From Thermoplasmatales archaeon (GTDB taxonomy: Archaea; Thermoplasmatota; Thermoplasmata; Thermoplasmatales; Thermoplasmataceae): a stretch of DNA of 53,271 nt. The stretch spans positions 1 to 53,271 of the forward strand of contig JACWAH010000004.1 of NCBI GenBank assembly GCA_014874365.1. The letters run 5' to 3'. Shown here piece by piece: positions 1 to 53,271 of this stretch; the first letter of the stretch is position 1, and each line of letters opens with the position of its first letter. The position numbers and the translations under genes were made by a program. A model generated the notes under the pieces. That model worked only from the letters and a program-made list of their open reading frames with translations. It ran no database searches and was not told the DNA's origin.

Positions 1-1
1 G

Positions 2-115
2 CGTGTGAGCATGCTGAAGATAGGTGACGATTGGAGAATATCTGAAATACCGAAGAAGACCAGGGACATAATCGAGTCTCTCGAGATACCTATTATGCAA
101 AAGAGCGGGAGTTAG
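2..115 (+). CDS. C-terminal fragment of an unidentified protein (cut by window edge)
   Basis: An open frame enters from the left edge and stops with TAG at 113-115, giving the last 37 residues of a protein. The tail reads LKIGDDWRISEIPKKTRDII and is charged, with no motif that I recognise. It converges on the next gene, with only three bases between the two stop codons. Most of the protein lies outside the window, so no function can be given. Confidence 0.5.
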   Translation, partial: RVSMLKIGDDWRISEIPKKTRDIIESLEIPIMQKSGS

Positions 116-118
116 AGT

Positions 119-1060
119 TTAAATCCATTCCCATATGCTTTCGTCAACGGGTTCATATTGTTCCAGCAGAGGTCTTGATCCAAGTAACCTTTCGTCCAGC
201 GTAAAAAGAACCGACACGTACTCGTCGGCTTCCGCCGTTGGAAGAAAAGTTGTGTCAACAAGTCTCCCCTCCTCAACTGTAAGGAAAAATGCTATTCTTG
301 GTATCCCAAGCTGATTCGTTTTCTTCCTTGCTTCAACCTGGGTTTTCTCGTATACTGACAGTTCATATATGTTCTCATTACTGGAAATTGTCTTGATCCC
401 ATCGATCCTGGGTTTTTCATTCGAGTAAAGAAGCACCCTAATCCCCTCATTGAACACATCCCGCTCCCTCATCTCCATGACCACATTTTTTCCACTGTTG
501 GAAGCCGCTCCGAGTGCAGTCAGTGAACCTGGCAAATCGAGGGAGTATTTCACAAGGGAAACAGGCGTCTCAGAATCGATGTGCATAATCCTGTCTTTCA
601 GGCTCTCGGAACCTTTGAGATATATGATCCTGAAACTGTCCTCTCCGGATATATAATCAGAAAGTATGTTGTTTATTTCTTTGCTAACGCTGCTATGGAA
701 CCTGAACGTGAGATGCAATGTCCCATCCAGATAGAAAGAATCATCCATTGTTACAGAATCCGTTTTCTGAATTCTAAATACTCCCTCCATTACACCCTCA
801 TTGGACATTTTCTCAGAAATAGCGTAATACCCAGTCTTCTCTACAAGATCTTCCCTGGCAAGGATTGGTGAAAGGTTTCCTTTCGGAGGCTGAGCCTTGC
901 TGAAAAATAATTGTACGTACATGCCACCATCCTCGTGAAACAGATATACAGGAATCCTGCCGGCGAGCCTTGAAATAATCTTGAATATTCCAGTATCTTT
1001 CTGTGAAATAGCAACTGCAAGTCTCCTGTCCAGCTTTTCATAGGCTTCAGATATCTTCAA
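119..1060 (-). CDS. Unknown protein, paralogue 1 of a tandem pair
   Basis: A 313-residue protein with no recognised domain, signal peptide or membrane segment. It is clearly related along its whole length to the next gene (1203-2141, same strand). Both begin MKIS-x2-Y-x-KLD-x-RL, both have an ESLKDR-x-MHI stretch near residue 150-165, and both end in a block with PR-x-AFFLT, LVDTTF, EYVS and a terminal WEW. Conservation spread over the full length argues for two functional paralogues. The start is a TTG at 1058-1060; the matching start of the paralogue supports it. About 140 bases separate the two genes. Function unknown. Confidence 0.75.
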   Translation of the reverse strand: MKISEAYEKLDRRLAVAISQKDTGIFKIISRLAGRIPVYLFHEDGGMYVQLFFSKAQPPKGNLSPILAREDLVEKTGYYAISEKMSNEGVMEGVFRIQKTDSVTMDDSFYLDGTLHLTFRFHSSVSKEINNILSDYISGEDSFRIIYLKGSESLKDRIMHIDSETPVSLVKYSLDLPGSLTALGAASNSGKNVVMEMRERDVFNEGIRVLLYSNEKPRIDGIKTISSNENIYELSVYEKTQVEARKKTNQLGIPRIAFFLTVEEGRLVDTTFLPTAEADEYVSVLFTLDERLLGSRPLLEQYEPVDESIWEWI

Positions 1061-1202
1061 GGCAAAATCACCATGTCAACCCTTGCAACTCCTGAATTCT
1101 TCTTTGCTTCAGGGGGCTGCACATCTGTCGAGGAAAATATACGAAGTACTGAACATAAACTTTCCTTGAACAAATTTTCTTGTGGTTTCCTAGTCCTGGA
1201 CG

Positions 1203-2141
1203 TTATAACCATTCCCATACCTCATCGTCGAGCTGGGCGTAGTGTTCCACGACTGGCTTTAACTCGGAATTTTTACTCTTAAGCGACATTATTAGAGAGA
1301 CGTACTCCCCTGCCCCGGTGGACTGGACAAAAGTAGTGTCTACCAGTTTCCCATGCTCCTTTGTCAGGAAAAAAGCCAATCTCGGGATTCTCAAAAGATT
1401 TCCTATTTCCTCACTGCCTAATATGCCGCTCTGGTCCACGTACGTTTCAAAAATGTTTTCCTCAATTGAAATCGGACTGATGCCTTTAAAATCCAGCGGC
1501 TTGGCCGAGTAAAGAATTATTCTAGCTTTACCCTTCAAAAGATGCCTGTTTTCAACTTCAGCTATTACTTCTCCCGAATTCTCTTCCAGGTATTTCATAA
1601 TATCTATGTTTAACGGTAATCCCACTGAATACCTAACAAGGGTTAGCGGCGTTTCCTGGTGAATGTGCATCATTCGATCCTTGAGGCTCTCAGATTCCTT
1701 CATGCTTTCGAGCCTTAGACCTTCCACCTTGCCGTCATATTCCGCCAGAATCTCGTTAATTTCTTCAGCTTTTGTACGGTGGAACCTGAAATCCACAAAG
1801 AGTTCATCCTTCAGCAGGTAGGAGTCATTCATTGTAACGGAACTTGTGTTCATAATCTTTTGAATCGTTTTCATGCCGCTGCTGTTAGTCAGCTTTTCTG
1901 CCAGAGTGTAATAAGTGGATTTATCGGTCATATCATTTCTTGCAAGAATTGCAGCTAAACTACCATGAGGGATCCGGTTCTTGTCGAAGAACATCTGAAT
2001 GTAATGATCACCCTTGTCTTCGAATATATGAGTCGGGGTTCTACCTTCAAGTGTCGAGGCTATTTCAAATACCCCCTCATTCTGCTTCAAGGCTATAATC
2101 AACCTCTTGTCAAGCTTCCTGTACCCATCCGAAATCTTCAT
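1203..2141 (-). CDS. Unknown protein, paralogue 2 of a tandem pair
   Basis: A 312-residue soluble protein and the sister of the gene at 119-1060. The frame can be extended to 2171, but I prefer the ATG at 2141. It gives the MKIS start shared with the paralogue and has a clear ribosome binding site, GGAGGAG on the minus strand at 2147-2153. Shared blocks are ESLKDRMMHI in the middle and LVDTTF plus EYVS near the C-terminus. No catalytic or DNA-binding motif can be seen. The pair probably arose by tandem duplication. Confidence 0.75.
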   Translation of the reverse strand: MKISDGYRKLDKRLIIALKQNEGVFEIASTLEGRTPTHIFEDKGDHYIQMFFDKNRIPHGSLAAILARNDMTDKSTYYTLAEKLTNSSGMKTIQKIMNTSSVTMNDSYLLKDELFVDFRFHRTKAEEINEILAEYDGKVEGLRLESMKESESLKDRMMHIHQETPLTLVRYSVGLPLNIDIMKYLEENSGEVIAEVENRHLLKGKARIILYSAKPLDFKGISPISIEENIFETYVDQSGILGSEEIGNLLRIPRLAFFLTKEHGKLVDTTFVQSTGAGEYVSLIMSLKSKNSELKPVVEHYAQLDDEVWEWL

Positions 2142-2648
2142 TCCCACTCCTCCTTGCCCGGAGGAATCCAATAAACACTGCCAGAAATCAAAGGTCTTCC
2201 AGCTAATTATTGCGCTGGCTTAATTAAGTTTTCTACAGAATGACTCTGCCAAATCGTTGCTGTCTATAACTGAGCGTTTCAATTATTTTCATATATTCAA
2301 GGACTGTGCATATGTTTAAGGCTGTGAAGCGGGTTATCCGTCATCCCCTCGAACCAATCTAATGCACAATTTCCCAGGCTCAACAGGAGGGCATCCTGAA
2401 TCAGTACCCAATACATCCCTGAAAGTCAAATTGGATGGTTACTAACTCATTCGATCACTCGCTTTAATTCCTGATATCCGTTTAAAATCTTTTACATTTT
2501 CCAAGTCTATTTGGTATAGGTACAATTTACGTGCTGCAAACATCTGCATGCTTATCTTTCATGCGTAGGCAGTGTGAGCGGAGATTAACCGTCAAGCAGA
2601 CGGAACCCAAATCAGCAATGTTAAAATACCAACTGAAGAATAGTTATT
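2142..2648. other. Intergenic region, divergent promoters and a repeat copy
   Basis: About 500 bases with no convincing gene. It lies between the minus-strand paralogue pair and the plus-strand DUF72 gene, so it should hold both promoters. A TATA-like ttaaaatacc at 2621-2630 sits about 24 bases before the TTG start of the DUF72 gene. A 37-base sequence at 2274-2310 recurs imperfectly at 3495-3531. The short plus-strand frame inside shows no recognisable protein. Confidence 0.5.
2274..2310 (+). repeat. 37-bp imperfect direct repeat, left copy
   Basis: It matches 3495-3531 at 29 of 37 positions by eye. Shared cores are cgtttca, tatattc and tgtgca. The two copies flank the DUF72 gene. Confidence 0.45.
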
Positions 2649-3473
2649 TTGACCGAAGGGGTATGTTTGCCGGATTTCAGGATTGGTTGTGTAGGCTGGA
2701 GTTATTCACCGTGGGTTGGCCCTTTTTATCCTCCTAAATCTAAGCAGGTGGATTTTTTGAAATTGTATTCCAGGGTATTTGATGCAGTAGAGGTAGATTC
2801 CACATTCTACTCTATCCCGAATAGAACTGTAGTTGAATCGTGGAAAAATTCCGTGCCTGACAGCTTCCTGTTCTGCCCGAAGGTTCCAAAAGAGATTACT
2901 CATGACTTACGACTCAAGAATCCAGAGAAAACCATGAATATTTTCCTGGAATCCATGAGCACTCTGGAAAATAAACTTGGACCAACATTAATACAGCTTC
3001 CCCCTTCCTTTGCCTTCCCTGAAAGTTTTGCTGATCTTGAATCGTTTATTGGGTTTTTACCTGCGGATTTTCAATTTGCAATTGAGTTTCGAAACAATAC
3101 CTGGATCAGGAACGATGTTCATGAACTGCTAAAAAGAAGGAAGATAACGCTTGTTTGGACAGAGTTCCCTGAAGTAAAGCATTCCGGGACTACGACAACT
3201 TCAACCCTATATTTGAGGCTTATAGGAGACAGATCAATTTCTGAAAGGCAGCTCGGGACAATTAGAAGGGATATGAGTCAGGAAATAGGGCTCTGGAGCA
3301 GGAGAGTCATGGAGGAGAAATACAAGCTGGATCATGTCTTCGCTTTCGCCAATAACCATTTCCAGGGTTTCGGGCCAGGAACCTGTAACAGGTTTCGACA
3401 GGCAATTGGGCTCGAACCGCTTGACTGGGAGACCTTAATGCGGGGGAAAGTTGCTGATCTGCGAGATTTTTAA
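2649..3473 (+). CDS. DUF72 (YecE-like) family protein
   Basis: A 274-residue protein of the DUF72/YecE family, which adopts a TIM-barrel-like fold and has no settled biochemical role. Family hallmarks are visible: an N-terminal GCVGWSYSPW followed by FYPP, then FDAVEVDSTFY at about residues 43-53, and PKVPKEITHD at about 78-87. Later come TLIQLPPSF and AIEFRNNTW, and near the end the conserved FANNHFQGFGPG. The length is normal for the family. The start is a TTG placed about 24 bases after a TATA-like box, consistent with a leaderless transcript. It stands alone, between two copies of an imperfect 37-bp repeat. Confidence 0.85.
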   Translation: MTEGVCLPDFRIGCVGWSYSPWVGPFYPPKSKQVDFLKLYSRVFDAVEVDSTFYSIPNRTVVESWKNSVPDSFLFCPKVPKEITHDLRLKNPEKTMNIFLESMSTLENKLGPTLIQLPPSFAFPESFADLESFIGFLPADFQFAIEFRNNTWIRNDVHELLKRRKITLVWTEFPEVKHSGTTTTSTLYLRLIGDRSISERQLGTIRRDMSQEIGLWSRRVMEEKYKLDHVFAFANNHFQGFGPGTCNRFRQAIGLEPLDWETLMRGKVADLRDF

Positions 3474-3494
3474 ATCCCGGTTGATTATCACAGT

Positions 3495-3531
3495 ACGTTT
3501 CAGTTATCTTCGTATATTCGTGCATTGTGCA
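3495..3531 (+). repeat. 37-bp imperfect direct repeat, right copy
   Basis: Partner of 2274-2310 (29 of 37 positions identical by eye). It lies just after the DUF72 stop codon. Confidence 0.45.
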
Positions 3532-3556
3532 GGCGTATGCGTACCATAAGACTGGT

Positions 3557-3871
3557 TCAAACGTTGAGAGGAAGATAATCGATGCCTGAAATCGTGAGGC
3601 TTCTTTTCAGGCGGTCTGCTTTGATTATAATGTCCCCTCTCTGTTTTAGAATTTCTTTGGCCTTGCTTTTGGGAACCATAATCTTTACAGGAGTTTCTGA
3701 TATTGCAACGTATTCATCTTCCGGGTCTGCCGATTCCAGCAATTCCATTTTCAAAAGAGGAGAACAGATGTCATCGTTGCAGGGACCCGGCACATACCGC
3801 AGATGAAGAAAGTAGATCTTCCCCTCTTTTCCACCCAGGAATTTCAATACGCTCTTATCAAACCTAATCAT
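3557..3871 (-). CDS. Small protein downstream of copper ATPase, possibly HesB/IscA-like
   Basis: A 104-residue protein read 14 bases after the copper ATPase on the same strand, so probably cotranscribed with it. It contains GPCNDDIC near residues 29-36, giving two cysteines that could bind a metal. Near the end, ISGIDYLP recalls the IDY motif that closes HesB/IscA-like proteins; the overall beta-rich layout also fits. The match is weak, and the usual C-terminal CGC of IscA is missing. The operon context suggests a metal-related role. Family membership is an inference. Confidence 0.6.
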   Translation of the reverse strand: MIRFDKSVLKFLGGKEGKIYFLHLRYVPGPCNDDICSPLLKMELLESADPEDEYVAISETPVKIMVPKSKAKEILKQRGDIIIKADRLKRSLTISGIDYLPLNV

Positions 3872-3885
3872 TGATATATTCCACC

Positions 3886-5970
3886 TTATGAAGCAAGAGA
3901 GCGTTTCTCAGTCCCCGCAAACGGCTTCAGGAGCATGTGGATTTTTCGCCTGAGCATCAGGGAGTTTAATACGACCGAGGAGGAGCTCATTCCCATTGCG
4001 AAGGCGGCCAGGATTGGCAAAAACGAATATATTGAGAGACCAAACAGAGGAACGAGCGCACCTCCGGCGACAGGTATCAGGGCGACATTGTAGCCTATGG
4101 CCCAGCCAATATTCTGCTTTATCTTTCCTATGGTTTTCTCTCCGATGATCTTTGCATACACAACGTGGTTCAGATCGTTCTTGAGAAGTATGATATCTCC
4201 GCTATCCCGGGCAATATCTGTGCCTGATGCCATTGCGATCCCGACGTCTGCGGTCTCCAGTGCGACCGAGTCATTTATGCCGTCGCCGGTAAATATAACG
4301 TAGTCTCCTGCTTCCTGGTATTTTTTGATGATATTCGCTTTATCTCCAGGAAGCACTTCTGCGTGAACGTCATCTATGCCAAGTTCCCTGGCTACCCGCT
4401 TTGCCTCCTCCAGTGAGTCTCCGGTGATCATGGTGGACTTGATTCCCATGCTCCTGAGTCCGGTTATCGCGGTGAGGGAACTGTCACGGATCTTGTAGGA
4501 AAGCGATATTGTTCCGGCTTCTTTGCCATCCACGGTCACAGCCACAATGGAACCCCCTTCCCTCTTGGCTCTAGATATCTTAATTTCCCGGTTATTGACC
4601 TTCCCGGTTATTCCTATCCCTGGTATTTCTGCCAGTTCTAGGGTGGCGAGCAGAGAAATATCCTGCTCTTTTGCACGATGGACAATTGCCTTTGCAATGG
4701 GATGGTTAGAGGATGCTTCTACTGATGCTGCTAACTGTAAAACTTCCCCGCTCGTTATGCCGGAAATAGGGGACACTTCGACTACTTCAGGATCAGATTC
4801 TGTCAGGGTGCCGGTCTTGTCAAAGACCGCCCTGGTCACCTTGGAGAGGCGGTCCAGTGCGCTGGTGTTCTTGATTATTATACCGTTCTCCGACGCCACG
4901 TTAGATGAGATCAGGAGGGTGATTGGCCCTGCAAGGCCGATTGCGCAGGGGCAGGCGATTACCACGACAGAGACAAATGCAAGCACCGCTATCTCCAATG
5001 ATAGTCCATAACCCGTGCTGTTCAGGTAGAATCCCCAGAATAGGGAGGCAGCCAGCGCTGCAGCAATGACCAGCGGTACAAATATGGATGAGAAAACGTC
5101 CGCGATCCTCTGCACTTTTGCGCGGCCAGAGATCGCCTTCTGGATCAGCTCATAGATCTGGTTGACAGTGCTATCCTTGCCTGTCCTGGTAACCGTGACC
5201 CTGAGGATACCGTTGAGGTTCCTGGTACCGGAAGAGATTTCCTGTCCAGCAAACTTGAGAACGGGTTCCTGCTCGCCAGTCAGCATGGATTCATCCACCT
5301 CGCTCCTGCCATCAAAGATTGTCCCGTCAACGGACGCAATCTCGCCAGGTTTTATGAGAATCTTATCTCCTTGCCGGATCTCGTCGGTTTTCCTGTCAAT
5401 AACCTCTCCATCCTGAGACTGGAAGTGGGTTATGTTTGGAATCATACCGATCAGCTTGCTTGCTGCACTGTTTGCACGGGCCTTTGTCAGGCTTTCGATG
5501 AAGCTTCCGGTAAGGATAAGGGTGATTATGAACGCAGATGCATCAAAGAATACTTCGGAACCGGGGATTGTACTTGGAAAGAAAGTGATAAAGGTGGAAA
5601 AAACAAAAGCAGTCAACGTACCCATGGATACAAGGAGATCCATGTTCGCTGACCTGCTCCTTATCGCGTGATATGCGCCTTCATAGAAACCAAATCCTGA
5701 GTAAAACTGAATGGGCAGAGTCAGGACTAGAAGCAAGTAGTCCCGGTATGGAAAGACCGATGGTGATAAAAGATAAGTGATGAGGATTACCGGAATTGAT
5801 AAGGACCAGCCTACAGTGAGTCGTCTTCTGAGTATTTTTAACTCCTCTTTAGGCGATCCGTATTTTTGCATGCAGGACTTCGAGCAGAAGTAAAACCTCT
5901 GCCCGTCCACGTCCAGATGGAGATCCGAAGTGTCAGGAACGAACATCCCGCAAACTGGATCTGTTGGCAT
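3886..5970 (-). CDS. copA: Copper-exporting P1B-type ATPase with N-terminal YHS/TRASH-like domain
   Basis: A 694-residue heavy-metal P-type ATPase that should pump Cu(I) out of the cytoplasm using ATP. All core motifs are present: TGE in the actuator domain, the transmembrane CPC near residue 340, the phosphorylated DKTGT near 383, the nucleotide-binding SSNHP, and the hinge GDGIND. The last membrane helix carries MGMSSSSVVLNS, matching the MxxSS pattern of the Cu(I) group P1B-1. Instead of the common HMA domain, the N-terminus has DPVCGMF then FYFCSKSC, a YHS/TRASH-like metal-binding module with Cys7, Cys29 and Cys33. It lies just downstream of a free YHS protein, in a divergent arrangement with a TRASH regulator. 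Confidence 0.93.
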   Translation of the reverse strand: MPTDPVCGMFVPDTSDLHLDVDGQRFYFCSKSCMQKYGSPKEELKILRRRLTVGWSLSIPVILITYLLSPSVFPYRDYLLLVLTLPIQFYSGFGFYEGAYHAIRSRSANMDLLVSMGTLTAFVFSTFITFFPSTIPGSEVFFDASAFIITLILTGSFIESLTKARANSAASKLIGMIPNITHFQSQDGEVIDRKTDEIRQGDKILIKPGEIASVDGTIFDGRSEVDESMLTGEQEPVLKFAGQEISSGTRNLNGILRVTVTRTGKDSTVNQIYELIQKAISGRAKVQRIADVFSSIFVPLVIAAALAASLFWGFYLNSTGYGLSLEIAVLAFVSVVVIACPCAIGLAGPITLLISSNVASENGIIIKNTSALDRLSKVTRAVFDKTGTLTESDPEVVEVSPISGITSGEVLQLAASVEASSNHPIAKAIVHRAKEQDISLLATLELAEIPGIGITGKVNNREIKISRAKREGGSIVAVTVDGKEAGTISLSYKIRDSSLTAITGLRSMGIKSTMITGDSLEEAKRVARELGIDDVHAEVLPGDKANIIKKYQEAGDYVIFTGDGINDSVALETADVGIAMASGTDIARDSGDIILLKNDLNHVVYAKIIGEKTIGKIKQNIGWAIGYNVALIPVAGGALVPLFGLSIYSFLPILAAFAMGMSSSSVVLNSLMLRRKIHMLLKPFAGTEKRSLAS

Positions 5971-5981
5971 CTACTCTGTCC

Positions 5982-6122
5982 TTATCTGCTGTGTTTTAGA
6001 GGGTTCTTGTCAAACTCAGTTTTGCAACCGCTGGAGCAGAAGTAGAAAGGCTTTCCCTGAAACTCGCTCTTGTACTTCGTTTCTTCTTTCACTTTCATTC
6101 CACATATTGGGTCTATTGCCAT
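5982..6122 (-). CDS. YHS-domain mini-protein, putative copper carrier
   Basis: A 46-residue protein that is almost only a YHS domain: DPICGMKV at the start, then FYFCSSGCKTEF. The three cysteines are spaced like those in the N-terminal domain of the ATPase that follows 11 bases later on the same strand. A small free metal-binding protein beside the pump suggests a copper chaperone or buffer, comparable in position to CopZ/CopT genes of other archaea. The frame is open upstream to 6227, but the ATG at 6122 gives the standard MAIDPICGM start and leaves room for the divergent promoter. Confidence 0.8.
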   Translation of the reverse strand: MAIDPICGMKVKEETKYKSEFQGKPFYFCSSGCKTEFDKNPLKHSR

Positions 6123-6197
6123 AACGCAGTTATTTCCAGACGCGTAATAACCATTGCTTATACATAATGCATTAATATTGATATACCATTTATCATT
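6123..6197. promoter_or_regulatory. Divergent promoter region of the copper cluster
   Basis: These 75 bases separate the YHS gene (minus) from the TRASH regulator (plus). For the plus gene, attaatattg at 6171-6180 is about 23-25 bases before the ATG, so that transcript is probably leaderless. For the minus gene, a TATA-like stretch lies near 6155-6163. The two promoters nearly overlap, so one bound regulator could control both directions. The palindrome aatgcatt at 6167-6174 is a possible operator core. Confidence 0.55.
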
Positions 6198-6728
6198 ATG
6201 AAAAGGAACCTCTCTGAAATTGAGCAAAGAATGCTTGTTATTCTTAAGAAAAACTCAAGGAAGACAATACTTGAGATCGCAGGTGAGCTTGGTATCAGCA
6301 GGATAACAGCCAAGAAGACACTCGACAGGCTCACCAGCGAAGGACAGATCAAGAACTTTACAATCACGCTTAATGAGGAAGAGAGGGACCTGGTCCTGGT
6401 CTTCATAAAGGACATAAAGATCATTCCTCCGGATTTGATAAATGAGTCTTTCTCACTGATTGACGGAACGCATATTGTGGTGATGTACTATGACAACCTC
6501 CTGAAAATAAAGGACACCCCGGTTCTGGACGTAAAGATTGCCACCGGGAGAACGGCCTATGAAGGTGTGGGAAGGCTTGCCCACATCCATTGCGACTACT
6601 GTGGCAGGGAAATTACCGGGCCGCCCATCGTACTAGAAATCCATGGGAAGACCAGTTATGCATGCTGTACTAACTGCGAGAGGGACCTGAAGAAGAGGAA
6701 GGAAATTTTGTCCAGAAACGAGGGCTGA
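6198..6728 (+). CDS. copR: HTH regulator with C-terminal TRASH metal-sensing domain, copper responsive
   Basis: A 176-residue transcription regulator. Residues 1-60 form an AsnC/Lrp-like winged helix-turn-helix (IEQRMLVILKKNSRKTILEI, then GISRITAKKTLDRL). The C-terminal part, about 132-170, is a TRASH domain with HCDYCGREITGPP and ACCTNCERD, whose cysteines can bind a soft metal. This architecture is known from archaeal copper regulators next to copper ATPases. Divergent placement from the YHS gene and copA suggests that it controls them and probably itself. Whether it activates or represses cannot be read from the sequence. The symbol follows the archaeal usage and is given by analogy. Confidence 0.85.
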   Translation: MKRNLSEIEQRMLVILKKNSRKTILEIAGELGISRITAKKTLDRLTSEGQIKNFTITLNEEERDLVLVFIKDIKIIPPDLINESFSLIDGTHIVVMYYDNLLKIKDTPVLDVKIATGRTAYEGVGRLAHIHCDYCGREITGPPIVLEIHGKTSYACCTNCERDLKKRKEILSRNEG

Positions 6729-6773
6729 GGAAGATCAAGAAGGAATGAGAATCGATACAGAAACCTTGAAGTA

Positions 6774-6854
6774 CGCCGCGAGGGAGATTCGAACTCCCGA
6801 TCCACGAGGGAACCAGATCTCAAGTCTGGCGCCGTACCACTGGGCCACCGCGGC
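6774..6854 (-). tRNA. tRNA-Ser (anticodon UGA)
   Basis: Read on the minus strand, the gene folds as a class II tRNA. The acceptor GCCGCGG (from 6854) pairs with TCGCGGC (6781-6775), leaving discriminator G at 6774. The D stem is GCC/GGC. The anticodon stem CCAGA/TCTGG encloses the loop CTTGAGA, so the anticodon is TGA. There is a 14-base variable region, and the T arm is GGGAG-TTCGAAT-CTCCC. Discriminator G and the UGA anticodon identify serine. CCA is not encoded and no intron is seen. Confidence 0.95.
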
Positions 6855-7090
6855 CGATCCATTTCTGCCGGTGCAGACCTGGAACAAAAGCGTAATTCTA
6901 TTCTCCTAATCTATTTTCCTCAGGTGAAAATGCAAATTCAAACATGGTCGAATTGAATTGTTCAAAGAGCACCTCATCCACATGTCTATGTCCAGGCACG
7001 AATGCGTGTTTCCCGTATCTTCTTATTTCATGAAAAAAATCCTTTAGAAGTACTTTAACGGACGCATATTATGCCATTAAGCTCAGAAAC

Positions 7091-7684
7091 TTACCTTCTG
7101 AGTCTACCATTAGCTCTGATAGAAGGCCTGCTCTTGGCGCTGCCCTTTCTTCCGGTGCGCAATCCTCTTCCCTTGAAACCAGCCGACGTAAGCCCTCTGT
7201 AAACTCTAGAAGTGTTTCCCGGTTCTGTAATCCAGTCAAGATGTTTGTCAGCCTTAATTTCCTCAGCACTTTTGTCCAGGAAAATAACCTCATAATATTT
7301 GTAAAGTCCATCCTCTCCAACATAATACGAGTTCAATACCTCGAGGTTGGGGTATTTGCGCGCGGCTCGCTCTTCAGCTATTCTCTGAATGCTTTTTTTC
7401 GGGGTGATCTTGTTATAAGCCATCCTTCTTGGTCTTCTTCCACCCATAATTTTAGGTCTGTTGCTGCCGCCTCTTCTTACTCTGGTCCTGACAACCACAA
7501 ATCCTCTTTTTGCCCTGTAACCAAGGCTCCTTGCCCTGTCAATACGGGTGGGCCTTTCAACTCTCTCAACCGCACCCTCGTGTCTCCACACAGCCATCCG
7601 GGCTTTGTGGAGTGTATAGATCTCGGACTCTTTGAGGCTTTTCCAGGCGTCTCTGGTAACTGAGTATGTTGAGAGTGTTGGCAT
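7091..7684 (-). CDS. rpl15e: Large ribosomal subunit protein L15e
   Basis: A 197-residue basic protein of the L15e family, found in archaea and eukaryotes but not in bacteria. It binds rRNA in the large subunit. Typical features are the N-terminal [11 protein letters not shown], the [20 protein letters not shown] block, [12 protein letters not shown], the central YYEVIFLD, and a C-terminal tail rich in Arg, Lys and Gly ([12 protein letters not shown]). The frame extends five residues further to 7699, but the ATG at 7684 (MPTLSTYS) gives the usual N-terminus. A TATA-like box lies near 7728-7735 on the minus strand. Confidence 0.95.
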
Positions 7685-8172
7685 TTTAATCAACTGCAAA
7701 TTCTAAAGCGACAGCTAAGTGAGAGCGCGTATAAATATGTTGTTTGATAAATGTCAAAGGTGGAACACAAAATTTCTATTCCATGAAATTGAACCTGGTC
7801 CATGATCAATTGTTTATCTGCAGTCTTGTCCATATTCATCAACTTATGCTGGAAATGCTTCTTTCCCTGCAGTAATTCAAGATTTAATATAAGTGCAGGA
7901 ATATCCACACCGCAGGAAACGCTGGAACTTCAAAGAGTCATACCGGTGGGTCCCGATGAAACTGACATTTCACACACTGTTTATAGGAGAAATCATGGAA
8001 ACAGGTCATTAAGAAAGCTTCCGGATCTTATAAAAAACATGAGTTGAACAGGGAAACCATGGAGTTTTACAGTGATTTGAACTGATGATATATGGTTCTC
8101 TGGCGAAACGACTGAACCAGACTAATTATTCAGGAATTCCCGGGTGCGTAAGGGATATATTCGAAGTGCTGA
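7685..8172. other. Intergenic region without a clear gene
   Basis: About 490 bases between two divergent genes. It holds the L15e promoter at its left end and a TATA-like gatatattc near 8154-8162 before the DCC protein. Two short open frames cross it, but neither has a recognisable protein or a good start signal. A TGATGA and a CTGA near 8087-8112 look like C and D boxes, but no matching D'/C' pair was found, so I do not call a C/D RNA. Confidence 0.4.
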
Positions 8173-8565
8173 TTGGCATCAGTGGTGGAGCGAACCTCGC
8201 AGAGCAAGGTCTATTTCGACGACAGTTGCGAGTTCTGCAACTTATGGAAAGATGTCGTAGAAGCAGGAGATTCCAGCTCTTCTTTTCTTTTTCTTCCAAT
8301 GAGTTCCCAGAATAACCCGGAGTTCAGGGAAGCTGACCAGATTATCATGGTTGGCGTTGATGGAAAAACCAGCGCTGGAATGAAAACAGTCGGAATGATC
8401 GCAAAGAGCGTACCTGCTCTACTGCCGATTCTTCCAGTCACTACCATGCTGCGCTTGCTTCATCTGGACGAAATCACCTACAGATTCATTGCGCACAGGA
8501 GATATGCGATCTCGAAACTCATTAAATTCTTAAATGGCCAGGGCAAAAAGGGGACAGGGAGTTGA
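8173..8565 (+). CDS. DCC-type thiol-disulfide oxidoreductase family protein (DUF393)
   Basis: A protein of about 130 residues of the DUF393/DCC family. The signature VYFDDSCEFCNLW near the N-terminus carries the CxxC pair (Cys19 and Cys22 from the first possible start), as expected for a thioredoxin-like redox protein. The conserved second half includes a sequence around VTTMLRLLHLDEITYRFIAHRRY that fits the family's helical region. The start is uncertain: a TTG at 8173 or GTG codons at 8182 and 8185, the GTGs agreeing better with a TATA-like box at 8154-8162. The next gene overlaps the stop codon (TTGA), so the two are translationally coupled. Confidence 0.75.
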   Translation: MASVVERTSQSKVYFDDSCEFCNLWKDVVEAGDSSSSFLFLPMSSQNNPEFREADQIIMVGVDGKTSAGMKTVGMIAKSVPALLPILPVTTMLRLLHLDEITYRFIAHRRYAISKLIKFLNGQGKKGTGS

Positions 8566-8876
8566 AAGGCAATCCTCTGCGTAAACGGTATATCCTCATC
8601 TATTCCAGCGAGTCCGAAATTTCCGACAGCATGGTCAGGAAGATCGCTTCAGTGACCGGATCATCCAGAAAATTTGCTGAGGGCAAGTACGCAGTTGTTC
8701 TTACGGATCAAATTCGAAAGGAAGCAGTGTGCTCCATGATTGAGTCTGGATTCCCCGTGATCACAGTCGTGACCGTCAGCGGCACGATTAATAAATGCAG
8801 AAAAGTCATGCTGAAGCATAAGCATAAATTACAGGATATAGAAAGCCTATCCGATAACGTCGGTCTCTCCGGATGA
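8562..8876 (+). CDS. rnp2: RNase P protein component 2-like (Pop5 family)
   Basis: A 104-residue basic protein. It opens with RKRYILIYS, like the KRYI start of archaeal Pop5 proteins, and near the end has VTVSGTINKCRKVMLKHKHK, which corresponds to the VSGTI-x-K/R stretch of that family. Pop5 is a protein subunit of archaeal RNase P, which trims the 5' ends of tRNA precursors. The start is TTG inside the overlap with the upstream stop. The 3' end overlaps the convergent rfcL gene by 30 bases. The protein is slightly short and divergent, so the assignment is probable and not certain. Confidence 0.65.
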   Translation: MKGNPLRKRYILIYSSESEISDSMVRKIASVTGSSRKFAEGKYAVVLTDQIRKEAVCSMIESGFPVITVVTVSGTINKCRKVMLKHKHKLQDIESLSDNVGLSG

Positions 8877-10109
8877 GAAGGAAAGCCTTATTGCGAGATT
8901 CTCGAATTCTTTCCTTCTTTTCTGTTTTAGCATCTTCAAAAGCCAGATGTCCTTGGAAGCAGTGACAGAACTGGAATGAGTTATCCTGCCGTACTTGAGG
9001 GAAAGGCTCCTTCGATCTGCAGCGACCCTTTTTGCCCTGCTCAGACCTATGATGAATGATGGAAACTCATACTTGGTATAATGAGGATTTGGGTTACTGA
9101 TAACTGTGCAGATGTGAGTCCCCGCTTCCGAAGCATAAGCCATGAATCCGTAATGCTGTTTTCTTCTTATCCTGCCGATAAAACCATCTGCAGTGGATAT
9201 GAGATCGTAGGATGAATTCAGGTCATCCGGTTCAATGGCAACCATGGAGGCATTCTTGTCAAGCCAGAGCAGGTAATCTTCCGGATCGAGATCAGTATCC
9301 ATGAGCCTGTTGTAGGTCTCTGCAGGATCCTCTCCCCTGAGGGACATGTCGATTACCGTATACGCAGATGCCTCAACGTCCCTGGTCTTCTCCATTTCGT
9401 AACCCTTCTTCACCGAAACGTTTCTCATCCTTTCAAGATCGTTAAGCATTGCCCTGATGTCCGTTCCGTTGTTTTCGACAATCCTGTCTATAGTTAAATC
9501 GGAAATCTCCATTCCTTCCGAATCTGCGATGAACTTCATCCTGCTCCTGAGTGAGGAAAAAAATTCCTTGTAATCAGTATCCCGCTTTCTTGAATAAGGC
9601 TTGAATTCAATAGTAAGGCTTTGTTCAATTATGCTCTGGGCACCCTGTTTCCTCCTGAAGTCGTAAAATTCGTTCATGGTTATTATGATCGGATTTCTTG
9701 ACTTCGAGATTGCTTTCCCCAGGGCAGTAATTCCTCCAGTGTCTCCCTGCCCCTCGAAAATGTTATCAGCCTCGTCGACCAGAATTATCTTCTGCGGTTT
9801 CTTACTGTCTAATGCATCAATGTTTGTCAGGTCTCCATAAGCTCCGCCAAGGGCGACAACCATGTCTATCGCCTCCCTGTTCCTCTTTTCAGATGAATTG
9901 ATCTCAACTAAGGGAAAACCCATTTCTCTTGCAAGCACCAGTGATAAAGTTGTTTTTCCAACTCCAGGGGGGCCGAACAGCAGGAGGGCCTTTTTTGTTG
10001 CCTCTCCTGCCTTCCACTGATTAATCCATGAAATAATCTGCCTCTTTGCGTCCTTCTTAAGGATCAGTTCTGACAGCTCTTTTGGCCGATAATCCTCTGT
10101 TATCAACAA
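8847..10109 (-). CDS. rfcL: Replication factor C large subunit
   Basis: About 420 residues; an AAA+ ATPase that with the small subunit loads the PCNA sliding clamp at primer ends. Visible motifs are the N-terminal EDYRPKELSELI, Walker A GPPGVGKT, Walker B IILVDEAD, and sensor 1 at IIITMNEF. The C-terminal half is the collar and RFC-L-specific region and ends in a basic stretch. The open frame extends to 10193, but the family begins at xxYRPK. A TTG at 10107-10109, about 24 bases after a TATA-like box, is the best start, giving M-LITEDYRPK. The next TTG at 10106 is equally possible. Confidence 0.9.
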   Translation of the reverse strand: MLITEDYRPKELSELILKKDAKRQIISWINQWKAGEATKKALLLFGPPGVGKTTLSLVLAREMGFPLVEINSSEKRNREAIDMVVALGGAYGDLTNIDALDSKKPQKIILVDEADNIFEGQGDTGGITALGKAISKSRNPIIITMNEFYDFRRKQGAQSIIEQSLTIEFKPYSRKRDTDYKEFFSSLRSRMKFIADSEGMEISDLTIDRIVENNGTDIRAMLNDLERMRNVSVKKGYEMEKTRDVEASAYTVIDMSLRGEDPAETYNRLMDTDLDPEDYLLWLDKNASMVAIEPDDLNSSYDLISTADGFIGRIRRKQHYGFMAYASEAGTHICTVISNPNPHYTKYEFPSFIIGLSRAKRVAADRRSLSLKYGRITHSSSVTASKDIWLLKMLKQKRRKEFENLAIRLSFSSGETDVIG

Positions 10110-10128
10110 TACTGAAAACAGAATCTGC

Positions 10129-10136
10129 GTATAAAC
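10129..10136 (-). promoter_or_regulatory. TATA-like box of rfcL
   Basis: On the minus strand this reads GTTTATAC, about 24 bases upstream of the TTG at 10109. This spacing supports a leaderless transcript starting at or near that TTG and decides the start chosen for rfcL. Confidence 0.5.
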
Positions 10137-10222
10137 TTGGCTAAACAAAGTTGGATCTCCTGGATTCTTTGGGAGTGAATGATAAAACCCCAATCATTTT
10201 CTCCCGGGAATTGGTGGCCGGG

Positions 10223-10387
10223 ATGCCTGAGAAATTTAGTATTGAACAGAAGGAACAGATTGTCATTGAATCATTCACTGCAACAAACATGGCAGAACTG
10301 TGCAGAAGGCATGGTGTATCTGTTGCACAGTTCCACAGGTGGAAAGAAAATGTCTCGCTGGAAGACGAAAAAACTGTCCAAAATTAA
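10223..10387 (+). pseudogene. Transposase OrfA remnant (IS3-type helix-turn-helix)
   Basis: A 54-residue frame from ATG at 10223 that reads as the N-terminal DNA-binding domain of an IS3/Transposase_8-type OrfA: MPEKFSIEQKEQIVIESF, then MAELCRRHGVSVAQFHRWK. It stops right after this domain and no DDE catalytic frame follows, so it is a relic that cannot transpose. No terminal inverted repeats could be recognised around it. It lies between rfcL and the DUF2130 gene. Confidence 0.65.
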
Positions 10388-10843
10388 GGGGGGTTCAGTG
10401 AAAATGTTCAGGGTCCAGGACGAGTGCAGGATAAAGACAAAGAGCAGGGACATACGCGTTTGGCACTTCCTGTTCGCGTATGAGCAACCAGTTGAATCCA
10501 TACGGTATCTTTTCTACAATGAGGAGGTGAGTTTCAAAAGGTATTTGATAGAGTTGAGTGAATCATGCACAGCAATTGTAAACAACGAAGAGAGAAAGGA
10601 GAGAACCCGCAAACAGCCCTGATTGGAGTCTGTGGGCGGACGGCCATTCTTTCCCCTTTCTCTCAGTACGGACAGACAATGCTGTCTTAGATTTTAGCTC
10701 AGTTCGGGGATACTGAACATGTTGAGAAATTCAACCGGAATTTGACATTCTCCATCCAGCGTAAGTATTAAGTTTAAAGGCTGGCTATCATCAAAAGTCT
10801 AATTGTACCGCCTGTATCAGCGGTTCAGGAGATTTGGTCTTCA
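10388..10843. other. Degenerate region after the transposase remnant
   Basis: About 450 bases without a confident gene. A frame at about 10400-10622 (beginning MFRVQDECRIK) shows no known domain and may be decayed mobile-element sequence. A TATA-like tattaagtttaaag near 10767-10780 and an aggag stretch near 10827 could serve the DUF2130 gene. Confidence 0.35.
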
Positions 10844-12019
10844 ATGATTGACGATATTAATTCAAGGGGATTTGAGGAAGATGGATTCAGGGTCAGTTGC
10901 CCTAAATGCGGACATAAATTTCCACTTAACGAAGCGGTGGCTGGTAAAATTAAAGTAGAACTGGAAAGCGAACGTGCTAAGGTCCGAACAGAGGAGGAAA
11001 ACAGAATCAGGAAAGAAGCAGGAACCGCTTTTGAGGAAAAGATTATCGAAAAAGAGCAGCAAATCAAGATGCTTTCCGAAAGAGTGGATCAGGCAAGGGA
11101 AAAAGAATTGCAGCTCATCAAATTGAAGCAGGACCTGGAACTGCAACAAAAGGACCTGCCGTTGAAAATACAGGAAGGGATCGAAAATGGCAGGAAGGAG
11201 TGGGAGAAAAACATCGAAGAATCAGCCAGGAAGAATTATGAAGGGCTGATAACGAAGCTGAACCAGACAATAGTGGAACTGAACATGACCATAGGCCAGC
11301 AGAAAAATGAGGTCGAGGAAATGAAAAGAAAGCTCGAACAGGGTTCCCAGGAACGACAGGGAGAAGTACAGGAACAGATGCTTGAAGAAACACTCAGGTC
11401 CACTTTTCCACATGACGAAATTAAAACAGTTCCGCGGGGTTCACCTGGCGCGGACATAATCCAGGTTGTGCGGAATAACTTCGGCGCACAGCTGGGAATT
11501 ATCGTGTGGGAATCCAAGAATACCAAAGCATGGTCTGATAAATGGATTGATAAACTGCGCGGAGACAAGGAAGAAGCCAAAGGCGACTACGGAGTAATAA
11601 TTTCAAATGTTTTGCCGAAGGAAGTTAATGACTTTGGCGTAAAGAAGGATATGCTGATAGCCGACTATCGCCTGGTACACCCCATAGCATATATGCTGAG
11701 AAACGCCATATTACAGAGAGACGACCTGTTGAAGGCGAACCAGGACAGGTCCGGGAAGGAAGCAACCTTATACAATTTCGTCCTGAGTCCACAATTCAGG
11801 GATCTTGTCGTCAATTCCGCATCTCCCATAATGGAGCTTATGCACAATCTTGACAAGGAGAGGGCCAGCATGCAGAAGATATGGGCTCAAAGGGAAAGAG
11901 AACTAAAGACTACCCTGATGAACATTGCAAGGCTTTACGGAAATATCTCAGGAATAGTGAAACTCCCCGACATCCCGGTGTTTTCCATTGAGCCTTCGCA
12001 GCAGAAACAACTTGAGTGA
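10844..12019 (+). CDS. DUF2130 family protein, coiled coil plus PD-(D/E)XK-like domain
   Basis: A 391-residue protein. Residues 15-27 hold a zinc-ribbon-like CPKCGHKFPL. About residues 35-185 are a long charged coiled coil rich in Glu, Lys and Gln. The C-terminal DUF2130 domain, about 190-345, contains GADIIQVV and then IIVWESKNTKAWSDKWIDKL, where D, E and K fit a PD-(D/E)XK nuclease core (D-x(n)-E-x-K). Proteins of this family are widespread but uncharacterised, and a DNA-related role is suspected. It stands as a single gene. The length is typical for the family. Confidence 0.85.
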   Translation: MIDDINSRGFEEDGFRVSCPKCGHKFPLNEAVAGKIKVELESERAKVRTEEENRIRKEAGTAFEEKIIEKEQQIKMLSERVDQAREKELQLIKLKQDLELQQKDLPLKIQEGIENGRKEWEKNIEESARKNYEGLITKLNQTIVELNMTIGQQKNEVEEMKRKLEQGSQERQGEVQEQMLEETLRSTFPHDEIKTVPRGSPGADIIQVVRNNFGAQLGIIVWESKNTKAWSDKWIDKLRGDKEEAKGDYGVIISNVLPKEVNDFGVKKDMLIADYRLVHPIAYMLRNAILQRDDLLKANQDRSGKEATLYNFVLSPQFRDLVVNSASPIMELMHNLDKERASMQKIWAQRERELKTTLMNIARLYGNISGIVKLPDIPVFSIEPSQQKQLE

Positions 12020-12116
12020 AAATGAAGTTAACCGATCTGGCCCAATCCTAATCTGATACATTTATTGTATAGGCAATTTAAAATCCTAAAATATTAGATT
12101 CTCTTAACCATGTTCA

Positions 12117-12479
12117 ATGGAAACCGATTCGGTTGCGGCTTTTTACTGGGAACAGGTTGCGCTGGAAATAATTTCATTCGGGAAAAAAACAATTAAGAAA
12201 GGGTTCTTAAACCAGGCGATACCGGAAATATCAAAGTCCGGGTTATTTTACAGGTCTATCGCGCTCAATAAGGGGCAGATCCTTGACTGGCGCGCCAAGG
12301 TGGAAAGCACTGGAAGGAGTGTCCATATTCTCGAATACACCGACAAATTTGTCGGGCACATTGATACCTTTGATCCGGCAGACAGGCCAGCGGAACACCT
12401 GATATTTGACGGCGGCAAAGATATGCTGAAGTCAGCAGCCGAATTATACCTGAAAAGAAAAATTAAGAAAAAATTCTAG
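12117..12479 (+). CDS. Unknown small soluble protein
   Basis: A 120-residue protein without a recognised domain. It starts METDSVAAFYWEQ and ends in the lysine-rich KRKIKKKF. There are no cysteines, no membrane segment and no signal peptide. The ATG at 12117 lies after an AT-rich stretch (12060-12105) that could contain a promoter. Its stop overlaps the convergent acyl-CoA dehydrogenase gene by four bases. Function unknown; compact spacing and a clean frame support a real gene. Confidence 0.6.
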   Translation: METDSVAAFYWEQVALEIISFGKKTIKKGFLNQAIPEISKSGLFYRSIALNKGQILDWRAKVESTGRSVHILEYTDKFVGHIDTFDPADRPAEHLIFDGGKDMLKSAAELYLKRKIKKKF

Positions 12480-13486
12480 AGATTCCCAGCCTCCTCTCCG
12501 TAGTAGCTCTTTGCCAGCAGCCGCAAAGAATGAACTCTTTCCCCGAAGAGCGAGTTCAGCGCGAGGGAATCCCTGTAGAATTTCTCTATTCCGAAGTCTT
12601 CTATGTATCCATAACCGCCATGCGTCTGGAGCGACTGTTTTGAAGCGACAATTGCGAATTCAGTGGCCAGCTCTTTAATTCCCAGCTTATCGGTGTCCGT
12701 TCTTTCAGCGGGTGACATAAGGAATTCCGAAAGTGACTTCAACTGTGTGCTCAAAATGGCAAGGGGGAATGCCAGTGGCTGGAAAGACGACAGGGATGTG
12801 CCGAACGCCTTCCTTACCTTCGAGTATTCTCTTGCCTTATCGATCGATGCTTCTGCCATCCCTATTGCGATTGATGCTATCTCCGGAGAGATCTCCGGAA
12901 TAAGTTCGTCCATGAATTTTCGCGTATCACTAACGCCTGCTATTTTCTCAATCGTAGTGAATTCCGGATTGCCGAACGGTATCCCCCTGAACCCAAGCTG
13001 CCGGTAACTGCCTGCCTTGCCAACCTTAACGGAAGCAAGAACCAGCTCGTTATTGTTCATTAACAACGAAACAGGGGCTCCAGGATCAATGAAAAATTTC
13101 TCAGAACCTGCTGCAGCAAAACTTGAGAACATTGACGTATCTATCGATATAGCCAATTTTCCGGACAGGACATCACCAAGCATTGATTCCTTGCCCATTT
13201 TCTTGAGAATCCTGTAAACCAGGCTGTTCAGCAGCAACACTCTAAGCGCAACAGATCCAGAATACCTTGCAAGTTCCATGAGTATGGCGCGGTACGAAGT
13301 ATTGTCCAATCCGGAACCGCCCAGTTCAGCAGGGACAATCGCAGCAAGAAATCCCTGCTGTGAAAGCTTGCCAAGGAATTCACTGCTTATGCCTGTTCTT
13401 TCAATCTCTGTTTCATTTCCGTAAAGCTCCCGGGATAGAAAATCATCCAGTGAAGATCTAATCAGTTCTGTTTCCTCGTTCGACAT
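12476..13486 (-). CDS. Acyl-CoA dehydrogenase homologue lacking the usual catalytic Glu
   Basis: A 336-residue acyl-CoA dehydrogenase fold protein, last gene of a three-gene beta-oxidation operon. Family marks include QGFLAAIVPAELGGSG near residue 35-50 and GGYGYIEDFGIEKFYRDS near 288-305. Where active members have the catalytic IxEGT motif, this one reads LNSLFGERVH, so the EGT glutamate is missing. The protein is also shorter than the usual 370-390 residues. The start ATG at 13486 directly follows the stop codon of the upstream dehydrogenase, with GGTGAG as a ribosome binding site. It may be a partner subunit of that enzyme. Confidence 0.85.
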   Translation of the reverse strand: MSNEETELIRSSLDDFLSRELYGNETEIERTGISSEFLGKLSQQGFLAAIVPAELGGSGLDNTSYRAILMELARYSGSVALRVLLLNSLVYRILKKMGKESMLGDVLSGKLAISIDTSMFSSFAAAGSEKFFIDPGAPVSLLMNNNELVLASVKVGKAGSYRQLGFRGIPFGNPEFTTIEKIAGVSDTRKFMDELIPEISPEIASIAIGMAEASIDKAREYSKVRKAFGTSLSSFQPLAFPLAILSTQLKSLSEFLMSPAERTDTDKLGIKELATEFAIVASKQSLQTHGGYGYIEDFGIEKFYRDSLALNSLFGERVHSLRLLAKSYYGEEAGNL

Positions 13487-14599
13487 TTAACTCACCTTTC
13501 CTTCTTTGAGCAGGTTCCTTGCAACTACAAGTTTTTCAATTTCGCTTGTGCCCTCCCAGATTTCAAGTATCTTCGCATCCCTGAGGAATCTCTCCAGCTG
13601 GCTGTTAAGTCCTTCCAGACCGGTAATCTCAAGCGCTTTTTCAGTGCAGAAAACCGCGGTTTCAGCTGCGTAATACTTTGCCATGCTTGTAAGAGTTGGG
13701 TTTGGGTTGAAATTGAACAGAAAAGTTGCGGCTTTGTATGTCAGCAACCTTGCCGCCTCAAGCCGGGTAGCCATCTCGGAAATAGCGAACTGGATACTTT
13801 CCTGGGAAGCGTATCCCGGACCCTTGGCCTTCACGATCTCCATTGCCTTGTTAATCGCACCTTTCGCAACTCCAAGACCCTGTGCTGCGACATAAATCCT
13901 GCTGATGTTGAAAAACGTCATTATGTAATTGAACCCTTTCCCCTCTTCGCCAATCAGGTTCTCTTTCGGAACTTTCACGTTAGACAGTATCAGTTCCGCG
14001 GTATCAGTTGCCCGTACTCCCATCTTCCCTTTCAGCTTGTTTGCAGTAAAGCCTTCCCAGGAAGATTCAACAAGGAAGCAACTGAGTCCATGATGCCTTT
14101 TCTCCTCGTTCGAGGTTCTCGCCAGCAACACGAAGTAATCAGCTATTGTACCGTTGGTGATGAACATCTTGCCCCCATTCATGAGGTAGTGCGTTCCATC
14201 AGGCGTGGCAGTTGTTGTAAGGCCGGCTACGTCGCTTCCTCCTCCAGGCTCGGTGACGGCGAGCCCCATAATCGCTTTCCCCTTGCTGACTTCTGCAAGG
14301 TATTTTTCCTTGATGTAGTCCGACCCGAAGAGCATAAGCACTTCGACTCCAAAATAAGGCGTGGTAGCAGCTACGCCAAGACTCTCGTCAACGCTGCACA
14401 ATTCCTCTATCCCTATGAGGACTTTCCAGGGATCGGTGAAATCCATAATTCCTTCATTGTAGGTTTTCACCCTCAACTCCTCTGGATAGTGTTCATCGTT
14501 GTCGCATTTTTCTATAAGCGCCCTGGTGAATTCCTTCTGCGCGAAATCCCTGACCTTCTTTCCATATTCTACATATTTTTCTTCAAGATTGAATTCCAT
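13487..14599 (-). CDS. Acyl-CoA dehydrogenase, catalytically complete
   Basis: A 370-residue flavoprotein that oxidises acyl-CoA to enoyl-CoA, the first step of fatty-acid or branched-chain acyl breakdown. Signatures are MGLAVTEPGGGSDVAG (residues about 112-127) with the following FITNG, GVRATDTAEL, and the catalytic IWEGTSEIEKLVVARNLL near the C-terminus. The length is normal. It lies between the thiolase gene (stop overlapping the spacer TGAAATG) and a second dehydrogenase-like gene that starts immediately after its own stop. All three should be made from one transcript. Confidence 0.92.
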   Translation of the reverse strand: MEFNLEEKYVEYGKKVRDFAQKEFTRALIEKCDNDEHYPEELRVKTYNEGIMDFTDPWKVLIGIEELCSVDESLGVAATTPYFGVEVLMLFGSDYIKEKYLAEVSKGKAIMGLAVTEPGGGSDVAGLTTTATPDGTHYLMNGGKMFITNGTIADYFVLLARTSNEEKRHHGLSCFLVESSWEGFTANKLKGKMGVRATDTAELILSNVKVPKENLIGEEGKGFNYIMTFFNISRIYVAAQGLGVAKGAINKAMEIVKAKGPGYASQESIQFAISEMATRLEAARLLTYKAATFLFNFNPNPTLTSMAKYYAAETAVFCTEKALEITGLEGLNSQLERFLRDAKILEIWEGTSEIEKLVVARNLLKEGKVS

Positions 14600-14600
14600 T

Positions 14601-15794
14601 TCAGACCCTCTCTATAATCATTGAAAAGCCCTGGCCCCCGCCAACGCAGAGTGTAGCCAGACCGAAGGTCTTTTGCCTTTCCTGGAGAGACCTTGCCAGC
14701 GTTCCAGCAAGCCTTGCGCCGCTGGCGCCCAGCGGATGCCCAATGGCAACTGCACCGCCATTGACGTTTACCTTTTCTACAGGTATGTTGAATTCTTTCA
14801 TTGCGTTCAGGGGAACCACGGCAAAAGCTTCGTTGATTTCCCAGAGATCTATTTCATCCGGGCTGAGTCCCGCCATCTTGAGTGCCTTTTTCGAAGCTGG
14901 AATTGGGCCTTCTCCCATTATGGAAGGATCGACACCAGCCCATCCCATTGATTTTATTCTCGCCAGCGGTTTGGTCCCGGTTTCGTTTACCATTTTTCCA
15001 GACATTACCGCAACCATGGAAGCACCCGCATTCAGCGGCGATGAATTGCCTGCCGTGATCTTGCCACCCGGCTTGAATGCAGGCTGGAGCTTTGTCATCT
15101 GTTCTATGCTCGCATCGTGCCTGATGCTCTGGTCCTTGTCTACCGTAATGAACTCATTCCCTTTCTCCACTTTTAACGGGAGAATTTCTCCTGAAAGAAA
15201 GCCTTCCCTCTCCGCCCTCGTAGCTTCAACATGGCTCCTCAATGCGAATTCATCCATTTCCTTCCTGTCTATCTTTTTGAGGTCTGCCAGCTTTTCAGCC
15301 GTAAGGCCCATGTTGTACCCGGTATTCATGTCGATATGGGCATATTCCGGACGGACAAGCAGCTTGATATTAGGCTTGATATGCGGATTCCCGTTCAGCG
15401 GAACATGAGTCATGTGCTCCATTCCTCCGGCAAGCACAAAATCCGAATTCCCGGTTGCAATTTCCATTGATCCCACTCCAATGGCATTAAGCGAGGAAGA
15501 ACAGGCGCGATCCATTGCCATGGAGGGTATGCTTACCGAAAGATTCGCAAGCAGGATCGGGTGCCTGCCTCCATACATCCAGTTTTCATCTGCCTGGAGT
15601 GCGCAGCCAAGAATAACGTCGTCTATGGCATCCGGCTTCACTGTGGTGGTCTTGACAGCATCTTTAATTAACATCGACAATGCTTCGTCCATCCTTATCC
15701 CGTTGAACTGATCTCTCTCCGGTTCAGAAGGCCTTGACCTCGAGAAAGCGGTCCTCTTGTAGTACACAATAAAAGAATCCCTGTCCTCTGACAT
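14601..15794 (-). CDS. Thiolase (acetyl-CoA acyltransferase)
   Basis: A 397-residue thiolase that cleaves 3-ketoacyl-CoA with CoA, or runs in reverse to join acetyl-CoA units. The nucleophilic cysteine lies in MDRACSSSLNAIG (about residues 86-99). The C-terminal half has NEAFAVV, GGAVAIGHPLGASGAR and the second catalytic Cys in LCVGGGQG. These are features of a true thiolase, unlike the archaeal SCP2-type homologues that lack the second Cys. It is the first gene of the operon with the two acyl-CoA dehydrogenases, pointing to beta-oxidation. Confidence 0.92.
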   Translation of the reverse strand: MSEDRDSFIVYYKRTAFSRSRPSEPERDQFNGIRMDEALSMLIKDAVKTTTVKPDAIDDVILGCALQADENWMYGGRHPILLANLSVSIPSMAMDRACSSSLNAIGVGSMEIATGNSDFVLAGGMEHMTHVPLNGNPHIKPNIKLLVRPEYAHIDMNTGYNMGLTAEKLADLKKIDRKEMDEFALRSHVEATRAEREGFLSGEILPLKVEKGNEFITVDKDQSIRHDASIEQMTKLQPAFKPGGKITAGNSSPLNAGASMVAVMSGKMVNETGTKPLARIKSMGWAGVDPSIMGEGPIPASKKALKMAGLSPDEIDLWEINEAFAVVPLNAMKEFNIPVEKVNVNGGAVAIGHPLGASGARLAGTLARSLQERQKTFGLATLCVGGGQGFSMIIERV

Positions 15795-15906
15795 ATAATA
15801 TCAATTATGAAGATACACTTCCAATAATTAAGTGATACGCACCAGTTTAAAGTCAAACAAATCTAATTTTGAGAATGGTTTAAATTGCCAACTGATATCT
15901 TAACTC

Positions 15907-16194
15907 ATGATTCAGGTCGATAACGTAAACATCGGAGGAAAGGAACTGCAATACATTAAGATGGATATGTGGGCCGCACCACTAGTAATGCTGAAAGGAA
16001 AGAATGGTTACGTAATGTGCGGTTACCTTAACATCGGAACCGCCGATAAACTTGGGGATCTAGCGGTGAGGGTTACGGGAGTCAAAGATCTCAATTCAGT
16101 GCTTAATTCAAAGGTAGTGGAGTGCTCCCAGGAAGCCGGTAAAAAAGGAATTAAGCCTGGAGACCCGGTTTCGGACTTGATCGCCTATTTATGA
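15907..16194 (+). CDS. DUF1805 domain protein
   Basis: A 95-residue protein of the DUF1805 (YunC-like) family. Characteristic features are IKMDMWAAPLVMLKGKNGYVMC in two blocks, GYLNIGTADKLGDLAVRVTG and, at the end, IKPGDPVSD. Members are small proteins of unknown function in archaea and bacilli. A TATA-like tttaaatt at 15879-15886 lies about 25 bases before the ATG, so a leaderless transcript is likely. It ends 9 bases before the convergent universal stress gene. Confidence 0.85.
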   Translation: MIQVDNVNIGGKELQYIKMDMWAAPLVMLKGKNGYVMCGYLNIGTADKLGDLAVRVTGVKDLNSVLNSKVVECSQEAGKKGIKPGDPVSDLIAYL

Positions 16195-16203
16195 TCACCC
16201 GAT

Positions 16204-16626
16204 TTATTTTACGACCAGTACCGGTATTTTTGACTCCTGTACTAATCTCGTAGACACGCTGCCAAGGAAGATCCTCTTTGCAGCAGACAACCCCCTGCTG
16301 CCACTGATAATCAGTCCAGCCCCAATCTTAACGGAATAATCCATTATCGATCGGGATGCTTCTCCTTCAAGTACTTCCGCAATCGTGCTGACCCCGGCTT
16401 TTTCTGCCTGTTCCTTGGCTTTGCCAAGCATTTCCTGCGACTTGCCGTAAGCACTGTCAAGCGACTCCTGGGGTACCACGACCCCTTCCCCGTAGAGGTG
16501 AGAAATATCCACGGCGGTAACGATTGCAAGTATATCCTTCAATTCGGCAGCAAGCTTTATTCCAACGTCCAGAGCTTTCATTGAATTCTCGGAACCGTCA
16601 AAGGCTAACAGTATTTTTACGAACAC
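16204..16626 (-). CDS. Universal stress protein (UspA family)
   Basis: A 140-residue single-domain universal stress protein. The N-terminus MFVKILLAFDGSENSMKALD and the C-terminal GSRGLSAAKRIFLGSVSTRL match the family's nucleotide-binding fold, with the G-x2-G-x9-G-S/T pattern in the ATP-binding subtype present. It ends with the typical IPVLVVK. Such proteins help cells survive stress in ways that are not well defined. It appears to be a single gene, convergent with the DUF1805 gene. Confidence 0.92.
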   Translation of the reverse strand: MFVKILLAFDGSENSMKALDVGIKLAAELKDILAIVTAVDISHLYGEGVVVPQESLDSAYGKSQEMLGKAKEQAEKAGVSTIAEVLEGEASRSIMDYSVKIGAGLIISGSRGLSAAKRIFLGSVSTRLVQESKIPVLVVK

Positions 16627-16750
16627 GGATTAAATCGTGAACGCAGTAAAAAAAGCTTTCGGTCAAACCGGAACGATTCAAAGCCCTCATTCAAGACAGA
16701 ACGGGAAATGCAGCTAGTAACAACTTTTAAGGCAACACTGCACATATGTT

Positions 16751-18409
16751 ATGATGGATGACAGGTTTTCCGAACTTTTCCTCAGCAAGGGGGTAAACTA
16801 CTTTACCGATGATGTGCCGTTGCAGTCCGCTCTTAGCTATTTTGGATTTCACGGCGACGGAGATATGGAAGAACTAGGAAAGTACATTTCGGAAGAATTC
16901 ATTGAATCTCTGGATTACATCGATCACTTCGGTAAACCGCAACTGAAGACCTGGAGCATTCTCGGTGAGAGAATAGATTACGTCAGGCTGTCTCCTGAAC
17001 ACAGGAGAATTTTACAGAAACTACAGGGTTACGGACTCATAAGGAAGCTGGTAAACGATTCAGAATCCATCTTTTACCATTTTGTTTCTGGATATGTTGT
17101 TTCCGACTCCGGCGTTTTCTGCACTTTCACGCTCACCGCCCAGACGGCATACGCTTTAAAGAAGTATGCAGGTGAAGAAGTAAAGGCAAGATTTCTTCCA
17201 AAATTTGCAGATGTCGCAAACCAGTGGTATGGCGCTACCTACTACACCGAAATTCAGGGAGGAAGCGATCTGGGCGCTAACATTACAATTGCAGAGCAGA
17301 AAGGTGAGAAATTTGTACTTAACGGTAGTGACAAGTATTTTGCGAGCAATGCTGGCATAGCAGATGCTGCGGTCGTGACTGCAAGGATAGAAGGTTCGGC
17401 TCCCGGTGCGAAGGGAATTTCTGTCTTTTTCGTTCCAGCATTAAGGGAAAACGGGGTGCTTAACTATAATATCAGGAGGCTGAAGGACAAAATGGGAACT
17501 ATTGCAGTGCCAACCGGCGAAATTGAGTTCCACAATTCAGAAGCATATCCTCTTGGCAGCCGGGAATACGGAATATACATAGCAATGGAAATCCTGACAA
17601 TATCAAGAATCGACGACGCAATTGCTGCAGTTGGAATCGCCAGGAAGGCTCTTTGGGAAGCGTGCCTGTACTCCCATAAGAGGAAGGCGTTTGGGGAGGT
17701 TATTGCTGACCATGAACTGATGGTAAAAGATCTTGTTGAAATGGAGAGCGATCTCGAGGCTGCAGTTGTTCTTTCGTTGTTATCCGCGAAGAAATTTGAA
17801 GCTGCGTCAGGTGCGACACCCCCATACAACGGTGAATATGACCTTGCAAGAATGCTGGGTAGCATGGCAAAGAATGTCGCGGCAGAGACAAGTGCTCACA
17901 TTACCAGATATTCCATGGAAATAATGGGAGGAAATGGATTCATGGAAGAGTTCCCAATTGCCAAATTCCACAGGGATTCCATAGTAACTTCAATATGGGA
18001 AGGAACCAGCAATATCCAGGCTCTGGAATTCCTCGAAGTGATAATTAAGAAGAAGGGGGACAAATTGCTCAGGTCAGACCTGGAATCAAGGATTAAGGAA
18101 TTATCTGACAGGCAGACTGCAGAATCCCTGTCGAAAGACATTGAATCTGTCTTTGAAAAACTCCGGAATGCCCTGGAGTCTGGTGAAGGCGAATTCCATT
18201 CCAAGGATCTTCTAACGGAACTGGGGAATTTAACTGCATCTGTCTACATGTTCATTGTAGGACAGCAACAGGCTCCAGATAGCTCAATAACTGCAACTGC
18301 TGCCAGGGTATTCTATCAGCGGCATTTTCATCCGGAACAGGCGGGAAGGGAGTTCATTCTTGGGTCAGTTGCAATAACAGAGTGGATGCTTGAAAAAAAC
18401 AAAAAGTAG
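16751..18409 (+). CDS. Long acyl-CoA dehydrogenase family protein (AidB-like)
   Basis: A 552-residue member of the acyl-CoA dehydrogenase superfamily with extra N- and C-terminal regions. The middle shows TEIQGGSDLGANIT and GSDKYFASNAG, which resembles the AidB branch. MGGNGFMEEFPIAKFHRDS and IWEGTSNIQALEFLEV follow, so the catalytic Glu is present. A C-terminal helical extension of about 120 residues follows. The enzyme should oxidise an acyl-CoA, perhaps branched or long-chain; the substrate cannot be read. The start is ATG at 16751 or the adjacent ATG, with a TATA-like acttttaagg at about 16725. It is transcribed away from the beta-oxidation operon. Confidence 0.88.
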   Translation: MMDDRFSELFLSKGVNYFTDDVPLQSALSYFGFHGDGDMEELGKYISEEFIESLDYIDHFGKPQLKTWSILGERIDYVRLSPEHRRILQKLQGYGLIRKLVNDSESIFYHFVSGYVVSDSGVFCTFTLTAQTAYALKKYAGEEVKARFLPKFADVANQWYGATYYTEIQGGSDLGANITIAEQKGEKFVLNGSDKYFASNAGIADAAVVTARIEGSAPGAKGISVFFVPALRENGVLNYNIRRLKDKMGTIAVPTGEIEFHNSEAYPLGSREYGIYIAMEILTISRIDDAIAAVGIARKALWEACLYSHKRKAFGEVIADHELMVKDLVEMESDLEAAVVLSLLSAKKFEAASGATPPYNGEYDLARMLGSMAKNVAAETSAHITRYSMEIMGGNGFMEEFPIAKFHRDSIVTSIWEGTSNIQALEFLEVIIKKKGDKLLRSDLESRIKELSDRQTAESLSKDIESVFEKLRNALESGEGEFHSKDLLTELGNLTASVYMFIVGQQQAPDSSITATAARVFYQRHFHPEQAGREFILGSVAITEWMLEKNKK

Positions 18410-18598
18410 AGATCAGCAATCATAAATGAAGCTGACTCCTGTACACCATGGACAGTTCAACAGGCGCTGCGATGAGGCCTGCCTGCTCAGGGAACCAACA
18501 TAAACCTGCGAAATAATTAATTTCGCCGTGAATAATTCAAATAATGGCCCCCGTTAAACCGGGAAAAAAGGAATTCTTGAGACATATGCAACTCTGAG

Positions 18599-18631
18599 CC
18601 CGCGCCAGGCATTTAGCCGAACGCGTGCGGG
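18599..18631 (+). other. Stable GC-rich hairpin upstream of the pyrophosphatase gene
   Basis: The sequence CCCGCGC at 18599-18605 pairs with GTGCGGG at 18625-18631, and inside it GGC-attta-GCC forms a second stem. An ACA follows at 18638-18640. It lies about 10 bases upstream of the putative TATA box of the pyrophosphatase gene, so it is outside that transcript if the gene is leaderless. It could be a terminator-like structure or part of a small H/ACA-type RNA. Confidence 0.35.
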
Positions 18632-18669
18632 AATAGAACATTTTTTAAGGTAAGTTAAATCCGGGTTTG

Positions 18670-20775
18670 ATGTATGGCACGTTATTTGGCTGGGAACTTT
18701 TCGTTCTAATCGTTGCAGTCATAGGATTGATTTACGCTGTATTCCAAAGTTACCTATTACTGAAGATACCAGTTGACGATCCTAAAGCTCAGGAAATATC
18801 AGACCACATAAAAACGGGTTCAAATGCGTTCATGAGGCGTCAGTATACATGGGTATTCATATTTGCCATCATACTTGCTGTTGTAATATTTGCCGCATTT
18901 GATGCGATCGGCCAGGGCTCAGATGGAGTAAAACTTGCTATTGGATTTATCGTTGGAGCCATTGGTTCAGCGGTCGCTGGACTCGCAGGGATGAATGTAT
19001 CAATCAGATCTAACGTCCGATGTGCGGTGAAGGCAAAGAAGGGACTTAATGAAGCCCTCAAAGTTGCATTCAGGGGCGGGAGCGTTACAGGTTTGACAGT
19101 AGTTTCACTGGCTTTGCTCGGCCTGGTCGCTTTCTACATGATCTACCAGGATCCTTCCCTGATGGTGGGTTACATCTTCGGCGCTTCCCTTGTCAGTTTG
19201 TTCGCAAGGGTCGGGGGAGGAATATTTACTAAAGGTGCAGACGTTGGTGCTGATCTTGTTGGAAAAATCGAAGCCGGAATTCCAGAGGACGATCCCAGGA
19301 ACCCTGCAGTAATTGCTGACAACGTTGGCGACAATGTTGGAGACTGTGCCGGAATGGGTGCAGATCTTTTTGAGACATATGTGGTAACCGCTCTGGCATC
19401 AATGCTTCTTGGATTCCTTGTATTTTCCAAGGGAGAGACTTACCTTGGTAATTTCGGGATCATATTCCCGCTGGTCCTCGGTGCTATAGGGGTTCTATCA
19501 TCGATCTTTGCCACCTTCTTTGTCAGGAAGGGACCAACACAGAGAATAATGACCGCTCTTTACAAGGGATTGATTGTAACTGTGATCACCTCAGAAATAG
19601 GGTTTTACATTGTTGATTACCTGATGCTTAACGGAAACCTTGCAATCTTCGGCGACACGCTGATCGGGTCAATTATAATGCTGGTAGTAGTTTACGTAAC
19701 AGAATACTACACCTCAGAAAGGTACAGGCCAGTTGCAAGGATCGCAAGCGCATCCACTACAGGGTCCGGCACGAACATCATAACCGGTATAGGATATGGG
19801 CTGCAGGCCGTTTTTGTTCCGTCTCTGGTAATAGTCGCAGGAATAATCGCCGCTTACGGAATTACTTCCTATTCACTGGGATCGGAGCTTACCCCGGTTT
19901 ATGCTGGCCTTTATGGAATAGGCATCGCAGCTGCCTCGCTGCTTTCTGCCACAGGCATGATAATCTCTATTGACTCTTACGGGCCAATCACCGATAATGC
20001 CGGTGGAATTGCAGAAATGGCAGGCTTTGACGAGAAAACAAGGAAAGAAGTCACCGATCCGCTGGACGCAGTGGGAAACACAACCAAGGCCGTCACCAAG
20101 GGATACGCAATTGGAAGCGCTCTTCTTGCAGCACTAACACTGTTTGCAGCATTCAAGATTGACATTGAAACCTCGTTCACATCACTTGAAATAGACAATC
20201 CCCTGGTGCTTGTCGGATTATTAATCGGTGCGATATTGCCATTCTTCTTCACCTCTTACTTGATGAACTCAGTGGGAAAGGCGGCTCATGCAATTGTAGA
20301 GGAAGTTAGAAGACAATTCTCTGCAGACAAAGGTATACTGGAAGGAACATCAAAACCTGATTATGGAAAAGCTGTGGACATAGTGACGAAAGAGGCACTG
20401 AGACAGCTTGCAATGCCAGCAATTATAGGGGTCGGAACTCCAATAATCGTAGGCTTTACACTTGGCCCTCTTGCACTGGGCGGAGTCCTTCTGGGAGTCA
20501 TACTTGGCGGGTACCCGCTTGCCATAATGATGACAGTGGGCGGTGGCGCTTGGGATAACGCAAAGAAATACATCGAGCAGGGCAACTACGGAGGCAAGGG
20601 ATCGGATGCACACAAATCTGCAGTAGTCGGAGATACAGTGGGAGACGCTACAAAAGACACGGCCGGTCCGGCAATCAACCCCCTCATAAAGGTGGTCAAT
20701 ACCGTTTCCATTTTGTTTATCAGCATCATGCTGAGCCACTACGCTTTCATGGGAATAATCAGTTACTTTTTGTAA
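18670..20775 (+). CDS. hppA: Membrane-bound proton-translocating pyrophosphatase
   Basis: A 701-residue polytopic membrane enzyme (about 16 membrane helices) that hydrolyses pyrophosphate and pumps H+ out. Substrate-binding motifs are present: KGADVGADLVGKIEAGIPEDDPRNPA in two blocks, DNVGDNVGDCAGMGADLFE, and late in the protein GDTVGDATKDTAGPAINP. Near residue 470 it reads GNTTKA; Lys at this place (Ala in K+-dependent enzymes) marks the K+-independent class. The ATG at 18670 is preferred over the TTG just before it. A TATA-like ttttttaagg at 18641-18650 predicts a leaderless transcript. The enzyme would recover energy from biosynthetic pyrophosphate and export protons in an acidophile. Confidence 0.95.
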   Translation: MYGTLFGWELFVLIVAVIGLIYAVFQSYLLLKIPVDDPKAQEISDHIKTGSNAFMRRQYTWVFIFAIILAVVIFAAFDAIGQGSDGVKLAIGFIVGAIGSAVAGLAGMNVSIRSNVRCAVKAKKGLNEALKVAFRGGSVTGLTVVSLALLGLVAFYMIYQDPSLMVGYIFGASLVSLFARVGGGIFTKGADVGADLVGKIEAGIPEDDPRNPAVIADNVGDNVGDCAGMGADLFETYVVTALASMLLGFLVFSKGETYLGNFGIIFPLVLGAIGVLSSIFATFFVRKGPTQRIMTALYKGLIVTVITSEIGFYIVDYLMLNGNLAIFGDTLIGSIIMLVVVYVTEYYTSERYRPVARIASASTTGSGTNIITGIGYGLQAVFVPSLVIVAGIIAAYGITSYSLGSELTPVYAGLYGIGIAAASLLSATGMIISIDSYGPITDNAGGIAEMAGFDEKTRKEVTDPLDAVGNTTKAVTKGYAIGSALLAALTLFAAFKIDIETSFTSLEIDNPLVLVGLLIGAILPFFFTSYLMNSVGKAAHAIVEEVRRQFSADKGILEGTSKPDYGKAVDIVTKEALRQLAMPAIIGVGTPIIVGFTLGPLALGGVLLGVILGGYPLAIMMTVGGGAWDNAKKYIEQGNYGGKGSDAHKSAVVGDTVGDATKDTAGPAINPLIKVVNTVSILFISIMLSHYAFMGIISYFL

Positions 20776-20788
20776 ACTCTATTCCCAA

Positions 20789-20812
20789 TTTTCTAATTTT
20801 TTCTTGATTTTA
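20789..20812 (+). terminator. T-rich terminator after hppA
   Basis: Runs of T (aattttctaattttttcttg within 20788-20807) follow the hppA stop codon by about 15 bases. Oligo-T tracts are the usual archaeal intrinsic termination signal. Confidence 0.5.
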
Positions 20813-20829
20813 TAGGGGATGGTCCTTAA

Positions 20830-20879
20830 CGTTCCGCGAGTAATAACTTAATACATATTGTCATAATTGTCCCGGAACG
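20830..20879. promoter_or_regulatory. carAB promoter with flanking 7-bp inverted repeat
   Basis: CGTTCCG at 20830-20836 and CGGAACG at 20873-20879 form an inverted repeat with a 36-base spacer. Between them is a TATA-like cttaatacatattg at about 20847-20860. The carA ATG is at 20896. The arrangement resembles an operator around the core promoter; the cognate regulator is unknown. Confidence 0.45.
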
Positions 20880-20895
20880 AACCGGCTGGAAAATC

Positions 20896-21954
20896 ATGGA
20901 TAGATATCTGGTACTTGAAGACGGGACTACTTTTAAGGGGAAAGGATTCGGATCAGATATTGAAACATCGGGAGAAGTGGTTTTTACTACTTCAATGACT
21001 GGATATGCGGAAACGCTATCTGATCCGTCATTCCGTGGTCAAATCCTGGTATTTGCAAGCCCAACAATTGGCAATTACGACTGGAATGAAGATATGCTGG
21101 AATCTGAGAAAATCCAGGTTTCAGGAATAATTACAAGGGATGGCCATGCAATTTACAGATCTTCTGAAAAGGAGGAGCAACTCGACCTGCTCCTCAAGAA
21201 ATACGAGATTCCGGGAATTGACGGACTGGATACAAGAACTTTGATTATGAAAATAAGGGAAAAAGGCGCAATGAAAGGCATCATCTGCAATGATCCCGGA
21301 TCAGTAACGGTGATTCCGGACTCAATGTCATCTGATCTGTTGAAGGAACTCAACGTGCAGAGGCGAAAGGTGAAAGGCAGCGGCGACCTGAAAGTACTGC
21401 TCATCGATACAGGTGCAAAGAAGTCCATGATTTCGCTGCTTTCTAAGGTGGGTGATCTGGATATCATTCCATATAACGAGGATTTCACAAATCTAAAGGA
21501 AAACTACAACCTGATCTTTGTTTCGAACGGACCGGGCGATCCTTCCCACGCAAATAATACTCCATTAATCTCATTTCTAAAATCACAGATTGGAAAGGTG
21601 CCGGTGGCGGGTATCTGTCTTGGACATCAGTTGATTGCACTGGCATGCGGAGCTTCCACTATAAAGATGAAGTACGGCCATCGTGGGGTGAACCACAGCG
21701 TTACTGACGGTCAAAGGGTTCTGATTACTACGCAAAATCATGGATATGCAGTTGATAGGAAAAGCCTGGTAAACACCGGCCTGGAAATCACCCTTTGGGA
21801 CAGCAACGACGGAACGATAGAAGGACTCCAGGACAGGAAAAGGGGTATAATGAGCGTACAATATCACCCAGAAGCATCTCCCGGCCCTCTAGATACACTT
21901 GACTTCTTCAGCAAGGTAGATGAAATGGCGAGTAACTTCATTGCCAATAAATAA
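20896..21954 (+). CDS. carA: Carbamoyl-phosphate synthase small subunit
   Basis: A 352-residue glutamine amidotransferase that supplies ammonia from glutamine to the large subunit for carbamoyl phosphate, the precursor of pyrimidines and arginine. The N-terminal domain has GEVVFTTSMTGYAETLSDPS. The class I amidotransferase half carries VSNGPGDPS, the nucleophile Cys in VAGICLGHQL, and the His/Glu pair in QYHPEASPGPLD. The length is slightly short but complete. It overlaps the start of carB, so the two subunits are translationally coupled. Confidence 0.96.
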   Translation: MDRYLVLEDGTTFKGKGFGSDIETSGEVVFTTSMTGYAETLSDPSFRGQILVFASPTIGNYDWNEDMLESEKIQVSGIITRDGHAIYRSSEKEEQLDLLLKKYEIPGIDGLDTRTLIMKIREKGAMKGIICNDPGSVTVIPDSMSSDLLKELNVQRRKVKGSGDLKVLLIDTGAKKSMISLLSKVGDLDIIPYNEDFTNLKENYNLIFVSNGPGDPSHANNTPLISFLKSQIGKVPVAGICLGHQLIALACGASTIKMKYGHRGVNHSVTDGQRVLITTQNHGYAVDRKSLVNTGLEITLWDSNDGTIEGLQDRKRGIMSVQYHPEASPGPLDTLDFFSKVDEMASNFIANK

Positions 21955-24900
21955 AGAAATTGACAGAATTCTTGTCATTGGATCGGGACCGGTGAAAATC
22001 GGGCAGGCGGCCGAATTCGACTATTCGGGGACGCAGGCATGCCTTTCCTTCAGGGAAGAAGGACTGTTCGTTGTGCTGCTGAATCCGAATCCCGCCTCCA
22101 TCCAGACGGATGATGATATTGCAAACAAGATTTATATTGAGCAAGTAACCACAGATAATTTGGTTTCAATAATCAAAAAAGAAGGACTGCGTTATATTTA
22201 CCCCTCCGTCGGGGGACAGACAGCCCTCAACGCTGTTTTTAAGCTGAAAAAACTCGGGTTCCTTGACCAGTTGAATGTTGGAATTATCGGGACTCCTGTG
22301 GAATTCATCGAGATCGCGGAAGACAGGAAAGCATTCTCCGATCTAATCCTGAAGATCGGTGAACCTCTTGCACCCTCCAAGTCAATAGCAAGTGCCGAGG
22401 AAATCGCATTACTTGAAGACGACCTGATTCCATGCATTGGCCGGACTTCCTTTTCGCTTGGCGGCTTGGGAGGACGCATATTTCGTTCAAAAGATGAATT
22501 GAAATCCTTCTTCCTGGAACGGGTGCAAACTGCCAGTGGGGAAACGTTGGAAATCCAGAAATCACTGGAAGGTTTGAAGGAGTTCGAATATGAACTGATC
22601 AGGGACGGTTTCGGCAACAAAATAGTCGTCTGCAACATGGAAAACCTCGATCCAATGGGAGTCCACACCGGCGAAAGCGTGGTAGTCACTCCCGCACAGA
22701 CTCTCAACGATTCCATTCACCAGCGGATGAGATCCTCCGCGTTCAGGATTATAGAAGCGTTGAAAATAATCGGTGCATGCAACATTCAGTTTGCCGTTGG
22801 AGACAAGGGAGACTTTTACGTTGTTGAAGTCAATCCTAGAACATCCCGATCGTCAGCACTCGCTTCCAAAGCTTCCGGTTATCCTATTTCCAGGATTGCC
22901 TCAAAACTCGTCATTGGATATAACCTGGCCGAAGTCAGGAATCCGGTAACCGGCACCACTTTTGCCTCTTTCGAGCCATCGCTCGACTATGTTACGGTCA
23001 AGATTCCAAGATGGCCCTTCGAGAAATTTGCAGTTTCCAGAAAGATAGGGATACAGATGAAGTCGATTGGGGAAGTAATGGGCATTGGCAGGACATTTGA
23101 AGAAGCTTTGATGAAAGCCATAGCCTCACTGGAGACCTATGAATCCATTAAGATAAGAAATTTCTTCGCGGGGGAGAAACTGGAACACAGCCTGGCAGAG
23201 GCGTCTGACGTAAGGCTATATTCAATATTCGAGGCGCAGTTCCAAAATTTGCCGGTAAGGTGGATATCGGAAAAAACCGGTTACGATCCGTACTTTGTGC
23301 AAAAAATAGGAAATGTCGTGGAGAAGCTGAAGCTTGTCGAGATTGGAAAAATTCCAGACTGCCTTATGGAATTCAAGCAGATGGGGATATCCGATGCGCA
23401 GATTTCAGCTTTTTCCGGCCTTCCTGAAGAAGAGATTATCCGTTTCAGGATCAAGAACAATATACTTCCATCATACAGGCGCATTGACACCTGCTCCGGT
23501 GAATTCAAGAGCGTCACACCATATTACTATTCCACTTACTCAGAGGATGACGAACTGGAAGTTCCGGAAATGGATACTATCCTCATTGTTGGGGCGGGGC
23601 CCAACAGAATAGGGCAGGGTGTAGAGTTTGATTACTCTGCCGTAAAAGGCGTGAAGGCTCTCAGATCATTGGGAAAGAAGGCTGCAATTATCAACTCGAA
23701 TCCTGAGACCGTCTCGACCGATTTTGATATTTCCGACGCGTTATTTTTTGAACCAGTTACCCTGGAACACACTGCAAACCTGGTGAAGAAACTCAAGCCC
23801 GAGGGGGTGATAGTCCAGTTCTCCGGGCAAACAGGGCAGAACATGGCAGCAGGTCTTGGAAGGCTCTTTGGGGAGGAGATTCTCACGGGAACAAAACCGT
23901 CAGAAATATACAGGATAGAAGAAAGGAATTCCTTTGCAGGGATTCTCAGAAGCAATGGTATTGAACAGCCGGATTTCGTGACAATATCAAACGAGGAAGA
24001 CCTGACCAGGACAATCTCTGGTATGGAACCACCATATATTTTGCGATCAAGCTTCATAATTGGTGGCCGGGCAATGGACATCATTTTTGACAAGCGTGAA
24101 GCAATTGAACGGGCAAGGATTATATTGATTGAAAGGCCAGAATTCCCTGTTCTGGTAAGCAGGTACATAGAAAATGCTGAGGAGATAGACATAGACTTTA
24201 CCGCGACCGGAAAAGAATTTGCCATATGTGGAGTAATGCCTCACATAGAGGAAGCCGGAACACATTCCGGTGATGCAACAATGCTTCTTTCCCCCGATCT
24301 GGAACCAGAAATTCTGGAAGACCTGAAGGTCTTGATCTCAAAGCTCACCAATGCCTTCTCTTTGGAAGGGCTGTGTAACCTGCAAGTGGCAAGAAAAGGT
24401 TCAAAAATCTATGTCATTGAACTCAACGCAAGAGCAAGCAGGTCAATCCCTTTTATCTGCAAGGCAACCGGCATTGACTGGGTAAAAGTGGCAATTGAAG
24501 GCATGCTCTCCATCAGAAGAGAATTCCCTTCGCCTCAAGTTATTTCCTACTTTCTCAAGATACCAGTTTTTCCGTTCGATCGATATGAGGACCTTGAACC
24601 CCTGCTTGGGCCTGAGATGAAGTCAACCGGAGAGGCGATGTTTTCAGGAAAGTCCTTTCAGGAGGCAGCGTCTAAAGCGTCTTCTTTTCTTGGGGTTGAA
24701 AGACTTGAAAATGGAATTATTCTTTCAATAAGGAATACAGACAAGCCACTGATAGTGGACCTTGCAGCAAAACTGAAATCCAGAGGCGTGCCGCTTTATG
24801 CCACACCCGGAACCCATGAATTTCTTGCGGGGAAGGGAATAGCAACTGAACAGATATTCAAGCTTGAGGATTTGAGGGAACCAAAGATTGATAGCATAAT

Positions 24901-25102
24901 ACTTGAAAAGAAGCCATCATTGGTGATAAACACCCCGTCAATGTCTTCTGGGGCGGTAAGAGACGGGTTCAGGATGAGAAGAGTATGCCTTATTTCCGGT
25001 ACCCCATTAATTACGAACATCAGATTGGCCAGTATGATAGTTGATTCCATCATTTCTGGAGAAAAAACTGAATGCAGGCCAATTTCAGATTATAGAAAGT
25101 GA
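21941..25102 (+). CDS. carB: Carbamoyl-phosphate synthase large subunit
   Basis: A protein of about 1053 residues that makes carbamoyl phosphate from ammonia, bicarbonate and two ATP. The two duplicated ATP-grasp halves are obvious: IGSGPVKIGQAAEFDYSGTQ starts the first and VGAGPNRIGQGVEFDYSAVK the second. EVNPRTSRSSALASKASGYP and ELNARASRSIPFICKATG lie in the respective active sites. A C-terminal MGS-like regulatory domain begins around residue 935. The frame is open to 21920, but the TTG at 21941 gives the usual M-PINKEIDRILVIGSG start; it overlaps the end of carA by 14 bases. Confidence 0.95.
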   Translation: MPINKEIDRILVIGSGPVKIGQAAEFDYSGTQACLSFREEGLFVVLLNPNPASIQTDDDIANKIYIEQVTTDNLVSIIKKEGLRYIYPSVGGQTALNAVFKLKKLGFLDQLNVGIIGTPVEFIEIAEDRKAFSDLILKIGEPLAPSKSIASAEEIALLEDDLIPCIGRTSFSLGGLGGRIFRSKDELKSFFLERVQTASGETLEIQKSLEGLKEFEYELIRDGFGNKIVVCNMENLDPMGVHTGESVVVTPAQTLNDSIHQRMRSSAFRIIEALKIIGACNIQFAVGDKGDFYVVEVNPRTSRSSALASKASGYPISRIASKLVIGYNLAEVRNPVTGTTFASFEPSLDYVTVKIPRWPFEKFAVSRKIGIQMKSIGEVMGIGRTFEEALMKAIASLETYESIKIRNFFAGEKLEHSLAEASDVRLYSIFEAQFQNLPVRWISEKTGYDPYFVQKIGNVVEKLKLVEIGKIPDCLMEFKQMGISDAQISAFSGLPEEEIIRFRIKNNILPSYRRIDTCSGEFKSVTPYYYSTYSEDDELEVPEMDTILIVGAGPNRIGQGVEFDYSAVKGVKALRSLGKKAAIINSNPETVSTDFDISDALFFEPVTLEHTANLVKKLKPEGVIVQFSGQTGQNMAAGLGRLFGEEILTGTKPSEIYRIEERNSFAGILRSNGIEQPDFVTISNEEDLTRTISGMEPPYILRSSFIIGGRAMDIIFDKREAIERARIILIERPEFPVLVSRYIENAEEIDIDFTATGKEFAICGVMPHIEEAGTHSGDATMLLSPDLEPEILEDLKVLISKLTNAFSLEGLCNLQVARKGSKIYVIELNARASRSIPFICKATGIDWVKVAIEGMLSIRREFPSPQVISYFLKIPVFPFDRYEDLEPLLGPEMKSTGEAMFSGKSFQEAASKASSFLGVERLENGIILSIRNTDKPLIVDLAAKLKSRGVPLYATPGTHEFLAGKGIATEQIFKLEDLREPKIDSIILEKKPSLVINTPSMSSGAVRDGFRMRRVCLISGTPLITNIRLASMIVDSIISGEKTECRPISDYRK

Positions 25103-25131
25103 CATACCACCGTATACAGCGAAGAATGCAA

Positions 25132-25479
25132 ATGCCGAGATGGTGGGGGGGGGGGAGGAAACCTTACAACGGCAGGAGGAACTGGAAGCAATACAGCGAG
25201 GAGCTGGTGATAAGGGGTGCATTCTTCCTCGATCTTGATTTCGCCAAGCAGTGGGATCACGTGCTGGGGAAGATTGAATGGGCGTTGACGCAAGGTGCTA
25301 TCCTGGATATTTCAGGCCTGGAATATGCAGATCTCGGGACCGGCTGCACTGGATCGAAGACAGACGATGCGGGTACATACCCGATAACGAAATACGGCGA
25401 TCCCTATGCACACAGGAGGCATCGGAGTCATTTGCTCAACGGAGCAATTTTAATGAAAAGATTTATAGATTCCTATTGA
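25132..25479 (+). pseudogene. Truncated IS transposase N-terminus
   Basis: The frame begins MPRWWGGGRKPYNGRRNWKQ and continues with YSEELVIRGAFFLDLDFAKQWD. This resembles the N-termini of IS5-like transposases of Thermoplasmatales, which share NGRRNW-x2-Y and V-x-RGxF. After about residue 50 the similarity is lost and there is no DDE catalytic domain, so it is a remnant. It sits 30 bases after carB and contains an 11-G tract. Removal or decay of an insertion next to carB is the simplest history. Confidence 0.55.
25145..25155 (+). repeat. Homopolymer tract of eleven G
   Basis: Eleven consecutive G inside the transposase remnant; no comparable run was noticed elsewhere in the window. It may be a slippage site or an assembly or sequencing weakness. 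Confidence 0.85.
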
Positions 25480-25492
25480 TTAAACTAAAAGT

Positions 25493-25906
25493 ATGCCAAG
25501 AGACACACTCAGGTACGGTAGCCTTGTAATCGGGATCGTCGCTGGGATAATTTCAATTCCATTTTTCCTGTCAATTCCATTTTTTGGAGTTTATTTTGTT
25601 CTGGTAGCGGGAATCATTTCCGGAATGATTGCGCGGGGAGTTATTCGGGGTGTTGCCACTTCAGCAACAGCTGGACTGGTACTCGCTGCGCTGGCGATAG
25701 GATTTTCCGCGGTCAATACCGGTAGCTTTATCAGCACAATATATTCTGACGTTTCGTTCTCTTCTGTGCTGCAGACATTGGTTAATGATTACCTGTCAGT
25801 AATGGGCCTTCATATCGATATTCTGGTGGAAAAGACCATGATCTACGTTGTTGCTTTTCCAATTATAGGCGGTTTCATTGGCGGGGCACTGAGGCCAGGT
25901 TACTAA
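25493..25906 (+). CDS. Small membrane protein, possibly DUF5518-like
   Basis: A 137-residue hydrophobic protein with about four predicted membrane helices: roughly residues 8-27, 31-50, 55-78 and 112-134. It is glycine rich, with VAGIISGMIARGVIRG in the second segment and PIIGGFIGGALRPGY at the C-terminus. This layout recalls archaeal DUF5518 membrane proteins, whose role is unknown. It lies between the transposase remnant and the DNA polymerase gene as a single gene. Confidence 0.65.
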   Translation: MPRDTLRYGSLVIGIVAGIISIPFFLSIPFFGVYFVLVAGIISGMIARGVIRGVATSATAGLVLAALAIGFSAVNTGSFISTIYSDVSFSSVLQTLVNDYLSVMGLHIDILVEKTMIYVVAFPIIGGFIGGALRPGY

Positions 25907-25987
25907 AACTGCAGCTTCATTCACCTTATTTAGCTGAGGACAGTAACCCAGTCATGTTAATTTATCAGATTACGTTACAATAATTGA

Positions 25988-28300
25988 ATGGAAGTAGAAA
26001 TCAGGATAGTTGCTGCATCATACCGAAGGGACGATGTCGCAGTCGAACTTTTTGGCAGGACAAAGGACAATAAGTCCGTTACGGTGCTATATAAAGGCTT
26101 CAAGCCGCATTTTGACGCGATCGATCCTGACCCTAAATACATCCAGCATCTCCAGGAAATGGGCGAATTTGTGTCCCAGGAGGAAAAGAAAATCTGGTAC
26201 GACGGAGATTTTCGAAATGCGGCGAGAATTTCAGTCAAATCCCCCTGGCAGGTCCCAACTTTGAGGACGCTTACTAAAGGGACTGTAATAGCAGCGGATA
26301 TACCGTTTCATCACAGATTTATTTATGACTTCGACATCGGCGCCTGCACCAGGGTAACAGGCGAGGAACTTGAATCGGAAAAAAAGAACTTCACCACCGA
26401 CCTCGTAATCGAGGCCAGGGAATTCAAGAATGTGGACGCGTTTAATCCTCCACTAAAGACGCTGTCCTTCGACATTGAAAATTCGATAAAAACCCAGGAA
26501 ATATATGTTATAGGTTACGCTATTTTTGACGGCTTCTCTTATAGGAAAGGGGAGATCTCCGGCGAGGAAAAGAGCATACTGGAAAGGTTTGTGGAACTTA
26601 TAAGGCAGGAAGATCCCGACATTCTGACCGGGTACAACATCGACGGATATGATCTTCCGTTAATCCAAACCCGGATGAAGAAACACCACGTATGGTTCGG
26701 CATTGGCAGGGATTCTTCACTGCCCAGGAGGATCCAGGACCAGTACTGGCGCGTCCACGGAAGAGTCATCAGCGATACCTGGTGGAACGTCAAGAGAATA
26801 CTTCGTCCAAAAAACGAATCGCTGAATGCGGTTTCCAAGGAGATGCTGGGAGAAGGAAAGGACAATATAAACAGGCTGAACATCGAGGCGGAGTGGGCTG
26901 CCAGAAAGGATGAAGTGATTGCCTACTGCATCAAGGACGCCTATCTTACCCTGCAGATTTTCCTGAAACTAAGGGCATTGGAAAGAAGCATGTTCATGGC
27001 GTACGTTTCCAAGCTTCCGCTGGAGGACGTAATGAATGGCGGGACCAGTAACTACGTTGACTCGATCCTGATCAGGGAAGCCGACAGGAACGACATAGGG
27101 GTACCGCTAACCTCTTACAGGGATAAAGGAGAAGCCATAGAGGGTGGATACGTGAAGAGCATAGGCGTTGGCATTTTCAAGAACGTTATTGTGCTGGATT
27201 TCAAGAGCATGTATCCTTCAATGATTATCAAGAACAACATCTGTTTTACCACGCTCAGTCCCAAAGGAACCATAGTAGCACCAAACGGAATCAAGTTCCT
27301 TGCACCGGACCAGAGGCAGGGGCTCATTCCGAAGATACTGAAGGATCTGATGGCTGAACGGGACCAGGTGAAAAAGAGAATGAAAGCTTCCGCCAGGGAG
27401 GACAAGGAATTTTACGATGGAATCCAGAACGCCATCAAGGTGTTAATGAATACATTTTACGGTGTGCTGGCCTCATCATTTTACAGGTTCACAAACCCTG
27501 AGATTGGAGCTGCGGTGACAGCTTTTGCAAGGAATACTATAACCACTCTGATTGAGAGGCTGGAAAAAGAAGGGGTAAAGGTTCTTTATGGTGATACTGA
27601 CAGCATTTTCCTCGAGTCAGGCATCCCGGATCTTGAAGGAACAGTCGCATTCGGGGAAACGCTGAGTCAAAAGCTTTCAAAGGAAGAGAGCCTCTCACTC
27701 GAATTTGAGAAGGTGTTTGGAACCTTTTTCTCGCATGGCGCAAAGAAAAGATACGCCGGGAAAATCGCGTTTCCATACGAACAGTCAGGAGAGATTCTGA
27801 TAAGGGGGTACGAGGTCCGAAGAACCGACTCATTCAACCTTCAGAGCGAAGCACTGTCAAAGGTGCTTGCCTTCGTTCTGGACGACAAGCCGCAGGAGGC
27901 CATAAAATATGCAATGGAAATAGTGGAAAAAGTGCAGAAGGGCGAGGACATACCCATTTCTCAGTTAGTTATTTCGAGATCCGTCAAGGGTTTAGACAAG
28001 AACGATTATAAGGATAGCCACAACCTTGCCAACGTGCGGGTCGCCAGGAAAATGCATGAACAGGGAGAGACTTTTGTTCCTGGCATGAAAGTCTCCTGGA
28101 TAGTTACCAACGGAAAGAAAACTCCACAGGAAGTTGAGCCCTACATCGAGGGAAACAAGTTCGAATATACACCGGACTGGTCCTACTATGCAAAGAGGGT
28201 CTCAGATACACTAAAAAGGGTGACAGAAGGGCTGGATGGAGGACATAGCACGCAGCAGTTGCCTGCCGGTAACTCCAGAATCACGCTCGACAGTTTCTGA
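25988..28300 (+). CDS. polB: Family B DNA polymerase
   Basis: A 770-residue archaeal replicative-type polymerase with proofreading. Exonuclease motifs are LSFDIEN (Exo I), NIDGYDLP (Exo II) and YCIKDAYL (Exo III). Polymerase motifs are LDFKSMYPSMI (A), KVLMNTFYGVLAS (B) and YGDTDS (C), followed by KKRYAGK. All catalytic aspartates are present. The ATG at 25988 follows an AT-rich stretch and gives an N-terminus (MEVEIRIVAASY) typical of PolB. No intein interrupts the motifs. Length and motif order are normal. Confidence 0.96.
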   Translation: MEVEIRIVAASYRRDDVAVELFGRTKDNKSVTVLYKGFKPHFDAIDPDPKYIQHLQEMGEFVSQEEKKIWYDGDFRNAARISVKSPWQVPTLRTLTKGTVIAADIPFHHRFIYDFDIGACTRVTGEELESEKKNFTTDLVIEAREFKNVDAFNPPLKTLSFDIENSIKTQEIYVIGYAIFDGFSYRKGEISGEEKSILERFVELIRQEDPDILTGYNIDGYDLPLIQTRMKKHHVWFGIGRDSSLPRRIQDQYWRVHGRVISDTWWNVKRILRPKNESLNAVSKEMLGEGKDNINRLNIEAEWAARKDEVIAYCIKDAYLTLQIFLKLRALERSMFMAYVSKLPLEDVMNGGTSNYVDSILIREADRNDIGVPLTSYRDKGEAIEGGYVKSIGVGIFKNVIVLDFKSMYPSMIIKNNICFTTLSPKGTIVAPNGIKFLAPDQRQGLIPKILKDLMAERDQVKKRMKASAREDKEFYDGIQNAIKVLMNTFYGVLASSFYRFTNPEIGAAVTAFARNTITTLIERLEKEGVKVLYGDTDSIFLESGIPDLEGTVAFGETLSQKLSKEESLSLEFEKVFGTFFSHGAKKRYAGKIAFPYEQSGEILIRGYEVRRTDSFNLQSEALSKVLAFVLDDKPQEAIKYAMEIVEKVQKGEDIPISQLVISRSVKGLDKNDYKDSHNLANVRVARKMHEQGETFVPGMKVSWIVTNGKKTPQEVEPYIEGNKFEYTPDWSYYAKRVSDTLKRVTEGLDGGHSTQQLPAGNSRITLDSF

Positions 28301-28310
28301 TCCTGCGCAA

Positions 28311-28928
28311 TTATTCCTCTATAAGGACTGCCCTGATGGGAGACGCGTCACTGTCAAGCTTTACCGGAAATCCACAAAAGAGGTAATTTCCAGGATGCAC
28401 AGACGAAAGGTCCAGCCCTTCAATTATGGTCATATTATCAATAAGATCCAAATGGACGTCATTGTCTGCACCGAATTTCTTGACGCTCAGGTAATCTATT
28501 CCTAAGGTTTTTACCTTCTTTGCGATTAAAAGATCTGCTCCAGATCTTGATACATGAGCAAAATTTTCCCTGAAGCTGCCATATCCCATAATTGAGTTCT
28601 CGGTTTTGAGCAGGATTATTTCTCCGGCCTTAAGATTAAGTGGTTCAAGATCGACATCATCTATATTTTCGCCGGCTCCAGTAAGGTCAGCAACCCTGCA
28701 CGGGCCATAGAAATTTCCCAAAGGTATATCATCAGTAACATATCCGCCGTTTTTGACATGGAGTCCCGCATCTACATGAGATCCAGTATGGGAGCCAATG
28801 CAAATCATGGATTCATTCGTGGCATTTTCAGGAATCATGGAATATTGCCTTAACGAAGGAACTGGGTTTCCTGGATAAACAATCATGGATTTTTCAACCT
28901 TCATGGAGATATCATGAATTTTTCTCAA
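28311..28928 (-). CDS. Cyclase / kynurenine formamidase-like metal hydrolase
   Basis: A 205-residue protein of the cyclase family (PF04199 type), metal-dependent amidohydrolases that include kynurenine formamidase. The signature HTGSHVDAGLH near residue 60 supplies the metal-binding His and Asp residues, close to the family's HxGTHxDxPxH. VYPGNPVPSL near the start and GIDYLSVKKFG near residue 150 also fit. The frame runs to 28985, but a TTG at 28926-28928, about 11 bases after GGAGGATG, gives M-RKIHDIS, as in the family. The natural substrate is unknown. It converges on polB with 10 bases between stops. Confidence 0.8.
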   Translation of the reverse strand: MRKIHDISMKVEKSMIVYPGNPVPSLRQYSMIPENATNESMICIGSHTGSHVDAGLHVKNGGYVTDDIPLGNFYGPCRVADLTGAGENIDDVDLEPLNLKAGEIILLKTENSIMGYGSFRENFAHVSRSGADLLIAKKVKTLGIDYLSVKKFGADNDVHLDLIDNMTIIEGLDLSSVHPGNYLFCGFPVKLDSDASPIRAVLIEE

Positions 28929-29033
28929 CTGAACAACATCCTCCAGTGTACACCGAATTAAGATCAAGGAATCCTGTATAAACATATCCAGTTATATAAA
29001 CCGGTCAAGAGTCCCATTCAAAAGGAATCTTTA

Positions 29034-29909
29034 TCAGTAATACTCAGCAGGGTCAATGACATTCTCAGGAGTACCGCTGATGAATTTCTTGACATTTTCG
29101 CAGGCTTTAAAAACTGCTCTGTCGAAGTCTCCCTGAACCTGGTCTGAAACATGTGGTGTTAGAATACAGTTTGGCGGAATTTCATCAGCTATATTCGGTT
29201 CGTTCCACCACACATCTGCAAGATAAAACTTCTCGGGGAATCTCTTGAGATACCATAGCATATCGGTCTTGTTCACGATATCCGCCCTGGCAACATTCAC
29301 AATCATTTTCCCGTTGAACATTGACAAAGCATCGGCATTTATGATCCCACGTGTCTTGCTTGTAAGCGGCAGCAGGATCACCACAATATCGGAAATTCCC
29401 ATGAGTTTTGCAATAGACGCCATGTACTGGCTCACATTTGGATCATCTTTCTGGGTCCTGGAATATGCAAGCACTTCCATGTCGAACGCCTTCGCATGAG
29501 CAGCCAGGCTTTTCCCGATTTCTCCATACCCGATTATACCGAGTTTTTTGTTTTTTAGGGTGTCTACAGCTTCTTTCCTGAATATGCGGTGGTGTGTCTT
29601 GGTGTTAAGTTCCATTATCCTCTTTGCAGTCATAAGAATAAGGGCAAGTATGTGCTCGGATGTCGCCTCTGAGAATGCACCCGCATTTTTGCAGACCGTT
29701 ACTCCCTTGGGTATACCTTTTAGATTCAGGGCGTCCAGACTGGCGTAAATGCTCTGAATAAGCTTGGTGTTATCCGACACTTTATACTTATTTGCAACGA
29801 TCTGAATTTCGCCGGGAGAGTCCGGATTGATCTTTACATCTGCACCGATTATTTCCTGACACTTTTTTAAAACTTCTTGGGTTACATTAAACGTAAAGGA
29901 AATATCCAT
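29034..29909 (-). CDS. D-2-hydroxyacid dehydrogenase family protein
   Basis: A 291-residue NAD(P)-dependent dehydrogenase of the D-isomer-specific 2-hydroxyacid family. The Rossmann motif KLGIIGYGEIGKSLAAHA is near residue 116-133. The catalytic Arg lies in NVARADIVN, the Glu in DVWWNEPN, and the His in LTPHVS. It is shorter than the usual 310-330 residues, and the N-terminal substrate domain is reduced. The substrate cannot be predicted. Upstream of the ATG at 29909, AT-rich sequence (29925-29945) may hold the promoter. Confidence 0.88.
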   Translation of the reverse strand: MDISFTFNVTQEVLKKCQEIIGADVKINPDSPGEIQIVANKYKVSDNTKLIQSIYASLDALNLKGIPKGVTVCKNAGAFSEATSEHILALILMTAKRIMELNTKTHHRIFRKEAVDTLKNKKLGIIGYGEIGKSLAAHAKAFDMEVLAYSRTQKDDPNVSQYMASIAKLMGISDIVVILLPLTSKTRGIINADALSMFNGKMIVNVARADIVNKTDMLWYLKRFPEKFYLADVWWNEPNIADEIPPNCILTPHVSDQVQGDFDRAVFKACENVKKFISGTPENVIDPAEYY

Positions 29910-30110
29910 GCCGATCCAACATAATTTAGTTGTTATATTTATTTTCTCTTGGTGTCATCGTCAACCTTCGTTGATTTCTCCGCATAATCTTCAACGATAC
30001 ATTTTAGCGGCTTTTATTAAATGCCCTTGGAGGAGCAAACCTGCCTTTCATTTTTCGCATCTCGTTCCTCAGTCTCGCGGGTAAGTTGCTTATCACAGGG
30101 ACAAACAGTA

Positions 30111-30118
30111 ATATAAAT
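30111..30118 (+). promoter_or_regulatory. TATA-like box of the FHA-kinase-phosphatase operon
   Basis: The sequence atataaat lies about 25 bases before the ATG at 30137, favouring a leaderless transcript and that ATG as the start of the first gene. Confidence 0.5.
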
Positions 30119-30136
30119 AAGACTACCTTTATCCCT

Positions 30137-30700
30137 ATGATCTGGAAGCACAGAGAGAGCACCAGTGTGCCTTCAAACGGCATTATGGTATGCCCCAGAT
30201 GCCTTAGTCAATACACCGAGGATTCTCTTTTCTGCGCCAGAGATGGATCAAGGCTCCTTCTTGAAAAAGACGTATTTAAGAAAGAGATCATGTGCAGGCA
30301 ATGTGGCGCGTACATTACCGGCCTCGAGGAAGAATGCCCCGAATGCGGATATACCCAGAATCACTCAAACCCGGTTGTCAGGTTGACTCCGCTCCTTTCG
30401 TCTGCAATAGTGTTATGGAAACTGCCCTATGAATTTGGGAGAGGAGACCTCAGAAGAGTCAACGGGGCGGAATACGTGAATACAAAGCACCTGTTATTCT
30501 ACCAGTCGGAGAACACAGTAATGGTGAAAGACCTGAAGTCTCTCAATGGTACCAAGATCAATGGGAAACCCATTGGTAAAGGAGGATCTGCCAAAGAAGC
30601 CCAGATTAAATCAGGAGATATCCTGGAACTTGCCCCAAACGCCCAGGGAGAAGGAATGGTAAAAGTTACTGTTGACTTGGTATTTGTCAGGGGAATCTGA
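30137..30700 (+). CDS. Zinc-ribbon and FHA-domain protein
   Basis: A 187-residue soluble signalling adaptor. Residues about 17-40 contain CPRC and FCARDG, and about 54-75 a second Cys4 element (CRQCG, then CPECGYTQ), a double zinc ribbon. The C-terminal half is an FHA domain: GRGDLRRVNGAEYVNTKHLLF in two blocks, then VKDLKSLNGTKINGKPI with the conserved N-G-T. FHA domains bind phosphothreonine. The gene lies 23 bases before a Ser/Thr kinase, so it probably reads or recruits products of that kinase. The ATG at 30137 fits the TATA spacing; an internal ATG at 30185 is an alternative. Confidence 0.85.
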   Translation: MIWKHRESTSVPSNGIMVCPRCLSQYTEDSLFCARDGSRLLLEKDVFKKEIMCRQCGAYITGLEEECPECGYTQNHSNPVVRLTPLLSSAIVLWKLPYEFGRGDLRRVNGAEYVNTKHLLFYQSENTVMVKDLKSLNGTKINGKPIGKGGSAKEAQIKSGDILELAPNAQGEGMVKVTVDLVFVRGI

Positions 30701-30723
30701 TTTTATGTGGGAGGCCTGGTGTT

Positions 30724-33291
30724 ATGAGAAGTAATGTTTCAGGCACCGCAGCGATATTTTACGCTGTAATAGGGCTAACTTGTGTATCCGCATTCTCAAT
30801 CCTTCCAATTACCGACCCACTGGAAAAACTTGAATTCTATAATATTCCCTACATTTTCATTGCCATCGCAGCCCTGATTGGCGTGCTTTTTGTCAGGGCT
30901 AAGCGGAGTGTCACCAAGCGAATTGGCACTTATGGATCAAACCAGAGCAACAGGTCTACACAGATTCAGTCAGTTCTGCTTTTAGCACTTTCACTTTCCC
31001 TTGCAGCCATAATGGTTTTCACTTTACTGGGTAAACAATATCTTTTCCTTATGATTATTACGCTGTCCCCGGTCGAGTTCCCCCTATTTTATATGGAAGA
31101 GAAACTTGCAGATTTCAACAGGATCAGGAAAGGATTTGCAGCCACATCATTCGTGATCGTAGTGGTATTGGCGATTTTTACACTTTCCACATTTTTCAAT
31201 CCTTTGCTTGTTATTGGCGGGCTCTCATTATATTCGGTTGTCAGGACTTTCGGATTAAGCGAGCCAGTCGAAAGGATTCGGCAAAATGGTTACAACAGCT
31301 CGGTCGCCCTCCTGTCGCCGGGTTATCTTGGAAGTTTCATTCTGTTATTTAATCTGCTGGGGTCATCGGGAACTGCAGTCGTTATCGCGCTTATACTGTT
31401 CCTGCTGATATTTGTCTCTGTACTGCTCACCATTAGAAGAAAGAAATTCTCTTTCGGCATCCTGTATTCGCTTCTTGTCCTGGCAACTGTATATTCCATT
31501 TTGCACTCTGTACAAACTTTTGCACCGGTATATACAGTATCCCTTATCGCACTGTTTTCCGCATCAATTTACATGATGTTCTTCGACTCACTGGACTCGA
31601 AGTTCCATAACATATGGAAGTCGATGAAACTTCTTCCTAAAGGCGCTTTGTTTCCTGTGTTCCTGGTATTTAGCGCAATAGGGCTGATAGGTTTTGTCGG
31701 GTTCTCGGCCTGGAACCTGTCAATTTTTTATCCAGGGAATTCCTTCAACAACCTTGACCAGGTTGCCACTACGATTCTGGTCATTTCAATTTTGTTGCTG
31801 ATAGCCGCAACAGGAAGCAAGCTATTGAATCCGGTAGGCTTTGCTCTACTGGCATTGCTATTTATCTACGGCGTTTTTGAAGTGGTCTCCCTGAACTTCA
31901 ACGGTTTATGGACTCCTGGATTTCTGGAGGCAGTTGTTATCTCCGGCTCGATTTCACTGCTGGTTCTTTACGAACCTACATTCAGGTTTACCAGATCGTA
32001 CTCATCCAATGTGCCGGTAACTTTGTCTATCTCTCACAGGCTGGGATTTACGCGATACCTTCATTCAAGATATGACGTTAATCTTGAGAAGAACAAGCGA
32101 TCAAACAAGGACCTCCTGGGTTCTGGAGGTTTTGCATATGTGTTCAAGGGGAGGGACATGTCCACCGGAGAAACCGTGGTGGTCAAAACTCCAAGGGTAT
32201 ACGATGAAGAGGGAAAAAACGAGCGGGAGAAAAAAGAGTTCATGCAGGATTCAACCAGGCAGTTGAAGGCAGAAAAAGACGTCCTTTCAATACTTTACCA
32301 TCCAACAATAGTACGATTCGTGGACTACTTCAAGGAAAACAACGAATATTACCTCGTGGAGGAATACGCGGAAGGCAGAACAACAGAATCCTTCCTTGCA
32401 GGCGGTTCCCGGCAGGGAGTAAAATTCGACGAGGAGAAAGTGCTCTCAATCGCAAAGCGTTTGATCTTCGCACTCAACTACATGCACATGCATGAAGTGT
32501 TTCACAGGGATTTGAACCCGAGCAACATACTGATAACCAAACAGGGTCCCAAAATAATCGACTTTGGCACCTCGAAGTCAATGATAGGGAAAGGAACCAG
32601 GAGTTTTTTCGCACACAGCGAAAGGATTGGCGTCCCCTGCTATAATCCTCCGGAACTCGAGATCGGGACGAGTATAGAGGCATCCCCGTCCTATGACACT
32701 TATTCACTGGGGGCTGTAATGTGTTCACTTTTCACCGGGACGTTCCTTGACGGCGACCAGATAATGGTGAAATACGGGAGCCGATTCATAACGGAAAGGT
32801 ATCTCAAGGAAGAAATATCAGACAAGGTCAGTGCTGATTTATACAGAATTATGAGGAAGATGCTTGCCTTCAGGCCGGAGGACAGATACACTTCAGCTGT
32901 TTCGGTTATAGCCGAGCTTTTCAACCTTAACGGGGAAATGGTCATCACGCACATGGGGGATATTTATATGCTGGACAGGCAGACGACGTATTCTATAATC
33001 CTGTCAGGGGATGAATCTCTATATGTCCAGGAAGGGCGCATTATAAGGGATAACCAGATATTCATATACGAACATGGCAGGCAGGATGTCGAAAAATGGG
33101 GGGAGCTCCGTTACGACAATATGCAGAGGGGGTATTATTTCAAGGCAGAACCCAGGAAAGGTATATACGGCAAGGACGGGCAGAAGACCAGCGAAAGGAA
33201 GCAGGTGATGGAGATGAAGGCTCTGAACATCTACACATACCAGCAAGATGTAACCAGCGGAGGCTTCTGTTACAATGTCAGGAGGATCTGA
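30724..33291 (+). CDS. Polytopic membrane Ser/Thr protein kinase
   Basis: An 855-residue protein. Residues 1-415 hold about 12-14 hydrophobic membrane helices. A Hanks-type kinase domain follows: glycine loop GSGGFAYVF at about 466, VVVK lysine near 488, catalytic HRD at 594-596, DFG-type DFGTSK from 613, and a substrate-binding CYNPPE. The catalytic loop reads HRDLNPSN where most kinases have HRDLKPSN. About 110 C-terminal residues after the kinase are beta-rich and unassigned. The membrane half has no extracellular sensor domain that I recognise. It lies between an FHA protein and a PP2C phosphatase, whose ATG follows one base after its stop. Confidence 0.9.
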   Translation: MRSNVSGTAAIFYAVIGLTCVSAFSILPITDPLEKLEFYNIPYIFIAIAALIGVLFVRAKRSVTKRIGTYGSNQSNRSTQIQSVLLLALSLSLAAIMVFTLLGKQYLFLMIITLSPVEFPLFYMEEKLADFNRIRKGFAATSFVIVVVLAIFTLSTFFNPLLVIGGLSLYSVVRTFGLSEPVERIRQNGYNSSVALLSPGYLGSFILLFNLLGSSGTAVVIALILFLLIFVSVLLTIRRKKFSFGILYSLLVLATVYSILHSVQTFAPVYTVSLIALFSASIYMMFFDSLDSKFHNIWKSMKLLPKGALFPVFLVFSAIGLIGFVGFSAWNLSIFYPGNSFNNLDQVATTILVISILLLIAATGSKLLNPVGFALLALLFIYGVFEVVSLNFNGLWTPGFLEAVVISGSISLLVLYEPTFRFTRSYSSNVPVTLSISHRLGFTRYLHSRYDVNLEKNKRSNKDLLGSGGFAYVFKGRDMSTGETVVVKTPRVYDEEGKNEREKKEFMQDSTRQLKAEKDVLSILYHPTIVRFVDYFKENNEYYLVEEYAEGRTTESFLAGGSRQGVKFDEEKVLSIAKRLIFALNYMHMHEVFHRDLNPSNILITKQGPKIIDFGTSKSMIGKGTRSFFAHSERIGVPCYNPPELEIGTSIEASPSYDTYSLGAVMCSLFTGTFLDGDQIMVKYGSRFITERYLKEEISDKVSADLYRIMRKMLAFRPEDRYTSAVSVIAELFNLNGEMVITHMGDIYMLDRQTTYSIILSGDESLYVQEGRIIRDNQIFIYEHGRQDVEKWGELRYDNMQRGYYFKAEPRKGIYGKDGQKTSERKQVMEMKALNIYTYQQDVTSGGFCYNVRRI

Positions 33292-33292
33292 G

Positions 33293-34117
33293 ATGGACGT
33301 TGGTTACGGGAGCATAAGGGGAAAGGTCAGGCACAGGGACGAGGACTCTATCCTCCTGGAGCAGGACGTAACATTGTCACTGAACACTGTGATGGAAAGG
33401 GCCCTGTTCGCTCTCGCGGATGGAATGGGCGGAGGGGAAAAAGGAGAAGAAGCAAGCAGGATTGCCGTTCAGGGGGTAAGGGAATCAAAAGAATCTATAA
33501 TGTCCCTGAACCCGCTGGATCACACAGCAATAATCAACGCGCTTCTTGATACCATGCATTACTCCAATGAAAAAATCATCCAGTACAAGAAAGAGAATGA
33601 ACTTTACGGGATGGGGACCACCCTTACTCTGGCCTATTATGCCGAAGGGTGGCTTCACGTTGTGAACGCAGGAGATTCCAGAGGATATATCTTCAACTAT
33701 GGCACCACAGTGCAGAAAACTGTTGATAATTCCTACGTAATGGAAATTGTCAAATCCGGAAAACTGGCAGAGAGTGATCTCAGGAAACATCCCAGAAGAA
33801 ATGAACTGACTGTTGCATTGGGATTTGAGGACAACTTCAACCCTGAAGCTTACTTATGGAGATGCTTCAGCGGGGATTCAATCATGCTGTGCTGTGACGG
33901 CCTCTGGTCCGTAATCGATCCAACATTCCTTTCGAGAGCTTCCACGTCTAATGTTTCCTGCCAGGACGCCATCGATTCCCTGATTACCTATGCGAATGAA
34001 ACTGACGGTACGGACAACATATCTGCAATACTGATCAGGCCAACGCTTGTATCAGATGAGGAGGAGAGTTTGAGGCGGCCCACTATCACTTCAGTATCCT
34101 ATAAAAGTACGGTCTAA
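33293..34117 (+). CDS. PP2C-type Ser/Thr protein phosphatase
   Basis: A 274-residue metal-dependent phosphatase that should reverse the phosphorylation by the kinase encoded just upstream. PP2C motifs are RHRDEDS near the N-terminus, ALADGMGGGEKGEEAS for metal binding, GMGTTLTLA, NAGDSRGYIF, LCCDGLWSVI and the final TDNISAIL. All metal-binding aspartates appear present. The start is the ATG at 33293, one base after the kinase stop, with GGAGG at 33281-33285. The kinase and phosphatase are therefore translationally linked. Confidence 0.93.
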   Translation: MDVGYGSIRGKVRHRDEDSILLEQDVTLSLNTVMERALFALADGMGGGEKGEEASRIAVQGVRESKESIMSLNPLDHTAIINALLDTMHYSNEKIIQYKKENELYGMGTTLTLAYYAEGWLHVVNAGDSRGYIFNYGTTVQKTVDNSYVMEIVKSGKLAESDLRKHPRRNELTVALGFEDNFNPEAYLWRCFSGDSIMLCCDGLWSVIDPTFLSRASTSNVSCQDAIDSLITYANETDGTDNISAILIRPTLVSDEEESLRRPTITSVSYKSTV

Positions 34118-34182
34118 TGCTTATTATTCGTTTTTGACTGTACCACAAATATTTTTATCATTCCGTCTACTCATCCATTACC

Positions 34183-34506
34183 ATGGACTGCGATACTTTG
34201 ATAAAGCAGATTGAAAACAAGTTTTCCACCGACGTCGGATCTGCTGAAGAATCGCAGAATTCTGATCCAGCGGATATGGCAAAGAGATCAGCCAGCTTCC
34301 TTGAATGGTTTGAAAACCTGATCAACAATGGCCTGGTGGATAGCGGAGAGACCGTGGAGTCAGCAAAGAAATGCATACTGAAGACACTTGAGGCTGATCC
34401 CGAGGGTCTGGATCATCCATTCCTTCAGGATGCCCTGTCCATTTTTTCCGATAAACGCCTGACGGAAATCTTTGGCGTCAAAATATTTGCCAATCTCGAT
34501 GAATAG
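34183..34506 (+). CDS. Small acidic helical protein of unknown function
   Basis: A 107-residue acidic, probably all-helical soluble protein with no recognised domain. It starts MDCDTLIKQIENKF. Many Ser, Asp and Glu residues occur near residues 18-32. A TATA-like aatatttttatc at 34148-34159 lies about 25-30 bases upstream, so it has its own promoter, although it follows the kinase-phosphatase operon by 65 bases on the same strand. The position suggests, but does not prove, a link to that signalling module. Confidence 0.65.
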   Translation: MDCDTLIKQIENKFSTDVGSAEESQNSDPADMAKRSASFLEWFENLINNGLVDSGETVESAKKCILKTLEADPEGLDHPFLQDALSIFSDKRLTEIFGVKIFANLDE

Positions 34507-34547
34507 GCAATAGATTTAATCCTCAAACGAATTTACAACGGATAGAG

Positions 34548-34889
34548 TTGCCAGAAGAAATCAGCAAGAAACTTGATAAATTCATAAGCAGCTTGCCCTC
34601 AGAAGAGGTATACTTAGAAGCTATCAGGGATATACTTAAGGACATCATCAAGGAATACATCAAGAAGAAAATAAACTCCGACGATCATCTAAAACAGGAG
34701 ATTGTTCAGGTTCTGAAGGAATTCACGGAAGCCAAGCTAAAGGAATACGATTCCATGGCAAGGATGACCAAAATTTCCGCCAAACTGGGATTCAGCCTTG
34801 CACCGGAGGCCTTGAAAACTGAAGCAATTAGTGATTTCCTGAACGTATTCCAGAAGGAGATTGAAGAAATAATAAAGAAGACGCTTTGA
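34548..34889 (+). CDS. Small charged helical protein of unknown function
   Basis: A 113-residue protein that is predicted to be almost entirely helical, with heptad-like stretches such as LKDIIKEYIKKKINSDDHLK. No domain is recognised. The start is a TTG at 34548 (M-PEEISKKLDKF); the first in-frame ATG is far inside. It follows the other small helical protein by 41 bases and may be cotranscribed with it. The two are not obviously homologous. Confidence 0.6.
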   Translation: MPEEISKKLDKFISSLPSEEVYLEAIRDILKDIIKEYIKKKINSDDHLKQEIVQVLKEFTEAKLKEYDSMARMTKISAKLGFSLAPEALKTEAISDFLNVFQKEIEEIIKKTL

Positions 34890-35029
34890 CCCTCCCTGGT
34901 TCCAGCAGCCTTGCAGGCGCAGGGTTCCCTGTCAGCCCGGGGCCGCAGTCATCACGCCTTGGATGCGATCATTCTCCATCTGGGTCATTGACACGTATGC
35001 TTAAATTTCAGTTGAGGCCAGATCTCGCT

Positions 35030-36454
35030 TTATTCCGAAGGCTTAAAATCTTTCTTTACCACGTTTCTTGAATTCAGGTCAAACAGCGTAAGAATAGATG
35101 GGTTGGGGCTGAAATTCATCATCCTCTGGTAATCGGTCTGTGACTGCCAGGTGGACGAGTTCACGTACCTTACTGACTTGTATTCACCCAGAGCGTGAGA
35201 ATGCACATGCCCTGTTATGAAAATGTCCGGAACCTCCTCGATCACATGGTAATCCGTAGCAGAAGGAATAAGCGGTGTTTTGCCACCGTATCTGGGAGCC
35301 AGGTGTCTCCTGATGAGCAATTCCTTCACAGCTTCCCCGATTGTGGAATAGTTCATTCCGGGAATAAGTTCAACTAGATCGTTAAGCGACATGCCGTGGT
35401 AGACAAGCACTCTCCTCTTTTCAAGCAAAAGGGTGCATGGATTTGGAATAAGGAACGCGTTCTCCGGGAGTTCTTTCTTCAGGGCTCCGGGCAAAACCGG
35501 CTGAGGTTCAGCAAGTCTTACGGCATCATGGTTACCAGGCATGATAAACACCTTGATGTCTTCCGGGATGCCTGAAATATACTCTGCAAGGATGGAATAC
35601 TGCTCCAAAGGATTCAGTACCTCAAGATCATTTTCCTGTGAAGGGTAAACACCAATTCCGTCGACAACGTCACCGCTCAGGATGAGGTACTTTAACTGCT
35701 TCGATTCCTCGCTTCCGCTGTTCAGCCACTTAATCATGGACAGGAAATCATCTTTCCTGAAGGTTTTGCTTCCAACGTGAATATCGGAAAGCGATCCGAC
35801 AAATGCTGCCGGAGCATTATCAAATTCAGCTACCCTGTTTGGAATGTCGGGCCGGATCAGCTCGTCGGCAAATATCACAGGGTCCCCTTTTCCAGTGGAT
35901 ACAGATCCTGCAACCCCTAGTACTTCATCGGGGAGGATAATCTCGGAAGCAACAGGGTTCTTCTTCATGATAATAACCTGGATGGAATCTTCCATATCCT
36001 CAATCAGGAGTTTCCTGTGCCCGTTTGATGTAACGGAAGTATCAGACACCATCCCAACCACCTTTACCTTCCCAGGGGTTTTCTTCGCTTTTGAAATAGG
36101 CAGGGTACCCCTCATGTGGCTTGACAGCAAAATTATCTTCTTCAGTTTCTCGAACCTGCTGGTGAAATATTTCCTGAATTCATCTGCAGAACTGTTTACC
36201 TTTAGGTTGGAGTAATCAACCTCGAAATACGGGTTCCTTGTCTTGTTGGAGTCAGTAAGAATCGTATAAACCTGTTTTTCTGTGAGATAACCTGTATCGA
36301 TCACATCAGAAGTAAGCAATGACCTGATCATTTCGCCAAGGTTGTTCATCATTATTTTCTCAAGGGCTTCAGGCGTCACGAGTATCCCTTTGGAATAGAA
36401 AAACTCTAGAATTTTCTCTTTTTGCGGTGTACTCGACAAGCTATCATTACTCAA
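35030..36454 (-). CDS. polB2: DNA polymerase II (PolD) small subunit DP1
   Basis: A 474-residue small subunit of the archaeal heterodimeric polymerase D. An OB-fold region occurs at about residues 120-205. The calcineurin-like phosphoesterase domain carries SDIHVGS, LSGDVVDGIGVYP, MPGNHDAVR and ITGHVHSHALG, the metal-binding motifs of the 3'-5' exonuclease. The N-terminal part is short compared with methanogen or Thermococcus DP1, as is usual in Thermoplasmata. The large subunit DP2 is not in the window. The gene stands alone, divergent from the SHMT-like gene. The symbol is the one sometimes used for DP1. Confidence 0.92.
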   Translation of the reverse strand: MSNDSLSSTPQKEKILEFFYSKGILVTPEALEKIMMNNLGEMIRSLLTSDVIDTGYLTEKQVYTILTDSNKTRNPYFEVDYSNLKVNSSADEFRKYFTSRFEKLKKIILLSSHMRGTLPISKAKKTPGKVKVVGMVSDTSVTSNGHRKLLIEDMEDSIQVIIMKKNPVASEIILPDEVLGVAGSVSTGKGDPVIFADELIRPDIPNRVAEFDNAPAAFVGSLSDIHVGSKTFRKDDFLSMIKWLNSGSEESKQLKYLILSGDVVDGIGVYPSQENDLEVLNPLEQYSILAEYISGIPEDIKVFIMPGNHDAVRLAEPQPVLPGALKKELPENAFLIPNPCTLLLEKRRVLVYHGMSLNDLVELIPGMNYSTIGEAVKELLIRRHLAPRYGGKTPLIPSATDYHVIEEVPDIFITGHVHSHALGEYKSVRYVNSSTWQSQTDYQRMMNFSPNPSILTLFDLNSRNVVKKDFKPSE

Positions 36455-36504
36455 AGACGAAGGGCGCTTAAAACACTTTTTTATTTTTCAAGAGATATCC
36501 TCCA

Positions 36505-37674
36505 GTGAAAAGGATATCAGATCTTGTCAGCGATTACAACAAATACAGGAGAAAATGCCTGAATTTACAGGCATCGGAAAACATTATCCCTCTTAAAGCC
36601 TCTGAAGCTCTTTCTTCCGATCTTGCCGGACGATACTGGCATGAGAATGCAGAGGGAGAGAATGATTATGGCGGGACCGGCATATTTACGGAGATAATAC
36701 ACCAGAGCGAACTTGCAGCGAAAGAGCTTTACGGGGCAGGATTTGCAGATCTGAGTCCAATCGGTGGACACCTGGCAGCTCTTGGGGTAATTCGTGCAAT
36801 AATGAAGCCTGGCCAGAAGCTTCTTCACATTTCTGCAGAAAATGGAGGCTATCCAGGCTACGACGCTCCTTTCATTCCTTCCCTGCTTGGAATCAAAGAG
36901 GGTACCATTCCATACAATGAGGAAAAACAGGAGATAGATTATGGCAGTTTCCGAACACAGGTGAGAAGGGAAAAACCTGAACTGGTTGTGCTTGGGCAAT
37001 CTGCGTTCGTAAAGGAATACGACCTAAAACGGGTTAGCGAAATATGCAACGAATCCTCATCCAGGCTGGTTTACGACGGGTCCCACGTTATGGGGTTGAT
37101 TGCAGGAAAAGTCTTCCAGAAAGACGCACTCAAATATTGTTCCGTCCTCTTCGGGTCAACGCACAAGACTTTTCCAGGCCCGCAGGGAGGAATCATATTA
37201 ACTAATGATGAGGAACTTTACGAAAATATAGGGAAGGGATTCACCTGGGCAATCCAGGACAATATCCATCTCGCGAGGGTTGCTGCGCTTGGGATTGTGC
37301 TCCAGGACATGAGGGAAACAGCAGAAGTTTATGGAAAAAGAGTCACTGAAAATTCCCACAACCTTGGAAAATTACTGTTCGAGAAAGAAATTGGAATCAG
37401 GTTTTCTCCCTGGTTTTCCTACTCCCACCAGTTGCTGGTTGATTCCGGCTGGTTGAAAGAAACTGGCAGGACAAGGGCAGATTTCTCCAAAGCCTTGGAG
37501 CGAAACAATATCATAGTCGATAGGGATGGCAGAATAGGCACTTCGGAAATATCAAGACTCGGATATGAAAACATGGAAGAACTCTCGAATCTTATGGTTT
37601 CTGCTATTCGCGGAGAAAACGTCCGGGATTCTGTCATGAGAATTTCTTCGAGCCTTTATGGTGATCTTGCATGA
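36505..37674 (+). CDS. Serine hydroxymethyltransferase-like PLP enzyme
   Basis: A 389-residue fold-type I PLP enzyme close to serine hydroxymethyltransferase. ASENIIP near residue 25, LSPIGGHLA, VYDGSHVMGLIAG (PLP-binding Asp) and GSTHKTFPGPQGG (the Schiff-base Lys) match SHMT motifs. The SHMT consensus THKTLRGPRGG is altered in the last, with Gln in place of the second Arg. It is shorter than standard archaeal SHMT (about 420 residues). It may be a true SHMT or a related aldolase. The start is GTG at 36505. Its stop overlaps the ATG of the CBS protein (ATGA). Confidence 0.8.
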   Translation: MKRISDLVSDYNKYRRKCLNLQASENIIPLKASEALSSDLAGRYWHENAEGENDYGGTGIFTEIIHQSELAAKELYGAGFADLSPIGGHLAALGVIRAIMKPGQKLLHISAENGGYPGYDAPFIPSLLGIKEGTIPYNEEKQEIDYGSFRTQVRREKPELVVLGQSAFVKEYDLKRVSEICNESSSRLVYDGSHVMGLIAGKVFQKDALKYCSVLFGSTHKTFPGPQGGIILTNDEELYENIGKGFTWAIQDNIHLARVAALGIVLQDMRETAEVYGKRVTENSHNLGKLLFEKEIGIRFSPWFSYSHQLLVDSGWLKETGRTRADFSKALERNNIIVDRDGRIGTSEISRLGYENMEELSNLMVSAIRGENVRDSVMRISSSLYGDLA

Positions 37675-38765
37675 AAGTTGAACAAATGATGACCAGGGAA
37701 CTGATAACCATGGAGTCGACAGAGACGCTGTCGATGGCAATTACCAAGATGAGGGAAAACGGGGTACACTCGCTCCCGCTCACAAACGATGGAAAATACC
37801 TGGGTCTGGTGGTTTACAGGGATATCATGCGGAGAAGAAGCATACAGCCCAGAGCAAAGGTCTCAAACTTCATGATATCCACAGAAGAGTTATCACCCGG
37901 AGAAGAAGCTGACTCCGCTGTACAGAAGATGCATTCATCAGGACTGCCCACCCTTCCGGTGTTGGAGAAGAGAAAGCTGGTAGGCATACTATCGAGGTTC
38001 GACATTGCAAAAAACGTTCAGGTCATTATGGACGTATCTGAAATCCGGTGCCTTGAAGTAAAATCTCCTGATCCGATTTACGTTAAATCCGGAGATTCTA
38101 TTGAAAGTGCAATCGAAGAGATACGTGGACTGGATGAATATGAGGTACCGGTTGGGGACGAGTCCGGCAAACTTGTTGGAATCCTGAGGTCGGAAAGGGT
38201 AATGGAACAGAGCCTGGGAAACAGGCAGAAGATACAGTATGGGCAGTATTCTTCCGAGAAGATCAAGACAAGAGTGATAGTTTCCTCAATGATGGACCCG
38301 CCCCTTTCTGTGAACGACAGGAATTCGCTTGCTCAGGCATGTGAAACAATGGTGAAGGGAAAGCTCAACATGATCCCTGTTGTTGACTCAGACCAGAAAA
38401 TCACCGGCGTAATAGCAATGGACGATGTCATCGACATTCTTGCAAAGCCCACTGAAAAGGAGGGATTGCTGGTTAACATAAGCGGTCTTGGAGTGGGGGA
38501 CGATAACCTCTACGATATTGCATACGGGTTATCAGAGAAATTCGCCCAGAAACTCGGGAAATTGTTTGGTGTCACCTCGGGAATCTTGAATATCCATGTC
38601 ATCAGATACAATACCGAGGGAAGCACCAAGTATTCTGTCAGGACAAGGCTCACCGCAGGAAAAATATACATGTCAGTTAATTCGTACAACTGGAATTTCG
38701 GGGAGTGCATCTCGGATATTTACGAGGACTACGAAGCAAGACTGACAAAACATAAAAAACGTTAA
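37671..38765 (+). CDS. Protein with four CBS domains
   Basis: A 364-residue soluble protein. Two CBS pairs are visible: the first at about residues 1-120 (MTRELITMES, VHSLPLTNDGKYLGLVVYRD, then GLPTLPVLEKRKLVGILSRF), the second at about 125-265 (EYEVPVGDESGKLVGILRSE and LNMIPVVDSDQKITGVIAMD). CBS pairs usually bind adenine nucleotides or S-adenosyl compounds. About 100 C-terminal residues after the last CBS form an alpha/beta region I cannot assign. Translation is coupled to the SHMT-like gene by ATGA, suggesting a regulatory link to one-carbon or amino-acid metabolism. Confidence 0.87.
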   Translation: MKVEQMMTRELITMESTETLSMAITKMRENGVHSLPLTNDGKYLGLVVYRDIMRRRSIQPRAKVSNFMISTEELSPGEEADSAVQKMHSSGLPTLPVLEKRKLVGILSRFDIAKNVQVIMDVSEIRCLEVKSPDPIYVKSGDSIESAIEEIRGLDEYEVPVGDESGKLVGILRSERVMEQSLGNRQKIQYGQYSSEKIKTRVIVSSMMDPPLSVNDRNSLAQACETMVKGKLNMIPVVDSDQKITGVIAMDDVIDILAKPTEKEGLLVNISGLGVGDDNLYDIAYGLSEKFAQKLGKLFGVTSGILNIHVIRYNTEGSTKYSVRTRLTAGKIYMSVNSYNWNFGECISDIYEDYEARLTKHKKR

Positions 38766-38790
38766 CGGAACGTTGTTCTTTTATAGAAAT

Positions 38791-38805
38791 ACTTATTTAA
38801 TAAGT
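38791..38805. promoter_or_regulatory. Palindrome over the peroxiredoxin promoter
   Basis: The 15-base palindrome acttatttaataagt has 7-base arms and a central T. It covers the expected TATA position, about 15-29 bases before the ATG at 38820. A regulator bound here would block transcription. It could also be only an AT-rich promoter core. Confidence 0.45.
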
Positions 38806-38819
38806 AATATTCCCAACTC

Positions 38820-39281
38820 ATGGAAGAACTTTTGAGTACAGGATCGGTAGCCCCGGATTTTGAATCAGTCGATCAGGACGGAAAAAGCGTTAAGTTAAGC
38901 ACCTTCAGAGGTTCCCCGGTTGTACTTTACTTTTACCCGAAAGACGATACTCCCGGTTGCACAATGGAAGCCTGCAATTTCAGGGACAACTTCAGCCAGT
39001 TCAAGGATCGCGGTATAACGGTGCTTGGAGTGAGCGTTGATGGGCAGAGATCCCACAAGAAGTTCCAGGAAAAGTACAAACTCAACTTTACGCTGGTGGC
39101 AGACGACTCCAGGAAGATCGTATCAAGCTATGGCGCAAAAGGAATGACCGGTTCCGCCAAGAGAGTCACATACATCATCGATAAGGAAGGCAAAATTGCT
39201 CACGTTTACGAAAAAGTTACCCCTAAAGAGCATGGCGTTGAGGTACTGAGCAAGATGAGAGAACTTGGATTGGTAAAATAA
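38820..39281 (+). CDS. bcp: Peroxiredoxin of the Bcp/PrxQ type
   Basis: A 153-residue thiol peroxidase that reduces hydrogen peroxide and organic peroxides. The active-site stretch FYPKDDTPGCTMEACNFRD contains the peroxidatic Cys and, five residues later, the resolving Cys typical of atypical two-cysteine PrxQ enzymes. The N-terminus APDFESVDQDGKSVKLS and the length are normal. It is a single gene with a palindrome over its promoter. The role is defence against oxidative stress. Confidence 0.94.
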   Translation: MEELLSTGSVAPDFESVDQDGKSVKLSTFRGSPVVLYFYPKDDTPGCTMEACNFRDNFSQFKDRGITVLGVSVDGQRSHKKFQEKYKLNFTLVADDSRKIVSSYGAKGMTGSAKRVTYIIDKEGKIAHVYEKVTPKEHGVEVLSKMRELGLVK

Positions 39282-39349
39282 ACTGTGGAAAGAGATCTGA
39301 AAAACCCGCCTTGAAAATAAAGGTTAAGCCAGACTTTGTTTAGGCGGTT

Positions 39350-39606
39350 TCAGTTTAAAAAAGGATGACCACATCCAGTTCTTTGCCACAATGATCGTTT
39401 CTTCCGAATCATTCTGGCAGGGTCTTCAGCCATATCCACAACAGGAAATTCACATGCTGTTGAAAGCTCAAGCCCTGATTTCAGTTATTTCCAGAAATCC
39501 TTTTTGCGATACCAAATACAAGGCCCAGGGGAATTGAGTTAATGCACCCACCCGGTTGTACAACTGCTTTCCTGGATTTCTCGAATGTCACAGTAACATT
39601 TTTCAT
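39350..39606 (-). pseudogene. Possible frameshifted small gene
   Basis: On the minus strand an ATG at 39606 opens MKNVTVTFEKSRKAVVQPGG and runs 41 codons to a TGA. In another frame the sequence continues without break through LKSGLELSTACEFPVVDMAE to a TGA at 39350-39352. One frameshift near 39484 would join them into a protein of about 85 residues. I recognise no family, so this is only a candidate broken gene in an otherwise empty interval of about 540 bases. Confidence 0.3.
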
Positions 39607-39773
39607 AGAAGAAGAAATGTTTTAAGGAAATACTTTCATTTTAAAGTTAAAGCGAAACAAATGAAGGAAAAAATAGGCAAATATGTCATAAAAAGGAATT
39701 TTGCACGTTCTGTGAGTTCCAGGGGTTGCATTTCCCTGACTAAATGCTTGAGGAATGTTTAGAGTGCAATAAT

Positions 39774-39795
39774 CATATAATAAAATATTAATATG
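39774..39795. promoter_or_regulatory. Imperfect palindrome in the arsenic operon promoter
   Basis: CATATAATA at 39774-39782 and TATTAATATG at 39786-39795 form an imperfect inverted repeat in an AT-rich promoter about 30-50 bases before the first gene. The operon encodes an ArsR repressor, which usually binds such palindromes, so this is a candidate operator. The rest of the interval 39282-39824 holds only the possible pseudogene. Confidence 0.4.
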
Positions 39796-39824
39796 ACAAT
39801 TTGATACTGGCAATTAGTGATCTT

Positions 39825-40334
39825 ATGAAGAAAGTAGGAATAATGATAGATGACGGATTCCATGACCTTGAACTCTGGATACCCTATTACCGGTTTAAGG
39901 AGAAGGGCATCAATTTTGACATCCTTGCTTTCGAAGACAGGGATTATAAGGGGGTTTATGGGCTGGATTCCGTAAAGCCGACCCAATTACTCGGTAACAC
40001 TGACAAAAGATACGATCTGGTATATATTCCCGGGGCAAACTCACCGGGTAATCTTTTGAAGCACCCTGAAACAGTATCAATTATAAAGAATATGTCGGCC
40101 GAAGGCTCATCATTTGCAACAATCTGCCATGGACCATTATTGCTCGCAGAAGCTGGACTCTTGCATGGAAAAGAAGTTACAGGTCATCCTTCGATCAAGG
40201 GAGAAATAGAATCAAAGGGGGCTAAGTATGTCGATTTGCCGTTCATCAGGAGTTCCGAAAGCATATTGTCGGGAAAAACACACTTTCAGATAGACCAAAT
40301 AATGCCGGAGATACTTGCATTCATAGAAGAATGA
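39825..40334 (+). CDS. DJ-1/PfpI family protein
   Basis: A 169-residue protein of the DJ-1/PfpI superfamily. The nucleophile elbow ATICHGPLLLAEAGLL places the reactive Cys at about residue 104, and YDLVYIPGANSPGNLL fits the family's glutamine-amidotransferase-like fold. Members act as glyoxalases, deglycases, chaperones or peptidases. The frame starts at a TTG at 39801, but the ATG at 39825 (MKKVGIMIDDGF) gives the family N-terminus. The stop overlaps the ATG of the ACR3-type transporter, so it is the first gene of the arsenic-type operon. Confidence 0.85.
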   Translation: MKKVGIMIDDGFHDLELWIPYYRFKEKGINFDILAFEDRDYKGVYGLDSVKPTQLLGNTDKRYDLVYIPGANSPGNLLKHPETVSIIKNMSAEGSSFATICHGPLLLAEAGLLHGKEVTGHPSIKGEIESKGAKYVDLPFIRSSESILSGKTHFQIDQIMPEILAFIEE

Positions 40335-41371
40335 TTGAAATGAGTAGGATTGGCTTTAAGACGATTCTGTTTCCAGTATTTGTTGCGGGTGCTATTATTA
40401 TCGGGTTGCTTCTGGGAATAAGCCAATCATCGCTATCAGGACCGCTATCAGACTACGGCATACCCATAGGAATTTTTTTCATGATTTATCCTGCCATGAC
40501 GAAAATCCACTTCAGGGAACTGGGAAGCAGCATCAGGGATGTCAGGACCGTTGGTCTCATGGTGTTCCTGAACTACGCCATAGCACCATTCCTTGTGGCC
40601 GGTCTTGCATATCTTTTCTTCTTCATGATCTTTTCTCATTTCGGTCTGCTCAGTTCGGCAGTTATGACGCAGGTCTTCGTAGGTATCATCCTGCTCGGAG
40701 TAGCTCCCTGTATAGCGATGGTGATGGTCTGGACAAATCTTGCCCATGGAAACATGTCCAAGGCGGTATCATTTGTTGCGTGGAATTCTATTATACAGGT
40801 CGTGACGACCCCGATCCTTGTCTATGTGCTCGCCAGGACATCTGTTGTGATAAGCCCTTACTTGATACTGGAGAGCGTTTTGCTTTACCTGGCACTTCCT
40901 CTTCTTGCAGGCCTGGGAACAAGGTTGCTTTTGCAGAAGAAGGGATATTTTTCAAGGATCCTGAACGCCCTGGGCACGGTACAGACACTGGCTCTGCTAT
41001 TTACCATCCTGGTTATATTCTGGAGCCAGGGAAAAGGGATACTCGCATACCCATCCCTTGTCTGGATGGTTGGGACCGTCATGCTGACATTCTACTTTGT
41101 GCTATTCCACGTTGGATACTTTTCAGCAAGGAAGGCGAGATACAGCTACGAAGATTCCACTGCAATAGGTTTCACAGTCTCGGCACGTGATTTTGAGGTC
41201 AGCATTGCCATTGCTGTTGCCGCTTTTTCGGCATATCCGTATGTCGCAGTTACCACCGCAATAGGGCCTCTGCTTGAGATACCGCTGATGCTGTTTCTAG
41301 TATGGATCCAGACAGGCAGGGAAACAAGGATCAATTCAGTCAAGAAGCTGGTTGAAGTGAGCGAAGTATGA
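40331..41371 (+). CDS. arsB: ACR3-type arsenite efflux transporter
   Basis: A 346-residue membrane protein with about ten helices from the BART superfamily. GVAPCIAMVMVW in the fourth or fifth helix carries the ACR3 Cys known to be needed for arsenite transport, and EDSTAIGFTVSARDFEVSIA matches the conserved region of helix 9. It should export As(III) or Sb(III) using the proton gradient. It overlaps the upstream DJ-1 gene and the downstream arsR gene by ATGA, so all three are one translation unit. Gene naming varies (acr3 or arsB). Confidence 0.85.
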   Translation: MIEMSRIGFKTILFPVFVAGAIIIGLLLGISQSSLSGPLSDYGIPIGIFFMIYPAMTKIHFRELGSSIRDVRTVGLMVFLNYAIAPFLVAGLAYLFFFMIFSHFGLLSSAVMTQVFVGIILLGVAPCIAMVMVWTNLAHGNMSKAVSFVAWNSIIQVVTTPILVYVLARTSVVISPYLILESVLLYLALPLLAGLGTRLLLQKKGYFSRILNALGTVQTLALLFTILVIFWSQGKGILAYPSLVWMVGTVMLTFYFVLFHVGYFSARKARYSYEDSTAIGFTVSARDFEVSIAIAVAAFSAYPYVAVTTAIGPLLEIPLMLFLVWIQTGRETRINSVKKLVEVSEV

Positions 41372-41724
41372 AGGAGGATATTGTTGGGTGTGAAGTGGGA
41401 CAGCTTGGTGTCATCGATGAAATGGAATTTCAGGAGCTTAGTGAACTCCTTGGGGCATTTTCAAACCGCACAAGGCTGGCAATACTGGCCATTGCATTGA
41501 AACACGGCGAGGTCTGTACCTGCAGGCTGCAGCAATCTCTCGGTCTGCCACAGCCCACAGTAACCGTGAATCTCCAGAAAATGTACAGCGCTGGTCTTCT
41601 TAACAAAAGGAAAGCATGGCGATACACATACTATTCAATTAAGAAAGAGCACGAATCGCTTGTGCGCGCAGTATTCGCCGAAAAACGCACTGCTGAAGGT
41701 ATCACGGATCAAGGAAGGGTCTGA
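41368..41724 (+). CDS. arsR: ArsR-family metalloid-responsive repressor
   Basis: A 118-residue winged-helix repressor. The DNA-binding core is FSNRTRLAILAIAL, then QSLGLPQPTVTVNLQKMYSA and GLLNKRKAWRYTYY. The metalloid site is suggested by GEVCTCRLQ, corresponding to the ELCVCDL motif in which two Cys bind As(III). Overlap with the transporter gene points to autoregulation of the operon. Confidence 0.9.
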   Translation: MKEDIVGCEVGQLGVIDEMEFQELSELLGAFSNRTRLAILAIALKHGEVCTCRLQQSLGLPQPTVTVNLQKMYSAGLLNKRKAWRYTYYSIKKEHESLVRAVFAEKRTAEGITDQGRV

Positions 41725-41741
41725 AGGGCATGGTGATCTAA

Positions 41742-42806
41742 ATGAAAACAGGCAATGAAGCCGAATCTGGTGAAAAGGTGATACCGGGAGGAAAAATTTC
41801 AGTTATATCGGAACACGTAAAGAGATACCTTATTCTTTACACACTCCTCTCAGTGGCCATCGCTATACCTGTGGGCTACTATTCGAGAGAGTTCACTGCA
41901 GCAAACGAGGGGCTCCTCTCTGACCTGGTAATTTTCTTTGCGATTCTGACAATATATCCTTCCATGATACAGTTAAAAACAGAGGGTTTTGTCAAGGAAC
42001 TTAGGTCCTGGAAGCCCATTGTAGCGTCCTTGATTTACATATTTGCGCTGTCTCCTCTTTTCGCATTCATCCTGGCGCCAAGTATCGGGAACAGCCAGGT
42101 TGATTCAGGGTTCATCATTGCCAATGTCGTCCCTGCTTCCAGTGCTTCACTCGGTTACGTTCTCATAGCAGGAGGAAGCATAGAACTTGCCACAGCACTG
42201 GCAATAGTAAGCATAGTGATTGCTATTCCCATGATTCCGGCTTTGTTAAGTATCTACGACAGCCGGATGTCTACGGCCATACCCCTCGACCCAATAATGT
42301 TCTCCGTTCTGTACATCCTGGTGGCACCATTGATTGTGGGACAGCTTACCAGATACGTTCTCCTGAAACGGAAGGGGCCGGATTTTGTAAACAGGAGTTC
42401 CAAGAAGTACCTATCTCTGGCTACAATGCTGTCAATGTTCGCCCTTATCTTCGTTCTTGTAGATAAGGAGTCATCAGTAATAATTGCGAGACCTGAGATC
42501 GTGGGCTACCTGATCGGTTATCAGTCTCTTATAATAGTGGGGGTCCTGCTTCTTTCAATCATTGTGAGCAGAATCATGCATCTTTCTTATGAGGATCACC
42601 AGGCAGTTGCTTTCATCTCAGTGACAAAGAACCAGAGTATTGCTGCGGCAATCGCTGTACTTGCCCTGACTCCGACTGCAGCACTTGCACCTGCTGTGAT
42701 ACCGATGATCCAGCCGATCCTTGCTATCACCTATATACATCTTGAGAAAAGCGTGAAAAGGGTGTTCGTGTATAAATCCAGCAGAGGCATTGAAAATGAA
42801 CGTTAG
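41742..42806 (+). CDS. Second BASS/ACR3-like transporter
   Basis: A 354-residue membrane protein with about ten helices, distantly related to the ACR3 protein encoded 370 bases upstream. Both belong to the bile acid/arsenite (BART/BASS) fold; SYEDHQAVAFISVTKNQSIA resembles the region around SYEDSTAIGF in that protein. The ACR3 Cys motif is missing; the equivalent region reads NVVPASSASLGYV. The substrate may therefore differ. It follows arsR by 17 bases and is probably the last gene of the operon. Confidence 0.75.
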   Translation: MKTGNEAESGEKVIPGGKISVISEHVKRYLILYTLLSVAIAIPVGYYSREFTAANEGLLSDLVIFFAILTIYPSMIQLKTEGFVKELRSWKPIVASLIYIFALSPLFAFILAPSIGNSQVDSGFIIANVVPASSASLGYVLIAGGSIELATALAIVSIVIAIPMIPALLSIYDSRMSTAIPLDPIMFSVLYILVAPLIVGQLTRYVLLKRKGPDFVNRSSKKYLSLATMLSMFALIFVLVDKESSVIIARPEIVGYLIGYQSLIIVGVLLLSIIVSRIMHLSYEDHQAVAFISVTKNQSIAAAIAVLALTPTAALAPAVIPMIQPILAITYIHLEKSVKRVFVYKSSRGIENER

Positions 42807-43508
42807 CAAGCTTTCCATAGCAGGATTTGTGTTAATCCTGTAACTGGAGAATTCTCCCTGGTCTCCGGGCCATTCACGCCATTTCTGGTATTCCTGCCGG
42901 CCCGTGCGTGGATTTTTCTTCTTCACATTCTGCGGGTTTTTCATCTCAGTTCAGTTCTTCATTCAGATGCTGCCATTATAGAAATGATTGATCCAGCGGC
43001 AGGAAATTTTTATTCCCTTAGGCCCTCTAGCAATACTGCTCGTAATTCTTTCATTGCACCTGCTTCCTCCTTTTAGGGTCCTGGGGCTGCTGGTTTAAGG
43101 TGCAAACCTGGTCCTTGCTCCTGCTATCAACCTTCCAGACCAATTCCTATAGAACTTCAACACTGGATTTTCCCGGTCACATGGAAGGCGGTTCATCATG
43201 CCAGTTGTTGCCTTTCATGTTACGAATGCGGCGTTTCCACATCCTGTGCGCAAGTGACCATGGAAGTTGCATTCTTCATTTTCTGCATTGGCGCAATGCT
43301 ATCCTTATGATCTCTAATTCGCTCCTTTTCCGTATTATAATCCACGGGCTGCCTCCAGCTGATATGCCCCTCAAAATTACATTGTTCCGTCTCCGGTCGG
43401 GATATTCATGGTTGATATCCTTCTGATCTCAAGATCCGCTGCTACACTATCCGGTTAAAGATGGTCCTTAGGAGGAACCTGGGCTTTCCGGGGCATTATT
43501 CGTATTAC
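42807..43508. other. Long intergenic region without a supported gene
   Basis: About 700 bases after the arsenic operon. A 108-codon plus-strand frame (43100-43426) is rich in Leu, His and Cys with no family signature, and its minus-strand complement shows only short, broken frames. I see nothing that supports a functional gene; it may contain decayed sequence. Confidence 0.45.
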
Positions 43509-44024
43509 TCAAGAGTTCTGGCTTTCGAACATTATCGACAGCACCTTGCTTTTCACTTCCTTTATTGCATCTTCTATCTTCTTTAATTTCTCAGAGCTGA
43601 GGTATTTCTCGTTTTCTATTATTGCGTTTTCGATTTCTTCCATGTTTTTCATGAAGTCAAATTCGTCGATCCTTTCTGAAATTTCCATTTCTTTCTCCAG
43701 CCTCTCGCTTATCTCCCTGTTTTCATTCAGGAAAGCATTGCCTTCGCGGGTTATTGAATATACTTTCTTCCCATCCATCTCCTGCAATTCCAGAAGGCGC
43801 TCTTCCAGGAGCTCCTGGAGGGTTGGATATACTATTCCAGGGCTCACCGGATGGTGATAAAATTTACTGATTTCCTGAATCAGCGAATACCCATGTCTTG
43901 GACCTTCCTTAAGCGTTAACAGGACTAGGAACCTGAATTCTCCTCTTCTAATGCCAAAACCATGGGCGTGCCTTCCCTGGCCGAATCCTCCACCGTGTCT
44001 GCCATGCCATTCACCGTTATGCAT
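43509..44024 (-). CDS. PadR-family regulator with His/Gly-rich N-terminus
   Basis: A 171-residue transcription regulator. The first 25 residues are rich in His and Gly (MHNGEWHGRHGGGFGQGRHA). The PadR winged helix follows: FLVLLTLKEGPRHGYSLIQE, then SPGIVYPTLQELLEERLLEL and YSITREGNAFL. A long C-terminal helical region serves for dimerisation. The gene is divergent from a small protein whose N-terminus is also His/Gly rich. The shared bias suggests both respond to or bind the same metal. A GGAG sits 10 bases before the ATG. Confidence 0.9.
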   Translation of the reverse strand: MHNGEWHGRHGGGFGQGRHAHGFGIRRGEFRFLVLLTLKEGPRHGYSLIQEISKFYHHPVSPGIVYPTLQELLEERLLELQEMDGKKVYSITREGNAFLNENREISERLEKEMEISERIDEFDFMKNMEEIENAIIENEKYLSSEKLKKIEDAIKEVKSKVLSIMFESQNS

Positions 44025-44101
44025 ATTTTATACTCCTTCAATACTATATCTATATATATGTTTATAAACTTATCTGTAATAACTAATTTGGAGGTGAAAA
44101 G
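44025..44101. promoter_or_regulatory. Divergent promoter between the PadR gene and the His-rich protein
   Basis: A 77-base AT-rich spacer. ctatatatatgtttataaac at about 44050-44069 is a plausible TATA region, and GGAGGTGA at 44090-44097 is a perfect Shine-Dalgarno site 5 bases ahead of the ATG at 44102. This strong site is unusual in a window where most genes look leaderless. Confidence 0.6.
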
Positions 44102-44320
44102 ATGTACGGACACAGAAATGGATCTGGATGCGGGCACAGAGGATCTGGCAACTATGGGCAACATTCCCACATGCATGACGGGCCATGCTGGCAGTATTAC
44201 CATGAAGATATTGCACAGGAGGACCGAAAGGAATACCTGGTAGAGCAGAAGAAATACCTTGAAGCAGATCTGAAAGCGGTCGAAGAAGAAATATCCGGGA
44301 TAGAACCAGCAAAACATTGA
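44102..44320 (+). CDS. Small His/Gly-rich protein with C-terminal coiled coil (DUF5320-like)
   Basis: A 72-residue protein. The N-terminal half is rich in His, Gly and Cys (MYGHRNGSGCGHRG and HSHMHDGPCWQ) and could bind a transition metal. The C-terminal half, from about residue 40, is a charged helix (RKEYLVEQKKYLEADLKAVE). This glycine-rich head plus helical tail resembles DUF5320 proteins, common beside metal or redox genes in archaea. It has a perfect Shine-Dalgarno site and is divergent from the PadR regulator, so it is the likely regulated target. Confidence 0.7.
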   Translation: MYGHRNGSGCGHRGSGNYGQHSHMHDGPCWQYYHEDIAQEDRKEYLVEQKKYLEADLKAVEEEISGIEPAKH

Positions 44321-44512
44321 GTAGTTTCCGACTTGGAGAAAGGAGAAAGAAAGGGCGCGCATTTTGCTTTCTCCTGGCATTTATTTACTTCAGAATCATA
44401 TTTTAATAGAAGGGTGGAAACAAGGCCTTATGAAGGGATTCAAGGGTTCATATAACAAATTCATGAAAGAAGAAGTTCAGTTCACTAAAATTGAAACAAT
44501 AAACGGAAAGCA

Positions 44513-44863
44513 TCACGCCATGACTATAGCCGGAACGATGGCCAGCCATGCAAATAGGTACATCAAATTAATTGGGAAGACCCTTATGTTTACCTTTTCA
44601 CCCACTACTGTTATCAAAAGACCCAGGATTATAGTTAACAGTAGAGAGACCAGGCCAACCTGCAGAAGTTGCACTATGGACAAAGACTGGGCCAATTTCA
44701 TTAGCGCCACTTTGGTTGTAACAAAAAATGATGCAAAACTGCACAATGGCACGGTTATTACTGCGAGGATGGGCGGTAATTTTCTAATCATGGCAAGAGG
44801 ATGTTTAAAATCCACCTGAACTTTGAATATCCTGAAATAGAACAAAAAAAGAACTATTCCCAA
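44513..44863 (-). CDS. Putative small membrane protein, possibly truncated
   Basis: A 116-residue frame with three strongly hydrophobic segments: about residues 31-50, 66-90 and 97-116. The last segment is cut by a TGA right inside the membrane helix, and in the next frame more hydrophobic residues follow (CFPFIVSILVN). The gene may therefore be truncated by a frameshift. The start would be a TTG at 44863. The opposite strand has an overlapping 151-codon frame without a signature. Either strand could be coding; I slightly favour the minus frame. Confidence 0.35.
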   Translation of the reverse strand: MGIVLFLFYFRIFKVQVDFKHPLAMIRKLPPILAVITVPLCSFASFFVTTKVALMKLAQSLSIVQLLQVGLVSLLLTIILGLLITVVGEKVNIRVFPINLMYLFAWLAIVPAIVMA

Positions 44864-45359
44864 AAACCAGAGACCTACATACCCTATTTACGGTATAAGA
44901 TAGAAAATCAATTCATTCGGCACAAGCCCCACCTGCTCCTATCCCGAACTTATCAACAAGATTAATAAAGAACTTTCTAAAGAAAGACGCGGGAAATGAA
45001 GCACCGGTTTTTTTCTGATGTTACTGCTTTACTCTTCTATGACCTGGATGATGGCTTTTTCCCAGGCAATGTCTGAATCTTTCTTATGGAGTTTATTGTG
45101 GTGATTCCATCTCTCGCTGTCAGGTATGAAGTCGCAGGAAATTGCAGCGCAACAGGAGAATCTCTTGAACCAATGGGCTTGTCTACCGTTGCTTAAAACT
45201 TTAAGCGAATAATATTCCAGTAAAGACCATAGCATGAATCAACATAATTACTCCTTTTAGTGCGTAATGGTTGATCAACGAGGCAGGAAAGATCAAGATT
45301 CCAGCCTGAATAAACAGTTAAAACCTGCATGAGCAAAGTTCAGGAGGACCCAAAAATCA
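44864..45359. other. Intergenic region with one doubtful small frame
   Basis: About 500 bases. The only candidate is a 68-codon minus-strand frame at 45029-45235 with a Cys/His/Trp-rich middle (FKRFSCCAAISC, then RWNHHNKLHKKD), possibly a small metal-binding protein or a fragment of a larger one. A GGAGG at 45342-45346 precedes the methyltransferase gene. Confidence 0.3.
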
Positions 45360-46028
45360 GTGTGGCGGAGGTATTTTGAGGTAGTTGCACATAATAAGAT
45401 GATGATACAGAAAACTTCCAAAGAATTCTATACAGAGATGGGAGTAGACTGGCTTTCTGAACGAAAGAATGTAGATCAGACGAAGAAAGAGTTGTCGTAT
45501 ATTATTCAATTATTGAAGAAAGACTGGAAGATTTTGGACTTAGCATGTGGATATGGCAGATTTGCAATCCCCTTGGCATCCAATGGATTTAGAGTGGAGG
45601 GTATAGATATAACTCCAGTTTTCATAGAGAGAGCAAAGGAAGAGGCAAAGAAAAGGAATCTTAACATTGAATTTAAGGTTGGGAATATGACGGATTTGCC
45701 TTATGATGACGATTCGTTTGATGCTGTTATCTGCATGTGGAATGCCTTCAGCGAACTTGCACGGGAACAGGAGCAATTAAACGCAATTTTAGAGATCTAT
45801 AGGGTACTCAAAAAAGACGGATTGGCCTTTGTTGAAGTGAGAAACCACAGGTCAAACGGACTGGTGGAAGCAAACGCAATAGATGGATATGAGGCAATGC
45901 CAAGTTATAATCATAACAGGGCCAGTATGAGAAGGTTGATGAAACTCTCACAATTGGAGAATTATGAGATATTCATTGACAACTTTGGCGGACGAAACCG
46001 GCTTATTTTGAAAATACATAAACCTTAG
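45360..46028 (+). CDS. Class I SAM-dependent methyltransferase
   Basis: A 222-residue methyltransferase with the standard Rossmann-like fold. Motif I is ILDLACGYGRFAIPLA, followed by VEGIDITPVFIERA, then FKVGNMTDLPYDDDSFDAVI and YRVLKKDGLAFVEV. The substrate is unknown; no Cys pattern of arsenite methyltransferases is seen despite the nearby arsenic operon. The start may be the GTG at 45360, 14 bases after GGAGG, or the ATG at 45399. It is the last ordinary gene before the accessory island. Confidence 0.85.
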   Translation: MWRRYFEVVAHNKMMIQKTSKEFYTEMGVDWLSERKNVDQTKKELSYIIQLLKKDWKILDLACGYGRFAIPLASNGFRVEGIDITPVFIERAKEEAKKRNLNIEFKVGNMTDLPYDDDSFDAVICMWNAFSELAREQEQLNAILEIYRVLKKDGLAFVEVRNHRSNGLVEANAIDGYEAMPSYNHNRASMRRLMKLSQLENYEIFIDNFGGRNRLILKIHKP

Positions 46029-46146
46029 ATGCCAGGGGCATGAATTCCTTTTTTGTCAGAAAGCCGGGGCATTGAGATAAGGGGTACTGTCAAAAGATAA
46101 ATGTGATTTGCCAGAACATCGATTAGAATTGTGAGCCCAGATAAGA

Positions 46147-46187
46147 ATGGACCGGTCGGGGATTGATTAAAGTTTTAAGTGAATACT
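46147..46187 (+). repeat. 41-bp direct repeat with GACCGGTC palindrome, left copy
   Basis: It matches 50623-50663 at 37 of 41 positions. It begins atggaccggtcggg, including the 8-base palindrome gaccggtc, and continues with ttgattaa, gttttaag and gaatact shared. It lies 15 bases beyond the stop of the last minus-strand island gene. Candidate attachment site, ParB-binding site or operator. Confidence 0.75.
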
Positions 46188-46201
46188 ACCATTAGATTTG
46201 T

Positions 46202-46468
46202 TCAATCAACGGGAGACACGATTTGACCAGTTTCATCATCTACCAAGTAAACGTGAAAATGACTTCCCAACCTTTGAGGAGTGTCACAAGTGTACACTAA
46301 AGTCCATATTCCTGCTGCAAGTAAGGTACCTTGCAAAATTCGGCACTTCCCAACTCCTTTCTTCTTCATGTCAGATACCGCTATATCGTTGATGTCTTGA
46401 AATCCCATATAACAGCATCTTGATAGATAATTTAATTCTTGTAATCTATATTTTTGAGGTTGATGCAA
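46202..46468 (-). CDS. Small protein of unknown function, end of minus-strand island block
   Basis: An 88-codon frame. The second half has a hydrophobic stretch (GTLLAAGIWTLVYTC) and then GSHFHVYLVDDETGQ. The true start may be later, for example the ATG that gives MKKKGVGKC at about residue 34. No family is recognised. It continues the run of small minus-strand genes, and the repeat at 46147 lies just past its end. It could be a fragment of a longer protein. Confidence 0.4.
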   Translation of the reverse strand: MHQPQKYRLQELNYLSRCCYMGFQDINDIAVSDMKKKGVGKCRILQGTLLAAGIWTLVYTCDTPQRLGSHFHVYLVDDETGQIVSPVD

Positions 46469-46486
46469 TGATAAGAACTGGTTTTC

Positions 46487-46699
46487 CTACCTATTCCTAC
46501 GATTCAGTTCGTCTCTCAGCCCCTTAAGCGTGTCTACTGTATTCTCGTGAGCCCATTCCCGATGTTTCTTGTAAACATGACTGTTACAACTTCCTTTAGA
46601 ATAATTTGTGTTATGGCATACAGGGCATTCATAATCCAAAAGTTGCCCAAAACATCCAAGAATAGTTCTATTACCTAGTCGTTCAATACACTTAGACAT
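46487..46699 (-). CDS. Small C2H2-type zinc-finger protein
   Basis: A 70-residue protein with one finger: YECPVCHNTNYSKGSC followed by HVYKKH, giving Cys-x2-Cys and His-x4-His. The C-terminus is a charged helix ending RDELNRRNR. Such small fingers are common in archaeal viruses and plasmids, where they often regulate transcription. The ATG lies two bases after the stop of the upstream 155-residue gene, so the genes are cotranscribed. Confidence 0.65.
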   Translation of the reverse strand: MSKCIERLGNRTILGCFGQLLDYECPVCHNTNYSKGSCNSHVYKKHREWAHENTVDTLKGLRDELNRRNR

Positions 46700-46701
46700 C
46701 C

Positions 46702-47169
46702 CTATTCCTCAAGTAGTTCTCTGAGGAGCTTTACGCCTAAATAAGTCAATAATCCCGTGCCTGCCCCAGATCCAAGAGTTACCAATACAGACTCCAGGAT
46801 TGGATGTTCTGTTGTGTATTTTATGTTCTCATAGTGTGCTTTTCCTGCACCATAACCAGACAAGATGGCTGCAGCAAGGCCAGCAGGTACTTCTGGTGAA
46901 TCCTCTATCAAATGACCAATAGGATCATATTTAGGGTCAACTCTATCTCTATGCACCTTGTAATAGTCACTATATTCTTTCACATGCATGCATTCCGTTC
47001 CATTGATCCTCCTTCGGAAGTCTCTTTTCTGAAGGTCAGGTTCGCCTATGGATTCAACAAACCCATCATAATCATTGGGCGGCGGCACTTTCGTTTTGGA
47101 AACTACTACATCTTTGTGATAACCCAATTTATCTAATCTAGATTTTACCCCTCCCCATTCATAACTCAT
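46702..47169 (-). CDS. Unknown protein with C-terminal membrane segment
   Basis: A 155-residue protein. The first 90 residues are soluble and charged (KSRLDKLGYHKDVVV, EPDLQKRDFRRRING). A glycine-rich hydrophobic region near residues 95-110 (AGLAAAILSGYGAGKAH) and another near 125-148 (LVTLGSGAGTGLLTYLGVKL) could associate with the membrane. No family is recognised. The start overlaps the stop of the preceding zinc-ribbon gene (ATGA), so translation is coupled. Confidence 0.6.
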   Translation of the reverse strand: MSYEWGGVKSRLDKLGYHKDVVVSKTKVPPPNDYDGFVESIGEPDLQKRDFRRRINGTECMHVKEYSDYYKVHRDRVDPKYDPIGHLIEDSPEVPAGLAAAILSGYGAGKAHYENIKYTTEHPILESVLVTLGSGAGTGLLTYLGVKLLRELLEE

Positions 47170-47465
47170 TTTTCATCATCCTCCTTATCACTGAGCCACG
47201 ACAGAAGTGCTGTAAGACCCACGCCAATAACTGCCCCAAGTGCCAAAGTCCCACCGAACCCCAGCTTTATGCCATTTTGCGTGTATCCACAGTTGTGGCA
47301 TTCCCAATGTTCAGCAGTCACAGAAATTCCCGACATTTTCTTACCACATTTCGGGCATGGTATCGGGAGTCCTTCAACACATCCTATTCCATTCCTTAGC
47401 AATCTTTCTTGGGTCTGTTTGAGCAACGTATCCTCACCATCATCTAACCGAACAGTTCTGGCCAC
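47166..47465 (-). CDS. Zinc-ribbon protein with C-terminal membrane anchor
   Basis: A 99-residue protein. Residues about 37-60 form a Cys4 zinc ribbon (CPKCGKKM, then WECHNCGYTQNG), followed by one glycine-rich membrane helix (GTLALGAVIGVGLTALLSWL) and an acidic tail. The zinc ribbon would face the cytoplasm if the tail is anchored. It is followed with ATGA overlap by the 155-residue protein and then by the zinc-finger protein, a three-gene unit. Confidence 0.65.
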   Translation of the reverse strand: MARTVRLDDGEDTLLKQTQERLLRNGIGCVEGLPIPCPKCGKKMSGISVTAEHWECHNCGYTQNGIKLGFGGTLALGAVIGVGLTALLSWLSDKEDDEK

Positions 47466-47569
47466 GTATTCTTATCACTTTATTGTATATAAATACTTAC
47501 AGTAAACTCATGTTTACACATGAAATGTGATTGTATCCTGTCAGTTGAAGGAAGTCATAAGTGAAGCGT

Positions 47570-47878
47570 CTACTGGTTAGTTCCTTTTCTTGGTTCAGGC
47601 GTAACGGGTCTCATATTTCTTCCCAGATGAACTCCATAGAAGATCACCAAAAGAAAATTAATGAGAGTGGCAGGGCCTGGATACAGGGGATTGAATCTGA
47701 GAATTTCAGGAAGGATCCATACGAAAAGTATAAGAGATGCAGCGGAGGCTAAACCGTTTGCCATAACTATACTATCTGCTATGTGCCCTTTTGGTACAAG
47801 ATGGGGAAATTTGTAAAAATATATGAATGAGAAAAGAAGCATTATCAAGTAGCCAACCCACAAATACAAAAGTTCCAT
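47570..47878 (-). CDS. Small membrane protein with three helices
   Basis: A 102-residue protein with hydrophobic segments at about residues 3-22, 37-57 and 68-86, and a basic polar C-terminus (RNMRPVTPEPRKG). No family is recognised. It begins 10 bases after the stop of the next upstream gene (47889-48197) on the same strand, forming a pair of membrane proteins. Gene size and clustering fit a virus- or plasmid-derived region. Confidence 0.6.
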   Translation of the reverse strand: MELLYLWVGYLIMLLFSFIYFYKFPHLVPKGHIADSIVMANGLASAASLILFVWILPEILRFNPLYPGPATLINFLLVIFYGVHLGRNMRPVTPEPRKGTNQ

Positions 47879-47888
47879 TTATTCCTCC

Positions 47889-48197
47889 TTATGAATTGTT
47901 GAATTTATCGACGCTATCTTTTTCAGCAGACGCACTAATTGTGCCTCCCAGCACAGCTCCTAGTATTCCTAAGATTGGGTCGAGTAAGAAGAGAAGCCCT
48001 CCAATAGCCGCACCGGCAAGTGACGCACTACCCATTTCAGCTTGCACTTCTTTGTTTGTATACCAGTTTATGCTTCCCCTAGGACACTTGAGATTGAAAG
48101 AATAAGTTATATCTGACCTCGTTTTGGGAGGTTGCCCCTGAAAGTTTATGTAAACTTTCTCTTGCGGATGTGACTTACACCATGCAAAAAATCTCAT
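47889..48197 (-). CDS. Small protein with glycine-zipper membrane region
   Basis: A 102-residue protein. The N-terminal 60 residues are polar, with Cys and His that might bind a metal (WCKSHPQEK, LKCPRGSINWYTN). Then comes a long hydrophobic glycine-zipper stretch (GSASLAGAAIGGLLFLLDPI and ILGAVLGGTISASAE) and a polar tail. Glycine zippers are typical of oligomeric membrane or pore-forming proteins. No family is recognised. First gene of the minus-strand row of small proteins. Confidence 0.6.
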   Translation of the reverse strand: MRFFAWCKSHPQEKVYINFQGQPPKTRSDITYSFNLKCPRGSINWYTNKEVQAEMGSASLAGAAIGGLLFLLDPILGILGAVLGGTISASAEKDSVDKFNNS

Positions 48198-48268
48198 CTA
48201 TTCCATCACACATCGTTCATGAACCTTCTCACGATTTCTATTGGTAATGAAAAGTAATAATATATCAA

Positions 48269-48640
48269 TTTTCGCCTACCTTTTTCTAAAAGGTACAGTC
48301 GCAGTGCCGTGCAATTATCCCCTAAAACGATTGACATGTGGCACGCACGAGAACCCCTCATATAATCCCGCACCGAGTGGTGTAAGCGTTAGAGGTGGGT
48401 GGTGTGTGGAACACCACACATACACCACGAGCGGCGAGCACAGGACACCACCCTGAATGAGCATAGCGAAAGAAGGGCTTTTAGAAGAGAAGTGCGAGAC
48501 GTAAATCAAAAGAGGGGTTAGATTTGAATTTGAGCCGGAGCATATCAGAACGAATATGTTATGGGGCAACTGAAAAGAAGAGAAGAGGACATACAAAGGG
48601 GGAATCGGGGACGCCAGGAAGTTCCTGGAAGAACTCTAAA
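48269..48640 (+). repeat. Long hairpin-rich direct repeat, left copy
   Basis: This copy shares many blocks in the same order with the region from 52488: the start (ttttcgcctacctttttcta) with its hairpin tacctttt/aaaaggta, then gagtggtgtaagcgttag, then 61 bases identical between 48404-48464 and 52765-52825, then gacgtaaatcaaaagagggg. Inside are hairpins such as gtgtgg-aaca-ccacac. It lacks several hairpin modules found in the right copy. It ends in a truncated antitoxin gene. Confidence 0.85.
48552..48639 (+). pseudogene. Truncated antitoxin gene copy
   Basis: The sequence from GAATATGTTATGG to the TAA at 48637-48639 matches the last half of the intact antitoxin gene at 53039-53212 (VMGQLKRREEDIQ here; VMDQLERSEQDIQ there). 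The promoter and roughly the first 28 codons are missing. A small frameshift separates the front part from the final RKFLEEL. It is a dead copy. Confidence 0.7.
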
Positions 48641-48654
48641 GGGTAACAAATCGC

Positions 48655-49605
48655 CTACGTCTTGACTTGAAATGAAAAAACATAGTGGATACCGTTCCTT
48701 TTATGGTGTACCTCGATTTGGCTCATATTGCGACTCAATCGAAGTACCATATCTTTTAGTTCATCGCTAAAGAGATGCTCTGGTATAATCAGATTAAAAG
48801 TCTGTTCTGGTATTTCATAAGAGTTGCCATGTGGATTACCGTCGGTGTGAACCTCTGCCATAATCCTTAGTCTAGGCCTAACAGACGCCTTTTCAATCTC
48901 CTGCGAAGATGCGATTACCGTTTGATCAGTCATATATGAGAGTGCATTTTCAACTTCTTTCATGACCTCAGGAGAGAGGTGGATGTTCTTGTTGGAGAGA
49001 TTTCCGTGTAAAGCATTAAGAAACATCTGGTAAAAGAGCTTCTCTTTGGGTATCGTTTCAAAGAATGAGCCGTGTATCAGAGATAGTTTGACCTTGTCAC
49101 TTCCACGATGCGTCCTTACCATATAGAAACAATTTCGCTGAAATGTACGATAATCATCCATTGTGGATAATGCCAGGTCTTTACATGACGCTATCTTTGA
49201 GACCAAATCGGTTTGATTTATCACGTCGATTTCATAGAGGCTCTTTGTCTTAGTTGGAATGGTTGAATTAAAAGATGCAATACTTCCTCCTTTCGAATCT
49301 TTAAGTTCGAGGACGCTACCATTTGTAAGTTGACCATTAACCAATGCCGTTTTCATCAAAAAGTCTGGGAATTGCTGCGAAGAAGCGTATTTTAACCCAT
49401 CTCTCAAAGAAGCACAGTCTTCTCTTTTCCAGAAATCAAAGTGAAAGTCGTCTCGTAATACTTTTCTATCATCAGCATAAGCTAGCGAACCTCCAGATGC
49501 CTTTGCGACCATCCCTAGCAAATCGGAATCCAGAGATAGCTTCCGTTTGGATAGAAGGTTCACTCCAGATGCGTACAATTCGAGGATGTCTCCGAAGGAA
49601 ATCAT
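48655..49605 (-). CDS. Putative type II restriction endonuclease, PD-(D/E)XK type
   Basis: A 316-residue protein. A PD-(D/E)XK nuclease core is visible: Pro80-Asp81 in QFPDFLMKT and Glu100-Leu101-Lys102 in GSVLELKDSKGG, the classical P-D-x(18)-E-x-K pattern of type II restriction enzymes. The following SIASFNSTIPTKTK is also reminiscent of such enzymes. The start ATG overlaps the stop of the DNA methyltransferase gene by four bases, the usual layout of a restriction-modification pair. The target sequence cannot be read. Confidence 0.75.
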   Translation of the reverse strand: MISFGDILELYASGVNLLSKRKLSLDSDLLGMVAKASGGSLAYADDRKVLRDDFHFDFWKREDCASLRDGLKYASSQQFPDFLMKTALVNGQLTNGSVLELKDSKGGSIASFNSTIPTKTKSLYEIDVINQTDLVSKIASCKDLALSTMDDYRTFQRNCFYMVRTHRGSDKVKLSLIHGSFFETIPKEKLFYQMFLNALHGNLSNKNIHLSPEVMKEVENALSYMTDQTVIASSQEIEKASVRPRLRIMAEVHTDGNPHGNSYEIPEQTFNLIIPEHLFSDELKDMVLRLSRNMSQIEVHHKRNGIHYVFSFQVKT

Positions 49606-50516
49606 GTGATCACTTGCTGTTTGTCAAATAAAAAATTGTCCAGTGGTCTAGCGTATGGCCATATCTCATCAAGCTTTTCAGTCGGACTGTAATAAGCGCG
49701 GAGCTTAACGATATCATCTGCTTTTCTTAACGAGGAAAGGCGATTCTTGATTAGCTCAAAGTAGTTAGGATCGATTTCTATAGATATGCTTTTCCTCTTG
49801 AGCTGCGACGCAACCATTGCCGTAACACCTGTACCCGCAGTCGGGTCTAACACCGTATCACCTGGAAGCGATGAGGAAAGTATTACTCTCAAAAGCAGTG
49901 CTAAAGGTGCTTGTTGTGTATGCATCCTATTGCCGTTTTTATCTCTAATGGCTTCATCGCCCGCGAAGTACCCCGACGTAAGTTCCCTAATATCATCCCA
50001 TACGTCGGTCAATAATACACCATTTCTACGCTCGGTTTTATAATTCTTCGGAAGGGGCACGTTTGCTCTGAGTTTGTTGAAGATTCTTGGTTTATCGCCT
50101 TTAGTTGCATACACTATTATCTGGTACTGCTTTCCATATCTGATTTCTGAAGGTACTGCGGAAGTCATCTTTCTCCAAATTATCAAATTTTGAAATGTCC
50201 ATCCCGTTTTCCTGAGAGCGTGTAAAACTTCTTCTGTATTCTTCTCTCTCTGCATAAAGTAAATGGCGGCGCCTTGAGAGGACTTCTTGTTGATGAGATC
50301 GAGAACCTCGTCGATCCATTTCCAGTATTCCTCAGTAGGCTGCTCGTCATCAAAATGTAAATAGTCCTTTCCTTGGTTGAAAGGAGGGTCAAAGAAAGTC
50401 AAATCTACAGTATCGCTATCGACGGAGCGCAGTGCCTCAATGCAATCCCCATTGATTACCTGGTTATCTCTTATTTTAATAGATTCGTTATTCTTCATTT
50501 CTAATCCCATAATCAT
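49602..50516 (-). CDS. DNA methyltransferase (N6-adenine or N4-cytosine), beta class
   Basis: A 304-residue DNA methyltransferase of the N6/N4 type. Catalytic motif IV FFDPPFNQGKDY is at residues 41-52, and the SAM-binding motif I LDPTAGTGVTAM comes later, at 223-234. This order (IV before I) is that of the beta class. DPPF favours adenine N6 methylation, but N4 cannot be excluded. Internal starts at residues 4 or 7 are possible. It is the first gene of the coupled pair with the endonuclease, which it should protect against by modifying host DNA. Confidence 0.9.
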   Translation of the reverse strand: MIMGLEMKNNESIKIRDNQVINGDCIEALRSVDSDTVDLTFFDPPFNQGKDYLHFDDEQPTEEYWKWIDEVLDLINKKSSQGAAIYFMQREKNTEEVLHALRKTGWTFQNLIIWRKMTSAVPSEIRYGKQYQIIVYATKGDKPRIFNKLRANVPLPKNYKTERRNGVLLTDVWDDIRELTSGYFAGDEAIRDKNGNRMHTQQAPLALLLRVILSSSLPGDTVLDPTAGTGVTAMVASQLKRKSISIEIDPNYFELIKNRLSSLRKADDIVKLRAYYSPTEKLDEIWPYARPLDNFLFDKQQVIT

Positions 50517-50622
50517 AATCTCTTTCTTATCTCTGCAGTTACAATCGACGCATAAGATAATAATATTTTCGATTCCAAGGTGTAGTACTGCTAATCAGTA
50601 CCATAATTAAACCTAATATAGT

Positions 50623-50663
50623 ATGGACCGGTCGGGATTTGATTAATGTTTTAAGGGAATACT
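50623..50663 (+). repeat. 41-bp direct repeat with GACCGGTC palindrome, right copy
   Basis: Partner of 46147-46187 (37 of 41 identical), 4476 bases away. It lies between the divergent methyltransferase (start 50516) and ParB (start 50774) genes, about 110 bases before the ParB start. Confidence 0.75.
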
Positions 50664-50773
50664 CAACTTTCATGTAAAATTTCCAGTAAGCTCTGCGTGA
50701 AAATCAATACGAAATATTAGTTCAGGGCAGGCGTTATAGTAACGATTAAATAACGTTGATGTGATGTAATTTT

Positions 50774-51547
50774 ATGGAAGTCAAGGATATTGAAATGTCA
50801 AAAATAGTCATATCTCAGCAGAATGCAAGAAAAGACCTAACTGCGGGAAGTGAAGATGCTAACCTAGATGACCTGGCCAATAGCATCAAGGAAAAAGGTT
50901 TACTCAGTCCGATAACAGTGATTCAAAAAGGAGATTTGTACGAATTGATTGTAGGACAGAGAAGATATCTTGCATGCAAGAAACTAGAGTTTAAAAAAAT
51001 CCCCGCCATAATAAGAGATAAGTCGGACGACACTGATTATCTCGCATTATCATTAATAGAAAACATACATCGGTCTGATATGTCCCCGGTTGATAAGGCA
51101 AGGGCATACAGTTCTCTGTTTGACAAGTACAAAGATTACAGCCAAGTATCCAAGGAAACAGGAGTATCTGTTGTAACAATTAGAAAATATGTTAAACTGC
51201 TTGATCTCGCTCCTCAGTTGCAAGACAGGCTCAACACCTCCGAAGGCGTTGTAGGGATTGATGCAATGTCTCGTTTATCTTCAACATTCAGTTCCACAGA
51301 AGATCAGGTCAAAGTCTTTGATAGTGTTAAAGGCTTCACTGGTAAGATGCAGTCCGAAATCATTAAGAGAAGCGAGGGTGACGCTTCCAAAGTGCCGGAA
51401 TTAGTTGAACGGGCAATGCAGGGAGAGTTCAACGTTACTATGTGTCACTATGGTTTCTGTGACCTTATGTCTGGCAAACTTAAGGAAAGAATTAGTGAAC
51501 TAATTGACCAGGGAAAAAGTCTTGATGAGTTGTTGAGCCCTTCTTAG
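50774..51547 (+). CDS. ParB-like DNA-binding protein
   Basis: A 257-residue ParB/Spo0J-family protein. The N-terminal domain carries GQRRYLACKKL (residues 61-71, the C1 box) and LIENIHRSDMSPVDKARAY (94-112, the ENxxR box), residues that bind CTP in ParB proteins. A helix-turn-helix follows at about 122-145 (DYSQVSKETGVSVVTIRKYV). The C-terminal 90 residues are less typical. No ParA is in the window. The ATG lies 25 bases after gattaaataa (50744-50753), so it is probably leaderless. It is followed by a nuclease gene on the same transcript. Confidence 0.88.
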   Translation: MEVKDIEMSKIVISQQNARKDLTAGSEDANLDDLANSIKEKGLLSPITVIQKGDLYELIVGQRRYLACKKLEFKKIPAIIRDKSDDTDYLALSLIENIHRSDMSPVDKARAYSSLFDKYKDYSQVSKETGVSVVTIRKYVKLLDLAPQLQDRLNTSEGVVGIDAMSRLSSTFSSTEDQVKVFDSVKGFTGKMQSEIIKRSEGDASKVPELVERAMQGEFNVTMCHYGFCDLMSGKLKERISELIDQGKSLDELLSPS

Positions 51548-51578
51548 ATTGTATCCTTGGTGCAACGGTGATGTGTCA

Positions 51579-52427
51579 ATGAGCTTAACGTCAATAATGA
51601 AAGGAGGGCTGTCAAAGTTAGTAGTAGAGAACATTCCGATTCCTAGGGGCCTGTTTAATGCCTCCAAAGACTGTATTGCTTGCCCAAAGACCAAGAACTA
51701 TTCACTAGTAGGTACAGCATTCGATTATCTTGTCAGATCGGAATTGAAGCGACTCCATCCCGAAGCCATAGAAAATGGGTTTATTGCGGAAAATAGCATA
51801 GCTTTGGTCGATAGAGATGTTAAGCTGTCGGGAAATTTTCAGGCTCATGATGTGAGAATTGGAGAAAAAGAGTTACAAACGATGAAAAATGCGTCAGTGA
51901 AGTTCAAAGCTGAAAGGGCAGCCTTCATAGTAAACGGAATTCTGACCGATGATTTCATAGAGGCAACGATTAGATACGCGAGAATGGATGTGGTCTTCAG
52001 GGCAGGCATGTATGACGATGTTGAGAAAGAAGTTGATCAGTCAGACATAGAGGACATGAGGGTGTTATACGATTTGATTCCTTTAGAACTCAAGAGACCA
52101 GATAATGCCATATTGCTTGATCCTACATTTGGGGAAGCTTCAAAAAGGGTTGGAGGAGCCGATGTTGACTTGATAATAGGCGACACCATGATCGACATTA
52201 AGACCACTAAGGAAATGAAACTTGACGGATACCTTTGGTCTCAAATCGTCGGTTATTTGGTTCTCGCAGACGAGACAATTGGTGGGAAAGAAAACCTTCC
52301 TTATATTGAGAACCTTGGCCTTTACTTTTCTAGGTATGGTTATTTATGGAAAATCGAAGCAAACTATGTACGCAAGAATACCCATTACGGAGAAGTGAGG
52401 AAAAAGCTTCTAGAAAGTGGGAAGTAG
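51579..52427 (+). CDS. RecB/Cas4-like PD-(D/E)XK nuclease
   Basis: A 282-residue protein. The nuclease core is near residues 193-226: GGADVDLIIGD supplies the first Asp, IDIKTTKE the D-x-K pair, and QIVGYLVLA the Q-x3-Y motif typical of RecB, Cas4 and AddB nucleases. The N-terminal part has CIACPKT, one Cys pair, and GTAFDYLVRSELKRL. The four-Cys cluster of Cas4 is not seen. The frame is open to a TTG at 51549, but ATG 51579 has GGTGAT just upstream. It lies 31 bases after parB, so the two probably work together. Confidence 0.75.
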   Translation: MSLTSIMKGGLSKLVVENIPIPRGLFNASKDCIACPKTKNYSLVGTAFDYLVRSELKRLHPEAIENGFIAENSIALVDRDVKLSGNFQAHDVRIGEKELQTMKNASVKFKAERAAFIVNGILTDDFIEATIRYARMDVVFRAGMYDDVEKEVDQSDIEDMRVLYDLIPLELKRPDNAILLDPTFGEASKRVGGADVDLIIGDTMIDIKTTKEMKLDGYLWSQIVGYLVLADETIGGKENLPYIENLGLYFSRYGYLWKIEANYVRKNTHYGEVRKKLLESGK

Positions 52428-52487
52428 CTCTTTGGAACTGATTGAACGCCACAAGTCAACAAGCTTGTATTTTGTTCAATTTACGCA

Positions 52488-53030
52488 TTTTCGCCTACCT
52501 TTTTCTAAAAGGTATGGTCGCAGTGTTGTGCAATTTATTCCTCTTTGAATAAGCAAAAGGTGGCACGGCACGGGAATCCCCTCATATTATCCCGCACTGA
52601 GCGTAGCGATATTGTGCGGTCAAAAATTCCCCTACCCCTGTTCCCCTCATATTGCACTCCGCAGGAGAGAATAATGTGCCCGAAGCGAGCCGGAAGTCTT
52701 GCGAAGCAAGACCGAGTGGTGTAAGCGTTAGCGGTGGGTGGTGTGAACACCAAGCGTAGCGAAGGTGTGGAACACCACACATACACCACGAGCGGCGAGC
52801 ACAGGACACCACCCTGAATGAGCATGTCGAATGAAGGGCTCTTCGAAGAAGAGTGCAAGACGTAAATCAAAAGAGGGGTTAGGGGTGAATTTTGATTGAA
52901 GGCGAAGCATGGGGTCCTGTGCTCGGCGTGCAGGCGAGCGAAGGGCACATAGTAATTAGCGAAGGCTGAAAGTCGGGGTGAATTTGAGCCGAAGCATACC
53001 AAAAGGTATTAAAATCTAAAAGTATATGAG
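52488..53030 (+). repeat. Long hairpin-rich direct repeat, right copy
   Basis: A longer relative of the repeat at 48269, with extra modules. Each added module carries a short core such as gcgtagcga or gcgaagc, usually in the loop of a small stem: ccgcac/gtgcgg around 52595-52619, gtcttg-cgaag-caagac near 52696-52712, and cacc/ggtg around aagcgtagcgaa near 52749-52768. The copy ends at a promoter-like AT-rich stretch ahead of the antitoxin gene. Open frames crossing this region are by-products of the repeats. Confidence 0.85.
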
Positions 53031-53038
53031 TATGCATA

Positions 53039-53212
53039 ATGACCACGGCTAAATCTAGACTTGTAAGCATACCTAAATCTGACTTGGATAGCCTTGAGGC
53101 TACCATTGAGACTCTTGAAAATGAGTATGTCATGGATCAACTGGAAAGAAGCGAACAGGACATACAGAAGGGCAAGGTCAGGAACGTAAGAGAGTTTCTC
53201 AAGGAACTCTAA
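53039..53212 (+). CDS. RelB/Phd-like antitoxin, apparently without partner toxin
   Basis: A 57-residue protein (MTTAKSRLVSIPKSDLDSLE, then VMDQLERSEQDIQKGKVRNV and REFLKEL). The IPK-x-DL-xSLE start and a tail with V-M-x2-L-x-R-S-x3-I-x-KGK are typical of small archaeal RelB/Phd-type antitoxins. An ATG at 53039 follows an AT-rich stretch with ttaaaatct. Antitoxin genes usually overlap a RelE-type toxin downstream, but here the plus strand is closed by stops right after the gene. It is thus an orphan, or its toxin lies elsewhere. Confidence 0.6.
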   Translation: MTTAKSRLVSIPKSDLDSLEATIETLENEYVMDQLERSEQDIQKGKVRNVREFLKEL

Positions 53213-53271
53213 TAGAACTTCTTGGCTTCATCCTTGTGAAGAATGGCTCTGCGCGTCACTTTCTTCTCTAC
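53209..53271 (-). CDS. C-terminal fragment of a convergent gene (cut by window edge)
   Basis: On the minus strand an open frame enters from the right edge and ends in TAG at 53211-53209. Its last residues read VTRRAILHKDEAKKFY. It overlaps the antitoxin stop codon by four bases. Only 20 residues are visible, so neither function nor reality is certain. Confidence 0.3.
   Translation of the reverse strand, partial: VEKKVTRRAILHKDEAKKFY

Follow-up and report, generated by a model that had tools for sequence, protein, structure and literature searches.

The right end of the window (the whole 53,271-nt stretch of DNA analyzed here, which is the entire contig C23 of a 1.48-Mb genome in 26 contigs) carries two hairpin-rich direct repeats with a restriction-modification-like group of genes between them. 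Are these repeats the borders of a mobile cassette, as a reading of the sequence alone had proposed, or is gene content at this locus exchanged at some other site?

Two unequal copies of a structured repeat

The two collinear copies described earlier at 48269–48640 and 52488–53212 are present, sharing ordered blocks and 61 identical bases. Blocks of 58 nt (86%), 24 nt (92%), 35 nt (97%), and 128 nt (91%) are common to both, together with further blocks, and the 61-nt run at 48404/52765 is the longest exact run in common (the maximum in 200 shuffles is 11 nt). The left copy lacks segments of ~110 nt and ~25 nt that are present in the right copy, and its 3′ part (48549–48640) preserves only a fragment of a 57-aa antitoxin-like ORF. 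The right copy has this ORF intact (53039–53212) and ends ~60 nt before the end of the contig. The sequence gcgtagcga occurs twice in the window (0.09 occurrences expected by chance), both times within the right copy.

We call the structured element in these copies, ~430 nt long, HP. A third, near-full copy (89%) is located close to a contig end at C22:33669–34239; the genome thus holds two full HP copies and one decayed copy, all at islands, and on C7 the antitoxin is accompanied by only ~50 nt of HP. The supposed link between the repeat and islands is borne out, since full or near-full HP copies are restricted to the two islands of this genome, and the structured modules, the variation between relatives, and the defense cargo near the repeats were likewise confirmed.

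A window-wide scan also found a 44-nt repeat that the sequence-only reading had missed, at 50620 and 46144, with a degenerate copy at 45170. It contains a 39-bp site, here called D2. The features of the right end of the window are as follows:

45174..45212, +, degenerate D2 (putative tRNA-Ala-derived att), which departs from the consensus at 13 positions and scores under the matrix cutoff applied to the 199 sites described below
46148..46186, +, D2, tRNA-Ala 3′-end core plus element arm
46702..48197, −, small ORFs in the cassette between D2 46148 and the left HP (from the ORF list only; no Pfam match)
48269..48531, +, left HP copy, a decayed version lacking internal segments
48549..48640, +, what is left of the 57-aa antitoxin-like ORF (matches 53120–53212 in blocks of 80% and 71%)
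48655..49605, −, 316-aa protein, by position only a possible restriction enzyme or other methyltransferase partner
49602..50516, −, DNA methyltransferase (PF01555, 5e-42; PADLOC type II MTase, 4e-44)
50624..50662, +, D2, exact consensus; first 19 nt equal to the 3′ end of the C25 tRNA-Ala
50774..51547, +, ParB-like protein, cargo (PF02195, 1e-19; TIGR00180, 1e-33)
51549..52427, +, 292-aa candidate defense family protein, cargo (PADLOC PDC-S61, 1e-9; phrog_34041, 6e-17)
52488..53020, +, right HP copy, intact; folded core 52577–53000
53039..53212, +, 57-aa antitoxin-like ORF with copies on C22 and C7; no family match
53213..53271, −, 3′ end of a RelE-like toxin gene, truncated where the contig stops; homologous to a full gene on C7, whose protein matches RelE/StbE (TIGR02385, 1e-6)

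A methyltransferase-like gene lies between the degenerate site at 45174 and the site at 46148. Of the four gene calls originally made for the region between the repeats, those of the methyltransferase and the ParB-like protein stand on the family matches listed; Pfam, PADLOC, NCBIfam, PHROGs, and PDB gave no match for the supposed endonuclease (316 aa), and the protein taken to be RecB-like (292 aa) matches only the uncharacterized families PDC-S61 and phrog_34041. PDB sequence searches with these two proteins and with the profile of the integrase described below returned nothing useful.

D2 and the 3′ end of tRNA-Ala

With an iterated weight matrix we collected 199 distinct D2 sites from ~90 fetched stretches, all of them in Thermoplasmata. 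Across these sites D2 is a sharply bounded 39-bp block with uninformative flanks. In this genome we count seven close copies, on C22 and C23 and always on the + strand; the reversed pattern has none. Within the order, D2 occurs in 57 of 117 genomes (0 control hits), and an exact match across 84,980 species returned 37 stretches, all from Thermoplasmata or their MAGs, with Acidiplasma aeolicum VT, I-plasma, and a Thermoplasma sp. among the carriers. The exact D2 and HP patterns had no match in IMG/VR viral contigs. At loci with at least two sites the orientation is nearly always single (50 out of 53; the other three are mixed).

The 3′ end of tRNA-Ala (CGC or TGC), read backwards, is TGGACCGGTCGGGATTTGA, which is exactly positions 1–19 of D2. 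The sequence after the tRNA, TTAATCTATTAATCGAATAC, is similar in inverted orientation to the other 20 nt of D2. As judged from these two matches, D2 is a predicted attL, in which a tRNA core is joined to an element arm. Roles as a XerA/dif site and as an integron attC were dropped on the tRNA match. We also rejected D2 as a promoter or terminator, because the strands of the cassette genes are balanced (138 vs. 151) while the orientation of D2 is fixed, and as a serine resolvase site, because the resolvase associated with these elements has its own, different, sharply bounded 82-nt res-like region upstream.

An integrase-side arm is matched to the left of D2 at ≥18 of 21 positions in just two of the 199 sites; one more, in genome G026, falls a base short. 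Since this arm is absent from the left of most D2 sites, the cassettes are not simple intact integrants.

An integrase beside the tRNA gene

In a Thermoplasma-like genome, a lone D2 is followed by a decayed HP, an antitoxin, RelE, and an intact tRNA-Val on the opposite strand; in other genomes the arrays end at an intact opposite-strand tRNA-Ala (CGC or TGC). A contig of genome G054 carries tRNA-Ala at 16–89 and a 429-aa protein at 138–1427 and, beyond these, a single AAA ATPase of uncertain kind, ParA, a 201-aa serine resolvase, an Orc1/Cdc6-like protein, type III-like restriction-modification genes, and HP.

In the 429-aa protein we see tyrosine-recombinase motifs; it matches a PHROG integrase (7e-8) and nothing in Pfam. 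The best PDB hits of its AlphaFold model (pLDDT 74) are all tyrosine recombinases: XerA of T. acidophilum (4e-7), archaeal Xer, and the integron and lambda integrases. Close homologs of this integrase are directly preceded by tRNA-Ala in 17 out of 19 loci, mostly at a distance of ~50 nt, and its 68% homologs adjoin tRNA-Val. As in tRNA-targeting integrative elements, the integrase lies beside a restored tRNA gene, the core is duplicated at the far end, and the protein combines the tyrosine recombinase fold with the catalytic motifs.

The genome studied here has two such integrases, one next to tRNA-Ala(CGC) where C25 ends and one next to tRNA-Ala(TGC) where C14 begins. Two is also the number of its arrays, with the intervening gaps not closed; from the arrangement in relatives, we infer that C23 is linked to these tRNA-Ala contigs. 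The resolvase was not found in this genome, and the integrase had no match in plasmid records. Integrase, resolvase, and HP share one contig in 13 cases, and in G026 a decayed integrase adjoins D2.

Cassettes between D2 sites

Consecutive D2 sites have a median spacing of 1235 bp, usually with two ORFs between them. Of the 289 ORFs, 47 fall in the largest protein cluster, which is RelB/RelE-type; next come the VapB/VapC families, nucleotidyltransferase pairs, and Fic. Between the sites on C22 we find Fic, VapBC-like, PIN, and OLD/Gabija-like genes. Each cassette has the tRNA-derived core on both sides, the integrase-side arm being mostly gone. A XerA profile detected no tyrosine recombinase inside the fetched cassettes; the array integrase, however, has diverged too far to be picked up in this way, and when searched for directly it is located at tRNA ends or as remnants beside D2.

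Comparison of D2 sites shows where cassette content changes. In 143 pairs of sites the right cassette is the same and the left different, in 138 the left is the same and the right different, and in only two are both the same. The reassorted pairs come from 27 and 29 clusters, and homology ends at the edge of D2. These breakpoints in the sequence show that cassettes are reassorted at D2.

The history of the site itself is less simple. Positions ~4–24 of D2 follow neither neighboring cassette, by 35–86 log units over a single crossover in a model that ignores phylogeny; the most recent pairs alone favor a crossover at 21–23, under a model with the same disregard of phylogeny. Gene conversion among sites or duplication of the target could lie behind the positions that follow neither neighbor. 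Conservation of D2 is higher nearer the tRNA end in 39 of 54 loci (P = 0.0099), a modest polarity (mean rho 0.23).

Origin of the array

The explanation that we favor, with a probability of roughly 0.78, is that the right end of the window is a tRNA-Ala-anchored array produced by serial integration and decay, resembling CIME accretion, of integrative plasmid-like elements of Thermoplasmata. The complete element reads, in order: attR at tRNA-Ala, tyrosine integrase, AAA ATPase, ParA, serine resolvase with its res-like region, Orc1/Cdc6-like initiator, a variable restriction-modification module, relB/relE, HP, variable cargo, and attL (the 39-bp D2). Serial integrations at the tRNA end would each add one D2 junction, with the integrase presumably acting on D2. 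Loss of the plasmid backbone would then leave head-to-tail cassettes of ~1.2 kb, mostly toxin–antitoxin or defense, separated by D2 sites at which recombination reassorts them between strains and species; this order of events is the one we infer for the growth of the array. Serial integration and decay would account for sites that all point the same way, for the presence of a tRNA core at each junction, for the better-conserved sites toward the tRNA, and for the integrase remnants beside D2. It fits poorly with the lack of the integrase-side arm to the left of nearly all D2 sites and with the positions (~4–24) that follow neither neighbor.

Among the alternatives, a true integron analog survives best, in which circular cassettes with one D2 each would be inserted by the integrase at a tRNA-Ala platform. 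Oriented sites, single-pair cassettes rich in toxin–antitoxin genes, shuffling in many genera, and a tyrosine recombinase at one end all agree with such a system; on the other hand, no circle was seen, the polarity is weak, and most cassettes are without the integrase-side arm, so that we regard it as possible, at somewhat below even odds. We hold equally tentatively the broader proposal that Thermoplasmata independently evolved an integron analog (tRNA-Ala platform, D2 cassette tags, exchange across genera) along with a new class of large structured RNA, HP.

Insertion of a transposon- or casposon-like element at the tRNA 3′ end, with duplication of ~19 nt of target, would explain why the core positions follow neither neighbor, as a host-derived duplication would, and the arms at the two ends are inverted repeats; the tyrosine integrase that the element carries beside attR makes this quite improbable. 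We find it very doubtful that D2 is a Xer/dif-like site through which, on the pattern of pdif modules, the host XerA moves cassettes. D2 can be drawn as inverted repeats in an 11-6-11 arrangement, the recent pairs place the crossover at 21–23, and XerA is the only PF00589 protein found in this genome; however, tRNA-Ala sequence makes up half of D2, the tRNA has a dedicated integrase next to it, and several array-free genomes with XerA (G008, for example) have no such site within three mismatches.

Least likely of all is the original proposal that the HP copies are borders between which homologous recombination leads to excision or exchange of the cassette. The copies could in principle recombine, and the exact 61-nt run and the 128-nt block at 91% could support this. 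In relatives, however, HP sits at a constant position within a larger element and on only one side of the defense genes. Cassette change maps to the tRNA-derived D2 sites, and one of these (50624) separates the methyltransferase gene from the ParB gene, within the proposed cassette. The left copy is decayed and 80%–91% identical rather than a fresh duplicate. The two copies in the window are better read as belonging to two successive HP-carrying units. The left HP is probably the decayed remnant of an older unit, since a decayed HP followed by modification genes on the opposite strand repeats the usual order of the element.

Comparison with known systems

The nearest described process is the accretion of CIMEs at attR (PMC5704250). 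There, as in our model of the present locus, defective att-bounded units are stacked at one tRNA gene with an integrase-bearing element at the tRNA end; the present arrays differ in being archaeal, in consisting of ~1.2-kb one-gene-pair units (up to eight or so per locus), in having mostly lost the integrase-side arm, and in the recurrence of the same cassettes in many genera. Integrons, including archaeal ones (PMC9668308), share the oriented, toxin–antitoxin-rich tandem cassettes, reassortment at short sites, and a tyrosine recombinase at one end, but here the site is a tRNA 3′-end att rather than a folded attC with R and L boxes, and the integrase lies within a plasmid-like element. The pdif modules of Acinetobacter (PMC6449649, PMC13141974) are similarly small toxin–antitoxin or adaptive modules reassorted at short sites; they depend on the host XerC/XerD and on plasmids, whereas the sites here are direct and tRNA-Ala-derived, and a dedicated integrase lies close to them. 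A tyrosine integrase, a tRNA 3′-end att, and a restored tRNA gene are also found in archaeal tRNA-targeting integrative elements (PMC8371274). The integrase here, unlike theirs, is without a Pfam match and belongs to a Thermoplasmata family with HP and long cassette arrays. In Cuniculiplasma, of the same order, restriction-modification and toxin–antitoxin islands lie near tRNAs (PMC5155288); the accessible part of that account describes no repeat, att site, or cassette organization for them.

In the literature searched, which covers few subscription papers, we found no integron-like array that is anchored at a tRNA, extends across an archaeal order, consists of gene-pair cassettes, and comes with a new structured element. 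The parts of the array are of known kinds; within the same search, their combination appears undescribed. Defense islands turn over fast, but it is seldom clear, least of all in archaea, how a single defense or toxin–antitoxin unit comes to be acquired. With the junctions, the platform tRNA, a candidate recombinase, and ~200 natural recombination junctions in hand, cassette capture becomes directly testable in cultured Thermoplasmata.

HP as a candidate large RNA

HP is found in 29 out of 117 genomes of the order and, read along D2, has its place on the right of D2 in almost all of the arrays fetched. It is followed in most copies by the antitoxin, with restriction-modification genes on the opposite strand. 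No match was found in phage records, nor with Rfam covariance models up to E = 1 in the window from 44000 to 53271.

The 22 copies aligned have a mean column identity of 73%. The right copy in the window folds at −155 kcal/mol (z = −4.5; antisense, z = −3.0). In the consensus structure, 97.3% of cells pair, and two-sided changes occur in eight pairs, compared with 2.8 in shuffles; the covariation score exceeds that of all 500 shuffles, subject to the tool's caution on related sequences. Departures to G-U outnumber those to A-C (32 vs. 17 pairs, P = 0.044), a weak strand preference.

These patterns of conservation suggest that HP is probably a large non-coding RNA, which would be transcribed from the element. 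A DNA feature instead (an origin, transfer origin, or recombination enhancer) would suit a hairpin-rich sequence in an element with an Orc1/Cdc6-like initiator, and the antisense strand also folds better than shuffles; the better fold of the sense strand, the compensatory changes, and the excess of G-U over A-C departures argue against it, and we consider it unlikely. GOLLD and ROOL are large structured RNAs of mobile elements, hundreds of nucleotides long with an elaborate fold. HP differs from them in having no Rfam match and in its length of ~430 nt, but it too measures hundreds of nucleotides, has an elaborate fold, and is carried on a mobile element, and it adds a candidate large RNA to the same element that carries the cassettes.

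Probable tRNA targets and surroundings of the cassette arrays

The tyrosine recombinase that adjoins tRNA-Ala belongs to a family that probably uses several tRNA targets, since homologues at 55-68% (in L305, L306, and others) are found beside tRNA-Val and, judging from the sequence, also beside further tRNA genes that have a similar arm. No D2 site, the 39-bp att-like border of the cassettes, was found near the tRNA-Ser gene of the window:

window 6774-6854, minus strand: tRNA-Ser(TGA)

In two genera an OsmC-like gene lies to the left of the array (L038:6472-6975; G011:628721-629227), and the array locus may therefore be syntenic. The number of D2 arrays is probably an under-count, because numerous contigs stop close to D2 or to the hairpin-rich element HP, the break often lying no more than a few hundred bases away. 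Two stretches carry a variant D2 site, whose right ~28 bp are inverted relative to the tRNA part; this arrangement suggests inversion at the inner repeats.

L115, L132: 1162- and 8111+ (reverse-strand numbering): variant D2 sites

Further genes

The genes concerned are:

L084:7263-7868, with 21 relatives: serine resolvase
window 48655-49605: gene of a 316-aa protein, which overlaps the methyltransferase gene at the latter's end
window 53039-53271 and L007 about 2520-2980, opposite strands: convergent antitoxin-like and RelE-like genes

The region upstream of the resolvase gene, 82 nt long, is sharply bounded and contains two inverted-repeat subsites; beyond it, the copies differ in sequence. 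For the 316-aa protein, Pfam, PADLOC, NCBIfam, PHROGs, and PDB all gave no match; it is a candidate for a new restriction enzyme or other methyltransferase partner. The convergent, opposite-strand layout of the antitoxin-like and RelE-like genes is unusual for such pairs.
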